From the NCBI GenBank assembly GCA_031272885.1, contig JAISSX010000053.1, forward strand, positions 1-53,429: DNA of 53,429 nucleotides, given 5' to 3'. The notes beneath the pieces were generated by a model. The model ran no database searches. It saw nothing but the letters and a program-made list of their open reading frames with translations, and had not been told where the DNA came from. Below are positions 1 through 53,429 of the stretch, one piece after another (position 1 is the first letter of the stretch; each line of letters begins with the position of its first letter). The translations under genes and the position numbers were made by a program. This stretch comes from Bifidobacteriaceae bacterium (GTDB lineage Bacteria > Actinomycetota > Actinomycetes > Actinomycetales > WQXJ01).

Positions 1-477
1 GCCGCCGCGGCCGTGGCCGGGGCGGCCTGGCCCATCCCCACGGCGATAGTGGTTGGGGTGGCGCTGGTCTTGGCCCGCACCGTCTGGGAGGCCCACCAGG
101 CTCAACTGGAGCGCCTGCGGCGGCGCGGCCCTAAACGGACCGACCGGGCCCGCACCGCCTTGGGCCTGCCCTGGTACCTGCTGCGCGGCGCGGTGGGCAA
201 CCTGTGGGCCATCGGCCTAGGCCTGGCGGTGGGCCTGGGCGGCTACTGGCTGATCCGTGCGCTGGCCAAACCTGGCGCGGGAGCCTTGACGGTGCTGGCC
301 GGGGTAGCTATCGGTATCGGCACGATGCTGGCCTGGTGGGGTCCGTCCGCCTGGGAAACCAGGGCGGGAGCCCGCCGCCTGCTCGGCTGGGCTTTGCCCA
401 CGCCGTTCGCCCGCTGGCTGGTGGGCCTGGCGGCCCTGACCGCGGCCGGCCTGGGCATCTTCCTGCTTGCCAACTAA
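1..477 (+). CDS. Membrane protein, C-terminal part (5' end outside window)
   Basis: The reading frame is open to the left edge, so this is probably the end of a longer gene; the first in-window start is a GTG at 13. The visible 158 codons hold about four hydrophobic segments (near the left edge, around residues 60-82, 87-110 and 134-152 counted from the GTG), separated by an Arg-rich cytoplasmic stretch (residues about 30-48). I see no catalytic motif and do not recognise the family. It lies 150 bp upstream of the thiol-redox operon on the same strand, so it may or may not belong with it. The product is an integral membrane protein of unknown role. Confidence 0.55.
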   Translation, partial: AAAAVAGAAWPIPTAIVVGVALVLARTVWEAHQAQLERLRRRGPKRTDRARTALGLPWYLLRGAVGNLWAIGLGLAVGLGGYWLIRALAKPGAGALTVLAGVAIGIGTMLAWWGPSAWETRAGARRLLGWALPTPFARWLVGLAALTAAGLGIFLLAN

Positions 478-628
478 GTGTTGCTGCCCAGTGCCGCGCC
501 CCCGCGCGGCGGCCGGGCGGACGGCATCGGGCACCAGGCCTGTTCCGTAGAACCTGAGCCACCGTCTGGCGTGCCAGCGTCAAGGCTCTGTTGGCGCCTT
601 CCCAGGAAACGGCCTTAGGCTTGAGGCC

Positions 629-1195
629 ATGGCCTCAACCAAAGCCGGTCCCAAAACCACCGCCAGCCCGGACGGGGCCGGCAAGCGGACGGTCCTCATG
701 TGGTGGCAGCGGCTCCAGCCGTGGCTCAGCCTGGTGGCCCGGCTGGCCCTGGCCTTCATCCTGTTGCGGGCCGCCATCCCCAAGCTGCAGAACTTGCGTG
801 GCAGCCAGTTGAACGTCATCGCCTACAACATTTTCCCCATCTCGCTGGCCAACCTGATTGGCATTGTGCTGCCGGTGGTAGAGGCCATCTTGGGCGTGAT
901 TCTGCTGGTGGGCCTGCTGACGCGGTGGGCGGCCTTGGTGTTCGGCCTGATGCTGATCGCCTTTATTGCCGGCATCGCCTCCGCCTGGGCCCGGGGCCTG
1001 ACCATCGATTGCGGCTGCTTCGCGGTGGGCGGGCTTGAACCGGGCGCCAAACCAAACTATCTCCTGGACATTCTGCGTGATGTCGGCTTCCTGGCCATCG
1101 CGGCTTTCGCCGTGCTGTGGCCCAAGGCGCCGCTTGCGCTGGACACACTGCTCCGCCTTGACCCGGTCAAGGCACCGACTGGCAAGGACAAGTAA
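629..1195 (+). CDS. MauE/DoxX-family redox-associated membrane protein
   Basis: The 188-residue protein has a short charged N-terminus and four predicted membrane segments. Its signature is a CGCF motif after the second-to-third helix region (ARGLTIDCGCFAVGG), typical of the MauE/DoxX membrane proteins that work with thioredoxin-like partners. In that family the paired cysteines are thought to help pass reducing or oxidising equivalents across the membrane; no substrate can be named here. It is followed after 9 bp by a DsbA-like gene and then by a second one, so the three almost certainly form one operon for extracytoplasmic disulfide chemistry. The ATG at 629 was chosen because the residues before the first helix fit the family; a later in-frame ATG (at 698) would also keep all the helices. 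Confidence 0.75.
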   Translation: MASTKAGPKTTASPDGAGKRTVLMWWQRLQPWLSLVARLALAFILLRAAIPKLQNLRGSQLNVIAYNIFPISLANLIGIVLPVVEAILGVILLVGLLTRWAALVFGLMLIAFIAGIASAWARGLTIDCGCFAVGGLEPGAKPNYLLDILRDVGFLAIAAFAVLWPKAPLALDTLLRLDPVKAPTGKDK

Positions 1196-1204
1196 GGACA
1201 AGTA

Positions 1205-2095
1205 ATGGCCAACTCCAAGAAGAAGACCAAGCCCACCGCCGCGCAGATCCGGCAGGACGCGCGGGCCAAGGCCCAAGCTGAGGTCGCCCGGCTCAAAGCC
1301 CAACAGGCAGCCAAGGCCAAGCGGATCAGGATCTTCTCCGCCATCGGCGCCCTGGTGGTGGTGGCCGCCGTGATCGTCGTGGTGGTGCTGGTCATGAACG
1401 CCCAGAAGCATGACTATGAGAACTATTCGACCTCGCCCACCGAGGGCCAGTACAAGGCCCCGCTGGGCTACGGCGAATACGGCGGTGTCGCCCTGAACTC
1501 GGACATGGAGGTGGGCACGGCCACCACCGGCCAGGACGTGGTGGTAGTCCGGATCTACTCTGATTACTTGTGCCCGGGTTGCGGCGAAGTGGAGAAGCGC
1601 TACGGCGACCAGTTGGAGCAACTCAACCGGGCCGGCACCATCGCGCTTGAGTTGGTGCCCATGGCCACCCTGGACAGCCTGTCCAACGGCACCGAGTACT
1701 CCAGCCGGGCAGCCAACGCCGCCTTGGCGGTGGCGGACCTGGAACCGGACCATTTCTGGGCTTTCCACAAGGCGCTGTTCGAAAACCAGCCGGCCGAAAA
1801 CTCGGACGGCTTGACCGACGATGAAATCAAGCAGATCGCCATCGACGCTGGGGTTTCGGAAGCCACCGCTGAGCAACTGGCCACCCGCGAATATGACAAC
1901 TGGTTGGAGTACGCCTACAACCAGTTTGCCAGCGCGGCGGTGCGGTCCAATGGCTCGCTGGTCACGCCGGCCATCATGCTGGGCCGCTCCGACGGGACCA
2001 TGCAGTTGATGGAGAAACTAGGCGAAGTCAGCCTGGACCAGGGTGTCGCCAACGTCTTGGCCGGCTTGACGCCCGATGGCGCCACGAAAGAGTAG
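1205..2095 (+). CDS. Membrane-anchored DsbA-family thioredoxin-fold protein (CPGC)
   Basis: The 296-residue protein begins with a Lys/Arg/Ala-rich cytoplasmic segment of about 45 residues that looks helical. A single transmembrane helix (about 46-64) follows, then an extracytoplasmic thioredoxin-fold domain. The active-site pair is Cys123-Pro-Gly-Cys126 in the context SDYLCPGCGEVE, as in actinobacterial DsbA-like proteins, and the helical insertion and C-terminal cis-Pro region (SLVTPAIMLG) follow. The likely role is thiol-disulfide exchange on exported proteins. It lies 9 bp after the MauE-like gene and 3 bp before a paralogue, which implies co-transcription. Oxidase versus reductase direction cannot be decided from sequence. 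Confidence 0.8.
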   Translation: MANSKKKTKPTAAQIRQDARAKAQAEVARLKAQQAAKAKRIRIFSAIGALVVVAAVIVVVVLVMNAQKHDYENYSTSPTEGQYKAPLGYGEYGGVALNSDMEVGTATTGQDVVVVRIYSDYLCPGCGEVEKRYGDQLEQLNRAGTIALELVPMATLDSLSNGTEYSSRAANAALAVADLEPDHFWAFHKALFENQPAENSDGLTDDEIKQIAIDAGVSEATAEQLATREYDNWLEYAYNQFASAAVRSNGSLVTPAIMLGRSDGTMQLMEKLGEVSLDQGVANVLAGLTPDGATKE

Positions 2096-2098
2096 GTC

Positions 2099-3151
2099 GT
2101 GATGGCCAAGAAGAAGGGCAGCGCGGCTTCTCGCCCCAAGCAGTCGCGCCCGGTGACCGGTGGCAAGCCGTCCGCCTCGGCGGCCTACCAGAAGGCCGCC
2201 CGCCTCAAGGCCCAGCAGGCACAGGCGGCGCGCCGCCGCCGGCTGATCATTGTCTGTGCCGGCCTGGCCGCCCTGGTGGTGGTGGGCGTGATTGTCGCCA
2301 TGGTGGTGTTCAACCAGCAGAAGAAGGAGGCCACCACGCCGCCAGCCGGGGTGGTGACCGCTGAGACAACTGAACCGGGCGGGGATGCGACCAGCGGGTC
2401 CACTGCGACGACCGGGGGTGACGAGCCGACTGCGACGGCCACCGAGACGGCGTTGACGCCGCCGGCCACCAGCCCCAAGGGCGCCACCTCGACCGGCGGC
2501 ATCCGGTTGGGTGTCAACGAGGCCGGCGAGTTGGTGCCGGGCGGCGAGGTGCCCAAGGGTGACGACGTGGTGACGGTCGATGTCGTCAGTGACTTCTTGT
2601 GCCCGGCCTGCCTGCGCTTTGAGCAGCTTCAGATCGAAGACTTACACGCCAAGGCCAAGGCGGGCGAGATCATTCTGGTTGAGCACCCGCTGGGCTACCT
2701 CAACTCCCTGACCGACCCGGCCGGCTATTCGTCCCGGGCGGCGGCAGCGGCCGCCGCCGTGGCCGCGTACGACCCTGACCACTATGTGGCTTTCACGCAG
2801 TTGCTGTGGGACCACCAGCCGGCCGAAGGCGGGCCGGGCCTGACCGACCAGGAACTGGCGGATTACGCCACCCAGGCCGGGGTGCCGGATTCGGTCACCA
2901 GCCTGTTCCCCAGCTATCCGTTGGGCGACTGGGTCGACTGGGCCACGCAGGTGGCCTTGTATGACGAGGCCTTCAGTGGCACGCCGCTGATCCGCCTGTC
3001 GGTGGGTGGGGGTGCGTTGCAAAAGTGGAGCGCCTGGGCCATGGGCTATGAGGATGAAAACGGCCAGACGGTGCTGGTGCCGGGTGACTTGGATGCCGCC
3101 ATCGCCAACGTCAAGGCGGGCGATCCGCCGGACGGCGCGGAAGAGGAATAG
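2099..3151 (+). CDS. Membrane-anchored DsbA-family thioredoxin-fold protein (CPAC)
   Basis: This is a paralogue of the preceding gene, 350 residues long. It has a basic Ala/Lys-rich N-terminus, a membrane helix at about residues 54-76, and a long Thr/Gly/Ala/Pro-rich linker (about 80-140) of the kind that spans cell-wall peptidoglycan. A thioredoxin-fold domain follows with Cys168-Pro-Ala-Cys171 (SDFLCPACLRFE). The linker is absent from the first paralogue, so this one probably works farther from the membrane. The stop of the upstream gene and this start are almost adjacent. A GC-rich hairpin follows the stop and faces the convergent tRNA-Thr. Confidence 0.78.
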   Translation: MMAKKKGSAASRPKQSRPVTGGKPSASAAYQKAARLKAQQAQAARRRRLIIVCAGLAALVVVGVIVAMVVFNQQKKEATTPPAGVVTAETTEPGGDATSGSTATTGGDEPTATATETALTPPATSPKGATSTGGIRLGVNEAGELVPGGEVPKGDDVVTVDVVSDFLCPACLRFEQLQIEDLHAKAKAGEIILVEHPLGYLNSLTDPAGYSSRAAAAAAAVAAYDPDHYVAFTQLLWDHQPAEGGPGLTDQELADYATQAGVPDSVTSLFPSYPLGDWVDWATQVALYDEAFSGTPLIRLSVGGGALQKWSAWAMGYEDENGQTVLVPGDLDAAIANVKAGDPPDGAEEE

Positions 3152-3152
3152 A

Positions 3153-3169
3153 CGGCCCCGGTGGGGCCG
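3153..3169 (+). terminator. Possible intrinsic terminator after the DsbA operon
   Basis: CGGCCCC at 3153-3159 pairs with GGGGCCG at 3163-3169 around a three-base loop, two bases after the stop codon; a second GC hairpin follows at about 3167-3181. There is no T tract, so termination efficiency is uncertain. The position, between the operon and a convergent tRNA, fits a terminator. Confidence 0.4.
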
Positions 3170-3210
3170 CGCCGGCGCGGCTGGGCCTGGTTGACCGGCT
3201 GAGGGTCTTC

Positions 3211-3286
3211 TGGAGCCACCTATCGGATTCGAACCGATGACCGTCCGCTTACAAGGCGGGAGCTCTGCCAACTGAGCTAAGGTGGC
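3211..3286 (-). tRNA. tRNA-Thr (anticodon UGU)
   Basis: On the minus strand a complete cloverleaf reads from GCCACCT at the 5' end to AGGTGGC at the 3' end, with the T-loop GTTCGAATC. The anticodon loop is CTTGTAA, giving UGU (Thr). The discriminator is T and the CCA end is encoded (3211-3213). The length is 76 nt with CCA. Confidence 0.95.
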
Positions 3287-3347
3287 GTGCGGTTTTCCAT
3301 GGTAACGGTCTTGCCGCGCCGGCGCGCACTGGCCGGGGTGGGACAGG

Positions 3348-4202
3348 TTAGATCAGCGGCGGCCCGACGGCGGGCGCCGGGTCGATGGGCAGCGGCCATG
3401 GCCGCTTGGGCCCCCGGCCGTCGCCGGAGGATTGACCCTTGAAGTGGCGCACCATCCAGGGCACCAGTTCTTCTTTGGCCCATTGCGCGTTCCAGGCCAG
3501 TTGGTCCTGCCAGGTTTGGGCTGGCCGCGGCGGCAGCGGCGTGTCCCAGTCTGGGTCGTCCGGTCCTAAGCCCAGTGCCACCAGGGCGGCGTTGGCCACC
3601 CGGCGGTGGCCCTCTGAGGTGAGGTGAATGCGGTCGCGGCACCACAGCCGCCAGTCCAGCAGCGACTTCATGCCCCACAGATCCACCACGTAGGCGCCGT
3701 GGCGCCGGCCTAGCGACCAGATCGAGTTGTAAAGCGTGGCGACCCGGCCCCGAGTGAGTTTGATGATGGGGCTGTTGACCGGGTCGGCCGAGTTGGCCAA
3801 GATGACGTCCGCCCCGGCGGCCCGCAGCTTGGCCACGGCCTGGTCCAGCAGGGCGACAATGCCATTCACGTCAGTGGTGACGCGCAGCGCGTCGTTGCCG
3901 CCGCCCACCAGCGATACCAGGTCGGGTTTCAGGGCCAGGGCGGGGCCGAGTTGTTCGGCGATGATGGGCCGGGCCAGCCGGCCGCGGATGGCCAAGTTGG
4001 CGTATTCGATGGGCGGCTGGCCGGCGGCGACGCGCCGGGCTGAAAGAGCCGCGGCCAGGCGGTCCGCCCAGCCCTTGACGCCGGTCTGGTCGTCACCGTC
4101 CCATAGGCCTTCGGTGAACGAATCGCCGATGGCGACATAGCGCCGCCAGGGCACATCCGGCCGGGGCTCCGCCGCGGGGGGTTGCGTAGGCACGCTCATC
4201 AT
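3348..4202 (-). CDS. SGNH/GDSL-type hydrolase
   Basis: The frame is open farther upstream, but the real start is the ATG at 4202 (or the adjacent ATG at 4199), which overlaps the TAA of the upstream ung gene by one base, a sign of translational coupling. The 284-residue product shows the SGNH blocks in order: GDSFTEG with the catalytic Ser near the N-terminus, a Gly in the AIRGRL segment, the GGGND block with the oxyanion Asn, and the C-terminal DRIH pair (catalytic Asp/His). No signal peptide is seen, so it is probably cytoplasmic. The substrate (a lipid, acyl or acetyl ester) cannot be read from the sequence. Pairing with a DNA repair enzyme looks like operon convenience rather than shared function. 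Confidence 0.85.
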   Translation of the reverse strand: MMSVPTQPPAAEPRPDVPWRRYVAIGDSFTEGLWDGDDQTGVKGWADRLAAALSARRVAAGQPPIEYANLAIRGRLARPIIAEQLGPALALKPDLVSLVGGGNDALRVTTDVNGIVALLDQAVAKLRAAGADVILANSADPVNSPIIKLTRGRVATLYNSIWSLGRRHGAYVVDLWGMKSLLDWRLWCRDRIHLTSEGHRRVANAALVALGLGPDDPDWDTPLPPRPAQTWQDQLAWNAQWAKEELVPWMVRHFKGQSSGDGRGPKRPWPLPIDPAPAVGPPLI

Positions 4203-4882
4203 TATGCCGGGAGGGTCCAGTCGACTGGCGTGGCGCCTTGCTGGGTGAGCAGTTGGTTGGCCCGTGAGAAGGGCTTGGACCCAAAGAAGCCTCTGGAGGC
4301 GGACAGGGGCGAGGGATGGGCCGATTCGATCCGGGGCACGGCCCCTAGCCTGGGCGCCAGCGAGGCCGCGTCCCGGCCCCACAAGATGGCCACCAGCGGT
4401 CCGCCGCGCGCCACCAGGGCTTCGATGGCCCGGTCGGTCACCTGCTCCCAGCCTTTGCCCCGGTGTGAGGCCGGGGTGCCGGGCCGCACGGTCAACACAC
4501 GGTTGAGCAGCATCACGCCTTGGTCGCACCAGGGCGACAGGTCGCCGGTGGCGGGGAACGGCGCCCCCAGGTCATGGCGCAGTTCTTGCAGGATGTTGCG
4601 CAGGGAACCTGGCAGCGGGCGTACCTCCGGCGCCACCGAGAAGGACAGCCCCACCGGGTGTCCCGGTGTGGGGTATGGATCTTGTCCCACAATCAGGACT
4701 TTGACGGACGCCAGCGGGAACGTGAAGGCCCGCAGCACGTTGGCGCCGGCCGGTAGGTAGCCCCGGCCGGCCGCGTTCTCCGCCCGTAGAAACTGCCCTA
4801 GCTGGCGGATCAGGCCCTCCACGGGGGCCAGTGCCTCCGCCCAGCCGGGGTCGATCAGTTGCGTCAAAGGGGCGGGTGTCAT
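4202..4882 (-). CDS. ung: Uracil-DNA glycosylase, family 1
   Basis: This enzyme removes uracil from DNA by hydrolysing the N-glycosidic bond, the first step of base excision repair. The 226-residue length is normal for the family. The water-activating motif GQDPY is at residues 66-70 (Asp68 catalytic), the uracil-binding segment is around GLSFSV (78-83), and the DNA-intercalation loop motif [13 protein letters not shown] begins at His189. The gene is first in a two-gene minus-strand operon with the SGNH hydrolase, whose ATG overlaps its stop. Its upstream region, shared with the divergent DUF3263 gene, contains the 174-bp hairpin element. Confidence 0.95.
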
Positions 4883-4921
4883 GGGGTGAGACTACCGCCC
4901 GCGCCTGGACGTGACTGTCCG

Positions 4922-5095
4922 GTCATGAGAGGTGATTCATATCTCCCTGACGGCGGCGGAGACGTGGGCGTCCGCGCTGCGTTGTCAGGCGCTTCCGCAG
5001 GGCTCGCCACCTTGAGGTCGGCCTGACGCCTGGCGGGACATCTCGCCACCGCCTTCCTCGCCGTCGTCACGGTGACATGAATCACCTCTTAGGAC
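4922..5095. repeat. 174-bp MITE-like hairpin element with about 37-bp imperfect terminal inverted repeats
   Basis: The left end (4922-4958) and the reverse complement of the right end (5059-5095) agree at 31 of 37 positions when aligned by eye. Within them is a perfect 13-bp core, AGAGGTGATTCAT at 4928-4940 and its complement at 5077-5089. Complementarity continues loosely inward (TGTCAGGCG near 4984 against GCCTGACGCC near 5021), so the whole element can fold into one long hairpin. It fills the divergent promoter region between ung and the DUF3263 gene. No clear target-site duplication is visible and no transposase lies nearby. It could be a MITE, or a symmetrical regulatory region. Confidence 0.6.
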
Positions 5096-5177
5096 TTGGG
5101 GGAATGACACGGGTGTAATTCATCGATTAGCATAGGGTGTCGTAGTGTTGCCTAGGTGGGCACAAGGAGGGTAGTCG

Positions 5178-5480
5178 ATGAGCGCTTACAGCGCTGCTAG
5201 CGCCAGCCCGGCGGCGGGGGCCGGTTTGGCGGAACGCGACCGCCAGATCCTCATGTTTGAGCGCCAGTGGTGGCGCTACGAAGGCTCCAAGGAACAGGCC
5301 ATCCGGTCGCTGTTCGAAATGGACGCCAGCCGCTACTACCAGGTGCTGGGAGCGTTGATCGACACCGACCAGGCCCTGGCTTTTGATCCCCAATTGGTCA
5401 AGCGCTTACGCCGCCAGCGTGAGGGCCGCTGGAAGGCACGTTCGGCTCGCCGTTTGCAGCCTTCCGCTCAATCCGGCTGA
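5178..5480 (+). CDS. DUF3263-family protein
   Basis: The 100-residue small protein belongs to the actinobacterial DUF3263 family, recognised by an acidic/aromatic segment (DRQILMFERQWWRYEGSK) followed by a helix-turn-helix-like region (FEMDASRYYQVLGALID) and a basic C-terminal tail. The family resembles a short DNA-binding domain, but its function is not established. A good ribosome site (AAGGAGG, 5164-5170) precedes the ATG at 5178. It lies 20 bp before the LytR_C gene in the same direction. This pairing is frequent in actinobacteria and the two may share a transcript, although the second gene also has its own -10-like box. Confidence 0.8.
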   Translation: MSAYSAASASPAAGAGLAERDRQILMFERQWWRYEGSKEQAIRSLFEMDASRYYQVLGALIDTDQALAFDPQLVKRLRRQREGRWKARSARRLQPSAQSG

Positions 5481-5488
5481 GTAGCCGT

Positions 5489-5494
5489 TAGTGT
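5489..5494 (+). promoter_or_regulatory. -10-like box for a possible leaderless LytR_C transcript
   Basis: TAGTGT lies 6 bases before the GTG start at 5501, the spacing expected if transcription starts at the start codon. No Shine-Dalgarno sequence is visible between them. No clear -35 box was found. Confidence 0.35.
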
Positions 5495-5500
5495 GGAACC

Positions 5501-6208
5501 GTGAGTAAGAGCGCCTACCCGTACCCCCCGGACGAGTTCGACCAGGTCGATCTAAGTTCGCGGCCCAAAGAGGTGCACGCTGCCCGCCGTTCACTGTGGG
5601 GCCGGATTTGGCCGTTTCTGCTGGTCATAGTCCTGGTGCCGGTGGTGGCTTTCCTGGCGGTGCACTTCCTGGCCGGCCGCGGCGGCGGTGATGGCACAGC
5701 CACTGGCGGCGCCACCGCCTCCCAGAGTGCCACCGCCCAGACCACCCCGCCGGCGGAGACTTCGACCCCACCAGCCGATCAGTCAACCGAAACCGTCCCG
5801 CCGGTCGAAACCCCAACTCCGGACGTGCCTGATACTCCCACGGAGACCGCCACCGAAACAGAACCGGTCGAACCGACCGACACGGAGACCTCTGAGACCC
5901 CCGCCCCGGTGGCGGACATGACGGCCTTGGTCCTGGTACGCAACAACGGGGCCCCCAACGGTTCGGCGGCCGATGCCGCGGAGACGCTCCAGGCGGCCGG
6001 CTGGGCCAACGCCAGCTTCGACACGGTGACGCCGGACACTACCCCCACCACCTCTACGGTCTACTACTCGCGGGCCGACCAGGAAGCGACCGCCCAACAG
6101 GTGGCCTCCACCATTGGGGTCAGTGGGGTGGAGTTGAATGAGACGGTGGCCACAACTGCTCCGGGCGGCATCCTGGTGATCGTGACGGCTGGCTACCAGC
6201 AGCACTGA
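5501..6208 (+). CDS. LytR_C-domain envelope protein
   Basis: The 235-residue protein has a charged N-terminal tail, one membrane helix (about 30-52), a long low-complexity linker rich in Thr, Pro and Glu (about 60-140), and a C-terminal LytR_C domain beginning around ALVLVRNNGAPNGSA and ending VIVTAGYQQ. The domain is found at the end of LytR-CpsA-Psr proteins and also alone, as here. The catalytic LCP domain is absent, so ligase activity is not expected. The likely location is the outer face of the membrane, with the linker crossing the wall. The GTG start at 5501 has no ribosome site but sits 6 bases after a TAGTGT box. Confidence 0.75.
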   Translation: MSKSAYPYPPDEFDQVDLSSRPKEVHAARRSLWGRIWPFLLVIVLVPVVAFLAVHFLAGRGGGDGTATGGATASQSATAQTTPPAETSTPPADQSTETVPPVETPTPDVPDTPTETATETEPVEPTDTETSETPAPVADMTALVLVRNNGAPNGSAADAAETLQAAGWANASFDTVTPDTTPTTSTVYYSRADQEATAQQVASTIGVSGVELNETVATTAPGGILVIVTAGYQQH

Positions 6209-6275
6209 GCAGTACTGAGGACACGGCCAGGCCCGGCTTGAGGCGGCTTTGACAGGTGCCCTGTGGTGCCCCGCG

Positions 6276-6302
6276 CTTGCACTCTCGGCCCGAGAGTGCT
6301 AA
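6276..6302. promoter_or_regulatory. CIRCE operator 1 (HrcA site) before groEL
   Basis: CTTGCACTC, nine bases, then GAGTGCTAA. The right half matches the CIRCE consensus exactly and the left half differs at two positions. This is the binding site of the heat-shock repressor HrcA and overlaps the expected groEL promoter. Confidence 0.85.
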
Positions 6303-6311
6303 CCATTACAG

Positions 6312-6338
6312 TTAGCACTCTCCGCTTGAGAGTGACAA
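6312..6338. promoter_or_regulatory. CIRCE operator 2 (HrcA site) before groEL
   Basis: TTAGCACTC, nine bases, then GAGTGACAA. The left half is a perfect CIRCE half-site and the right half differs at two positions. The centre lies 36 bp from operator 1, roughly three and a half helical turns, so two HrcA dimers could bind on nearby faces. Confidence 0.85.
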
Positions 6339-6375
6339 CGATCCCGGTGAGGGTCAGGCCACGCGCGTGACGTGA

Positions 6376-8079
<1,704 letters not shown>

Positions 8080-8103
8080 TCCACGCTCCGCTCACCAAGC
8101 AGA

Positions 8104-8141
8104 CGAGGTGGGCCTTCCCCGGCTGGGGGAGGCCCACCTCG
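8104..8141 (+). terminator. Intrinsic terminator after groEL
   Basis: CGAGGTGGGCCTT (8104-8116) pairs with AGGCCCACCTCG (8130-8141) around a GC-rich loop, 25 bases after the stop. A short mixed TC/TA tail follows (GGTCGTTATA). Confidence 0.8.
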
Positions 8142-8194
8142 GTCGTTATACACAGCCGAACGGCGCGGAGGGTAGGTTCAATGAGTAAAAGCGC

Positions 8195-8200
8195 TACTCT
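8195..8200 (+). promoter_or_regulatory. -10-like box for a possible leaderless response-regulator transcript
   Basis: TACTCT ends 6 bases before the ATG at 8207 and no Shine-Dalgarno lies between them. The arrangement matches the other leaderless candidates in this window. Confidence 0.4.
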
Positions 8201-8206
8201 TGGTGC

Positions 8207-8869
8207 ATGAATTCCGCGCAGGCCCCAATCCGAGTCGGCATTGTCGAGGACGAAGAACTACTGCGTTCGATGCTGGTTGATTTGGTCAATTCGCATGAAG
8301 ATATGCAGGTGGTGGCCTCGGCCGGGGGTGCGGCGGAAGCCCGTGACCTGATCACGCCGGGGGCGGTGGACATAGTCCTGATGGATGTGGCCCTAGGTGA
8401 TGGCAATGGTGTAGCCCTGGGTGTTTCCCTTCAACGGTCTGACCCCAACCTGATCGTCCTGCTGCTATCCAGCCACGACGTCATGGACTTAGTGGTCTCC
8501 ATCCGCAGCAACGTGCCGCGCCCGTGGAGCTACCTGTCGAAACGGTCATCGGTCACCAAGGACGTGCTCTACCGTTCGATCAAAGCGGCCGCCCAGGGCG
8601 GGGTGATTTTGGATCCCGAATTGACGGAACGTTCGGCCCCGCGTGAAGGCACCGCGGTGTCGCAATTGTCGAACGCCCAAATCCAGGTGTTACGCCTGGT
8701 AGCCCAGGGTTTTTCCAACGCCACGGTGGCCGAGCTGCTGGGCCTGTCCCGCCGCAGCGTGGAGAACCACCTGCAGGCCATTTACCGCACTTTGGGCATT
8801 ACGTCTCAGGACGCCTCACCTCGGGTGGCGGCGGTGTTGCAGTTCATGCAACAGACCGCGAGGAAGTAG
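8207..8869 (+). CDS. LuxR/NarL-family response regulator
   Basis: The 220-residue DNA-binding response regulator has a receiver domain (about 8-125) with acidic pocket Glu15-Asp16 and the phosphorylation site Asp60 (IVLMDVALGDG). A linker leads to a C-terminal LuxR-type helix-turn-helix (about 152-212; LSNAQIQVLRLVAQG and RRSVENHLQAIYRTLG). The switch Lys is present in the YLSKRSS segment. It ends 3 bp before the histidine kinase gene, so the pair forms one operon and presumably one phosphorelay. No target operator can be named. Confidence 0.88.
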   Translation: MNSAQAPIRVGIVEDEELLRSMLVDLVNSHEDMQVVASAGGAAEARDLITPGAVDIVLMDVALGDGNGVALGVSLQRSDPNLIVLLLSSHDVMDLVVSIRSNVPRPWSYLSKRSSVTKDVLYRSIKAAAQGGVILDPELTERSAPREGTAVSQLSNAQIQVLRLVAQGFSNATVAELLGLSRRSVENHLQAIYRTLGITSQDASPRVAAVLQFMQQTARK

Positions 8870-8872
8870 CCA

Positions 8873-10225
8873 GTGGCCAAGACCCGCTGGCGCCTGGCAG
8901 GCTTGCGACCCGCGGATGAACGCGGTGAACGCTGGGTCTACCTGTGGTTTGCCATTCCCATGATGCTGGTGATCTCCGTGTCGCTGGCGTTGCAGTGGTT
9001 GGCGGTGTGGGGCTACACCACCATGCTTTCGCCGGAAACGCCGATTGGCGCCAACACGGTGTTGGGCATCTGGTCATTCGCCTTCGTGCCCGCGTTGATC
9101 GGCGTGGCCGCCCTGGTGCCGTTCTACCCGGCCGGCCGGCCGTTGTGGCAGCGGGTGGCGATGGCCACCGTCTTCAGCGTCATGGCAGGCGTGCTGCGTT
9201 TTGCGGCCGAATACCGCTGGATGCGCGGCCAGGTGCTGATGGCCGGACCCTGGCCGCTGGAAGTGGCCCTCGGCGTCGGTGTTCCACTGGCCTGCATCCT
9301 GGTGTCGATGTACCTGGCGGGTAGTCAGGTGCGCGCCATGGCGGCGGAGCGCGATCTGGCGGAACGCGAGTTCCGGGCCCGCCAGGCGGCGCTGGAGCGC
9401 GAGAACGAAGACCTGCGCATGCGGCGCCAACTGTCCAGCGTGCTGCACGATCATGTGCAGCAGCGCCTGGTCTTCCTGGCCAGCCAGATGGAATCACTGG
9501 TGCCCAGGGCCGAAGAGGCGGGGGACGCCTGGTCGGTGGAACGCCTGCGCGAGACCATTGCCGAAATGGACCGCCTGCGGGAAGACGACGTGCGTCAACT
9601 ATCGCACTCGCTGTTCCCGGTGGGGGCGGACATCGGCCTGCATCAGGCCGTGGCCCTGATTGTGGGCCGAGTGCCCGCCAGCATCCAGGTCGACTTGACG
9701 GTGTCCGATGCCGCGTTGCAGGTCGATCCGATCATGGCGCCTGATATGGACATGGCGGATCGGGCCTTGATGGCCAACGCCCTTGAGGAGGGCATCACCA
9801 ACGCGGTCAAACACGGCGGGGCCCACGCCATCGAGGTGTCGCTGGAGGTGGACCAAGACGGCGACGAGCGCTCGATTGTGCTGGCGGTGAAGAACGATGG
9901 CACCCCCCTGGACCCGGAGCGCCGGCTGTCCGGGCTGGGTTACCTGAGACTCCGGGCCGAGGCGCGCGGCGGCGGTTTGAGCCTAGCCACCGGTGCCGAC
10001 GGCCGCCCGGAACTGAGGGTGTGGCTGCCCCTGCGTTCGGCCCAACCGGGCCAGGTGGGCCAACTCGACCAGCCGGACCAACCCCTCCAGTCGGTCCAGC
10101 CGGTCCAGCCGGCCAGGCCGAACCAACCCCTCCAGTCGGTCCAGCCGGTTCGGCCCGAGGCCGCCCCAACCGAGGTCGCCTCAACCGAGGCGACAGCCCA
10201 AGCCGCGGCCCAGACCCAGGCCTGA
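8873..10225 (+). CDS. Sensor histidine kinase (HisKA_3-like) with C-terminal Gln/Pro repeats
   Basis: The 450-residue membrane kinase starts at GTG. It has several hydrophobic segments in residues about 20-150, a coiled linker (about 155-190), and a dimerisation/phosphoacceptor box with His192 (VLHDHVQQRL), as in NarX-type kinases. The ATPase domain has an N box (EEGITNAVKHGG), a D box (VKNDGTP) and a G-box remnant (SGLGYLRLR). The partner is the LuxR-type regulator just upstream. After the ATPase domain the protein carries a 55-residue tail with repeated QPLQSVQPV units. The tail comes from a 28-bp exact DNA repeat with a 45-bp period, and its function is unknown. Confidence 0.85.
   Translation: MAKTRWRLAGLRPADERGERWVYLWFAIPMMLVISVSLALQWLAVWGYTTMLSPETPIGANTVLGIWSFAFVPALIGVAALVPFYPAGRPLWQRVAMATVFSVMAGVLRFAAEYRWMRGQVLMAGPWPLEVALGVGVPLACILVSMYLAGSQVRAMAAERDLAEREFRARQAALERENEDLRMRRQLSSVLHDHVQQRLVFLASQMESLVPRAEEAGDAWSVERLRETIAEMDRLREDDVRQLSHSLFPVGADIGLHQAVALIVGRVPASIQVDLTVSDAALQVDPIMAPDMDMADRALMANALEEGITNAVKHGGAHAIEVSLEVDQDGDERSIVLAVKNDGTPLDPERRLSGLGYLRLRAEARGGGLSLATGADGRPELRVWLPLRSAQPGQVGQLDQPDQPLQSVQPVQPARPNQPLQSVQPVRPEAAPTEVASTEATAQAAAQTQA
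10077..10149. repeat. 28-bp direct repeat (45-bp period) in the kinase 3' end
   Basis: The sequence starting ACCAACCCCTCC is identical at 10077-10104 and 10122-10149. The period is 45 bp, so the frame is kept and a 15-residue unit is duplicated in the protein tail. It probably arose by slippage or unequal exchange. Confidence 0.8.
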
Positions 10226-10236
10226 CCCGCCACCTT

Positions 10237-10530
10237 TCAGCGGCCGGCGAACAGCGCCTGGTTGGCGGCTTCGGTGTCGGCATAGGTGCTACCGGCCGAG
10301 GCCAGGGCCGTGTTGATCGACTCAAGGGCGGTCTCCAGGCCGCGTTGCGCCGCCCGCCACTCTTCCATGGTGGCGGCGAAGGCGGCAGCGGCGCCGCCCG
10401 ACCAGGTGGCCTGCAGCTCGGCCAGGTGGCCGTTCATGGCCGCCACGTCGCTGGAGATGGACGCGATCGAACCACGCACCGCGGCGTTGGCGGTGGTGAT
10501 GGCTTCGGTGTTGACGGTAAATCCGGACAT
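10237..10530 (-). CDS. WXG100-family (ESAT-6-like) protein
   Basis: The 97-residue small helical protein has a central Trp-x-Gly turn (LQATWSGGAAAAF) between two predicted amphipathic helices, the layout of WXG100 proteins exported by type VII secretion. The start ATG at 10530 follows a good ribosome site (GGCAGGAGCC on the minus strand); a longer reading with an upstream start is less likely. No second WXG partner, EccC ATPase or other secretion gene lies nearby, so it may be a solitary substrate using an apparatus encoded elsewhere. Some actinobacterial WXG proteins are single genes of this kind. Confidence 0.82.
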   Translation of the reverse strand: MSGFTVNTEAITTANAAVRGSIASISSDVAAMNGHLAELQATWSGGAAAAFAATMEEWRAAQRGLETALESINTALASAGSTYADTEAANQALFAGR

Positions 10531-10690
10531 ATTCGGCTCCTGCCTGTGTCTTAGGTTTGATGGCCGCTGGTTGTGCGACCGCCAAGACCATACGGGCCGA
10601 CACGCCGGTACCCCCGCCAAGTGCCTTCAGGCCTGTGGATCATTGAAATTACTCAATTCGGCCAAGACAGCCGAACCCTCAACAACGGCC

Positions 10691-11536
10691 CTAGCTCAGC
10701 TCCACGTCTTCGCCACCGCCGGGCAGCACCGAATCCCAGTACGATTCGTCGATTTCTTCCTCGTCCACTGGAGCGTCAGGCGACGGCGCGCCATCGGGCA
10801 CAGCCGCCTCAGGCGACTCGGGTTCGGCCGGTTCCTCCAACGACACCCCCATGTCCTCAAGCCGGCGCAGGGTGCGGGTCAACTCGGCCTCCACGTTGTT
10901 GCGGGCCACGTCCTCCCACAGTTCCGCCACCGAGGTCAGGAACAGCCGGTCCTTCGCCAGCCAGCGCCGCAGCACCACCACGCGCTGCTTCAACACCACC
11001 TCTTCCGGCAGGTGGGCGTATTCCGCCAACGCCCCGGCCACGTAGGCCCGGTAGGTTTGCGGATCAGTGGCCAACACGGCCCGTTCGGCGTCGCACAACA
11101 CCGCCAGGTCCGGGTCTTTGATGACGGCCGGGCGCCGGCCCAGCGAGGCGATCAGCCAGCGGATCCGCTCCACCTTGGCCTCCGCCACCTGCAGGTGGGT
11201 CAACTGGCCGGCCGCAAAGTCGGCACTGGCGGCCTCGTCCTCGCCCCAGGTGTGGGCGTCGAACGAATCTATGTCGGTGGTCATGACGGCGCCGTGATAG
11301 TAGGCGGCCAGGCGCACCAGGGGCGGGCTGCCGGCCTCTTGGGCCAGTTCGTTGATCCGCTCCAGCGCCATGATCAGGTGGCCCACGCCGTGGAAGCGGC
11401 GGGCCGGGTTGCACCAGCGGTCCAGCAACTGGTCGCCAATCCGTTCGATCTCACCGACCGGGGCCGGTGACCCGATCTCGATCAGCGACCGGCTCCAGAC
11501 GGCCAGCAGCCATTCGGGGGCTGTGATAACGCCCAT
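10691..11536 (-). CDS. HD-superfamily-like protein with altered HD motif
   Basis: The 281-residue protein resembles predicted metal-dependent HD phosphohydrolases (COG4339 type). It has an Arg-Phe-His segment followed by Gly-His (ARRFHGVGHL), then a second conserved block, AAYYHGAV, where family members normally have His-Asp, and an Asp/Glu-rich stretch (GEDEAASA) in place of NEExSA. The missing Asp of the HD pair suggests lost or changed activity. After residue about 235 there is an acidic Pro/Glu/Ser-rich tail. The gene lies 30 bp downstream of the histidine kinase stop on the same strand and may be the last gene of that operon. Confidence 0.6.
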   Translation of the reverse strand: MGVITAPEWLLAVWSRSLIEIGSPAPVGEIERIGDQLLDRWCNPARRFHGVGHLIMALERINELAQEAGSPPLVRLAAYYHGAVMTTDIDSFDAHTWGEDEAASADFAAGQLTHLQVAEAKVERIRWLIASLGRRPAVIKDPDLAVLCDAERAVLATDPQTYRAYVAGALAEYAHLPEEVVLKQRVVVLRRWLAKDRLFLTSVAELWEDVARNNVEAELTRTLRRLEDMGVSLEEPAEPESPEAAVPDGAPSPDAPVDEEEIDESYWDSVLPGGGEDVELS

Positions 11537-11566
11537 GTTGAGGTCGCTTCCACTGGTCCAGGGGGT

Positions 11567-13162
11567 TTACTTGGCCAGTGTAGGCCCGATGCCGGGCAGT
11601 GCCACCCGGAAGGTGGCGCCCCCGCCGGCTGTGGGGCCAACCGACACCACGCCGCCGTGGGCCTGCACAATCGAGGCCACGATGGCCAAGCCCAGGCCGC
11701 TGCCGCCACCCGAGCCCCTGGACCGCGACTGGTCCAGCCGGTAGAAGCGCTCGAAGACGCGGGCGGCCTGTTCGGGCGGGATGCCCGGACCGTGGTCCCG
11801 CACCTCCAGCCAGACGGCGGGGCCGTCCGGAATCTCGGGGGCGGTGCCGGCGCCCACCACCAGTTCCACCGGCGTGCCCGATGGCGTGTGGCGCACCGCG
11901 TTGCCGATTAGGTTGGCTATCACCTGGCGCAAGGCGGCCTCGTCGCCCTTGACCATGACGTCGGCTCCGGCGGCCCCTTCCGTGACCACCTGGACCTGGC
12001 GGGAGGGGTCAAGCGCCAGGGTGTCCGCCGCACCATCGCCCGCCAACACCATTAGGTCGACCGGTTCGCGCAGCAAGGGCCGGCCCTCATCCAGGCGGGT
12101 CAGCGTCAGCAGGTCGCCCACCAGCAGGCCCATCCGCTTGGCTTCGGTTTCGATGCGGTTCATGGCGCCAGCCACGTCGGCGTCTTCTTCTAGCCCACCC
12201 ATGCGGTACAGCTCGGCGTAGCCGCGCAGGGTGGCCAGCGGGGTGCGCAACTCGTGCGAGGCGTCGGACACGAAGCGGCGCATCCGCTGCTCGGAGGCCT
12301 GGCGGGCGTCGAAGGCTGTCTCAATCTGGGCCAGCATGGCGTTGAGCGAGGTGGTGAGGCTGCCCACCTCGGTGCCGGGGGCGGCATCGGGCACGCGCTG
12401 TGACAGGTCACCGGCGGCGATGGCGGCAGCCGATTCCTCGACCGCCTTGAGCGGCCGTAGAGACCGGCGCACCATGCCGTAGCCCACGGCGGTGGCGATC
12501 AGGGCGCCGGACAGGGTGATCCAGATGATGCGGAAAACCATTTGGCGGATGGTGGCGTCGACATCGGCCAACGGCAGGCTCAGCAGAACCGTGTATAAGT
12601 CGCCGGACCGCGAGTCTTGGATCAGCAGCGCCAACGCGCGGTACTTGCCGTTGGGGCCTGTGACGGTGAACGCTTCGCCGTTCCTGGCGATGGTCTGGTC
12701 TGGGGTGAATGTCTCGATGCCGGGGTCGTTGCCGACCGTGGTTAAGCCCCAATCCAAGGTGCCGTCGGGCCGGAAGCGGTAGACCGAGTATTGGGTGGGG
12801 CCGGTCTGCCTCATGCCGGACAGTTGCTCGGGGCTCAGGCTCCGGATCTGGGACTCCAGTTGTTGGTCCTTCTGGACGATCAGGCTGTGGCGCAACAGGA
12901 CCACGGTGGCGGTGCCGGCGGCGGCCAGGCCGCCCACAATCAGACAGGCGATGATGACGGCTAGGCGGACGGCCAAAGGCCGTTGGGGCCGCGGGGTCTT
13001 GGTGGCGGTCGTGTCCTTGGCCGTTTTCTCGCCGGCAGTGCCCGATGCCGCCCGGTTGCCCGCGGTGTCCGATGGCGCCGCTCCTCCTGGCGAGGGCGGC
13101 GACGGTGGGCCGGCGGTGGGCGGGCTCGCCACGCCGGGGGTGGCGTCGATGGCTGAGAACAT
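11567..13162 (-). CDS. Sensor histidine kinase (HAMP-HisKA-HATPase)
   Basis: The 531-residue orthodox membrane kinase has an unusual Pro/Ala/Thr-rich cytoplasmic N-terminus (about 65 residues). This is followed by a first membrane helix (about 66-92), an extracytoplasmic sensor region (about 93-195), a second helix and a HAMP linker (RRSLRPLKAVEES). HisKA carries His303 in DASHELRTPL, and the ATPase domain has the boxes IGNAVRHTP, VRDHGPGIP and GSGLGLAIV. The start overlaps the stop of the upstream OmpR-type regulator (TGATG), so the pair is translationally coupled. It resembles mycobacterial TcrY/TrcS-type kinases; the signal is unknown. Confidence 0.92.
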   Translation of the reverse strand: MFSAIDATPGVASPPTAGPPSPPSPGGAAPSDTAGNRAASGTAGEKTAKDTTATKTPRPQRPLAVRLAVIIACLIVGGLAAAGTATVVLLRHSLIVQKDQQLESQIRSLSPEQLSGMRQTGPTQYSVYRFRPDGTLDWGLTTVGNDPGIETFTPDQTIARNGEAFTVTGPNGKYRALALLIQDSRSGDLYTVLLSLPLADVDATIRQMVFRIIWITLSGALIATAVGYGMVRRSLRPLKAVEESAAAIAAGDLSQRVPDAAPGTEVGSLTTSLNAMLAQIETAFDARQASEQRMRRFVSDASHELRTPLATLRGYAELYRMGGLEEDADVAGAMNRIETEAKRMGLLVGDLLTLTRLDEGRPLLREPVDLMVLAGDGAADTLALDPSRQVQVVTEGAAGADVMVKGDEAALRQVIANLIGNAVRHTPSGTPVELVVGAGTAPEIPDGPAVWLEVRDHGPGIPPEQAARVFERFYRLDQSRSRGSGGGSGLGLAIVASIVQAHGGVVSVGPTAGGGATFRVALPGIGPTLAK

Positions 13163-13893
13163 CAGCGCTCGCCTTCGCGGGGCAGCCGCATGACGTAGCC
13201 GACGCCGCGCTTGGTGTGGATCAGGGGCGGCAGCGGGGCGTCACCGGGGCGGACGTCCAGTTTGCGCCGCAGGTAGCTGATGTAGCTTTCGACAATGGCG
13301 GCGTCACCCACCCAGCCGTAGTCCCAGACGTGATCCAGGATTTGGGTCTTGTTGACCACCCGGCCGGCGTTGATCATCAGGTAGCGCAGCAGCTTGAACT
13401 CGGTGGGGCTCAGTTCGATGTCGAGGCCGGCCCGGCGGACCTCGTGCGAGTCCTCATCCAGTTCCACGTCCGCCACCCGCAACACGGCGTCATCGGCCTC
13501 TTCGTCGCTGCCGTGGCCGGTGCGCCGCAGGATGGCGCGGATGCGGGCCACGACCTCTTCCAGGGAGAACGGCTTGGTGACGTAGTCATCTCCGCCCACC
13601 GTGAGGCCATGCACCTTGTCTTCCGTGTTGTCTTTGGCGGTGAGGAATAACACCGGGATATGGGTGCCGGTGTCCCGCAGGCGGCGGGTGACGGTGAAGC
13701 CGTCCATGTCCGGCAGCATCACGTCCAGCACAATCAGGTCCGGCTGGTCCGCCCGGGCGGCGGCCAGGGCCTCGCGGCCGTTGGCGGCGGTGGTCACCTC
13801 GAAGCCGGCGAAGCGCAGCGAGGCTGCCAGTAGGTCTCGGATGTTGGGTTCGTCGTCAACTACCAGCAAACGTCCGGGGGTATTCAAGGTCAT
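13162..13893 (-). CDS. OmpR/PhoB-family response regulator
   Basis: The 243-residue regulator has a receiver domain (about 8-122) with Asp13-Asp14 and phosphorylation site Asp57 (LIVLDVMLPDMDG), a switch Thr and conserved Lys (FLTAKD, DDYVTKPFS), and a C-terminal winged helix (about 140-238; SPTEFKLLRYLM and SYLRRKLD). The frame is open upstream, but only the ATG at 13893 gives the standard N-terminus. The kinase follows with a TGATG overlap. Similar pairs (TcrXA/TrcRS-like) occur in other actinobacteria; the regulon is not evident from neighbours. Confidence 0.92.
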   Translation of the reverse strand: MTLNTPGRLLVVDDEPNIRDLLAASLRFAGFEVTTAANGREALAAARADQPDLIVLDVMLPDMDGFTVTRRLRDTGTHIPVLFLTAKDNTEDKVHGLTVGGDDYVTKPFSLEEVVARIRAILRRTGHGSDEEADDAVLRVADVELDEDSHEVRRAGLDIELSPTEFKLLRYLMINAGRVVNKTQILDHVWDYGWVGDAAIVESYISYLRRKLDVRPGDAPLPPLIHTKRGVGYVMRLPREGER

Positions 13894-14061
13894 GGGGCCA
13901 GTGTGACCCGGGTTTCTGGTGGTTTCCTGAAAGCGCGCTGCAAACCGTCCGGGTGTCGCGGGATGGTGTCCGCCAGGTCTGGTTGAACCGGCAACGGGTG
14001 GCCGGGTGCCCACTTCGGGTAGCCTTGACCCTGCACATGCGCGCCAACAGGAGGTAACGAC

Positions 14062-14445
14062 GTGCCTACCGGCAAGGTCAGGTTTTTCGACGAGGACAAG
14101 GGCTTCGGGTTCATCTCGGGTGAAGATGGCACCGACGTGTTTCTCCACGCCTCTGCCCTGCCCGCCGGCACCCCGTCGCCCCGGCCCGGCACCAAGGTGG
14201 AATACGACGTGGCCGATGGCAAGCGCGGGCCTTCGGCCCTGCGGGTGCAGGTGCTGACGGCGCCGCCCTCGGTGGCCAAGGCGCACCGCAAGAAGCCTGA
14301 GGACATGGTGGTGATCATCGAAGACCTCATCAAGTTGTTGGATGACACGTCCAACACCTTGCGCCGTGGCCGCTACCCGGATCGCAAACTGGCCACCAAG
14401 GTGGCCCAGGTGCTGCGGGCCGTGGCGGGTGATCTGGAAGCGTGA
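14062..14445 (+). CDS. Cold-shock-domain protein with C-terminal extension
   Basis: The 127-residue protein has an N-terminal cold-shock domain (1-67) with RNP1-like KGFGFIS and RNP2-like DVFLHAS nucleic-acid-binding motifs. A 60-residue helical extension (KKPEDMVVIIEDLIKLLD) is absent from short CspA proteins and found in a longer actinobacterial type. The GTG at 14062 has an AGGAGG site eight bases upstream. Its TGA overlaps the GTG of the DUF3027 gene by 4 bases (GTGA), so the two are translationally coupled, which suggests a shared role. It is probably a cytoplasmic RNA-binding protein. Confidence 0.85.
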   Translation: MPTGKVRFFDEDKGFGFISGEDGTDVFLHASALPAGTPSPRPGTKVEYDVADGKRGPSALRVQVLTAPPSVAKAHRKKPEDMVVIIEDLIKLLDDTSNTLRRGRYPDRKLATKVAQVLRAVAGDLEA

Positions 14446-15380
14446 GCCGCCCAGCCGTTGCCGAACCACCCGCTCAGTTGGAATTGGAGTTGGCGGTGGC
14501 GCCCAGCCGCGCCCGCGCCCCCAAGGCTGATGCCTACCTGAAGTCAGAGGAGGCCATCGCCCTGGCCCGGGCCGCCCTGGCCGAGATCACCCAGGCCGGT
14601 GACGTAGGCGAATTCCAGGGCCTTGAGATGGAAGAAGAGCGGGTCGGCACGCTGTCCTTCAACTGCACCCTGCCGGGTTATGTCGGTTGGCGTTGGGCCG
14701 TCACCGTGGCCCGTATCCCGCGCGGCCGGCGGGTCACTGTGTCAGAGACCGAACTGCTGCCCGGCAAGGGGGCGCTGCTGGCGCCCACCTGGATTCCGTG
14801 GGCGGAACGCCTGCGGCCGGGCGACCTTGGGCCGGGGGACGTGCTGCCGCATATTGTCGATGATGAGCGGCTGGAGCCCGGCTACGAAGCCACCGGCAAG
14901 AACGCCGACAAGCTGGCCATCTGGGAACTGGGCTTGGGCCGGCCGCGGGTGTTGTCGCCCGAGGGGCGCGATGCCGCCGCCAAGCGCTGGTACAACGGCA
15001 GCCATGGTCCCACCGACCCGGAGGCGGTCAAGGCCGCCGCCAAGTGCTCTACCTGCGGTTTCTTGACGCCGCTGGCCGGTTCGCTGCGGCGGGTGTTCGG
15101 GGTTTGCACCAATGAATGGTCGGCCCGGGACGGCCAGGTGGTGTCCTATGACCACGGTTGCGGGGCGCATTCCGAAACCGACGTGGCCCACGTGGCCACC
15201 GCTTGGCCCGAGTCCAGGGCCATGGTGGATGATTCCACGCTGGTGCCCCTGGACCTGGGGCAAGGCGAGGCGGCTGAGGCGTCTGAAGCGGACGAGGCGC
15301 CGGCGGGCAAGGGCGCCAAGGCAGGCAAGGCCGGTAAGGCTGCCAAGGGTGGCCGCGTCGCCAAGAAGGCCGAAGGCTAG
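14442..15380 (+). CDS. DUF3027-family protein
   Basis: The 312-residue protein belongs to the conserved actinobacterial DUF3027 family. It has a conserved core (about 50-135) with WRWAVTVAR and ETELLPGKGALLAPTWIPW. A Cys cluster follows that could bind zinc (KCSTCGF at about 202-208, then VCTNEW and HGCGAH), and the C-terminal tail is rich in Lys/Ala/Gly and may contact nucleic acid. The function is not established. The start overlaps the cold-shock gene by 4 bases and no membrane segment is present. The gene ends nine bases before the end of the convergent DUF2530 gene. Confidence 0.82.
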   Translation: MSRPAVAEPPAQLELELAVAPSRARAPKADAYLKSEEAIALARAALAEITQAGDVGEFQGLEMEEERVGTLSFNCTLPGYVGWRWAVTVARIPRGRRVTVSETELLPGKGALLAPTWIPWAERLRPGDLGPGDVLPHIVDDERLEPGYEATGKNADKLAIWELGLGRPRVLSPEGRDAAAKRWYNGSHGPTDPEAVKAAAKCSTCGFLTPLAGSLRRVFGVCTNEWSARDGQVVSYDHGCGAHSETDVAHVATAWPESRAMVDDSTLVPLDLGQGEAAEASEADEAPAGKGAKAGKAGKAAKGGRVAKKAEG

Positions 15381-15389
15381 GGTTGCCGC

Positions 15390-15605
15390 CTAGCCGTTCT
15401 TGGCCCGCCACGAGTGGCGGGAGTAGATGATCCCGGTTACGCCCAGCACCAGGCCGGTGACACAGACCCAGATCCATTCTGGCCGGTCCATCGCGCCGGT
15501 CGCCTGGAGCACCGCCACCACGGCCAGGGCCACGGCCCACAACCCGGTCCCGATGGCGAACAGCAGGGGGTGGTTGATGGTGACCGGCGGGGGAGTGATG
15601 CTCAC
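15390..15605 (-). CDS. DUF2530-family small membrane protein
   Basis: The 71-residue protein has two hydrophobic helices (about 13-32 and 45-62) and the family pattern of His-Pro-Leu between a short N-terminal tail and helix 1, then ending YSRHSWRAKNG. The GTG at 15605 was chosen because a TAGAGT box lies 7 bases upstream on the minus strand, the same leaderless arrangement seen elsewhere here; another GTG lies 9 bases farther out. It is convergent with DUF3027. The function is unknown. Confidence 0.7.
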   Translation of the reverse strand: MSITPPPVTINHPLLFAIGTGLWAVALAVVAVLQATGAMDRPEWIWVCVTGLVLGVTGIIYSRHSWRAKNG

Positions 15606-15612
15606 TTGCCCC

Positions 15613-15618
15613 ACTCTA
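15613..15618 (-). promoter_or_regulatory. -10-like box for a possible leaderless DUF2530 transcript
   Basis: On the minus strand TAGAGT ends 7 bases before the GTG at 15605, with no ribosome site between them. Confidence 0.35.
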
Positions 15619-15685
15619 GGCGACACCCCGGCAAGACGCGCCGATCGGTTAGTGGCACCGCCGTAGATGTGTGAGAATTGTGAAC

Positions 15686-17158
15686 ATGGCAAAAACCCCT
15701 CCTGCCGCGAAGGCGCCGGCGGCCCCCAAGCCCAACAACGCCATCGACCGGTACTTCAAAATCACTGAGAGAGGCTCGACCTTCGGCCAAGAGATCCGAG
15801 GCGGCCTCGTCACTTTCTTCGCGATGAGTTACATCATCGTCCTCAACCCGTTGATCCTGGGTGGCCTACCCTCCTCACAGGGCACTTGGATCGGCGGCGG
15901 CACCGAAGCCGCCAACTATCAAGGCGTCGCGGTTGTCACCTCCCTGGTGGCCGGCATCATGACCATCCTGATGGGCGTGGTGGCCAACTACCCGCTGGCC
16001 CTGGCCGCCGGCCTTGGCATCAACGCCATCGTGACTTATTCGCTGGCCCAGATTCCCGGTGCCAGCTTCGCCGACGCCATGGGCATCGTGGTGTTGGAAG
16101 GCATCGTCATCCTGGTCCTGGTGCTGACCGGCTTCCGCAAGGCCGTCTTCAAGGCGGTGCCGACCCAACTCAAGATCGCCATCAGCGTGGGTATTGGCCT
16201 GTTCATCGCCTTCGTCGGCCTGATCGACGCCCGTTTTGCCACGTACGGCAGCACCCTGCAACTGGGCGAGGGCGGCACGTCGCTGCTGCACAGTTGGCCG
16301 GTACTGGTGTTCGTGATCGGCCTGGTGATCGCCATTGTCCTGACCGTGCGCAAGGTCAAGGGCGCCCTGTTGATCGCCATTGTGGCCTCCACCATTCTGG
16401 CCATCATCATCGAGGCGGTGGCCAAACTCGGGTCTTCCGTGACCAATCCGCGCGGGTGGGCGCTGAACGTGCCCAGCCTGGTCAATGAGGGCTGGAAACC
16501 CGATTTCTCGGTGCTGGGTGACTTCTCCATCGTGGGTGCCTTCAAGCACATGGGTGTGCTGGTGGCCGTGCTGATGGTGTTCTCGCTGTTGTTGGCGGAC
16601 TTCTTCGACACCATGGGCACCATGGTTGCCATCGGCGCCGAGGCCGATCTGCTGGATGAAGAGGGCAACCCGCCCAAGACCCAGCAGATCCTGATTGTCG
16701 ACTCAATCGGCGCCATCGCCGGTGGCGCGGGTGGTGTCAGCTCTAACACCTCCTACATCGAATCGGCCGCCGGCGTGGGCGAAGGCGCCCGCACTGGCTT
16801 CGCCTCCATCATCACCGGCATCTGCTTCCTGCTGTCCATGTTCATTGCCCCAGTGGTCAAGATGGTGCCCTACGAGGCTGCCACGCCGGCCCTGGTGGTG
16901 GTTGGCTTCCTGATGATGATGCAGGTCAGCGGCATCGACTGGCGCGACTATGAACTGGCCATCCCGGCCTTCTTGACCATCATCCTGATGCCGTTCACCT
17001 ACTCCATCACGGTAGGCATCGGCGCCGGCTTCGTCAGCTTCGTGCTGATCAAGCTGGCCAAGGGCAAGATCAAGCAGGTCCATCCGTTGATGTGGATCAC
17101 AGCCATCCTGTTCCTGATCTACTTCGCGCAAGGCCCGATCAACTCCTGGCTGTCCTAG
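15686..17158 (+). CDS. NCS2-family nucleobase permease (AzgA-like)
   Basis: The 490-residue integral membrane transporter has 12 or more hydrophobic segments and the signatures of the AzgA-like branch: TFFAMSYIIVLNPLIL near the N-terminus, the transport-domain motif LLADFFDTMGTM and the half-helix segment SSNTSYIESAAGVGEGARTG. Family members take up hypoxanthine, guanine or adenine by proton symport; which base cannot be told from sequence. The ATG at 15686 is preferred over an in-frame GTG at 15671. A hairpin terminator follows. The divergent neighbour is DUF2530. Confidence 0.9.
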   Translation: MAKTPPAAKAPAAPKPNNAIDRYFKITERGSTFGQEIRGGLVTFFAMSYIIVLNPLILGGLPSSQGTWIGGGTEAANYQGVAVVTSLVAGIMTILMGVVANYPLALAAGLGINAIVTYSLAQIPGASFADAMGIVVLEGIVILVLVLTGFRKAVFKAVPTQLKIAISVGIGLFIAFVGLIDARFATYGSTLQLGEGGTSLLHSWPVLVFVIGLVIAIVLTVRKVKGALLIAIVASTILAIIIEAVAKLGSSVTNPRGWALNVPSLVNEGWKPDFSVLGDFSIVGAFKHMGVLVAVLMVFSLLLADFFDTMGTMVAIGAEADLLDEEGNPPKTQQILIVDSIGAIAGGAGGVSSNTSYIESAAGVGEGARTGFASIITGICFLLSMFIAPVVKMVPYEAATPALVVVGFLMMMQVSGIDWRDYELAIPAFLTIILMPFTYSITVGIGAGFVSFVLIKLAKGKIKQVHPLMWITAILFLIYFAQGPINSWLS

Positions 17159-17186
17159 CTTTCCGCTAGCCAACTCAGCCAGTCGG

Positions 17187-17223
17187 GGCCGCGGCCGTCT
17201 CCAGTAAGGAGGTGCCCGCGGCC
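17187..17223 (+). terminator. Intrinsic terminator after the NCS2 permease gene
   Basis: GGCCGCGG (17187-17194) pairs with CCGCGGCC (17216-17223). The inner arms TCTCC and GGAGG extend the stem, and a T-rich tract (TCGTTGTTTGT) follows. Confidence 0.75.
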
Positions 17224-17331
17224 TCGTTGTTTGTGGTACACCAATAGAGGTAACAACGTCCCCAACTGAATCCAGCCAACCAAACCTCTGACACGACATC
17301 GGCCACCTAGACCTTTCCCCAGAAGAAGACC

Positions 17332-18672
17332 GTGAAAGATACCTTCGCTTCGCTCCGGCTCCACAACTACCGCGTGTGGTTCCTGGGGGCGTTGTTCTCC
17401 AACGTGGGGACGTGGGGGCAGCGGGTGGCGCAGGACTGGATTGTGCTGACCGTCTTCACCGATGACGACGGCTGGTGGGTGGGCGTGGTGACCGCCCTCC
17501 AGTTTGGGCCGTCGCTGCTATTGTCCCCGGTGGGCGGGCTGATGGCGGACCGGTGGGACCGGCGCAAGGTGCTGATGTGCACCCAGGTGATCCAGGCGGT
17601 GCTGGCCTTCAGCTTCGGCGGGTTGCTGCTGGCCGGGCGCATGAACCTGGGGTTGATCTGTCTATTCGCGGCGCTGACCGGCACGGTGACCGGCTTCGAC
17701 TCGCCCTTCTTCCAGACCTTTGTGGGCCAGTTGGTGGGGCCGCGCCTACTGTCAAACGCGGTGGGGCTGAACTCGGCCAACTTCAACGCCGCCCGCATGA
17801 TTGGCCCAGCGGTGGCCGGGCTGGCGCTGGCCAAATGGGACGCCGGTTGGGTCTTCCTGTTCAACGGTTTCAGCTTCGTCACCACCTTCACCGCGTTGTC
17901 GGTGATGCGGGTGCGGGAACTAAACCCCATGCCGGTGGCGGTCAAGGCCAAGGGGCAGATCCGGGAAGGCCTGGCCTTTGTGCGGCACCGCAGCGACCTG
18001 GTGGTGATCTTGTCGGTGATGGGCGTGGTGGGCTGTTTGGGCCTGAACGCCCAGCTCACCATGGGAGTGATGGCCCGCGGTGCCTTCGACAAGGGGGCCG
18101 GCGAATACGGCCTGTTGGGCTCCCTATTCGCGGTGGGGGCGCTGATCGGGTCGCTGCTGGCGGCCCGGCGGGCCCGGCCGCGGGTACGGCTGGTGGTCGG
18201 TTCGGCCCTGGCCTTCGGGGTGACGTCCAGCATTTCGGCCCTGTCCCCCTGGTACTGGTTCTATGCCGCCAGCGGCGTGCTGGTGGGCGCGGCCACATTG
18301 ACGCTGATCACGGCCGCCAACTCGGCTATCCAGCTATCGGTTGAGCCCGAGATGCGCGGCCGCGTGGTGGCGATTTACATGATGGTGTTTGTCGGTTCGA
18401 CTCCGATTGGCGCGCCCCTGGTCGGTTGGATCGCCAACGAGTGGGGGCCGCGGTGGTCCATTGGGGTAGGGGCCATTGCCTCGGCGGCGGCGGCGTTGGT
18501 GGCGTTGATCTGGACCAGGACGCACTGGCACGTCAGCGTGCGGGTGACCCACTGGCTGCCGCCCCACATGTCGATTGTCAACCCCAGCGCCGGCGAGGTT
18601 GACGGGGCGGCCGGGACGGCCGGGGCGGCCGGGGCCCAAGCCGATGGTGACGTCATCGGCGAGGATAATTGA
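17332..18672 (+). CDS. Major facilitator superfamily transporter (EntS-like exporter type)
   Basis: The 446-residue protein starts at GTG and has about 12 membrane helices. It has the MFS motif-A-like loop LMADRWDRRKVLM after helix 2 and the FFQTFVGQLV/LNSANFNAARMIGP segment typical of the MFS_3/DHA3-type exporters. The substrate is unknown; relatives export siderophores or drugs. Only three bases separate it from the remnant of a lacI-type regulator gene, so the transporter may once have been followed, and controlled, by that regulator. The C-terminal tail is Gly/Ala-rich and disordered. Confidence 0.82.
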   Translation: MKDTFASLRLHNYRVWFLGALFSNVGTWGQRVAQDWIVLTVFTDDDGWWVGVVTALQFGPSLLLSPVGGLMADRWDRRKVLMCTQVIQAVLAFSFGGLLLAGRMNLGLICLFAALTGTVTGFDSPFFQTFVGQLVGPRLLSNAVGLNSANFNAARMIGPAVAGLALAKWDAGWVFLFNGFSFVTTFTALSVMRVRELNPMPVAVKAKGQIREGLAFVRHRSDLVVILSVMGVVGCLGLNAQLTMGVMARGAFDKGAGEYGLLGSLFAVGALIGSLLAARRARPRVRLVVGSALAFGVTSSISALSPWYWFYAASGVLVGAATLTLITAANSAIQLSVEPEMRGRVVAIYMMVFVGSTPIGAPLVGWIANEWGPRWSIGVGAIASAAAALVALIWTRTHWHVSVRVTHWLPPHMSIVNPSAGEVDGAAGTAGAAGAQADGDVIGEDN

Positions 18673-18675
18673 CCC

Positions 18676-18762
18676 ATGGCCGTTGTCACCATCGAAGACG
18701 TTGCGAGCGAGGCCGGCGTCAGCCCCACCACCGTGTCGCACGTTTTCAGCGGTCACCGGCCG
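18676..18762 (+). pseudogene. Truncated LacI-family regulator (5' fragment only)
   Basis: The first 29 codons encode the LacI-type helix-turn-helix (VTIEDVASEAGVSPTTVSHVF followed by SGHRP in the expected place). The recognition helix is intact, but homology stops abruptly at about 18762. The rest of the frame, about 95 codons to 19047, looks like random high-GC translation, and no hinge or sugar-binding domain follows. The junction abuts a transposase fragment on the opposite strand, so an insertion followed by deletion is the simplest explanation. The fragment alone is unlikely to act as a repressor. Confidence 0.75.
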
Positions 18763-18826
18763 GGGCGCAGCTTGTCCTGTCAAACGCTTCCAGAATCTCC
18801 ATTGCTTCTATGCCGTTCTTCTTCAT
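18746..18826 (-). mobile_element. Transposase 5' fragment (IS21/IstA-like N-terminus)
   Basis: On the minus strand an ATG at 18826 with a GAGGG ribosome site opens a 26-codon frame whose first 20 residues (MKKNGIEAMEILEAFDRTSC) resemble the start of actinobacterial IS21-type transposases. It then runs into the reverse complement of the lacI fragment and stops. Only the 5' end of the element remains. The sequence at 18827-18900, with the doubled GAGGGACAC/GGAGGGACACGC motif, may be part of its terminal region. Family assignment is from memory of the N-terminal pattern only. Confidence 0.45.
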
Positions 18827-18971
18827 GTGTCCCTCACGGGGAACTCGTCACGGTCAACATCAACCCGACGATTACCCGGAGGGACACGCATGTTTCAGCC
18901 GACACGCCGCCGGCCAGGACAAGACAGCGAGATCACGGTGACCGTCGACACCGGTTTGACGTTGTGGTGGT

Positions 18972-20429
18972 TCACCGCCGGATTAGGTCGTGCATGGTGA
19001 CGGTCCGCTGGAAGACTCCCGCGTGTCTGCCTGGGGCCAGGCCATAGGTGGTGACCAGTGTGAGGTGCAAGGCCTTTCGGGTGCCGGTCTGCTGTCGGAA
19101 CGTTTCGACCTTGGTGCGCAGTGCCCGTTCGGTCGCCGCGTCGACCTGGAACTCACCTTCGGTGTACTTCATTTCGCACAGGTTGATGACGCCATCGGCC
19201 CGGTCGATCACTAAGTCGACCTGAGCGCCGGGAGTATCACGAGGACGGCCGCGCCACCCAGAGACATCGGCCACCACGCCGGCCACGCCCAGGGCTTGAC
19301 GGATCTGTTGGGCATGAGCCAGGCAGACCTGTTCGAAGGCCAGACCGCTCCAGGCCCGCTGCCTGCCGTGATCGGCCGATTGGCTCCAGTAGCCTGCCGA
19401 ATGGCCGGCCTCCATGAATCGCAGATGGAAGGCGGTGAACGGGTCGGTCAACTGCCACAAGCCGCCATTGCGATGCCGGCCGTAGGGCCGGTAGTGCCGC
19501 AGGAAGCCGGACTGCTCCAACTCTTGGAGCACCTTGGTGAGGCTGCCGCCATCGGGGAAACTGATCTTGCCGGCCAAGTCCTCGCGAGTGATGCCCTGCT
19601 GGAGGCCCGCAAGAACCCGCACCACCTCTTGGTGGCGGCCGGGATGGGCAAATAAGGTGGAGAAGAGTTGGTTGAACTCCTGACCTAGCGGCGCAGTGTC
19701 ACCGAAGCACAGGGCGTCCACGTTGAGGGCCAGGCTCAGCCGAGGGTCAAGCAGCCTCAGGTAGTAGGGGATACCGCCGAAGATCATGTAGCCGCGCACC
19801 ATGTCATGCAGGCTCCAAACGATGCCGCGGGCATCGTAGTAGTCACGGCATTCGGCCAAGGTGAAGGGTTGAAGAGGGATTTGGCGGGTGACGCGGTTGT
19901 AGAGGCCGCCCTTGTTGCGGAACACCTTCTGGGTCAGCCAACTGGCGGCCGAGCCGCAGGCGATCAAGGTCAGGTTGCCCACTCCGCTGGCCCAACCGTT
20001 CCAGAAGTGCTCAAAGGCAGGGAGAAAGTCTGACTTTTTGGAGTCCATCCACGGCATCTCGTCGATGAACACCACGGCCGGGCTGGATCGGTCGGCTTGT
20101 TCGATCAGTTGGCGCAGGGCGGCGAAGGCATCGAACCAGTTGTTGACCGGCCCGGTGCCGGGCCAGCCCTGGGCGCGTAGGGCCTTGGTGAATTCGGCCA
20201 ACTGTGCCGGTCCCTTGAGGTTGGCGGCACCTGTGTAGGTGAAGACGGCCGTGTCGCCCAGTACCTGCCGCACCAGATAGGTCTTGCCGACCCGACGGCG
20301 GCCGTACAGCACCACGAATTCGGCCTCCGGACTGCCGATGGCGTCCGCCAGGAGGCGCCGTTCATGGTGGCGGCCAACGAAGAAGGGGGCCGTGTCCTTA
20401 TCCTGCGGAAACTGCGTCCGTGTTGCCAT
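18972..20429 (-). CDS. Archaeal-type AAA ATPase (COG1672-like, DUF234 C-terminus)
   Basis: The 485-residue protein starts at the ATG at 20429. It has Walker A GRRRVGKTYLV at about residue 45, Walker B VVFIDEMPWMD, and a sensor segment LIACGSAASWL. A winged-helix middle region follows (ITREDLAGKISF, LQELEQSGFLRHY), then a C-terminal nuclease-like DUF234 region with VDLVIDRADGVINLCEMKY (the D...E-x-K pattern of PD-(D/E)XK folds). Such ATPases are common accessory genes whose function is unproven. A perfect 10-bp inverted repeat flanks its start codon, with further copies upstream. It sits beside transposase and lacI remnants, which points to acquisition by transfer. Confidence 0.85.
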   Translation of the reverse strand: MATRTQFPQDKDTAPFFVGRHHERRLLADAIGSPEAEFVVLYGRRRVGKTYLVRQVLGDTAVFTYTGAANLKGPAQLAEFTKALRAQGWPGTGPVNNWFDAFAALRQLIEQADRSSPAVVFIDEMPWMDSKKSDFLPAFEHFWNGWASGVGNLTLIACGSAASWLTQKVFRNKGGLYNRVTRQIPLQPFTLAECRDYYDARGIVWSLHDMVRGYMIFGGIPYYLRLLDPRLSLALNVDALCFGDTAPLGQEFNQLFSTLFAHPGRHQEVVRVLAGLQQGITREDLAGKISFPDGGSLTKVLQELEQSGFLRHYRPYGRHRNGGLWQLTDPFTAFHLRFMEAGHSAGYWSQSADHGRQRAWSGLAFEQVCLAHAQQIRQALGVAGVVADVSGWRGRPRDTPGAQVDLVIDRADGVINLCEMKYTEGEFQVDAATERALRTKVETFRQQTGTRKALHLTLVTTYGLAPGRHAGVFQRTVTMHDLIRR

Positions 20430-20439
20430 GTTTCCGCAG
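20403..20439. repeat. Inverted repeat flanking the ATPase start codon
   Basis: CTGCGGAAAC (20403-20412) and GTTTCCGCAG (20430-20439) are perfect complements around 17 bases containing the ATG at 20429. In the mRNA this would place the start codon in or at the edge of a hairpin loop. The inner copy encodes residues around QFPQ of the ATPase. Confidence 0.75.
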
Positions 20440-20562
20440 TTTACCCTGAATGGGTCTGGCGGCGCTAGGGGAGCGTGAACAGCTAGAACATGCCGCAGAT
20501 GGGGTTGTCTCCCCAGTTTAAACTGCGGAAACTGGGGTAGGCGACCCGATTTTCCGCAGTTT
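20431..20562. repeat. TTTCCGCAGTTT repeat family upstream of the ATPase
   Basis: Full copies of TTTCCGCAGTTT lie at 20431-20442 and 20551-20562, with the inverse, AAACTGCGGAAA, at 20520-20531. Nested around the middle copy is a second inverted repeat, CCCCAGTTT (20511-20519) and AAACTGGGG (20529-20537). The motif is specific to this locus within the window. The rest of the 314-base gap 20430-20743 shows no gene; it is probably the ATPase promoter region plus the 5' region of the next gene. Confidence 0.75.
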
Positions 20563-20743
20563 TTATCCCCCCAACCTGGCGGGGCCACACAACAGAACGG
20601 ATTGCGCCTTGCGCGGAGGATTTCACCTGGCTCGGGGCGTTAGGGCGGGGCGGTTCACGGGTGGCTGAAACCCGGCTGCGGCCGGGCCGCTGGAAGCCTA
20701 GGCTGGCGCCGTTCCAGACCACCCCAAAGCCGAGGATTGTGAC

Positions 20744-21406
20744 ATGACCCAGCCATGGCCACGCGGACAAACGCCATCTCAGCAACAGGAGCCGGCAATG
20801 CCGGCCTGGGCGCCACCACTGGTGGATCAACCGGCCAAACGCCGGCGCTCGGCCAAGATCGTGGCCGGTGTCGTTTGCGGGGCAATGGTGGCAATTCTCG
20901 GTGGCATGGGCGTTGGCGCCATGGTTGACCAGGCTGTGCACCGGGCAGGGGTGCCCGCCCCGCCACCCGCGACCGATGGCGAACTGGTGGGTACGCCAGA
21001 GGTGGGCTACATCCGCTTGCCGGCCAAATGGAAGAAGGTGGTGAAACAGCAGGAAGGGACCTTGAAGGACAACAACCGCGCCCAGGCCACCTATGCCAAC
21101 CCGGCCCGATCAGAGTCGGTTTTCCTTCAAACCATCAACGGGGATGTCTTCGATGACGAAGTGACGTCCACCCTGATGATGCTCTGGGGCGTGAAGGGGG
21201 CCACCGACGTTGAAGCCAAGAACGCCGAGGTGGACGGCCTGCACGCCTGGAAGGTCGATGTCACCTACCCCGACCACCTGCAGCAGACGTGGCTGTTCGA
21301 TGACGACGCCGGCCGGGGCCACATTGTCACCCTGGAGGCGCGCCGCGACAGCTCCGACGTGTTCGGCACCATTCGCACATTCACCCTGGACAACCCACAG
21401 GCCTGA
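20744..21406 (+). CDS. Membrane-anchored protein of unknown function
   Basis: The 220-residue protein has a Gln/Pro-rich cytoplasmic N-terminus (about 1-40), a single hydrophobic segment after KRRRSAK (about 46-68), and an extracytoplasmic domain of about 140 residues. That domain begins GYIRLPAKWKKV and contains a strand-rich pattern ending IRTFTLDN. It looks like a small secreted beta-rich domain, similar in style to proteins of unknown function in other Gram-positive bacteria, but I do not recognise the family. It sits alone between the two AAA ATPase genes in the same patch of accessory genes. The ATG at 20744 has no strong ribosome site. Confidence 0.6.
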   Translation: MTQPWPRGQTPSQQQEPAMPAWAPPLVDQPAKRRRSAKIVAGVVCGAMVAILGGMGVGAMVDQAVHRAGVPAPPPATDGELVGTPEVGYIRLPAKWKKVVKQQEGTLKDNNRAQATYANPARSESVFLQTINGDVFDDEVTSTLMMLWGVKGATDVEAKNAEVDGLHAWKVDVTYPDHLQQTWLFDDDAGRGHIVTLEARRDSSDVFGTIRTFTLDNPQA

Positions 21407-21457
21407 CCCCAACCCACCCAGTGGCCCGTCGGCGGCTCGCCAGGACCCGGCGCGACT

Positions 21458-21540
21458 GTGTGAAAGTGGCATCGGGGTCCGTGTGAAAGTGGCATCGAGA
21501 CCTGTGTGAGAGTAGCATCAAGGCATGGGTGAGAGTGGGA
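21458..21540 (+). repeat. 23-bp tandem repeat array running into the second ATPase gene
   Basis: Copies start at 21458 and 21481 (both GTGTGAAAGTGGCATCG), at 21504 (GTGTGAGAGTAGCATCA) and about 21527 (GGGTGAGAGTGGGAATG). The period is about 23 bp and the last, more diverged, copy overlaps the ATG at 21525 and encodes the first residues (GESG). The copies replace the usual ribosome-binding region. Confidence 0.8.
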
Positions 21541-22787
21541 ATGCGCAGGTAAACATTTACACGGAGCGCCTCATTGACACCCGCCTGGCCGCGGCTTTGT
21601 CGGAGCTAAGCGCGATCATGTTGGTTGGTCCAAGAGCCAGCGGCAAGACAACCACGGCCCGACGTCATGTGGCTAGTGTGGTGTGCCTGGACCGCGCGGC
21701 CGAGGCGGGGGCATTCGAGGCTGATCCGGATGCGGCGCTACGGCGCCTGCCGGAACCAATTCTGCTTGATGAATGGCAAGAAGTGCCTGGCGTGCTAGGG
21801 GCGGTCAAGCGGGCAGTGGATGCCGACGCCAGACCTGGGCGCTTCATCTTGACCGGGTCGGTGCGGGCGGAGGTCGAAGGCGCAACTTGGCCGGCTACTG
21901 GAAGGGTGGTGCGCTGGCCGGTTTTTCCGTTGACAAGGCGAGAGATCGAGGGCCGAGTTGGCAGGCCAACCCTGATTGAACGGCTCTACCAAGGCGATTT
22001 GGAGGCCTTTCGCCCGGCTGAGGGTCAATTCGACTTGGGTGACTACATCGACCTGGCCTTGGTTGGAGGTTTCCCAGGGGCCGCCTTGCGCTTGGCCGGC
22101 GAAGCGCGCCGACTCTGGCTGGCAGGCTACCTCGATGAGGTGGTTCACCGGGACACTCAGTTGGTCATGAAGGGGATCGACACCAAGCGGTTTGCCACCT
22201 TCTTAGAAGTTGAGGCCTGGGGCAGTGCTGCAGTCACCGACGCTAAGAAGCTGATCGATGCGGCCCATTTGGACAGGCGAACGTTCGACGCCTACGAGGA
22301 GTTGCTGAAGCGGTTGCACTTGGGTGAATCGGTGCCGGGGTGGTGGAGCAGCCGGCTCACCCGATTGGTGGGGGCAGAGAAGCGCTATCTGGTTGACACG
22401 TCGCTGGTCGCGACCCTGCTTAACGTCGAGGTTGCCGGGGTGATGAAGGACGCGGCGATACTAGGGCGGATTCTCGATAGTTTCGTGGCCATGCAGTTGA
22501 GGCCCGAGGTCGCCCTTTCCGGCCACCGACCCAAGCTGTATCACCTACGGCAGCAAGAAGGCCGCCACGAGGTTGACCTGGTGATCGAGTTCGGCGGTGG
22601 CAAGGTAGCCGCCATTGAGGTCAAGGCTACGGCTGCTCCGGCGGCCGATGACGCCAGGCACCTGGCTTGGCTACGCGACCGCCTGGGTGACCAATTCGTC
22701 CTGGGCCTGGTGTTGCACACTGGTCCCCAGGATTTCGTCCTAGGGGACCGGTTGGTGGCGGCGCCCATATCCACGTTGTGGAACTAG
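21525..22787 (+). CDS. AAA ATPase with DUF4143 C-terminal domain (COG1373-like)
   Basis: The 420-residue protein has an N-terminal AAA domain with Walker A VGPRASGKTTTARR at about residues 34-47, Walker B ILLDEWQEVPG, and a sensor segment FILTGSVRAEV. A C-terminal DUF4143 region follows with the PD-(D/E)XK-like pattern HEVDLVIEFGGGKVAAIEVKA. It is related in architecture, though not closely in sequence, to the minus-strand ATPase 1.1 kb away. These ATPases occur in many copies per genome in diverse bacteria and are often called accessory or defence-associated, but a defined activity is lacking. The tandem repeat overlapping the start codon suggests autoregulation or self-targeting. Confidence 0.88.
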   Translation: MGESGNAQVNIYTERLIDTRLAAALSELSAIMLVGPRASGKTTTARRHVASVVCLDRAAEAGAFEADPDAALRRLPEPILLDEWQEVPGVLGAVKRAVDADARPGRFILTGSVRAEVEGATWPATGRVVRWPVFPLTRREIEGRVGRPTLIERLYQGDLEAFRPAEGQFDLGDYIDLALVGGFPGAALRLAGEARRLWLAGYLDEVVHRDTQLVMKGIDTKRFATFLEVEAWGSAAVTDAKKLIDAAHLDRRTFDAYEELLKRLHLGESVPGWWSSRLTRLVGAEKRYLVDTSLVATLLNVEVAGVMKDAAILGRILDSFVAMQLRPEVALSGHRPKLYHLRQQEGRHEVDLVIEFGGGKVAAIEVKATAAPAADDARHLAWLRDRLGDQFVLGLVLHTGPQDFVLGDRLVAAPISTLWN

Positions 22788-22793
22788 GAGGCT

Positions 22794-22874
22794 TGTGGCC
22801 ACCGAGTTTCGCTGGTAGCGAAACCTGCTCCGAGGCCGAACAGGGCTGCTTCGGCCTGCCGTAGCCTGGCCACA
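22794..22874 (+). ncRNA. Candidate three-way-junction RNA in the MFS leader
   Basis: TGTGGCCA (22794-22801) can pair with TGGCCACA (22867-22874), enclosing two hairpins: GTTTCGCT/AGCGAAAC (about 22806-22824) and GGCCGAA/TTCGGCC (about 22834-22856). TGGCCACA could alternatively pair with TGTGGCC near 22918. The fold is by eye only; no known riboswitch class was recognised. It could also be the 3' structure of the ATPase transcript. Confidence 0.35.
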
Positions 22875-23023
22875 GCCGTCGTGGCTGTCCATCGCCACGC
22901 CACCCGCAGATTGGACCTGTGGCCGGCCCCTGCTCCCAACTGTTCTTCACGGGCGGCGGGAATTGGGCGGCGGCCGGGCCGGGGGAGTCTTCGGCTTCGG
23001 CGCCTTCTCACTGGAAACCCCCA

Positions 23024-23039
23024 AGCCCGTCATCGGGCT
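23024..23039 (+). terminator. Short hairpin before the MFS gene, possible attenuator
   Basis: AGCCCG (23024-23029) pairs with CGGGCT (23034-23039) across a TCAT loop, followed by GTTA. The 281-base gap 22788-23068 holds this hairpin and the branched structure, and no gene. Confidence 0.35.
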
Positions 23040-23054
23040 GTTACGCCAGCCGCG

Positions 23055-23060
23055 TAAGGT
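23055..23060 (+). promoter_or_regulatory. -10-like box for a possible leaderless MFS transcript
   Basis: TAAGGT ends 8 bases before the GTG at 23069. If it is used, the upstream structured region would be outside this transcript. Confidence 0.3.
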
Positions 23061-23068
23061 AGTGGCCC

Positions 23069-24364
23069 GTGGCTCGTCTCCTGGCGGACATCACCCCGCT
23101 CAAATACTCGGCTGACTATCGCCGGCTGTGGGCGGGTTTGGGCTTGGCCAACATGGGCACCATGGTGACGGCCACGGCGGTTGGCCTGGAGGTCTACGAC
23201 CTGACCCAATCATCCGCCTCGGTCGGCTTGTTGGGGGCGTTTTCACTGGTTCCGGTGGTGGCCTTCGGGTTGTATGGCGGCGCCTGGGCGGACGCCCACG
23301 ACCGCCGGCGCATCTCGCTGATCGCCTCCACCATCCTGTGGCTCACCACCATCGGCATCATGCTGCAGGCCTTTGCCCACCTGGGCAACGTCTGGCTGCT
23401 GTACGCCCTGGTGGCCATCCAGGGCGGCGCCTCGTCCGTCAACGGCGCGGCCCGCAGCGCCATCATTCCGCGTCTCATCCCGCCGGAACTGCTGCCCGCC
23501 GCCAACGCCCTGGGCACCATGACCTGGACCCTGGCCTCCCTGTGCGGGCCGCTGATTGGCGCGGCCCTGGTGGCCGCCATCGGCTATGGCCCCACTTACG
23601 TGGTTGATGTGGTTACCTTCACCGCCGCCCTCTACGCCCTGCTGCGCCTGCCGCCGATGCCGCCCCTGGACCAAGAGGGCGACGACGCCTCACAGGATGA
23701 AGTCAAAGGCTGGCGTTCGGTTATCCAGGGCCTGAAGTTCCTGGCCACCCGCCGCAACGTGCTGATGACCTTCCTGACAGACTTCTGCGCCATGATCCTG
23801 GCCATGCCGCGCTCGGCCTTCCCGGCGATTGCGTTGATCATTCTGGGCGGCGGCGACACCACGGTAGGCGTGCTGGCGGCCGCCATCGCCGTCGGCACCA
23901 CCGGCGCCTCGATCCTGAGCGGCCCACTTGGCCGGGTGCGCCGGCAGGGCCGGGCGGTGGTGGTGTCGGTGGGCCTGTGGGGCCTGGGGGTGGCAGCCTT
24001 CGGTTTGGTGTTGGTGATAGCCGGCCGCACCCGGCCCGATGGCGTGGTCTGGTGGGCGTTGATTCTAGGCGGCTTGGCGCTGGCGTTCGCGGGCGCGGCC
24101 GATTCGGTCAGTGCGATCTTCCGCGGCACCATCCTCCAGGTGGCCACCCCGGATGAACTACGCGGCCGTCTGCAGGGTGTCTTCATCGTGGTGGTGACCG
24201 GTGGTCCGCGCGTGGGCGAGTTCATCACCGGCGTCGATGCCGATTGGCTGGGCGAGGGCTGGGCCGTGCTGGCCGGCGGCCTGGCCTGCACGGTGGCGGT
24301 GGCGGCCCTGTGCCGCTGGCACCCGGCCTTCCTGAAGTACGACGCCCAACACCCTGTCCCGTGA
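23069..24364 (+). CDS. Major facilitator superfamily exporter (MFS_3, EntS-like)
   Basis: The 431-residue protein has about 12 membrane helices and starts at GTG. The loop after helix 2 is GAWADAHDRRRISLI (motif A-like), and there is a characteristic VNGAARSAIIPRLIPPELLPAANAL stretch after helix 4, here cited by its key residues Asn-Gly-Ala, Arg-Leu-Ile-Pro. The EntS-like family includes siderophore and drug exporters. An IdeR/DtxR-type iron regulator gene follows after 50 bp on the same strand, which makes metal- or siderophore-related transport a reasonable guess. No DtxR-type operator was recognised upstream. Confidence 0.82.
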   Translation: MARLLADITPLKYSADYRRLWAGLGLANMGTMVTATAVGLEVYDLTQSSASVGLLGAFSLVPVVAFGLYGGAWADAHDRRRISLIASTILWLTTIGIMLQAFAHLGNVWLLYALVAIQGGASSVNGAARSAIIPRLIPPELLPAANALGTMTWTLASLCGPLIGAALVAAIGYGPTYVVDVVTFTAALYALLRLPPMPPLDQEGDDASQDEVKGWRSVIQGLKFLATRRNVLMTFLTDFCAMILAMPRSAFPAIALIILGGGDTTVGVLAAAIAVGTTGASILSGPLGRVRRQGRAVVVSVGLWGLGVAAFGLVLVIAGRTRPDGVVWWALILGGLALAFAGAADSVSAIFRGTILQVATPDELRGRLQGVFIVVVTGGPRVGEFITGVDADWLGEGWAVLAGGLACTVAVAALCRWHPAFLKYDAQHPVP

Positions 24365-24414
24365 GTACCAAGTAGGCTGGTACCAGGCGGCAACGACAAG
24401 GAGGTAGCGGCAGC

Positions 24415-25113
24415 GTGACCGATCTGATCGACACCACAGAGATGTATCTGCGCACCATCCTTGAACTGGAGGAAGAGGGCCAAACGCCGCTGCGGGCGCG
24501 CATCGCGGAACGGATCGGCCACTCGGGGCCTACCGTCTCCCAAACCGTGGCCCGCATGGAACGGGACGGCCTGGTGGTGGTGGAGGAAGACCGGCACCTG
24601 CGCCTAACCCCCAAGGGCCTCGAGCGGGCCACCCAGGTGATGCGCAAACACCGCCTGGCGGAGCGCCTGCTGGTGGACGTGATCGGCCTTGAGTGGGCCC
24701 AGGTGCATGACGAAGCCTGCCGCTGGGAGCACGTCATGAGCGAAGAGGTGGAACGCCGCCTGGTGGACATCTTGGACCACCCCCACCTATCGCCGTACGG
24801 CAACCCGATCCCCGGTTTGGATCAGTTGGGCGAGGGCTACCAAGGCGGCGGTGAGGCCTTCCTGGATGGCGTGGTCTCGTTGCCCGATGCCGTGGCGGCC
24901 GGCCGTGAAGGCCCCTTCCGGGTGGTGCGCCTGGGCGAAGTGTTGCAGACCGACATCGGGCGGCTGGCAGGGTTTGATGCCGCCGGGGTGCGCCCGGGGG
25001 CCACGGTGACGGTCAGCGAGGGCGGCCCGGGTTTGGTGCTACAGGCCGATGGCGCCCCGGAGGCCCTGCGGCTGGAGGCCGATCTGGCGCGCCACATCTA
25101 CGTGGCGGCGTGA
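24415..25113 (+). CDS. DtxR/IdeR-family metal-dependent transcriptional regulator
   Basis: The 232-residue regulator has an N-terminal winged helix (about 1-70; DTTEMYLRTILELEEEG and HSGPTVSQTVARMERDGL), a dimerisation and metal-binding domain (about 71-140) with His and Glu ligands in KHRLAERLL, CRWEHVMSEEVE and HPHLSPYGNPIP, and a C-terminal SH3-like domain (about 155-230). The three-domain length and the Cys in CRWEHV agree with IdeR/DtxR, which represses iron-uptake genes when bound to Fe(II). The GTG at 24415 has an AAGGAGG site. This is probably the main iron regulator rather than a manganese-type MntR, because the C-terminal domain is present. Confidence 0.9.
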   Translation: MTDLIDTTEMYLRTILELEEEGQTPLRARIAERIGHSGPTVSQTVARMERDGLVVVEEDRHLRLTPKGLERATQVMRKHRLAERLLVDVIGLEWAQVHDEACRWEHVMSEEVERRLVDILDHPHLSPYGNPIPGLDQLGEGYQGGGEAFLDGVVSLPDAVAAGREGPFRVVRLGEVLQTDIGRLAGFDAAGVRPGATVTVSEGGPGLVLQADGAPEALRLEADLARHIYVAA

Positions 25114-25134
25114 AACGACCTGCTCAGGCTGGCT

Positions 25135-25629
25135 CTAGCGGTAGTTGACAAACTGCAGGGCGGCGTCGAAGTCCGCCTCTTTGACCAGGGCAATCACGGC
25201 CTGCAGGTCATCGCGTGATTTGGAGAAGACCCGCAGTTCATCTCCCTGAATCTGGGTCTTGACCGACTTGGGGCCTTCATCGCGGATCAGCTTGGCGATC
25301 TTCTTGGCCAGTTCACTGGACAGGCCCTCCCGCAGCCGCGCCTCGATGCGGACCTCCTTGCCGGACTGGCGCGGTTCGCCGGCCTCGATCGCCTTCAGTG
25401 AAACGCCCCGCTTGACCAGTTTGGTTTGGAACACGTCCAGCACGGCCTTGACGCGGTCCTCGCTGCTGGCCGTCATAACAATCAGGTCGTCGCCGCTCCA
25501 GACGATGGTGGCGCCTACGCCCTTGAAGTCGTAGCGCTGGTGGATTTCCTTGGCGGCCTGGTTGAGGGCGTTGTCAACTTCTTGGCGGTTGACCTTGGAG
25601 ACGATGTCGAACGAGGAGTCTTGAGCCAT
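25135..25629 (-). CDS. YajQ-family nucleotide-binding protein
   Basis: The 164-residue protein belongs to the YajQ (UPF0234) family, recognised by the N-terminus [20 protein letters not shown] and the segments [10 protein letters not shown] and VNYR at the end. Family members bind nucleotides, and some bind cyclic di-GMP; cyclic di-GMP use is not implied here. The ATG at 25629 gives the family start, and the one 9 bases upstream adds Met-Val-Pro. It converges with the IdeR gene, leaving only 21 bases between stops. The product is cytoplasmic. Confidence 0.92.
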
Positions 25630-25743
25630 GGGCACCATACTGCCACGCCGTTGTGCCTCTCATGGGGTGCGATTTCGCGCGGCGGGGGTGCGGCTAGTAT
25701 TGTGGCCTGGCGTTTGGGCCTGGTTCCGGCTGGGTTCGGACAC

Positions 25744-25829
25744 GGCGGGTTGCCCGAGAGGCCAATGGGATCTGACTGTAAATCAGACGCGGAATCGCTT
25801 CGGGAGTTCGAATCTCTCACCCGCCACCA
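25744..25829 (+). tRNA. tRNA-Tyr (anticodon GUA)
   Basis: The acceptor arms GGCGGGT and ACCCGCC, a long variable arm and the anticodon loop CTGTAAA (GUA) are clear. The CCA end is encoded. The length is 86 nt, as expected for a class II tRNA. Confidence 0.95.
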
Positions 25830-25905
25830 GCCGCGCACGCCGGTCCGCCGGTAGGCGAACAAGGGTTTCCCGGGGGCCCGCCCCTCGTGTAATCTCTGTT
25901 GGGCT

Positions 25906-25981
25906 GCCCCGATAGCTCAGTCGGCAGAGCGTCTCCATGGTAAGGAGAAGGTCAAGGGTTCGATTCCCTTTCGGGGCTCCA
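25906..25981 (+). tRNA. tRNA-Thr (anticodon GGU)
   Basis: The acceptor arms are GCCCCGA and TCGGGGC, the anticodon loop is ATGGTAA (GGU) and the T-loop is GTTCGATTC. CCA is encoded at the end. The tRNA-Thr, tRNA-Met, rpmG order is as in other actinobacteria. Confidence 0.95.
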
Positions 25982-26018
25982 CGCGGCGGCACTCAAGAGG
26001 GGGCCGGCGTTCCCACCT

Positions 26019-26092
26019 GGCGGGGTAGCTCAGACGGTTAGAGCGCACGACTCATAATCGTGAGGTCGGGGGTTCGATCCCCCCTCCCGCTA
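26019..26092 (+). tRNA. tRNA-Met (elongator, anticodon CAU)
   Basis: The cloverleaf starts GGCGGGGTAGC, with anticodon loop CTCATAA (CAU) and T-loop GTTCGATCC. The discriminator is A at 26092 and CCA is not encoded. The elongator type is inferred from the paired acceptor base 1 and from its place before rpmG. A CAU tRNA-Ile cannot be wholly excluded. Confidence 0.9.
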
Positions 26093-26130
26093 CGACGAAG
26101 ACTCAGAACCTGCAGGAGGGTTGAGGCGTT

Positions 26131-26301
26131 ATGGCCAGCAAGACGGCGGATGTCCGCCCCAAGATCACGCTTGCATGCACGGTGTGCAAGGAGCGGAACT
26201 ACATCACTAAGAAGAACCGCCGCAACGACCCTGACCGCATGGCGCTGTCCAAGTTCTGCCCGCGCTGCGGCAAGCACACCGAACACCGCGAGACCCGCTA
26301 A
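26131..26301 (+). CDS. rpmG: 50S ribosomal protein L33 (zinc-ribbon type)
   Basis: The 56-residue protein starts [16 protein letters not shown] and is too short to appear as a long open frame. Two Cys pairs, CTVC and CPRC, form a zinc ribbon, so this is the zinc-containing version; zinc-free paralogues, when present, lie elsewhere. It is part of the large ribosomal subunit near the E site. A GGAGGG site lies 10 bases upstream. It is followed after 8 bases by the MaoC-like pair, the order seen in Streptomyces and Mycobacterium. Confidence 0.95.
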
Positions 26302-26309
26302 CCGGCCCG

Positions 26310-26771
26310 GTGCCGCCGGTGTCAACCGGTCCCAACCCAGTCACGGTGGGTCACACCTACCGCATGCCCGAACCGTATCTGGTGGGCCGAGAGAAACTGC
26401 GTGAGTTTGCCCAAGCCGTTGGCGCCACGCATCCAGCTTGTTTCGAGATCGCAGCCGCCCGCGCCCTGGGCTATCCGGACGTGGTTGCGGCCCCTACTTT
26501 CGCCGCCGTGGTGGCCCAACGGGTCGAGGCGCTGTACCTTGAGGACCCGGCCGCCGGCATCGACTTCTCCCGCGTGGTGCATGCCGAGGAGGCCATCACT
26601 CAGACCCGGCCCATCGTGGCGGGCGATGAGCTGGCAGGTGAATTGACGGTCGAGGCCGTGGTGCCCCGCCGCGGGTTGACCACTGTCACCACGCTGGTGC
26701 GCCTGGTGGACCGTGACGGCCGGCCGGTGGGCGAGGTCCGTTCGACTTTGGCCGTGCGGGGTGATGACTGA
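26310..26771 (+). CDS. HadA-like MaoC N-terminal-domain protein (UPF0336)
   Basis: The 153-residue hot-dog-fold protein starts at GTG. It matches the HadA/UPF0336 pattern: VGREKLREFAQAVG near the N-terminus, AAPTFAAVVAQ in the middle and PIVAGDELAGELTVEAV toward the C-terminus. In mycobacteria HadA is the substrate-binding half of a 3-hydroxyacyl-ACP dehydratase with HadB and lacks the catalytic Asp/His, as here. Its stop overlaps the HadB-like ATG, so the two are translationally coupled and probably heterodimeric. The true N-terminus is uncertain because no ribosome site is obvious. Confidence 0.82.
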   Translation: MPPVSTGPNPVTVGHTYRMPEPYLVGREKLREFAQAVGATHPACFEIAAARALGYPDVVAAPTFAAVVAQRVEALYLEDPAAGIDFSRVVHAEEAITQTRPIVAGDELAGELTVEAVVPRRGLTTVTTLVRLVDRDGRPVGEVRSTLAVRGDD

Positions 26772-27178
26772 TGGCACCGCTGGCCGTGCACGAGGGGGAC
26801 CAACTGGGCCCGGTCGAGTTGCGCCTCGACCGCGCCACGCTGGTGCGGTACGCCGGCGCCAGCGGCGATTTCAATCCGATTCACTGGTCGGACGCGGCCG
26901 CCGCCAAGGCCGACCTACCGGGCGTGCTGGCCCACGGCATGTACACCATGGGCGCGGCCGTCCAGGTGGTGGTGGACTGGGTGGGTGACCCGGGCGCCAT
27001 CGCCGGCTACGAGGTGCGGTTTAGCCGTCCGGTGGTGGTGCCGCCGGTGGGTGAGGCCGTGGTGCAGGTGACGGGCGTGGTGGCCACGGTGGCCGATGGC
27101 GCCGCCGCCATCAACCTGTCCGTCACCGTGGATGGCACCAAGGTGTTGGGTAAGGCCCGGGTGACGGTGCGGCTGTAG
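26771..27178 (+). CDS. HadB-like MaoC dehydratase
   Basis: The 135-residue hot-dog protein carries the catalytic hydratase motif: Asp in SGDFNPIHWSD, then Asn-Pro-Ile-His, and LAHGMYTMG. It would supply the active site for the HadA-like partner encoded just upstream (1-base overlap of TGA and ATG). In mycobacteria the pair acts in the elongation step of mycolate synthesis, but this gene pair exists in actinobacteria lacking mycolic acids, so its acyl substrate here is undefined. It is followed by a 65-base gap with an operator-like palindrome. Confidence 0.85.
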   Translation: MAPLAVHEGDQLGPVELRLDRATLVRYAGASGDFNPIHWSDAAAAKADLPGVLAHGMYTMGAAVQVVVDWVGDPGAIAGYEVRFSRPVVVPPVGEAVVQVTGVVATVADGAAAINLSVTVDGTKVLGKARVTVRL

Positions 27179-27207
27179 CTGTCGCGTTTACGCAGGTCAA
27201 ATGTACC

Positions 27208-27219
27208 GGAAGCGCTTCC
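27208..27219. promoter_or_regulatory. LacI-family-like operator, GGAAGCGCTTCC
   Basis: A perfect 12-bp palindrome with the central CG typical of LacI/GalR-family operators. It lies 12 bases upstream of the -10-like box of the following MFS gene, where bound repressor would block RNA polymerase. No intact lacI gene is present in the window. Confidence 0.6.
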
Positions 27220-27231
27220 AGTGGAAGGTGC

Positions 27232-27237
27232 TACGCT
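27232..27237 (+). promoter_or_regulatory. -10-like box for a possible leaderless MFS transcript
   Basis: TACGCT ends 6 bases before the GTG at 27244, with no ribosome site between. The LacI-type palindrome sits just upstream. Confidence 0.45.
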
Positions 27238-27243
27238 AGTGCG

Positions 27244-28482
27244 GTGCCCGAGTCCCTGAACGCCGCCAAGCGCGCCCGTATAGGCGTGCTAGCCATCTTC
27301 TTCGGCTCCGGCATTCTGATGGCCACCCTCGCCTCCCGCATGTGGGTGATCCGCGAATACCTCGATGCCGATGCCGGCCGTATGGGTGTGTTGCTGCTGT
27401 TCACCTCGTTCGGTTCCATCTCGGCCATGCCGTTCACCGGCTCCCTGGCGGCCCGCTTCGGCACCAGCCCGGTGATCCGCGTCACCGTGGTGATAGCGGT
27501 GCTTGGTTTGGCCGGGGCAGGTGTGGCCGCCGTCGAAGGTTCGCAAATGGCCTTCGCCGCCAGCCTGTTCGTGACCGGACTGGGCGGCGGGTCTTGGGAT
27601 GTGGCGCAGAACCTGGCGGGCACGGACGTGGAACACGGCATCGGGCGGGCCGTGATGCCGCAGTTCCACGCCGGTTTCTCGCTGGGCACCGTCTTCGCCG
27701 CGCTGGTGGGGGCGGGTTTCTCGCGCCTGGGGCTGCCGCTGCTGGCGCACGTAGGCCTGGCCGTGGGGCTGGTGCTGGTGCTGTGCCTGGCCGGGTCTGT
27801 GACTCTGCTGCGGCACGGCGCCACCGGCGCGGCCGAAACCGAATCCGAACCTGAGACGCTGGTGGCCGGGGGCGGCGACCCGGCCGGGCCGCTGCCCAAG
27901 CCCAAGCGGGCCAAGTTCGGCGCCCTGGCGGCCTGGGCCGAGCCGCGCACCATCATGATCGGCCTGGTGGTGATGGGTGCCGCCCTGGCCGAAGGCAGCG
28001 CCAACGACTGGCTGATCCTGGGTATTGGCCAAGACTTCGCCGTCCAAGAGGCGGTGGGCATTGTGGGCCTGGCCTGCTTCCTGACCGCCATGACCACCAT
28101 GCGGGCCTTCGGCACACGGCTGATCGACACCAAGGGCCGCCTGTTCGCCCAGGTGTTGAGTTGCGTCCTGGCCTTGGCGGGCCTGACCACATACGCCCTG
28201 GCACCCTGGGTGGGGCTGGCCATCGTGGGCGGCACCGTGTGGGGACTGGGCGCTGCCTTGGGCTTCCCCATGGGAATGTCCGCCGCGGCCGATAACCCCC
28301 TGAAGGCGGCCGTGCGCACCTCGGTGGTCTCAACCATCGGCTACACCGCCTTCCTGGCCGGCCCGCCGCTGCTGGGTATGCTGGCGGATCACATCGGCTA
28401 CCGGCACGCGCTGCTGGTGGTGGCCGGGCCGGTGGTGTTGGGCCTGATCCTGGCGCCGGCGCTCAAGCCCCGCCAGGACTGA
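27244..28482 (+). CDS. Major facilitator superfamily transporter
   Basis: The 412-residue protein has 12 predicted membrane helices and a central cytoplasmic loop (about 195-225) rich in Glu, Pro and Lys. The sequence FFGSGILMATLASRMWVIREYL at the first helix and LAARFGTSPVIR after the second fit sugar- or drug-type MFS proteins related to the fucose permease group, but no substrate can be assigned. It starts at GTG, probably leaderless, and has a LacI-type operator in its promoter, which favours a carbohydrate-linked transporter. It lies between the MaoC pair and murB. Confidence 0.8.
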   Translation: MPESLNAAKRARIGVLAIFFGSGILMATLASRMWVIREYLDADAGRMGVLLLFTSFGSISAMPFTGSLAARFGTSPVIRVTVVIAVLGLAGAGVAAVEGSQMAFAASLFVTGLGGGSWDVAQNLAGTDVEHGIGRAVMPQFHAGFSLGTVFAALVGAGFSRLGLPLLAHVGLAVGLVLVLCLAGSVTLLRHGATGAAETESEPETLVAGGGDPAGPLPKPKRAKFGALAAWAEPRTIMIGLVVMGAALAEGSANDWLILGIGQDFAVQEAVGIVGLACFLTAMTTMRAFGTRLIDTKGRLFAQVLSCVLALAGLTTYALAPWVGLAIVGGTVWGLGAALGFPMGMSAAADNPLKAAVRTSVVSTIGYTAFLAGPPLLGMLADHIGYRHALLVVAGPVVLGLILAPALKPRQD

Positions 28483-28503
28483 GCCTTGGCCAAGCTAGCC
28501 GGG

Positions 28504-28509
28504 TAGTGT
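28504..28509 (+). promoter_or_regulatory. -10-like box for a possible leaderless murB transcript
   Basis: TAGTGT ends 7 bases before a GTG at 28517, with no Shine-Dalgarno between. This favours the start at 28517 over the in-frame GTG at 28508, which overlaps the box. Confidence 0.4.
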
Positions 28510-28516
28510 GGGGAGC

Positions 28517-29668
28517 GTGCCGTCCACACCGGAACCCAGCCCCACGCCCAAGGCGTTGGCCGATCTAACCACGTTGCGGGTGGGCGGCGTGCCGCACCGC
28601 CTGGTCGTGGCCACCACCGAGTTTGCCCTGTTGCGGGCCGTGGCGGAGGCTGACGCGGCCGGCCGGCCCCTCCTGGTGCTGGGGGGCGGTTCCAACGTGG
28701 TGTGCGGCGAAGACCTGAGCGACCTGGTGGTGGTGCGGTCAGCCGAGACCACCCTCAAGGGCGTGGCCGCGCCTGACGGCAACGGACGATGGTTCGTGGC
28801 CTCGGCCGGTCTGCCGCTGGACGTGCTGGCTGCCTCCGCTGCAGAAGAAGACGTCGTTGGGTTCGAGTGCCTGACGGGCATTCCCGGCACGGTGGGGGCC
28901 ACGGTGGTGCAGAACGTGGGCGCCTACGGCCACGAAGTGTCCGAGTTGATTGCCCAGGTGCGGGCCTACGACCGCGACAAGGGCGAAGTGGTCACCTTGA
29001 CCCCAGCCGAACTTGGCTTCGGCTACCGCGATTCGATCCTGAAGCAGTCCATGAAAGAACGCGGCGGTTATACCCCCCGCTGGGTCGTAGTATCGGTGGC
29101 CTTCAAAATCGAAAAGTCGGAGCTGTCTGCCCCTATCAACTACCCCGACCTGGCCGAAGCCCTGGGCGTGGATGTGGGGGAACGAGCCCCCCTGATGAAA
29201 GTGCGCCGGGCGGTGTGGCGGGTGCGCCAGGCCAAGGGCCTGGTGCTTGATCGGGCGGACCACGACACCTGGTCGGCCGGTTCCTTCTTCACCAACCCAA
29301 TACTGTGCGCGGAGCACGCCGCCGCCCTGCCGGCGGACGCGCCCCGCTTTCCGGCCGGCACCGCGCCCGAAGGCTATGACCTGGTCAAGACCTCGGCCGC
29401 CTGGTTGATGTCCCACGCCGGGATTGAGCGCGGGGCCGGGCTGGTGCCCGGCCCGGACGGCCAGATGACCCTGGCCCCGGCCGTGCTCAACCCGCGCGTC
29501 AGCGCCACCACCTCCACCAAACATGTGCTGGCCCTGACCAACCGGGGCGGCGCCACGGCCACCGACATCATGGCGCTAGCGGGCGCCATCGTGCAGCGGG
29601 TCTACGACACGTACCGGGTGACCTTGACGCCGGAGCCCACCCTGGTGGGCACCGCCCTGCCGGGCTAG
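28517..29668 (+). CDS. murB: UDP-N-acetylmuramate dehydrogenase
   Basis: MurB reduces UDP-N-acetylglucosamine enolpyruvate to UDP-N-acetylmuramate with NADPH and FAD in peptidoglycan precursor synthesis. The 383-residue protein has the FAD-binding segment with VLGGGSNVV, then GFECLTGIPGTVGATVVQNVGAYG. The YRDS motif (Tyr and the catalytic-proton Ser region) and AGSFFTNPI follow, placing it in the MurB family with the extra substrate loop. The start at 28517 is chosen from the -10-like box; 28508 is an in-frame alternative adding three residues. It converges with the adenosine deaminase gene, overlapping by 4 bases. The murB position near rpmG-secE is conserved in Streptomyces. Confidence 0.93.
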   Translation: MPSTPEPSPTPKALADLTTLRVGGVPHRLVVATTEFALLRAVAEADAAGRPLLVLGGGSNVVCGEDLSDLVVVRSAETTLKGVAAPDGNGRWFVASAGLPLDVLAASAAEEDVVGFECLTGIPGTVGATVVQNVGAYGHEVSELIAQVRAYDRDKGEVVTLTPAELGFGYRDSILKQSMKERGGYTPRWVVVSVAFKIEKSELSAPINYPDLAEALGVDVGERAPLMKVRRAVWRVRQAKGLVLDRADHDTWSAGSFFTNPILCAEHAAALPADAPRFPAGTAPEGYDLVKTSAAWLMSHAGIERGAGLVPGPDGQMTLAPAVLNPRVSATTSTKHVLALTNRGGATATDIMALAGAIVQRVYDTYRVTLTPEPTLVGTALPG

Positions 29669-30696
29669 ACCCTGCCGGGCGGGGCCGCCAGCCAGGCGTC
29701 CACGCCGGCCAGCAGATCGCGTTTTACCTGGTCACGGGCGCGCGAGGCCCGGATCGAGGCCCGCGCCAGGTCCGCCAGGGCGGCGTCGCCAAAGCCCAAC
29801 ACGTCGCGCGCCCAGCGGTATTGGTCCACCAGACGGGTGCGGAAGATCAGGGGGTCATCGGCGTTCAGGGCCACTGTCAGTCCGGCCTCCAGGAGTTGTG
29901 GCAGCGGCACGTCCGCCGGGCGGGCGAAGACGCCCAGGGCGACGTTGGACAGGGGGCACAGTTCTAGGGCGATGCCGCTCTCGGCCAGTTCAGCCAGCAC
30001 GGTTGGGTCTTCGACCGCGCGCACGCCGTGGCCCAGCCGGTCTGGCTTGAGGTAGGAGACGATCTGCCGTATGTGTTCCGGGCCCAGCAGTTCGCCGCCG
30101 TGTGGTACCGCCGCCAGGCCGGCCCGCCGGGCCAGGGCGAAGGCTGGGGCGAAGGCGGCCGTGTCACCGCGGCGTTCGTCGTTCGACAGGCCGAAACCAA
30201 CCACCTCGCCTGGGCCATCTCCGGCGTACTTGGCGGCCAGCCGGGCCAGTGTGCGCGCCTCCAGCGGGTGACGCAGGCGCGAGGCCGCCACCACCAGGCC
30301 GATGTCCACGCCGGTGTCGCGGCCGGCCGCCCTGGCCTCATCCATCACGATCTCCAGGGCAGGGGTGATGCCGCCCAGGTGGGCGCCGTAGGTGGTGGGA
30401 TCGACCTGTAGCTCCAAGCGGCCGGAGCCCTCGGCGGCATCGTCCTCCGCCGCCTCCCGTACCACCCGCCGCATGGCCGCCTCGTCCACCACGGCGTGCC
30501 GGGCGGCATCGTACAGGCGTTGGAAGCGGAACCAACCCCGGGCGGAAGGGTCCAAACCAAGGGGCTCTTGCGCCAGCAGCGAATACGGCAGGCGGATGCC
30601 GTGGACGCGGGCCAGGTGGACCAGGGTGTCGAACCGCAGCGAACCGGTGAAGTGCAGGTGCAGGTGCGCCTTGGGCAACCCAGCCAAATCCCGCAC
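29665..30696 (-). CDS. add: Adenosine deaminase
   Basis: The 343-residue amidohydrolase-fold enzyme deaminates adenosine to inosine in purine salvage. The zinc motif HLHLHFTGSL is at about residues 11-20, a VPHGGELLG motif lies mid-protein (His and catalytic Glu), and the substrate/metal Asp lies in ALNADDP. The usual SLNTDDP is thus slightly altered. The GTG at 30696 follows a poor ribosome site. The neighbouring 30697-30892 gap carries the 16-bp inverted repeat. It converges with murB and would act together with the purine permease near 16 kb in nucleobase recycling, a guess from function only. Confidence 0.9.
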   Translation of the reverse strand: MRDLAGLPKAHLHLHFTGSLRFDTLVHLARVHGIRLPYSLLAQEPLGLDPSARGWFRFQRLYDAARHAVVDEAAMRRVVREAAEDDAAEGSGRLELQVDPTTYGAHLGGITPALEIVMDEARAAGRDTGVDIGLVVAASRLRHPLEARTLARLAAKYAGDGPGEVVGFGLSNDERRGDTAAFAPAFALARRAGLAAVPHGGELLGPEHIRQIVSYLKPDRLGHGVRAVEDPTVLAELAESGIALELCPLSNVALGVFARPADVPLPQLLEAGLTVALNADDPLIFRTRLVDQYRWARDVLGFGDAALADLARASIRASRARDQVKRDLLAGVDAWLAAPPGRV

Positions 30697-30723
30697 GGTC
30701 CTAGTTTGCCAGCCCCATCCTCA

Positions 30724-30823
30724 CGAAAGGTCAATTCCGTTGCGCCAGGCTGTTTCGCTCAAGGCATAACCGCTGGTCACGGGCTTGGTCCAGGATGGTT
30801 GAGGCGACGGAATTGACCTTTCG
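30724..30823. repeat. 16-bp perfect inverted repeat, 100-bp span
   Basis: CGAAAGGTCAATTCCG (30724-30739) and CGGAATTGACCTTTCG (30808-30823) are exact complements separated by 68 bases. A third partial copy, GACCTTTCGCG, follows at about 30836-30846. No gene lies within the gap. The repeat flanks no obvious open frame, so it may be an operator pair or a scar of a lost element. Confidence 0.7.
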
Positions 30824-30862
30824 CGCCGGAAAAGTGACCTTTCGCGAGGGGGAGGGGCGTGG

Positions 30863-30914
30863 GGCTAGGAGGCTTCGGCTAGGAGGCTTCGGCTACGAGG
30901 CTTCGGCTAGGAGG
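30863..30914. repeat. 14-bp tandem repeat at the aminotransferase 3' end
   Basis: GGCTAGGAGGCTTC begins at 30863, 30877 and 30891 (one base differs), and about 30905 (partial). The last copies lie inside the end of the aminotransferase gene and supply its stop codon; the first ones lie beyond it. The period is not a multiple of three. Confidence 0.8.
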
Positions 30915-32104
30915 GTTTGCAGCCGGCCCACGCCTTCCACCAGGTCGTCATCACCCAAGGCACAACTGAGCCGCAGGAAGCCGGGCGTGCCGAACGCCTC
31001 GCCGGGCACCACGGCCACCTCAACCTCGTCCAGGATCAGGGAAGCCAACTGGCTGGAAGTCATGGGCCGGGCCCCCCGGATTGTCTTGCCCAACAGGCCC
31101 TGCACCGAAGGGTAGGCGTAGAAGGCGCCCTTCGGCACGGGGCAGTGGATGCCATCGATCGCCTGCAGCATGGCCACCATGGTTTGGCGCCGCCGGTCGA
31201 AGGCGTCTCGCATCCGATAAGCCACGTCAAGCGGACCACTGACCGCCGCCAGGGCGGCCATCTGGGAGACGTTAGCCACGTTCGAGGTCAGGTGGCTTTG
31301 CAGGTTGGTGGCCGCCTTGATCACATCCAAGGGGCCGATCATCCAACCGACCCGCCAGCCCGTCATGGCATAGGTCTTGGCCACGCCGTTCAACACCACG
31401 CACTGATCGGCCAAACCGGGTACCGCCATCAAGATTGAGGTGAACTGGGCCTCGTCGTAGACCAGGTGCTGGTAGATCTCATCCGTTACCACCCAGATGC
31501 CGTTGTCCAGGCACCAGCGGCCGATGGCTTCGGTTTCCGATGGCGTGTAGACGGTACCGGTTGGGTTGGACGGGCTGGTGAACATCAGCAGCTTGGTGCG
31601 TGGCGTCAACGCGGCATCAAGCTGTTCCACCGTCACTTTGTAATCGGCCTCAGGGCCGGCGAACACCGGCACCGGCACGCCTCCGGCCAGGCGGATCGCC
31701 TCCGGGTAGGTGGTCCAGTAGGGGGCCGGTAGCAGGGCCTCGTCGCCGGGGTCCAGCAGGGTGGCCAGGGCCTCGTAAACGGCCTGTTTGCCGCCGTTGG
31801 TGATCAGCACCTGGCTCCATTCGGGAGTGAAGCCGTTGTCGCGGGCCGTCGCTGCGGCCACCACCTGGCGCAGGGCGGGGAGGCCGGCGGCGGGGGTGTA
31901 GCGGTGGTAGGCAGGGTTCCGGCAGGCCTCGATGGCGGCCTCGACAATGTAGTCCGGCGTGGGGAAATCCGGTTCGCCGGCGCCGAAACCGATGACGGGC
32001 CGGCCTTCTGCCTTCAGCGCCTTCGCCTTGGCGTCAACCGCCAGGGTGGCGGACGGTTCGATGGCGCCGATGCGCCGGGATACGCGGGTGGCGGGAGTTT
32101 TCAC
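30893..32104 (-). CDS. Pyridoxal-phosphate-dependent aminotransferase (aspartate type)
   Basis: The 403-residue fold-type I class I/II aminotransferase starts at GTG 32104; a longer open frame upstream is not supported. It has [10 protein letters not shown] near the N-terminus, [11 protein letters not shown] at the cofactor phosphate site, the [11 protein letters not shown] motif, [10 protein letters not shown], and the PLP lysine in [15 protein letters not shown] (Lys in VAK). The C-terminal Arg in [11 protein letters not shown] binds the substrate carboxylate. It most likely makes aspartate from oxaloacetate and glutamate. In Streptomyces the equivalent gene is also just upstream of tRNA-Trp and secE. 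The gene end contains part of a 14-bp tandem repeat. Confidence 0.88.
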
Positions 32105-32194
32105 AGGGCAATCATTGCACCTTCGCGTTTCGGAGCAAGGTGACATACAGTAGTCCGCGTGGCCCGCGCTGCCGCCGCCCAATTTCCGGCGCGG

Positions 32195-32225
32195 TTAGCT
32201 TTGTGCTTGCCTGATCGCATAGACT
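32195..32225 (+). promoter_or_regulatory. Probable promoter of tRNA-Trp and the secE operon
   Basis: TTAGCT (32195-32200) and TAGACT (32220-32225) form a plausible -35/-10 pair with a 19-base spacer, ending 23 bases before tRNA-Trp. The -35 match is moderate. Confidence 0.35.
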
Positions 32226-32248
32226 GGGCGGCTGGCGTTCCACGACCT

Positions 32249-32321
32249 AGGGCAGTGGCGCAATTGGTAGCGCACCGGTCTCCAAAACCGGCGGCTGTGG
32301 GTTCGAGTCCCGCCTGCCCTG
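32249..32321 (+). tRNA. tRNA-Trp (anticodon CCA)
   Basis: The acceptor arms are AGGGCAG and CTGCCCT, the anticodon loop is CTCCAAA (CCA) and the T-loop is GTTCGAGTC. The discriminator is G and CCA is not encoded. It precedes secE, as in other actinobacteria. Confidence 0.95.
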
Positions 32322-32412
32322 CTCATCGCCCCTGTTCGTGGCCGTTCCTCACGGTCCAAGTGCGGGGGTGAACCGGGCGCCAACCCGAATATGTCACGAA
32401 GGAGAAGATCAC

Positions 32413-32646
32413 ATGGCCAAGGCCGCAGTTGCGGACAAGGACAAGAAGGCTAGGCGTGGGCCCATTGCCTTCCTGGTGTTGTTCGTGCGCCAAGTGGTCA
32501 CGGAGCTGAAGAAGGTTGTTCGCCCCACGCGGCAGGAACTGACCACCTACTCCACGGTGGTGGTGGTGTTTGTGCTGATCATCATGGCCTTCATCTTCGG
32601 GATTGATTGGCTGACCGGCAAAGGTGTGATGGCGCTGTTCGGCTAG
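32413..32646 (+). CDS. secE: Preprotein translocase subunit SecE
   Basis: The 77-residue SecE is the small essential subunit that clamps SecY in the Sec translocon. The ATG at 32413 follows GAAGGAG. It has a Lys-rich N-terminus, the conserved amphipathic segment [20 protein letters not shown] and a single C-terminal membrane helix (about 45-65). It shares a transcript with nusG in most bacteria; here a 70-base gap separates them. Confidence 0.95.
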
Positions 32647-32716
32647 GCCCGGGCACCGCCATGATCCCAAGCAGAACCCGATTCGCAGAACGTTACGGAA
32701 GCAGGAAGACCTCATA

Positions 32717-33373
32717 GTGGCTGACAAGCTGAGCGGCGCGGTGGCGCCAAGCCCCCAAGACGAGGGCGGGCCGCAGACTCTGGAAGAGTTCAAAGCGGCG
32801 CTGGCTGCCCTACCTGGCGAGTGGTACGTGATCCACTCCTATGCCGGCCAAGAGAACCGGGTCAAGCACAACCTGGAAACCCGGATCCAGTCCCTGAACC
32901 AAGAAGACTCGGTGTTCGAGGTGGCGGTGCCTATGGAAGAGGTCACCGAGATCAAGAACTCCCAGCCCAAGAAGGTGCGCCGGGTGCGCATCCCAGGCTA
33001 TGTGCTGGTGCGCATGGAACTGACCGATGAATCGTGGGGCGCCGTCCGCCACACTCCGGGCGTGACCGGTTTTGTGGGCAACGCCCACAAGCCGGTGCCG
33101 TTGGCGCTCGATGACGTGGTAACCATGTTGGCGCCCACATTTGCGACACCGGAAGAAGAGGGCGGCCCGGCGGCGGCTGGGGCCGCGGCGGCGCCATCCG
33201 AGACCACCTTCACGGTGGGCCAGTCCGTCACCGTGACGGACGGCCCGTTCGAAACGCTGGCGGCCACCATCAGCGAAATCAACCACGAGTCCGGCAAGTT
33301 GAAGGTGCTGGTCTCGATTTTCGGCCGGGAAACCCCGGTCGAACTGAGCTTCAACCAGGTCACCACGATCTAG
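32717..33373 (+). CDS. nusG: Transcription antitermination/termination factor NusG
   Basis: The 218-residue factor starts at GTG. It has the NGN domain (about 35-130; [31 protein letters not shown] and TPGVTGFVG), a Pro/Ala/Glu-rich linker (about 148-160) and a KOW domain at the C-terminus ([14 protein letters not shown]). NusG binds RNA polymerase and modulates pausing, Rho-dependent termination and transcription-translation coupling. The 36-residue acidic N-terminal extension is usual in actinobacteria. It is followed by rplK after 63 bases. Confidence 0.96.
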
Positions 33374-33436
33374 TTGCAAGGAGCCGCCCGGCCGGCCGGC
33401 CGGGGGGTGATGAAGTAAGGAAAAGGACCCACTCAC

Positions 33437-33868
33437 ATGCCTCCTAAGAAGAAGGTAGCCGGGCTGATCAAACTGCAGATCCAGGCCGGCCAGGCGAACC
33501 CCGCGCCGCCCATCGGCCCTGCCCTGGGTGCGCACGGCGTCAACATCATGGAGTTCTGCAAGGCCTACAACGCGGCCACCGAGTCGCAGCGTGGCAGCGT
33601 CATTCCGGTGGAGATCACGGTTTACGAAGACCGTTCCTTCACGTTCATCTTGAAGACCTCGCCGGCGGCGGAGTTGATCAAGAAGGCGGCCGGTTTGACC
33701 AAAGGCTCGGCCACTCCGCACACCGTCAAGGTTGGCACGCTGACCAAGGACCAGGTGCGGGAGATCGCCCAAGCCAAAATGCCTGACCTGAACGCCAATG
33801 ACATCGAGGCCGCGGCCCTCATCATCGCCGGCACCGCCCGCTCCATGGGCGTGACGGTGGTTGACTGA
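33437..33868 (+). CDS. rplK: 50S ribosomal protein L11
   Basis: The 143-residue L11 is a stalk-base protein that contacts 23S rRNA at the GTPase-associated centre. The N-terminal domain carries [20 protein letters not shown] with the Pro-rich segment, and the C-terminal domain has the RNA-binding region ending AGTARSMGV. It lies in the standard nusG-rplK-rplA order. The ATG at 33437 is preceded by TAAGGAAAAGG. Confidence 0.97.
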
Positions 33869-33955
33869 CCGCTCCAGCCTCACCCAACACAGATAAACCC
33901 CGTGGAGGGGCCACGCGCTGGCCCACACCACAACTGCTGAGTAAAGGACAAGCAG

Positions 33956-34675
33956 ATGACCAAGCGCTCTAAGGGCTACAAGAATGCAGCCCTCCTGGTG
34001 GACCGGGCTTCTTTCTATTCGCCCCTGGCGGCCGTACGGCTGGCCAAGAAGACCACCAGCACCAAGTTCGATGCCACCGTTGAGGTGGCCTTCCGTCTGG
34101 GCGTTGACCCCCGCAAGGCGGACCAGATGGTCCGCGGCACCGTCAACCTGCCCCACGGCACCGGCAAGACCGCCAGGGTCCTGGTCTTCGCCGTTGGCGA
34201 CAAGGCGGCCCAGGCCATCGAGGCCGGCGCCGACGAAGTGGGCGGCGACGAGTTGATCGAGAAGGTGGCCGGCGGCTACACCGATTTCGATGCCGCGGTG
34301 GCCACACCTGACCTGATGGGCAAGGTGGGCCGCCTGGGCCGGGTGTTGGGCCCGCGTGGCCTGATGCCCAACCCGAAGACCGGCACGGTCACGATGGACG
34401 TGGCCAAGGCCGTGGGCGACATCAAGGGCGGCAAGATCGAGTTCCGGGTTGACCGGCACGCCAACCTTCACATCATCATCGGCAAGGCTTCGTTCACCGA
34501 CCAGCAACTGGTTGAGAACTACGCCGCGGCCTTGGATGAGATCCTGCGTTTGAAGCCGGCCACCTCGAAGGGCCGCTACTTGCTGAAGGGCACCATGACC
34601 ACCACCATGGGCCCGGGCATCCCGCTGGACTTGACCAAGACTCGCAACCTGATGGCCGAGGACGACGCCGCCTGA
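33956..34675 (+). CDS. rplA: 50S ribosomal protein L1
   Basis: The 239-residue L1 forms the L1 stalk that moves the exiting tRNA, and it regulates its own operon in many bacteria. Signatures include [16 protein letters not shown] and [16 protein letters not shown]. The gene is followed by a strong hairpin, so unlike in many bacteria the operon ends here, before an inserted 6-kb block, rather than reading into rplJ. Confidence 0.97.
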
Positions 34676-34759
34676 CCTGGCGAAACTTCTTCCGCATAGG
34701 TATTTGGTCCCAGGCGCGTCTTGGGTCTAGAGTCAACCACCGAGAGCCCCCTCTCTCGT

Positions 34760-34787
34760 CTCCTGCCAAGGTCCCCCTTGGCAGGAG
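34760..34787 (+). terminator. Strong terminator hairpin after rplA
   Basis: CTCCTGCCAAG (34760-34770) pairs perfectly with CTTGGCAGGAG (34777-34787). A short GTTGTTG follows. It separates the ribosomal-protein operon from the CotH-kinase gene. Confidence 0.75.
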
Positions 34788-34851
34788 TTGTTGACTGTCA
34801 AACCCGGCACGCCTCAGTGCTGTCCGTGCCGCACATGGAAGAAGCCCCAGC

Positions 34852-37800
34852 ATGTTGGTTCCCCCCCTCCTTCGCCGCGCTCCCCGCCGGACCCGCTCAC
34901 GGGTCGCCTTGGCCACCGCCACCGCTGCCGCCCTGGCAGTAGGCGTCTTGGCCGGCCCCGTGGTTGGCGACCAGGTGGCTCAGGCCGATCCGCCCCCAAT
35001 GACCCAGACCGTCACCGTACGGCTGGCCACAGGCAACGACGATGCCATGGCCAACGCCACCTCGGTCAACCTGACCAGTTCGGGCGTCTACTTGAACGGC
35101 AAGTACGGCGCACTCAGCTACGACAACTACCTGCGGTTCACGGGCATCCACCTACCCACCGACGCCGTGGTGACGGACGCCCGGTTGGGCTTCACGGTGC
35201 GCGACATCGGCCCCAAGGCGTCCAACTTCGCCACCCGCATCGAAACCTCGGCGGCGGCCGCCTTTACGGCCACGCCGGCCTCGTTCACCTCCCGCACCTT
35301 CACCGACTTCTCGGTCGATTGGATTGGGGCGGCCACCGCCGCCGGCTTGGTGGTGTCTTCGGCCAACCTGTCCGCGTTAGTGCAGGCGGCCCTGGCGGCG
35401 CAGCCGGGCCGCACCGACTACGTGTTCAAGCTGACCGGGCTCACACCGGACAACGCCTTCGTCGCCCGGGCCTACAACGGCTACCCCACCTTCGCCCCCA
35501 CCTTGACCATCGAATACACCTCCGCCCACGGCCAGTTTGAGGCCACGGTGGCGGCGGCCGATGGCGACGCGGAGGAGTATGGCGTGGCCGGTGCGATAGC
35601 GCTCGAAGACTCGATGCAGATCGGTGGCTACTTCTCGGCCACCCTGGCGCCCGCCTACAAGGAATCGGCCGGCTTCCGGTTCGCCAACGTGCAACTGCCG
35701 GCCACGGCCGAAATTGATGACGCCTACATCGAGTTCACCACCTGGGAGGTCGGCCCGGCCGGGCGGGCCAGCAACATGGTGATTCGCTCCGAACTGGGCG
35801 ATGCCGCCCCCTACACGGCCGTGGCCTACGGCGTCACCTCGCGGCCATACGGCGATCAGACGGTGGAGTACACACAGCTCAGCTTCACCCGGACCTTGGA
35901 CAAGGTCCGTACCCCCAACCTGGCACGCCTGATCGACGAGAACCGCATCCTGGGTTGGCAGACCGGCCAGGGGATGGGCTTCATGGTGACCGGCACGGAC
36001 TTCATCGGTTCGGTCTACCCTGGCGGCAACGTCACCTACCGGGCCAAGCTGGTGATCGAATACCACGCCGGCAATGGCCCCAGCCTGGACGGCGCCACCA
36101 ACCTGGTGAAATACAGCGTCAGCCCGGGTGGCGGCTACTACAGCGCCCCGGTCAATGTGGCCATCACGGCCGATCAGCCCGGCGTGGTCACCTACACCAC
36201 CGACGGCACCGACCCCGGCCCCGGGGTGGGCCAAACGTACACGGGACCGGTCGCCATCGGCGCCGGGCGGACGCAACTGAAGATCTACGTGGCGGGCGGT
36301 ATCAAGGATTCCGGCGTCAAGACCTACAACTATCTGGTGGGTGACGTGGGTCAAGAGGTCACCCAGACCGAGACCTTCACTGTGGCCACCGTGAACGATG
36401 ACGCGATGGCCAACGCCACACAGGTCGATCTGGCCAACTCGGGGCTGCCGCTGCACTCGCAGTACACGGCGGCGGCCAGCTATGACTCCTACGTCCGCTT
36501 CACCGGGGTTGACCTGCCGGCCGATGCCGTGGTGACCGGCGCCCACTTGACCTTCACCCTGCGTGACACAGCCGCCAAGGCCGGGCAGATCGCGGTCTCA
36601 GGCGAACTGACCGAACGAGGCACCTACCAGTTGGCGCCCGGCAGCTTCAAGGGCCGCGACTACACGTCTGCCGTCACGCTGGACTACCCGGCAGCGGTGG
36701 CCGGCGCCACCTACAACACGGGCGACATCGGCGCCGTGGTGGCCGCCCAGTACGCTGCCAACCCGGCCCGTGAGGACTACGCCTTCAAGATCCACGGCCT
36801 GACGCCATCGAACCCGTTTACAGTGCGTAGCTTCTACTTCGGCGCCGCCTACGCGCCCAAGCTGGTGGTGGAGTTCTACTCCAACTACGGGCATTCCACT
36901 ACCGCCATCACGGCCGTCTCCGATGACGCCGAAGAGTTTGGCCCGGCCAAGGCCATTGAACTGGGCGGCGCCATCCAGATGGGCGGCTACTACGGCGCGG
37001 CCAACACGGAGGCGGTGCGGGACGTGACCGGCTTCCGCTTCCAATCGGTGCAGATCCCGGACAGTGCCACCCTGGTGCGGGCCTACATCCAGTTCACCAC
37101 CTACGCGGACGGCCCGGTGGGCAAGACCTCCAACCTGACCATCCGGTCCGAACTGGGCAACGCCGCCACCTACCCGGTGGTAGCGGGCGCCATCACCAAC
37201 CGCACCTATTCGATCGGGGCCGTACCCTGGCAAGTCAGCACCTTCAACCAGTCGCTTGCCAAGCTGCGTACCCCCGATCTGAAGGACCTGATCGACGAGG
37301 CCCGTCTGGCCGGTTGGACCAACGGCCAAGCCTTGGCCTTCAAGTTCGACGGCGATGGCTACATCGGTTCGGTTTACGCCGGCCCGGGCGTCTACGCCGC
37401 CACCTTGTACGTGGAATACCGCTTCGACGGCGGCGGCGTGTGGGACAACGTGATCACGGACCCGGCCCAGGTGAACGGCATCTACATCAACGAACTGTCC
37501 ACCTCGGGCACCAAGGCCAACGAGGATGACTGGTTGGAGCTGTACAACGCCTCCGACAGCTTCATCTGGCTGGGCCCCGGCATCCGGTTGTGGCGTGACG
37601 GCACCAAGAAGGGCGACACGTTCGACTTCACCGGCCTGCTGGTGCCGCCGCACGCCTACCGCATCCTGTACGCGGACGAGAAGACCAGCCAGGGCCCCGA
37701 CCACCTGAGTTTCGACTTCAAGAAGAGTGGCGAGGTCAACCTGACGGACATGAGTTCCGGTTCGGTGCGCGTCATCGACGCCTTCGCCTACGGGGAGCAG

Positions 37801-39717
37801 CTCTACCTTGAGACCCACGCCCGGGTGCCCGATGGCGGCCTGATCACCTTGATGGCCGAAGAGACCTACGGTTACTCCAACGACAAGGCGCCGCAGAAGT
37901 ACACCCTCAACTTCAGCCACGACCGCGGGGTGTATGACACCGGCTTCACGTTGACGTTGACCTCGGTGCCCGGCTCCACCATTCGGTACACCACCGACGG
38001 CTCCACGCCATCGGCCACCAAGGGCACCATCTACCTGGGGCCCATCACCGTCAACAAGTCGATGTCCGTCCGGGCCGTCGCCTACGACGCCCGGGGTACG
38101 TCCACGCCGCAGACCATGACCTACGTGCTGTTGGACAACCTGAAGAACGAAACCCAGGCGTCTTGGAGCCGTTGGACGCCCGTCAACAAGGCAACCATCG
38201 ACGATGCCGCCTACGCTCAGGCGTTGTCGCAGTTGCCGATCGTCTCGATCAACTCGGACGTGGTGGAGTTGTCGCATGCGATCGGCCAGGACTACGTGCA
38301 GGCCTACTTCGAGTACATGCCCGAGGTCGGTTCCGGCGAGGCCGACTTCGCCCAACCGATCGGCGTCAAGCGTTTCGGCCAGGCCTCGATTGCCCAGTAC
38401 AACAGCGGCATCGCGGTGCGCTTCAAGAAGGACTACGGGGCCGGCAAGGCCAAGTACGAGTTCTTCGATTCGTTTGCCGGCGAGCCCTACGCGCTGACCG
38501 GCGAATACAAGAAACTGGAACTGCATGAGGGCCAGGACGGCGCCCAGCCGGACGGCTGGTACGCCCCCGGCTACCTGCGCTACGACGAGATGATGACCCG
38601 CCTGCTGGCCAACCAGATGGGCATCTTCGATTCGCACACCCAGTATGTGCACTACTTCTACAACGGCCAGTACGCCGGCATCAAGACCATGCGGGAGGAC
38701 TACGGCCCGCAGACCTTCGAGCCGTACTTCGGAGTCGATTCGGATGACTACACCAAGGTCAGCTACCAGGACGACATCTGCTTCCAGATTGGTTGCGTCG
38801 AGACCGGCGATGGCGAGCAGTCGGTCATGCAGGCCGTGCACCGGGCCGCCAACTCGGGTAACTACCAGACCTTCCAGCAGTACGTCGATGTCGAGTCGCT
38901 GATCCGCAACATGATCCTGTTCCACTACATCGACTGCGAGAACGAGTGGAACGGCGTGGTGGAAAACTCGGTTGGTTCGGGCGGCATGAAGATGATGTTC
39001 AACATCAACGACTCCGATGGCGCCTTCTACAACCAGGGTTCGTCCCTTATCACCTACTCCAGCACCATGGACGGCGGTGGCGGCAACTACCGCTACAAGT
39101 GGGTCAACCCGGTGTCGATGGCAGGGCCGTACGGCATGTTCCGCACCTGGACGCGCTACGACACGGCTGACCTGAACGACGGCAACCTGGAGTTCAAGAC
39201 CAGGGTCAAGGACGACGTGCTGGAACTGATCGGCCCCGCCTCCGGTGACTTCCGGGGGGCCGCCGGTGCGCCGCTCAGCGTGGACAACGTGCAGGCGTTG
39301 CTGCTGGAGCAGCAGGCCACCCTGGAAGTGCCCTACCGGCTTGACGCCGCCTACATGGGTGCGCTCAACCAGTGGAGCATCTGGAAGAACTACAACCCCA
39401 AGGTGATCGCCATGGTGCCCGAGCGCACCAAGTACAACCTGGAGCAGTGGGCCAAGTACGGCCTGACCCACACGCTGCCGGCCGTGGTGGCGACTTCCGC
39501 TGGTGACAGTTCGGTGACCTTGAGCGTGGCCAACTCCAGCGCCGTCATCTACTACACGCTGGACGGGTCCGATCCGATGGGCGCCAACGGCGCCACCCCG
39601 GGCCAGTCCGGCGCCAATCCGGCGGCCCAGGCCTACACCACCGGCACGGTGCTGCCGGCCGGTGCCACCACGCGGGCCTTCACGCCCGGTAACTGGGGGC
39701 CGTTGAGCACCTTCTGA
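34852..39717 (+). CDS. Large secreted protein with CotH-kinase, lamin-tail and chitobiase-type domains
   Basis: The 1621-residue exported protein starts with an Arg-rich signal peptide (RRAPRRTRSRVALATA, then Ala-rich core, cleavage near AQA). A first pair of beta modules (about 50-410) and a chitobiase C-terminal-like domain (about 420-498) follow. A second pair of modules (about 505-860) repeats the first pattern (NDDAMANAT, then RFTG...LP.DAVVT). A lamin-tail domain (about 873-1013; YINELSTSG and LELYNASD) and another chitobiase-like domain (about 1016-1093) precede a CotH-kinase domain (about 1120-1440) with FHYIDCENEW and FNINDSDGAF. CotH relatives act on surface or coat proteins. Its site between rplA and rplJ is unusual. 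Confidence 0.85.
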   Translation: MLVPPLLRRAPRRTRSRVALATATAAALAVGVLAGPVVGDQVAQADPPPMTQTVTVRLATGNDDAMANATSVNLTSSGVYLNGKYGALSYDNYLRFTGIHLPTDAVVTDARLGFTVRDIGPKASNFATRIETSAAAAFTATPASFTSRTFTDFSVDWIGAATAAGLVVSSANLSALVQAALAAQPGRTDYVFKLTGLTPDNAFVARAYNGYPTFAPTLTIEYTSAHGQFEATVAAADGDAEEYGVAGAIALEDSMQIGGYFSATLAPAYKESAGFRFANVQLPATAEIDDAYIEFTTWEVGPAGRASNMVIRSELGDAAPYTAVAYGVTSRPYGDQTVEYTQLSFTRTLDKVRTPNLARLIDENRILGWQTGQGMGFMVTGTDFIGSVYPGGNVTYRAKLVIEYHAGNGPSLDGATNLVKYSVSPGGGYYSAPVNVAITADQPGVVTYTTDGTDPGPGVGQTYTGPVAIGAGRTQLKIYVAGGIKDSGVKTYNYLVGDVGQEVTQTETFTVATVNDDAMANATQVDLANSGLPLHSQYTAAASYDSYVRFTGVDLPADAVVTGAHLTFTLRDTAAKAGQIAVSGELTERGTYQLAPGSFKGRDYTSAVTLDYPAAVAGATYNTGDIGAVVAAQYAANPAREDYAFKIHGLTPSNPFTVRSFYFGAAYAPKLVVEFYSNYGHSTTAITAVSDDAEEFGPAKAIELGGAIQMGGYYGAANTEAVRDVTGFRFQSVQIPDSATLVRAYIQFTTYADGPVGKTSNLTIRSELGNAATYPVVAGAITNRTYSIGAVPWQVSTFNQSLAKLRTPDLKDLIDEARLAGWTNGQALAFKFDGDGYIGSVYAGPGVYAATLYVEYRFDGGGVWDNVITDPAQVNGIYINELSTSGTKANEDDWLELYNASDSFIWLGPGIRLWRDGTKKGDTFDFTGLLVPPHAYRILYADEKTSQGPDHLSFDFKKSGEVNLTDMSSGSVRVIDAFAYGEQLYLETHARVPDGGLITLMAEETYGYSNDKAPQKYTLNFSHDRGVYDTGFTLTLTSVPGSTIRYTTDGSTPSATKGTIYLGPITVNKSMSVRAVAYDARGTSTPQTMTYVLLDNLKNETQASWSRWTPVNKATIDDAAYAQALSQLPIVSINSDVVELSHAIGQDYVQAYFEYMPEVGSGEADFAQPIGVKRFGQASIAQYNSGIAVRFKKDYGAGKAKYEFFDSFAGEPYALTGEYKKLELHEGQDGAQPDGWYAPGYLRYDEMMTRLLANQMGIFDSHTQYVHYFYNGQYAGIKTMREDYGPQTFEPYFGVDSDDYTKVSYQDDICFQIGCVETGDGEQSVMQAVHRAANSGNYQTFQQYVDVESLIRNMILFHYIDCENEWNGVVENSVGSGGMKMMFNINDSDGAFYNQGSSLITYSSTMDGGGGNYRYKWVNPVSMAGPYGMFRTWTRYDTADLNDGNLEFKTRVKDDVLELIGPASGDFRGAAGAPLSVDNVQALLLEQQATLEVPYRLDAAYMGALNQWSIWKNYNPKVIAMVPERTKYNLEQWAKYGLTHTLPAVVATSAGDSSVTLSVANSSAVIYYTLDGSDPMGANGATPGQSGANPAAQAYTTGTVLPAGATTRAFTPGNWGPLSTF

Positions 39718-39732
39718 TACGGCAGGTTAGAC

Positions 39733-39768
39733 TTGGCCGGCCCGCGCAATTGGGCGCGGGCCGGCCAA
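39733..39768 (+). terminator. 15-bp perfect hairpin after the CotH-kinase gene
   Basis: TTGGCCGGCCCGCGC (39733-39747) pairs perfectly with GCGCGGGCCGGCCAA (39754-39768), 6-base loop. It starts 15 bases after the stop and has no T tract. Confidence 0.75.
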
Positions 39769-39792
39769 GCCAGCTCCGAAAGTGACCCCTCA

Positions 39793-40575
39793 GTGAACCC
39801 TCCGATGTATGTCTTCACCACCCCCTGGTGGTTGTTCCTGGCTGGGCTGTTGGGGCTGGGCGTGGTGCTGTACGCCATCGGGCGGCGTTTCGGCGAGGCG
39901 GACACCAGGCGACGTTTCCTGCTGTGGGTGGCGCTGGCCAACTGGTTGCTGTTCGCCGCCTACATGATCGGCCTGGCCACCACTGGCCGGTTCGCTTCCT
40001 ACATCGTGTGGGATATGCCGCTGCAGCTCTGTTCCCTGATCACCTATGGCCTGGTGATTGCCCTGGCCACGAAGTCGCGGCTGTCACAAGTGCTGCTCGA
40101 GTTCTGCTTCTACGCCGGTTCGCTGACCGGCTTCCTGGCCCTGTTCTCACCCGCCCAGGGCGTGGAGGGTGTGGGCGTGTTCTCGCCACTGACGTTTGGC
40201 TACTTCGGTTCACACGGCACCAACATGGTGATCAGCGTGCTGATTGCGGCCTTCGGGCTGTACCGGCCCACCAACCGTGGGGCGCTGCGAGCCATGGGCT
40301 CGCTGCTGGTATTGGCCGCCGCCATCATCGCCCTCAACCTGGCGGTGCGGGCCTTGGTGTTGCCGGAAGCTAACTACTTCTACCTGTTCGACCCGGAAGG
40401 CGCGGAGATTCTGCAGTTGCTGCACAACGCCATCGGGCTGCCGATTGTCTACCTAGTGCCGCTGCTGCCCTTCGCCCTGGGCTGCTTCTGCCTACAGGCC
40501 GCCATGTTCCGCGGCGGCGTGCGCCTGTCCCGGCTGTGGGGCGGCGACCCGTGGCACACCCCTGCCGCGGCGTGA
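39793..40575 (+). CDS. YwaF-like (TIGR02206 type) integral membrane protein
   Basis: The 260-residue protein has about seven membrane helices and the family pattern of an early DMPLQLCSL segment, then SPLTFGYFGSHGTNM and an ELNYFYLFDPEGAE-like segment (here EANYFYLFDPEG) before the last helices. The family is conserved but has no established activity. The GTG at 39793 or the ATG at 39805 may be the start; the upstream part of the open frame overlaps the terminator hairpin and is excluded. It is followed directly by the L10 leader region and probably has no regulatory link to it. Confidence 0.7.
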   Translation: MNPPMYVFTTPWWLFLAGLLGLGVVLYAIGRRFGEADTRRRFLLWVALANWLLFAAYMIGLATTGRFASYIVWDMPLQLCSLITYGLVIALATKSRLSQVLLEFCFYAGSLTGFLALFSPAQGVEGVGVFSPLTFGYFGSHGTNMVISVLIAAFGLYRPTNRGALRAMGSLLVLAAAIIALNLAVRALVLPEANYFYLFDPEGAEILQLLHNAIGLPIVYLVPLLPFALGCFCLQAAMFRGGVRLSRLWGGDPWHTPAAA

Positions 40576-40589
40576 GGTAAACTGGTCGG

Positions 40590-40740
40590 CGCCCAAGACC
40601 GCCGGTCTTCTGAAATCCCTCGGGATGAAGAACGAAGTGGCTCCATGCGAGCAGGCCAGCGCAGGTAACGAAGCGACATCGGGCGCGGGATGAATCCCGC
40701 GCGGCCCGTCAGCCCCGTGCCCTGCGCCGGGGCTGTTTTC
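40590..40740 (+). ncRNA. Ribosomal protein L10 leader (rplJL autoregulation)
   Basis: The region contains the short conserved elements expected in this leader (GAACGAAG near 40630 and GTAACGAAG near 40666). A 9-bp stem GCGCGGGAT/ATCCCGCGC (40683-40702) follows, then a terminator-like AGCCCC/GGGGCT hairpin with GTTTT (40711-40739). L10 bound with L7/L12 is known to repress its own synthesis through such leaders. The identity is from pattern and position before rplJ; a covariance search was not run. Confidence 0.65.
40711..40739 (+). terminator. Attenuator hairpin in the L10 leader
   Basis: AGCCCC (40711-40716) pairs with GGGGCT (40729-40734) and is followed by GTTTT. It lies 73 bases before rplJ and would end transcripts unless read through. 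Confidence 0.6.
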
Positions 40741-40811
40741 ATGGGGGCATTGGGGCTCCCTTTCACGGGAGCCGGGCCGGCGGCACTGACCAACAACTAT
40801 CAAGGAGTGCC

Positions 40812-41333
40812 ATGGCGAGGCCGGACAAGGCCGCCGCGGTCCAGGAGATCACGCAGCAGTTTGCTGACTCCAGCGCGGCGGTGCTAACGGAGTACCGCGG
40901 GCTCACGGTGGCGCAGCTCAAGGCGCTGCGCACCGCGCTGCGCGGTCATGCCACCTACGCCGTGGTGAAGAACACGCTGACCAAGATCGCCGTCCGCGAG
41001 GCCGGGATCGAAGGCTTGGAGTCCGCCCTGCAGGGGCCCACCGCCATCGCCTTCGTCCAAGGTGACCCCGTGGAGGTGGCCAAGGCGCTGCGTGACTTTG
41101 CCAAGGCGAATCACGCCCTGGTGGTGAAGGGCGGCGTGCTGGAAGGCCGCGCCCTGTCCGCCGCAGACGTGACCAAGCTCGCGGATCTGGATTCCCGCGA
41201 GGTGACACTGGCCAAACTGGCCGGTGCCGTCAAGGCGTCGCTGTACCAGGCGGCGTACCTGTTCACCGCGCCCGCCTCCAAGGCGGTGCGGACCATCGAC
41301 GCCCTGCGCGAAAAGCAGGAGTCAGCGGCCTGA
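40812..41333 (+). CDS. rplJ: 50S ribosomal protein L10
   Basis: The 173-residue L10 anchors the L7/L12 stalk to the ribosome. The N-terminal domain contains [23 protein letters not shown] and [15 protein letters not shown], and a C-terminal helix binds L7/L12 dimers. The ATG at 40812 follows AAGGAGTGCC. It is co-transcribed with rplL after 60 bases and preceded by the L10 leader. Confidence 0.97.
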
Positions 41334-41393
41334 TCGGCCGAAACCCCAAACCCAAGGCCGATCAACGGCTAAGACATAGAAAGGTTGCCTGGC

Positions 41394-41786
41394 ATGGCCA
41401 AGCTGAGCATTGACGAACTGATCGAGCAGTTCAAGGAACTGAGCCTGATCGAACTGTCCGAATTCGTGAAGAAGTTCGAAGAGGTCTTCGAAGTGACCGC
41501 CGCTGCCCCGGCCGCGGTGGCCGTGGCTGCCCCCGCCGCCGGCGGTGGCGCGGCAGAGGAAGAGGCCGAAGAGCAGACCGAGTTCGACGTTATCCTCGAA
41601 TCCTTCGGCGACAAGAAGATCCAGGTCATCAAGGAGGTGCGCGCCCTGACCTCGCTGGGTCTGGGTGAGGCCAAGGCCCTGGTGGAAGAGGCTCCCAAGC
41701 CCGTCCTGGAGAAGGTCAACAAGGAAACCGCCCAGAAGGCGAAGGAAGCCCTGGAGGGCGCCGGCGCCACCGTCACCCTCAAGTGA
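41394..41786 (+). CDS. rplL: 50S ribosomal protein L7/L12
   Basis: The 130-residue stalk protein has an N-terminal dimerisation helix ([16 protein letters not shown]), an Ala/Pro/Gly-rich hinge (about 38-58) and a conserved C-terminal domain ([20 protein letters not shown], ending ATVTLK). The ATG at 41394 is chosen over an in-frame ATG 9 bases upstream by family length and by AAAGGTTG spacing. It recruits translation factors. Confidence 0.97.
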
Positions 41787-41830
41787 CGTTCTGCCGGGGG
41801 GCTTGACCTCCCGGGGCGTAGAAGTACCGA

Positions 41831-41883
41831 CGATGCCGCTCCCGGCACCTGGGGTTATTCCCCGGGCTGCCGGGGCGGCATCG
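41831..41883 (+). terminator. Very strong terminator after rplJL
   Basis: CGATGCCGC (41831-41839) pairs with GCGGCATCG (41875-41883). One bulged base follows, then CCCGGC (41841-41846) with GCCGGG (41869-41874), and a further GGGG/CCCC inside. The downstream bases TGCTATTTCT are moderately T-rich. The position 45 bases after rplL fits. Confidence 0.85.
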
Positions 41884-41940
41884 TGCTATTTCTACCTAGG
41901 GTGTGGCGCCAGGGGGATGGTGCTGGGACATGACTGTGCG

Positions 41941-41946
41941 TACGCT
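41941..41946 (+). promoter_or_regulatory. -10-like box before the Ig-like protein gene
   Basis: TACGCT lies 36 bases upstream of the ATG at 41983. The -35 region is unclear. This gene would then have its own promoter, separate from rplJL. Confidence 0.35.
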
Positions 41947-41982
41947 GAGAGCGAGTTCACCCCAGGCGAAACGAGAAGCCCC

Positions 41983-44268
41983 ATGAGCCGCTTGCCGCAC
42001 TTCTTCTCCACCCTGCAACTGCACCGCCGCAGCCGCCACAGCCGCCGCAGCCGGCGCCTGGCGGCGTCGACCTGCGCCATCGCCCTAGCCGTCACCGGCG
42101 CCGCCGTTGGCCTGGCCCTGAGCACTGACGCCCCACCCGCTGAAGCAACCCCGTATGAGTACTTGCCGACGCTGACCGTCACGCCTGATCCTCTTGGTAA
42201 CCCGCTGGTGGTGGCCGATGGCGTCGACTACTACATCGCCACGGTGAAGGTCATCGATCCTCAAGGCAATGTGGTGCCCCGGGCAACTGTTGTCATCGAG
42301 TACTACCAGCGAAATGGCTCCGCCGAGCCTTACACCTACACGCATGCAGCCACCTCGGGTGATGACGGGCAGGCCTGGTGCAGGATCACGTCTCATGTGG
42401 CCGGTGACGGAGTGATTATTGCTCGGATCGGTGGCGATGAGATTGGGCGCCAGGCAGTGAAGTTTGTGGCGGGGCCGTTGGACACTGTCAGGACGCTTGC
42501 GTCGCTTGAGGTGCAACAGGCCTCCGCCACTTCCAACGGCGATCAACCGTTGTGGGCCAAGATGACGGCGCAGGACGCCAACGGCAACCCGATCGAAGGC
42601 GCCACGCTGGGCTTCAAGGTGGGGATCTATAACAACGTCCTGTCCGCCTACAACCCGACCTCCCCTTCGTTTGTCGACAGCGGCACCAAGGAGACCACTG
42701 GCGTCAGCGGGGCCGATGGCGTGGTGCGGGTCGAAGTTGTTTCGTTTGTGGCCGGCCAATTCGGAGTGGTGGGTGTGATAGACGGCAATGAGTCCAACCC
42801 CAAGACCATCACCTTCACCACTTGCTGTGCCAGGCCGCCGTCGGCCCCGATACTTGAGGTGCCGTATGAGGTGGGGGTGGCCAACGGCACTGACGTGTTG
42901 CGGGTCAAGGCCACCGTCAAGGACGGTGCGGGCAACGCGGTGCCAAACCTTGGGGTTGTCTTCTCCCTGTACCCCTCCGACTACAGCATCGATAACAGCC
43001 TGACCAATCTGCCCAGGTTCGTGGAGAACGGTGCCCAGATGATCTCGGTCACCACCGGTTTCGACGGCGTGGCCGAGGTTGGCATCGTGTCGGACTACGC
43101 GGGCCTTTTCGTGATCCGGGCTTCGGCGGACTTCGACCAGTCTGACCCCAAGTACATCAACTTCGTCGATCCACCTCAACCCCCGGCCGTGACCCCAGTG
43201 TTGGTGGGCCCGTTCCGGGTCGGCTCGATGGTGTCGGCTCAGACCAGCGCCCTTCAACCAGCCGACGCCACGTTGAGTTACCAGTGGCGCCTGGACGGCG
43301 TGGCCATACCGGGCGCCATCGGGCAGGGCTACGCGCCCCTGCCGTCCGATGCCGGCCACTACCTGTCGGTCACGGTGACGGCCTCGGCCAACGGCCAGCA
43401 GGCTACGGCCACGTCCGCCCGGGCGGTGATCCGCGATGGCTTGCTGACCACCAGCACGCCGGTAGTGGGCGGCGAACCGGCGGTGGGCAACACGGTGACG
43501 GTGGCGGACCCGGGTTGGGGCCCGGGTGAAGTGTCCTACACCTACCAGTGGTATGTGCACGGCCAGGCGGTAGCGGGGGCCACCGGCCCGTCCTACACCA
43601 TCACCGGCGCGGACGCCCAGAAGACCTTGACGGTCAAGGTGACCGGGTCCAAGGTGGGTTACGCCTCGGCCACGGTCAGTTCAATCGGCATTGGGATCGG
43701 CCCAGCGCCCGCGGACGCGACCGTCGCCCTGGGCGACGTGCTGATCGAGGGCTCCGCTCAGGTGGGGGAGACGTTGACGGTCACCGTGGCGGGTGACTCG
43801 GACCAGGTGGCCGATGGCGCGTCCCCCGTCGCGTTGGCCTACCAGTGGCGGGTTGGCGCGGCCGCCATCCCGGGGGCCACGGCCAGCACCTACACCGTCC
43901 GGCCGGGTGATGTCGGCCAGACGCTGCGCGTGGTGGTGACCGCCACAGCGCCGGGCTTGGCCTCGGCCACGGCCACGGTGAAAAGCGCCCAGGTCAAACT
44001 GGGGACGCTGACCCCCGGCCAGGTCCGGTTGAGCGCCAGCCCCAAGGTCGGTGTGGCCTTGACCGCTGTGACGGCAGGCTGGGGCCCGGATCCGGTCAAC
44101 CTGACCTACCGCTGGAAGGTGGGTGGTTCGTATGTGGCGGGGGCGACATCGGCCACCTATACGCCCAAGGCGGACGATGCCGGGCAGACCATCTCCGTGG
44201 TGGTGACCGGCACCAAGGCGGGTTACGGCACGTTCTCGGTGGCCTCGCCGGTCAGCCGAGTGAAATAG
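41983..44268 (+). CDS. Secreted Ig-like multidomain surface protein
   Basis: The 761-residue protein starts at ATG 41983; the longer open frame continues upstream through the rplL region and is not real. A basic His/Arg-rich N-terminus precedes the signal helix (LAASTCAIALAVTGAAVGLA) with cleavage near AEA. Three invasin-type (Big_1-like) modules follow (about 50-400; repeated pattern of VKDGAGNAVPNLGVVF). Four tandem Ig-like repeats then run to the end (about 400-761; YQWR..GVAIPGA, then VGETLTVTV). No LPXTG sorting motif or C-terminal membrane helix is visible, so it may be released or held by unknown means. It lies between rplL and rpoB. Confidence 0.75.
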   Translation: MSRLPHFFSTLQLHRRSRHSRRSRRLAASTCAIALAVTGAAVGLALSTDAPPAEATPYEYLPTLTVTPDPLGNPLVVADGVDYYIATVKVIDPQGNVVPRATVVIEYYQRNGSAEPYTYTHAATSGDDGQAWCRITSHVAGDGVIIARIGGDEIGRQAVKFVAGPLDTVRTLASLEVQQASATSNGDQPLWAKMTAQDANGNPIEGATLGFKVGIYNNVLSAYNPTSPSFVDSGTKETTGVSGADGVVRVEVVSFVAGQFGVVGVIDGNESNPKTITFTTCCARPPSAPILEVPYEVGVANGTDVLRVKATVKDGAGNAVPNLGVVFSLYPSDYSIDNSLTNLPRFVENGAQMISVTTGFDGVAEVGIVSDYAGLFVIRASADFDQSDPKYINFVDPPQPPAVTPVLVGPFRVGSMVSAQTSALQPADATLSYQWRLDGVAIPGAIGQGYAPLPSDAGHYLSVTVTASANGQQATATSARAVIRDGLLTTSTPVVGGEPAVGNTVTVADPGWGPGEVSYTYQWYVHGQAVAGATGPSYTITGADAQKTLTVKVTGSKVGYASATVSSIGIGIGPAPADATVALGDVLIEGSAQVGETLTVTVAGDSDQVADGASPVALAYQWRVGAAAIPGATASTYTVRPGDVGQTLRVVVTATAPGLASATATVKSAQVKLGTLTPGQVRLSASPKVGVALTAVTAGWGPDPVNLTYRWKVGGSYVAGATSATYTPKADDAGQTISVVVTGTKAGYGTFSVASPVSRVK

Positions 44269-44370
44269 GCCACACCCTTCGCCCGCGTGGCGATGCTTGC
44301 GGCACCGGGTAGTCCATGCTGTACAGTGTTCGCCGATGGCGACGGCGCCTCCCTGCACCGGCCCCCGGGA

Positions 44371-44400
44371 TTGGACAAGGTTTGTAATCCGGGATAGGCT
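44371..44400 (+). promoter_or_regulatory. Probable rpoBC promoter
   Basis: TTGGAC (44371-44376) and TAGGCT (44395-44400) are spaced by 18 bases and lie 92 bases before the rpoB start. Between the promoter and the gene is a 91-base leader with no strong hairpin that I can see. Confidence 0.45.
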
Positions 44401-44491
44401 GGCGCTTTGCGCCGTCCTGTGCCTCATGCCCACTCAATGATTGAGCCATAGTTCTGCGCTGCGTGCCATCAAAATCCTGGGAGGGACCCCT

Positions 44492-47400
44492 TTGGCTGCT
44501 TCGCGCATCCCACGTGCCACCATTGACGCTAACGCTCCGCTGACGGGTTCCGGAAGGATCAGCTTCGCCAAGATCCATGAACCCCTTGAGGTGCCAGACC
44601 TGCTGGGTCTGCAGTTGGACAGCTTTGACTGGCTGTTGGGGCATGAGCGTTGGCGGGAGCGGGTCCAGGCTTCGCGGGCGGCCGGGCGCAACGACGTGCC
44701 TGAAACCTCGGGCTTGGAAGAGATCTTTGCTGAGATCAGCCCCATTGAAGACTTCGGCGAGACGATGTCGCTGTCCTTCCGCGACCACCGCTTCGAGCCG
44801 CCCAAGTGGACGGCCGAAGAGTGCAAGGAGAAGGACTTCACCTACGCTGCGCCGCTGTTCGTGACGGCCGAGTTCAGCAACTACAGCACCGGTGAGATCA
44901 AGTCGCAGACGGTCTTCATGGGCGAGTTCCCGCTGATGACCGAGCGCGGCACGTTCATCATCAACGGCACCGAGCGCGTGGTGGTGTCGCAGTTGGTGCG
45001 TTCCCCCGGCGTCTACTTCGAGCGCACCCCGGACAAGACCTCGGACAAGGACATCTTCAGCGCCAAGATCATCCCCTCGCGGGGTGCCTGGCTGGAGTTC
45101 GAGATCGACAAGCGCGACGTGGTGGGCGTGCGCATCGACCGCAAGCGCAAGCAGTCGGTCACGGTCTTCCTGAAGGCCCTGGGTGTGACCGACGCCGAAA
45201 TCCGGGAAGAGTTCCGGGACTTCCCCACGGTCATCGACACTCTGGAGAAGGACCACATCACCACGCGTGACGAGGCCCTGGTGGACATCTACCGCAAGAT
45301 CCGCCCGGGCGAACCGCCCACGGTCGAGGCGGGCGAGGGCCTGCTGGATTCCTTCTACCTGAACTCGAAGCGCTACGACCTGGCCAAGGTGGGCCGCTAC
45401 AAGGTCAACCGCAAGCTGGGCCTGGACCAGCCGCTCAGCGCCTCGGTGCTGGGGGTGGAAGACATCATCGCCACCATCAAGTACCTGGCCGCCCTGCATA
45501 TGGGCGCCAAGGAACTGGTCTCCAAGACCGGCACGGTGCGGGTGGAAACGGACGACATCGACCACTTCGGCAACCGGCGCATCCGGGCGGTGGGCGAACT
45601 GATCCAGAACCAGGTGCGGACAGGCCTCAGCCGCATGGAGCGGGTGGTGCGGGAGCGCATGACCACGCAAGACGTTGAGGCCATCACGCCGCAAACCCTG
45701 ATCAACATCCGCCCGGTGGTGGCGTCGATCAAGGAGTTCTTCGGCACGTCGCAGTTGTCCCAGTTCATGGACCAGAACAACCCGTTGGCGGGCCTGACCC
45801 ACAAGCGGCGCCTCAGCGCCCTGGGCCCCGGCGGCCTCTCCCGCGACCGGGCCGGCATGGAAGTGCGTGACGTGCACCCGTCGCACTACGGCCGGATGTG
45901 CCCCATCGAGACGCCGGAAGGCCCCAACATTGGCCTGATCGGTTCGCTGGCCACCTACGGGCGCATTAACCCGTTCGGTTTCATCGAGACGCCCTACCGG
46001 GTGGTCAAGTCCGGCCAGGTGACGGATGAGGTGCACTACCTGACGGCCGATGACGAGGACCGCTACGTCATTGCGCAGGCCAACGCGCCGCTCACCAAGG
46101 ATGGCCGGTTCGCCGAGGATCACGTGCTGGCGCGCACCCGCGGCGGCGAGGTGGAGTACGTCCGCGCGGGCGACATCGGCTACATGGATGTGTCGCCGCG
46201 CCAGATGGTGTCGGTGGCCACCGCCATGATTCCGTTCCTGGAGCATGACGACGCCAACCGGGCCCTGATGGGCGCCAACATGCAGCGCCAGGCCGTGCCA
46301 CTGGTGCGGTCCGAGACGCCGCTGGTGGGCACCGGCATGGAGCTGCGCGCCGCCATCGACGCTGGTGATGTGATTGTGGCCGAGAAGGACGGCGTGGTGC
46401 GCGAGGTCAGCGCCGATGCCGTGGTGGTGGCCAATGATGACGGCACCGAGCGGACCTACCGGGTGGCCAAGTTCCAGCGCTCCAACCAGGGCACCAGCTA
46501 CAACCAGCGCGTGGTGGTGGATGAAGGGCAGGTCATCAAGGCCGGCCAGGTGCTGGCGGACGGCCCGGCCACCGACCAGGGCGAACTGTCGCTGGGCCGT
46601 AACCTGCTGGTCGCGTTCATGAGCTGGGAAGGCCACAACTACGAGGACGCCATCATCTTGAGCCAGCGCCTGGTACAGGACGATGTGTTGAGTTCGATCC
46701 ACATCGAGGAACACGAAGTGGATGCCCGGGACACCAAGCTGGGGCCAGAAGAGATCACCCGTGACATCCCCAACGTCTCCGAAGAGGTGTTGGCGGACCT
46801 GGATGAGCGCGGCATCATCCGGATCGGCGCCGAGGTCACGGCCGGTGACGTGCTGGTGGGTAAGGTCACCCCGAAGGGCGAGACCGAGCTGACGCCAGAA
46901 GAGCGTCTGCTGCGCGCCATCTTCGGTGAGAAGGCCCGCGAGGTGCGTGACACCTCGCTGAAGGTGCCGCACGGCGAGTCCGGCACCGTCATCGGCGTCC
47001 GGGAGTTCTCCCGCGAGGACGGCGACGAGCTGTCGCCCGGCGTCAACCAAGTGGTGCGGGTGCACATTGCCCAGCGGCGCAAGATCACGGACGGCGACAA
47101 GCTGGCCGGCCGCCACGGCAACAAGGGTGTGATCTCCAAGATCCTGCCGGTGGAAGACATGCCGTTCCTGGAGGACGGCACCCCGGTGGACATCATCCTG
47201 AACCCGCTGGGCGTGCCCGGCCGCATGAACGTGGGCCAGGTGCTTGAACTGCACCTGGGCTGGATCGCGGCCCAAGGCTGGAAGGTGGATGATGCCACGC
47301 TGGAGTGGGCGCGCTCGCTGTCCAAGCAGGCGTTGGCCGGCAAGCCGGGCAGCCCGGTGGCCACGCCGGTGTTCGATGGCGTCCAAGAGGACGAGCTGAC

Positions 47401-47977
47401 GGGCCTGCTGAGCTGCACCATCCCCAACCGGGACGGCCAGCGGCTGGTGGACACCACCGGCAAGGCGCGGCTGTTCGACGGCCGTTCCGGCGAGCCGTTC
47501 CCGGAGCCGGTGGCCGTGGGCTACATGTACATCTTGAAGCTGCACCACCTGGTGGATGACAAGATCCACGCCCGGTCCACCGGCCCGTACTCGATGATCA
47601 CGCAACAGCCGTTGGGCGGCAAGGCCCAGTTCGGCGGGCAGCGCTTCGGCGAGATGGAGGTGTGGGCCTTGGAGGCCTACGGTGCCGCCTACGCCCTGCA
47701 AGAGCTGCTGACCATCAAGTCCGATGACGTGGTGGGCCGGGTCAAGGTCTACGAGGCGATTGTCAAGGGCGAGAACATTCCCGAATCGGGCGTGCCGGAG
47801 TCTTTCCGGGTCTTGATGCAGGAAATGAAGTCGCTCTGCCTGAACGTGGACGTGATGTCCGCGGACGGCTCGGTGATCGAGATGCGTGATTCCGATGATG
47901 AGGTCTACCGGGCGGCTGAAGAGCTGGGCATCGACCTGGCCCGCCGGCCTGACGCCTCATCGGTTGACGAGATCTGA
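44492..47977 (+). CDS. rpoB: DNA-directed RNA polymerase subunit beta
   Basis: The 1161-residue RNA polymerase core subunit starts at TTG 44492 behind a GGGAGGG site; an ATG/GTG-initiated extension from 44441 lacks support. The rifampicin pocket reads [14 protein letters not shown], then [14 protein letters not shown] (about residues 416-446), with the Asp, His and Ser residues that are commonly mutated in resistance all wild type, so sensitivity is predicted. The catalytic-site region HGNKGV is present near the C-terminus. The operon continues into rpoC after 68 bases. A 1149-codon antisense frame overlapping it is not a gene. Confidence 0.97.
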
Positions 47978-48045
47978 TCCGGCGCAAGCGGCGGATCACC
48001 CCAAACTTTTCGAAACAGGCAAGGCTACAGGAAGCAGGAACCGAC

Positions 48046-51921
<3,876 letters not shown>

Positions 51922-51927
51922 GGGCTG

Positions 51928-52389
51928 ATGCTGGGACCGTTCGCGTGGGCGGCCATGGCCACACTGGCCGTGGCCGCCTTCGCTTTAAGCGCAATCGACC
52001 TGCGCACCCGGCGGTTGCCGGACGTCATCGTGCTGCCTGCCCTTGTGGCAGTGACCGGGTTGCTGGCGGCCGATGCCGCCCGGGCTGGTGTGTGGTGGCC
52101 GTGGCGGCGGGCGGTGTTGTGCTGTGTGGTGAGCGCTCTTGGCCACTGGCTGGTGTGGCGGGTGGCGCGCGGTGGCCTGGGCTTGGGGGACGTCAAGCTG
52201 GCCGGTCTGTTGGCCTTTGGCCTGGGCTACCTGGGGGTGGCCCAGGTGGTTCTTGGGGTGGTGGCCGCCTTTGTCCTGGGTGCCTTGGCGGGTCTAGTGC
52301 TGGCCTGGCGGTCCAGGCGCTGGGACAACACCTTGGCCTTCGGCCCCTGGATGTGCCTGGGCGCCCTCCTGGCGGTTGTCATCGCTTAG
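51928..52389 (+). CDS. Prepilin peptidase, A24 type (short, one-domain)
   Basis: The 153-residue membrane protein has about five hydrophobic segments and both aspartates of the type-IV prepilin peptidase family: AIDLRTRRLPD after helix 1 and GLGLGDVKLAGLLAF (the GxGD motif). It lacks the N-terminal methylase domain of PilD and resembles TadV/FppA-type short peptidases. It lies 6 bases after rpoC, so it may share its transcript. No pilin or Tad genes are in the window. It converges with the metallo-hydrolase gene by a 4-base overlap. Confidence 0.8.
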   Translation: MLGPFAWAAMATLAVAAFALSAIDLRTRRLPDVIVLPALVAVTGLLAADAARAGVWWPWRRAVLCCVVSALGHWLVWRVARGGLGLGDVKLAGLLAFGLGYLGVAQVVLGVVAAFVLGALAGLVLAWRSRRWDNTLAFGPWMCLGALLAVVIA

Positions 52390-53171
52390 GGGATGAGCAC
52401 GGGGACGTAGGCGAGTAGTTGCTGCACGGCGACGCCGGTGCCTTCGGCCAGGCGGCGGGCCCTGGCCGGGTCGCCCGGGTTGTGGGCAAAGCGGTCCCAG
52501 TGGATGGGCACCAAGGTGGGGACGGCGCCATCGGAGGCCAGTTGGACGGCCTCCGCCTCGGTCAGATTGCCCACAATGCCTTGGGCTTCCCGGACGGCGT
52601 CGCGGCCGTTGATGGGCAGAAAGGCGATCTCCACCCCGTATTTCCGCAGGTCGGCCGCGTGCCGGTCGGTCCGGATGGTGTCGCCGGCGTGGAACAGGGT
52701 GTGGCCGCCCAGCCGGATGATGTAGCCAAGGAAACGGGCTGGGCTGGTGGGGGTGGCGCCATCGCCCACCGGGTCGGTGGTGTGAGCGGCGTGCCAGGCT
52801 GGCACGGGGGTGACCACGGCCTCACCCAGTTCCAGCGGCTGGTCCACGCGGGCGCCGATGACTGGTTCGTCCAGGTCAGCGATGGCGCGTTCCCTCAGCG
52901 GCGCGGGCACCACTATGGGGCAGCCGGGGGAGTAGCGCCGGATGAACTTGAGTGAGTCCGGGTCGTAGTGATCCGTGTGTTCGTGGGTGCACAGCGCAGC
53001 CGTCATGCCGGACAGGTTGAACGCCACCGTGGGGCCCTTCTGCCCGTCAATCTCGACCCATTCGAAGTACGGATCGATGATCAGCCGGGTGGAACCGGCC
53101 TCCAGCAGCACCCCGGCTTGGGTCAGCCACGTGATGGTCAACGGGACGCGGTCTTGGGCGGTCGCACTCAT
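52386..53171 (-). CDS. Metallo-beta-lactamase-fold hydrolase (UlaG-like)
   Basis: The 261-residue protein has the MBL zinc motif CTHEHTDHYD after the first strands (TWLTQAGVLLEAGS, LIIDPYF) and later ligand residues in PAWHAAH, HAGDT and IHWDR. These fit the UlaG-like branch related to L-ascorbate-6-phosphate lactonase. Substrate assignment is not possible. The gene faces the FGGY kinase gene divergently across 53 bases; a sugar-acid pathway linking them is an inference. The start at 53171 is the first reasonable ATG, with a second at none nearby. Confidence 0.8.
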   Translation of the reverse strand: MSATAQDRVPLTITWLTQAGVLLEAGSTRLIIDPYFEWVEIDGQKGPTVAFNLSGMTAALCTHEHTDHYDPDSLKFIRRYSPGCPIVVPAPLRERAIADLDEPVIGARVDQPLELGEAVVTPVPAWHAAHTTDPVGDGATPTSPARFLGYIIRLGGHTLFHAGDTIRTDRHAADLRKYGVEIAFLPINGRDAVREAQGIVGNLTEAEAVQLASDGAVPTLVPIHWDRFAHNPGDPARARRLAEGTGVAVQQLLAYVPVLIP

Positions 53172-53224
53172 ACCGCAACCCTAGCGCCGGCCTCTAGGCT
53201 TGTGGCAGGCGAAAGGGGCTGCGC

Positions 53225-53429
53225 GTGGGCGCGATGGCGATCGGGGTTGATCTGGGCACCACCTCGGTTTCGGCCGTGGTGGCCGAGGTTGGTGCCGGCG
53301 TGGTGGCTGCCCGCACCGTGCCCAACGATGCCGCCTTGGCGTCCACGGCACCGGGGGAGTGGACGCAGGACCCGGCGCGGCTGGTGGCCCTGGCGGAAGA
53401 GGCCGTTGCCTGGGCCCGCGCCGCCCACC
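53225..53429 (+). CDS. FGGY-family carbohydrate kinase, N-terminal part (3' end outside window)
   Basis: The open frame begins at GTG 53225, or the ATG at 53234, after a GAAAGGGG site, and runs off the right edge. The first 68 residues show the phosphate-1 motif IGVDLGTTSVSAVV, where xylulokinase and gluconate kinase type proteins begin, followed by GEWTQDPARLVALAEEAV (like EQDPE in relatives). The specific sugar cannot be read from the fragment. Confidence 0.75.
   Translation, partial: MGAMAIGVDLGTTSVSAVVAEVGAGVVAARTVPNDAALASTAPGEWTQDPARLVALAEEAVAWARAAH

What the first reader, a model, noticed from the sequence alone, without database searches (positions are those of the whole stretch)
18746..22787. 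Accessory patch with two AAA ATPases, each carrying its own start-proximal repeat array: a possible self-marking gene family
Two AAA ATPases with nuclease-like C-terminal segments lie 1.1 kb apart beside transposase and regulator debris, with an unknown membrane protein between them. Each has a private repeat motif that overlaps its start codon. If each ATPase recognises its own motif, the repeats could be autoregulatory sites, a cis marker limiting mobility, or an immunity address. I know of no description of this pattern, though I cannot search for one.
Basis: inference. Interest (0 to 1): 0.65.

Follow-up and report, generated by a model that had tools for sequence, protein, structure and literature searches.

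The report
ATPase-nucleases with private DNA address arrays
Two neighbouring genes here, members of two very common but unexplained families of suspected antiviral ATPase-nucleases, each carry a short repeated DNA motif at their own start that occurs nowhere else in the genome, and most relatives across the bacteria do the same with a different motif each time but a fixed spacing, which suggests that each protein reads and controls its own gene.

Summary
ATPase 2 (21525-22787, AAA_14+DUF4143, PADLOC PDC-S01) has a 23-bp tandem array running into its start codon. ATPase 1 (20429-18972, COG1672-like, PDC-S27) has two equal dyads, one around its start codon. Both motifs occur nowhere else in the 2.95-Mb genome. 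Of 120 DUF4143 genes of the host family, 66% show a repeat at exactly 23 bp (0 of 85 control genes). Of 67 genes from other phyla, 79% have 22/23-, 32/33- or 43-bp repeats or a dyad (4 of 20 controls). Letters are private to each gene; spacing follows the protein's clade (20 changes on the tree, 62 shuffled). Motifs are alike when proteins are alike. In an 89%-identical orthologue at another locus, 27 of 27 motif bases are kept, against 42% of other upstream bases. About 30% of units lie between direct repeats, several being 3' ends of host genes, as in mobile restriction-modification units. Best reading: mobile AAA-wHTH-nuclease genes that control themselves through a private operator array. 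Use of the address for self/non-self is possible but untested. I found no prior description in the papers I could search.

The parts
18972..20429 (-). ATPase 1: AAA+ / wHTH / PD-(D/E)XK protein, 485 aa, COG1672-like, PADLOC PDC-S27
   Evidence: Pfam AAA_16/ATPase_2; PDC-S27 E 4e-177; AF2 model pLDDT 88.7; conserved D405, E419, K421
20403..20439 (.). ATPase 1 proximal dyad: CTGCGGAAA 20403-20411(+) and 20431-20439(-), around the start codon 20427-20429
   Evidence: unique in genome apart from the distal dyad
20523..20559 (.). ATPase 1 distal dyad: CTGCGGAAA 20523-20531(+) and 20551-20559(-), same 28-bp offset
   Evidence: half-site bases 27/27 conserved in orthologue L228/L239 against 61/144 of other upstream bases
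20744..21406 (+). 220-aa protein of unknown family, with one hydrophobic stretch by eye, between the two units; no evidence that it belongs to either
   Evidence: no Pfam or NCBIfam match
21458..21549 (+). ATPase 2 private array: GTGTGAAAGTGGCATCGGGGTCC-type units at 21458, 21481, 21504 and a degenerate one at 21527 (23-bp period); a TAGCAT (possible -10 element, by eye) at 21513-21518
   Evidence: TRF; unique in genome
21525..22787 (+). ATPase 2: AAA_14 / wHTH / DUF4143 (PD-(D/E)XK), 420 aa, PADLOC PDC-S01
   Evidence: Pfam DUF4143 1.9e-25, AAA_14; PDC-S01 1.3e-100; AF2 model pLDDT 94.3, wHTH 220-270; D351, E365, K367 conserved

Best explanation
Each gene is a gene-sized, horizontally moving unit that encodes an AAA+ ATPase, a winged helix and a PD-(D/E)XK nuclease in one chain and carries its own operator. 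The winged helix binds the private repeats (about one protomer per 23 bp in the tandem type; pairs on dyads in the COG1672 type) and covers the promoter or start, so the protein limits its own expression. Private letters keep the many coexisting paralogues (up to 39 in one genome) from cross-regulating. A unit that enters a cell without its own protein is expressed freely until its product fills the array. Shown here: presence, uniqueness in this genome, enrichment, clade-fixed geometry, motif-protein similarity, conservation at ATPase 1, intact ATPase and nuclease motifs, flanking direct repeats.
For: Uniqueness in genome. Lag-23 repeats in 66% of 120 genes against 0 of 85 controls; other phyla 53/67 against 4/20; COG1672 inverted repeats in 56% of 80 against 4% of 92. 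Geometry follows the protein tree, 20 changes against 62 shuffled. Motif similarity rises with protein identity, same strand only, Mantel p<=0.002. Array on the upstream side only in DUF4143, ending a median 22 nt before the start. Footprint 27/27 against 61/144. Winged helix in the model. Ordinary TetR genes of the same family lack this: lag 23 in 0 of 27.
Against: No binding or expression data. Localisation of specificity to the winged helix is only modest after clade control (7 of the top 20 pairs against 3.4 expected, p=0.04). Arrays of up to about ten units look excessive for simple repression. No sigma-70-type promoter was recognised at either start. 64 of 254 DUF4143 genes fall in no geometry class by my thresholds. 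Uniqueness was tested in one genome only.
Confidence: 0.68

Rival explanations
1. Identity tag: the array marks the unit's own DNA. The ATPase-nuclease is parked on it, and competition for it or loss of it (invading DNA, or a second copy of the same unit) triggers or directs the nuclease, as in phage homoimmunity or plasmid incompatibility.
For: Nuclease and ATPase residues near-invariant; arrays often longer than repression needs; members are phage-defence candidates; paralogues of one genome tend to have more different motifs at equal protein identity, weakly (p 0.02-0.10); a Thermus DUF4143 gene rose 6.6-fold with a plasmid in an Argonaute strain (PMC4406477).
Against: No functional data; the position at the start is already explained by autoregulation.
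Confidence: 0.2
2. Mobility sites: the repeats are the ends on which the ATPase-nuclease acts to move its own gene.
For: 80 of 270 units lie between direct repeats against 4 of 269 shuffled pairs; some repeats are 3' ends of host genes; in COG1672 the motif recurs downstream in 23 of 70 genes against 5 shuffled; the ATPase 1 orthologue sits at another locus.
Against: In DUF4143 the array recurs downstream in 1 of 80 genes; flanking repeats vary from about 30 to 650 bp and are host sequence, not motif; no clear flanking repeat around the window's own genes.
Confidence: 0.08
3. Chance, base composition or a shared host regulator.
For: Some control genes also have tandem repeats (5 of 85 at score 14.5 or more).
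Against: Controls never repeat at lag 23; motifs are private, so no shared regulator fits; the rule holds in AT-rich phyla; the motif is conserved against background.
Confidence: 0.03

Closest known systems
PDC-S01 and PDC-S27 (PADLOC single-gene phage-defence candidates; DUF4143/COG1373 and COG1672 ATPases)
   Same: The two proteins match these models strongly; ATPase fused to PD-(D/E)XK, very common, patchy (PMC12988326).
   Different: I found no account of start-proximal private arrays, their fixed spacing or flanking host-gene repeats for these families; defence activity is unproven.
SSO1545 / Walker-type archaeal AAA+ ATPases (e.g. PDB 2qen)
   Same: Weak profile match of the ATPase part of ATPase 1.
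Restriction-modification units inserted with long target duplication (cited in PMC3154945)
   Same: Nuclease gene units between long direct repeats of host sequence.
   Different: No methyltransferase; single gene with its own operator array.
Phage repressor operators and plasmid iterons (from general knowledge)
   Same: Element-specific operator sets; iterons are direct repeats about two helical turns apart bound by the element's own protein.
   Different: No lytic module, replication origin or partner gene; private letters within one genome for dozens of paralogues.

Membership tests
PDC-S01 / DUF4143 ATPase (ATPase 2) | AAA_14 + DUF4143, PADLOC model match over full length | tested here: met
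PDC-S01 / DUF4143 ATPase (ATPase 2) | Intact Walker A/B and PD-(D/E)XK residues | tested here: met
PDC-S27 / COG1672 ATPase (ATPase 1) | PADLOC model match over full length; ATPase and nuclease residues | tested here: met
PDC-S01 and PDC-S27 as defence systems | Protection against phage | not testable with these tools
   candidates only in the literature (PMC12988326)
Transposon (motif as terminal repeats) | Motif at both ends of the unit | tested here: not met
   DUF4143 1 of 80; COG1672 23 of 70 against 5 shuffled
Insertion with long target duplication | Unit between direct repeats of host sequence | tested here: inconclusive
   met for about 30% of relatives, host genes identified in several; for the window's own genes only a weak 59-bp, 75% repeat around 20744-22787
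Ordinary single-operator autorepressor (TetR-like) | One short palindrome, no fixed tandem spacing | tested here: not met
   lag 23 in 0 of 27 TetR genes of the same genomes against 66% here
Iteron replicon | Replication origin driven by the protein | not tested
   genes are chromosomal in most genomes searched; no origin test done

The most novel reading that the evidence does not exclude
The private array is an identity tag: very common unvalidated antiviral ATPase-nucleases tell self from rival DNA, or sense invasion, by occupancy of a per-gene DNA address, with hundreds of mutually distinct addresses sharing a few fixed geometries.
Probability: 0.2. Interest if true: 0.93.

Novelty: new variant of a known kind. 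Interest (0 to 1): 0.8.

Why it matters
PDC-S01 is reported as the fourth most common putative defence family of prokaryotes, and PDC-S27 is also frequent; neither has a known mechanism or DNA target. The arrays hand over a DNA ligand for almost every member, a natural set of hundreds of protein-motif pairs from which a recognition code could be learned, and a concrete, quickly testable hypothesis of self-control. They also give a simple annotation feature, and the host-gene 3' ends at the borders point to how these genes spread.

Tried and rejected
Chance and composition: rejected by control genes and shuffles. Shared host regulator: rejected, motifs are private. Transposon ends: not supported for DUF4143. 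TetR-like operator: geometry differs. Mutual information: the first top pairs (motif columns 16 and 18) were clade signal; after clade control the winged helix is only modestly favoured. Same-genome distinctness: weak. Joining flanks in silico mostly gave no single long ORF, since the repeats lie at gene ends. The L239 insertion site (serC-isomerase) was not found in the own genome, so no empty site was shown. The region beyond the MFS gene in the sister genome shows no LacI. Wrong frame for ATPase 1 at first. One literature search returned unrelated papers. PHROGs gave nothing.

Full report
What is in the window. ATPase 1 (20429-18972, minus) and ATPase 2 (21525-22787, plus) belong to two families that share one architecture. 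Profile-profile comparison aligns them over AAA+, winged helix and PD-(D/E)XK (probability 95%, E 3e-8). AlphaFold models are confident (pLDDT 88.7 and 94.3); in ATPase 2 the winged helix is helices 220-232, 240-247, 251-263 and strand 267-270. Walker and nuclease residues are near-invariant in 188 relatives. PADLOC names them PDC-S27 and PDC-S01, single-gene phage-defence candidates that a 2026 survey describes as very common and unvalidated (PMC12988326). The closest named relative of ATPase 1 is a Bifidobacteriaceae MAG (89%).

The repeats. ATPase 2 has a 23-bp tandem array (21458-21549) that contains the start codon. ATPase 1 has four CTGCGGAAA half-sites forming two dyads of equal 28-bp offset, the proximal one around the start codon. 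A scan of the whole assembly finds each motif only there.

A rule, not an oddity. In the same genome other DUF4143 paralogues, about 30% identical, have different arrays: L005 GACTTGCAGAAACCCGGTTACAT, L006 CGTTTGCCAGAGTGAACAAGCTC, L002 and L003; L004 has an inverted pair instead. Among 120 DUF4143 genes of the host family, 66% have a 10-of-12 self-match at lag 23, 47% at 46 and 24% at 69. In a 60-gene subset the value was 63%, against 0 of 85 neighbouring genes. A complete genome of another family (21 genes) shows lags 23, 32/33 and about 40. In 67 genes from genomes of Bacteroidota, Firmicutes, Verrucomicrobiota and related groups, Gammaproteobacteria and Coriobacteriia, 53 have a 22/23-, 32/33- or 43-bp repeat or a dyad, against 4 of 20 controls. 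Plasmid-borne relatives in Mycobacterium, Agrobacterium, Rhizobium, Salipiger, Novosphingobium, Thermus, Spartinivicinus and Collinsella show 22-23-bp repeats; Granulicella, Allochromatium and a second Thermus gene show a palindrome; Runella shows nothing clear (the weaker cases by eye). In 80 COG1672 relatives, strong inverted repeats occur in 56% against 4% of 92 controls, with private half-sites, e.g. GATGCGAA at -176, -146, -13 and +17 in L245.

Letters versus geometry. The spacing class (tandem 23, tandem 33, inverted) follows the protein tree: 20 changes against a mean of 62 (minimum 56) with shuffled labels. Spacings of 23, 33 and 43 differ by about one helical turn, so bound protomers would face one side of the DNA (inference). 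Letters diverge fast: many pairs at 60-70% protein identity differ, yet similarity rises with protein identity, on the gene strand only (Mantel p<=0.002). Window ATPase 2 and its nearest relative in the sample, L102 (53% identical), have GTGTGAAAGTGGCATCGAGACC and GCGTGAAAATGGTACTGAACCC. Corrected for overall identity, correlation with the motif is highest in the winged-helix region and its wing, with a second peak in the nuclease domain. After clade control, residue 250 at the start of the recognition helix pairs with motif column 11 (Arg/Lys mostly with G, Asp with C), but overall concentration in the winged helix is modest.

Selection. An ATPase 1 orthologue (89% identical, L228/L239) lies in another genomic context; only the gene and its start region align. 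All 27 aligned half-site bases upstream are identical, against 61 of 144 other aligned bases (p 2e-9).

Mobility. Comparing 1 kb upstream with 1 kb downstream, 80 of 270 units lie between direct repeats, against 4 of 269 shuffled pairs. In several cases the repeat is the 3' end of a host gene and stops within a few bases of that gene's end: a thiolase (L138), a LuxR-type regulator (L110), a class-I glutamine amidotransferase that looks like CarA (L164), a xylose-isomerase-like gene (L239) and tRNA-Met (L133). The DUF4143 array lies inside the unit, on the upstream side only. This resembles restriction-modification units inserted with long target duplication (PMC3154945). For the window's own genes no clear flanking repeat was found.

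Mechanism. The simplest model that uses all of this is negative autoregulation by a private operator array. Binding, repression, the effect of ATP and the fate of the nuclease are not shown. The nuclease and the long arrays (up to about ten units) suggest more than repression, so the identity-tag reading is kept as a rival. One published observation may bear on regulation: the Thermus AAA_14/DUF4143 gene TT_P0211 rose 6.6-fold with a plasmid in an Argonaute-containing strain (PMC4406477).

Limits. Few controls in the other-phyla set. Uniqueness tested in one genome. 64 of 254 genes fit no class by my thresholds. The literature check covers open-access papers only; only one held paper contains the word DUF4143.

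Noticed in passing
L138, L110, L164, L239, L133 (relatives; coordinates): ATPase units sit between direct repeats that are the 3' ends of host genes (thiolase, LuxR-type, amidotransferase, isomerase, tRNA-Met), leaving the host gene intact.
   Followed up: partly
L060 (G017:C3:15000-25000): Two divergently transcribed DUF4143 genes share one 22-bp array between them.
   Followed up: no
L291, L317, L295, L278, L312 (relatives of ATPase 1): The operator block is duplicated almost exactly just downstream of the gene (35-120 bp).
   Followed up: partly
G017, G179, G175, G166 (genomes): Very high copy numbers of DUF4143 genes: 39 matches in a 2.6-Mb genome, 37 in a 4.2-Mb genome.
   Followed up: no
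window 18676-18760: The start of a LacI-type regulator (23 residues match Pfam) running into unrelated sequence, right after an MFS gene: probably a truncated gene.
   Followed up: partly
window 6312-6334: A CIRCE-like element (TTAGCACTC-N9-GAGTG) in a two-copy arrangement, likely a heat-shock (HrcA) operator; recognised from memory.
   Followed up: no
window 30863-30914: Tandem array GGCTAGGAGGCTTC, 3.7 copies, 94% matches, upstream of a predicted ORF and not near an ATPase.
   Followed up: no
window 20654-20704 and 22946-22996: A 51-bp, 75% direct repeat brackets the unknown protein plus ATPase 2; could be a worn insertion scar or chance.
   Followed up: no
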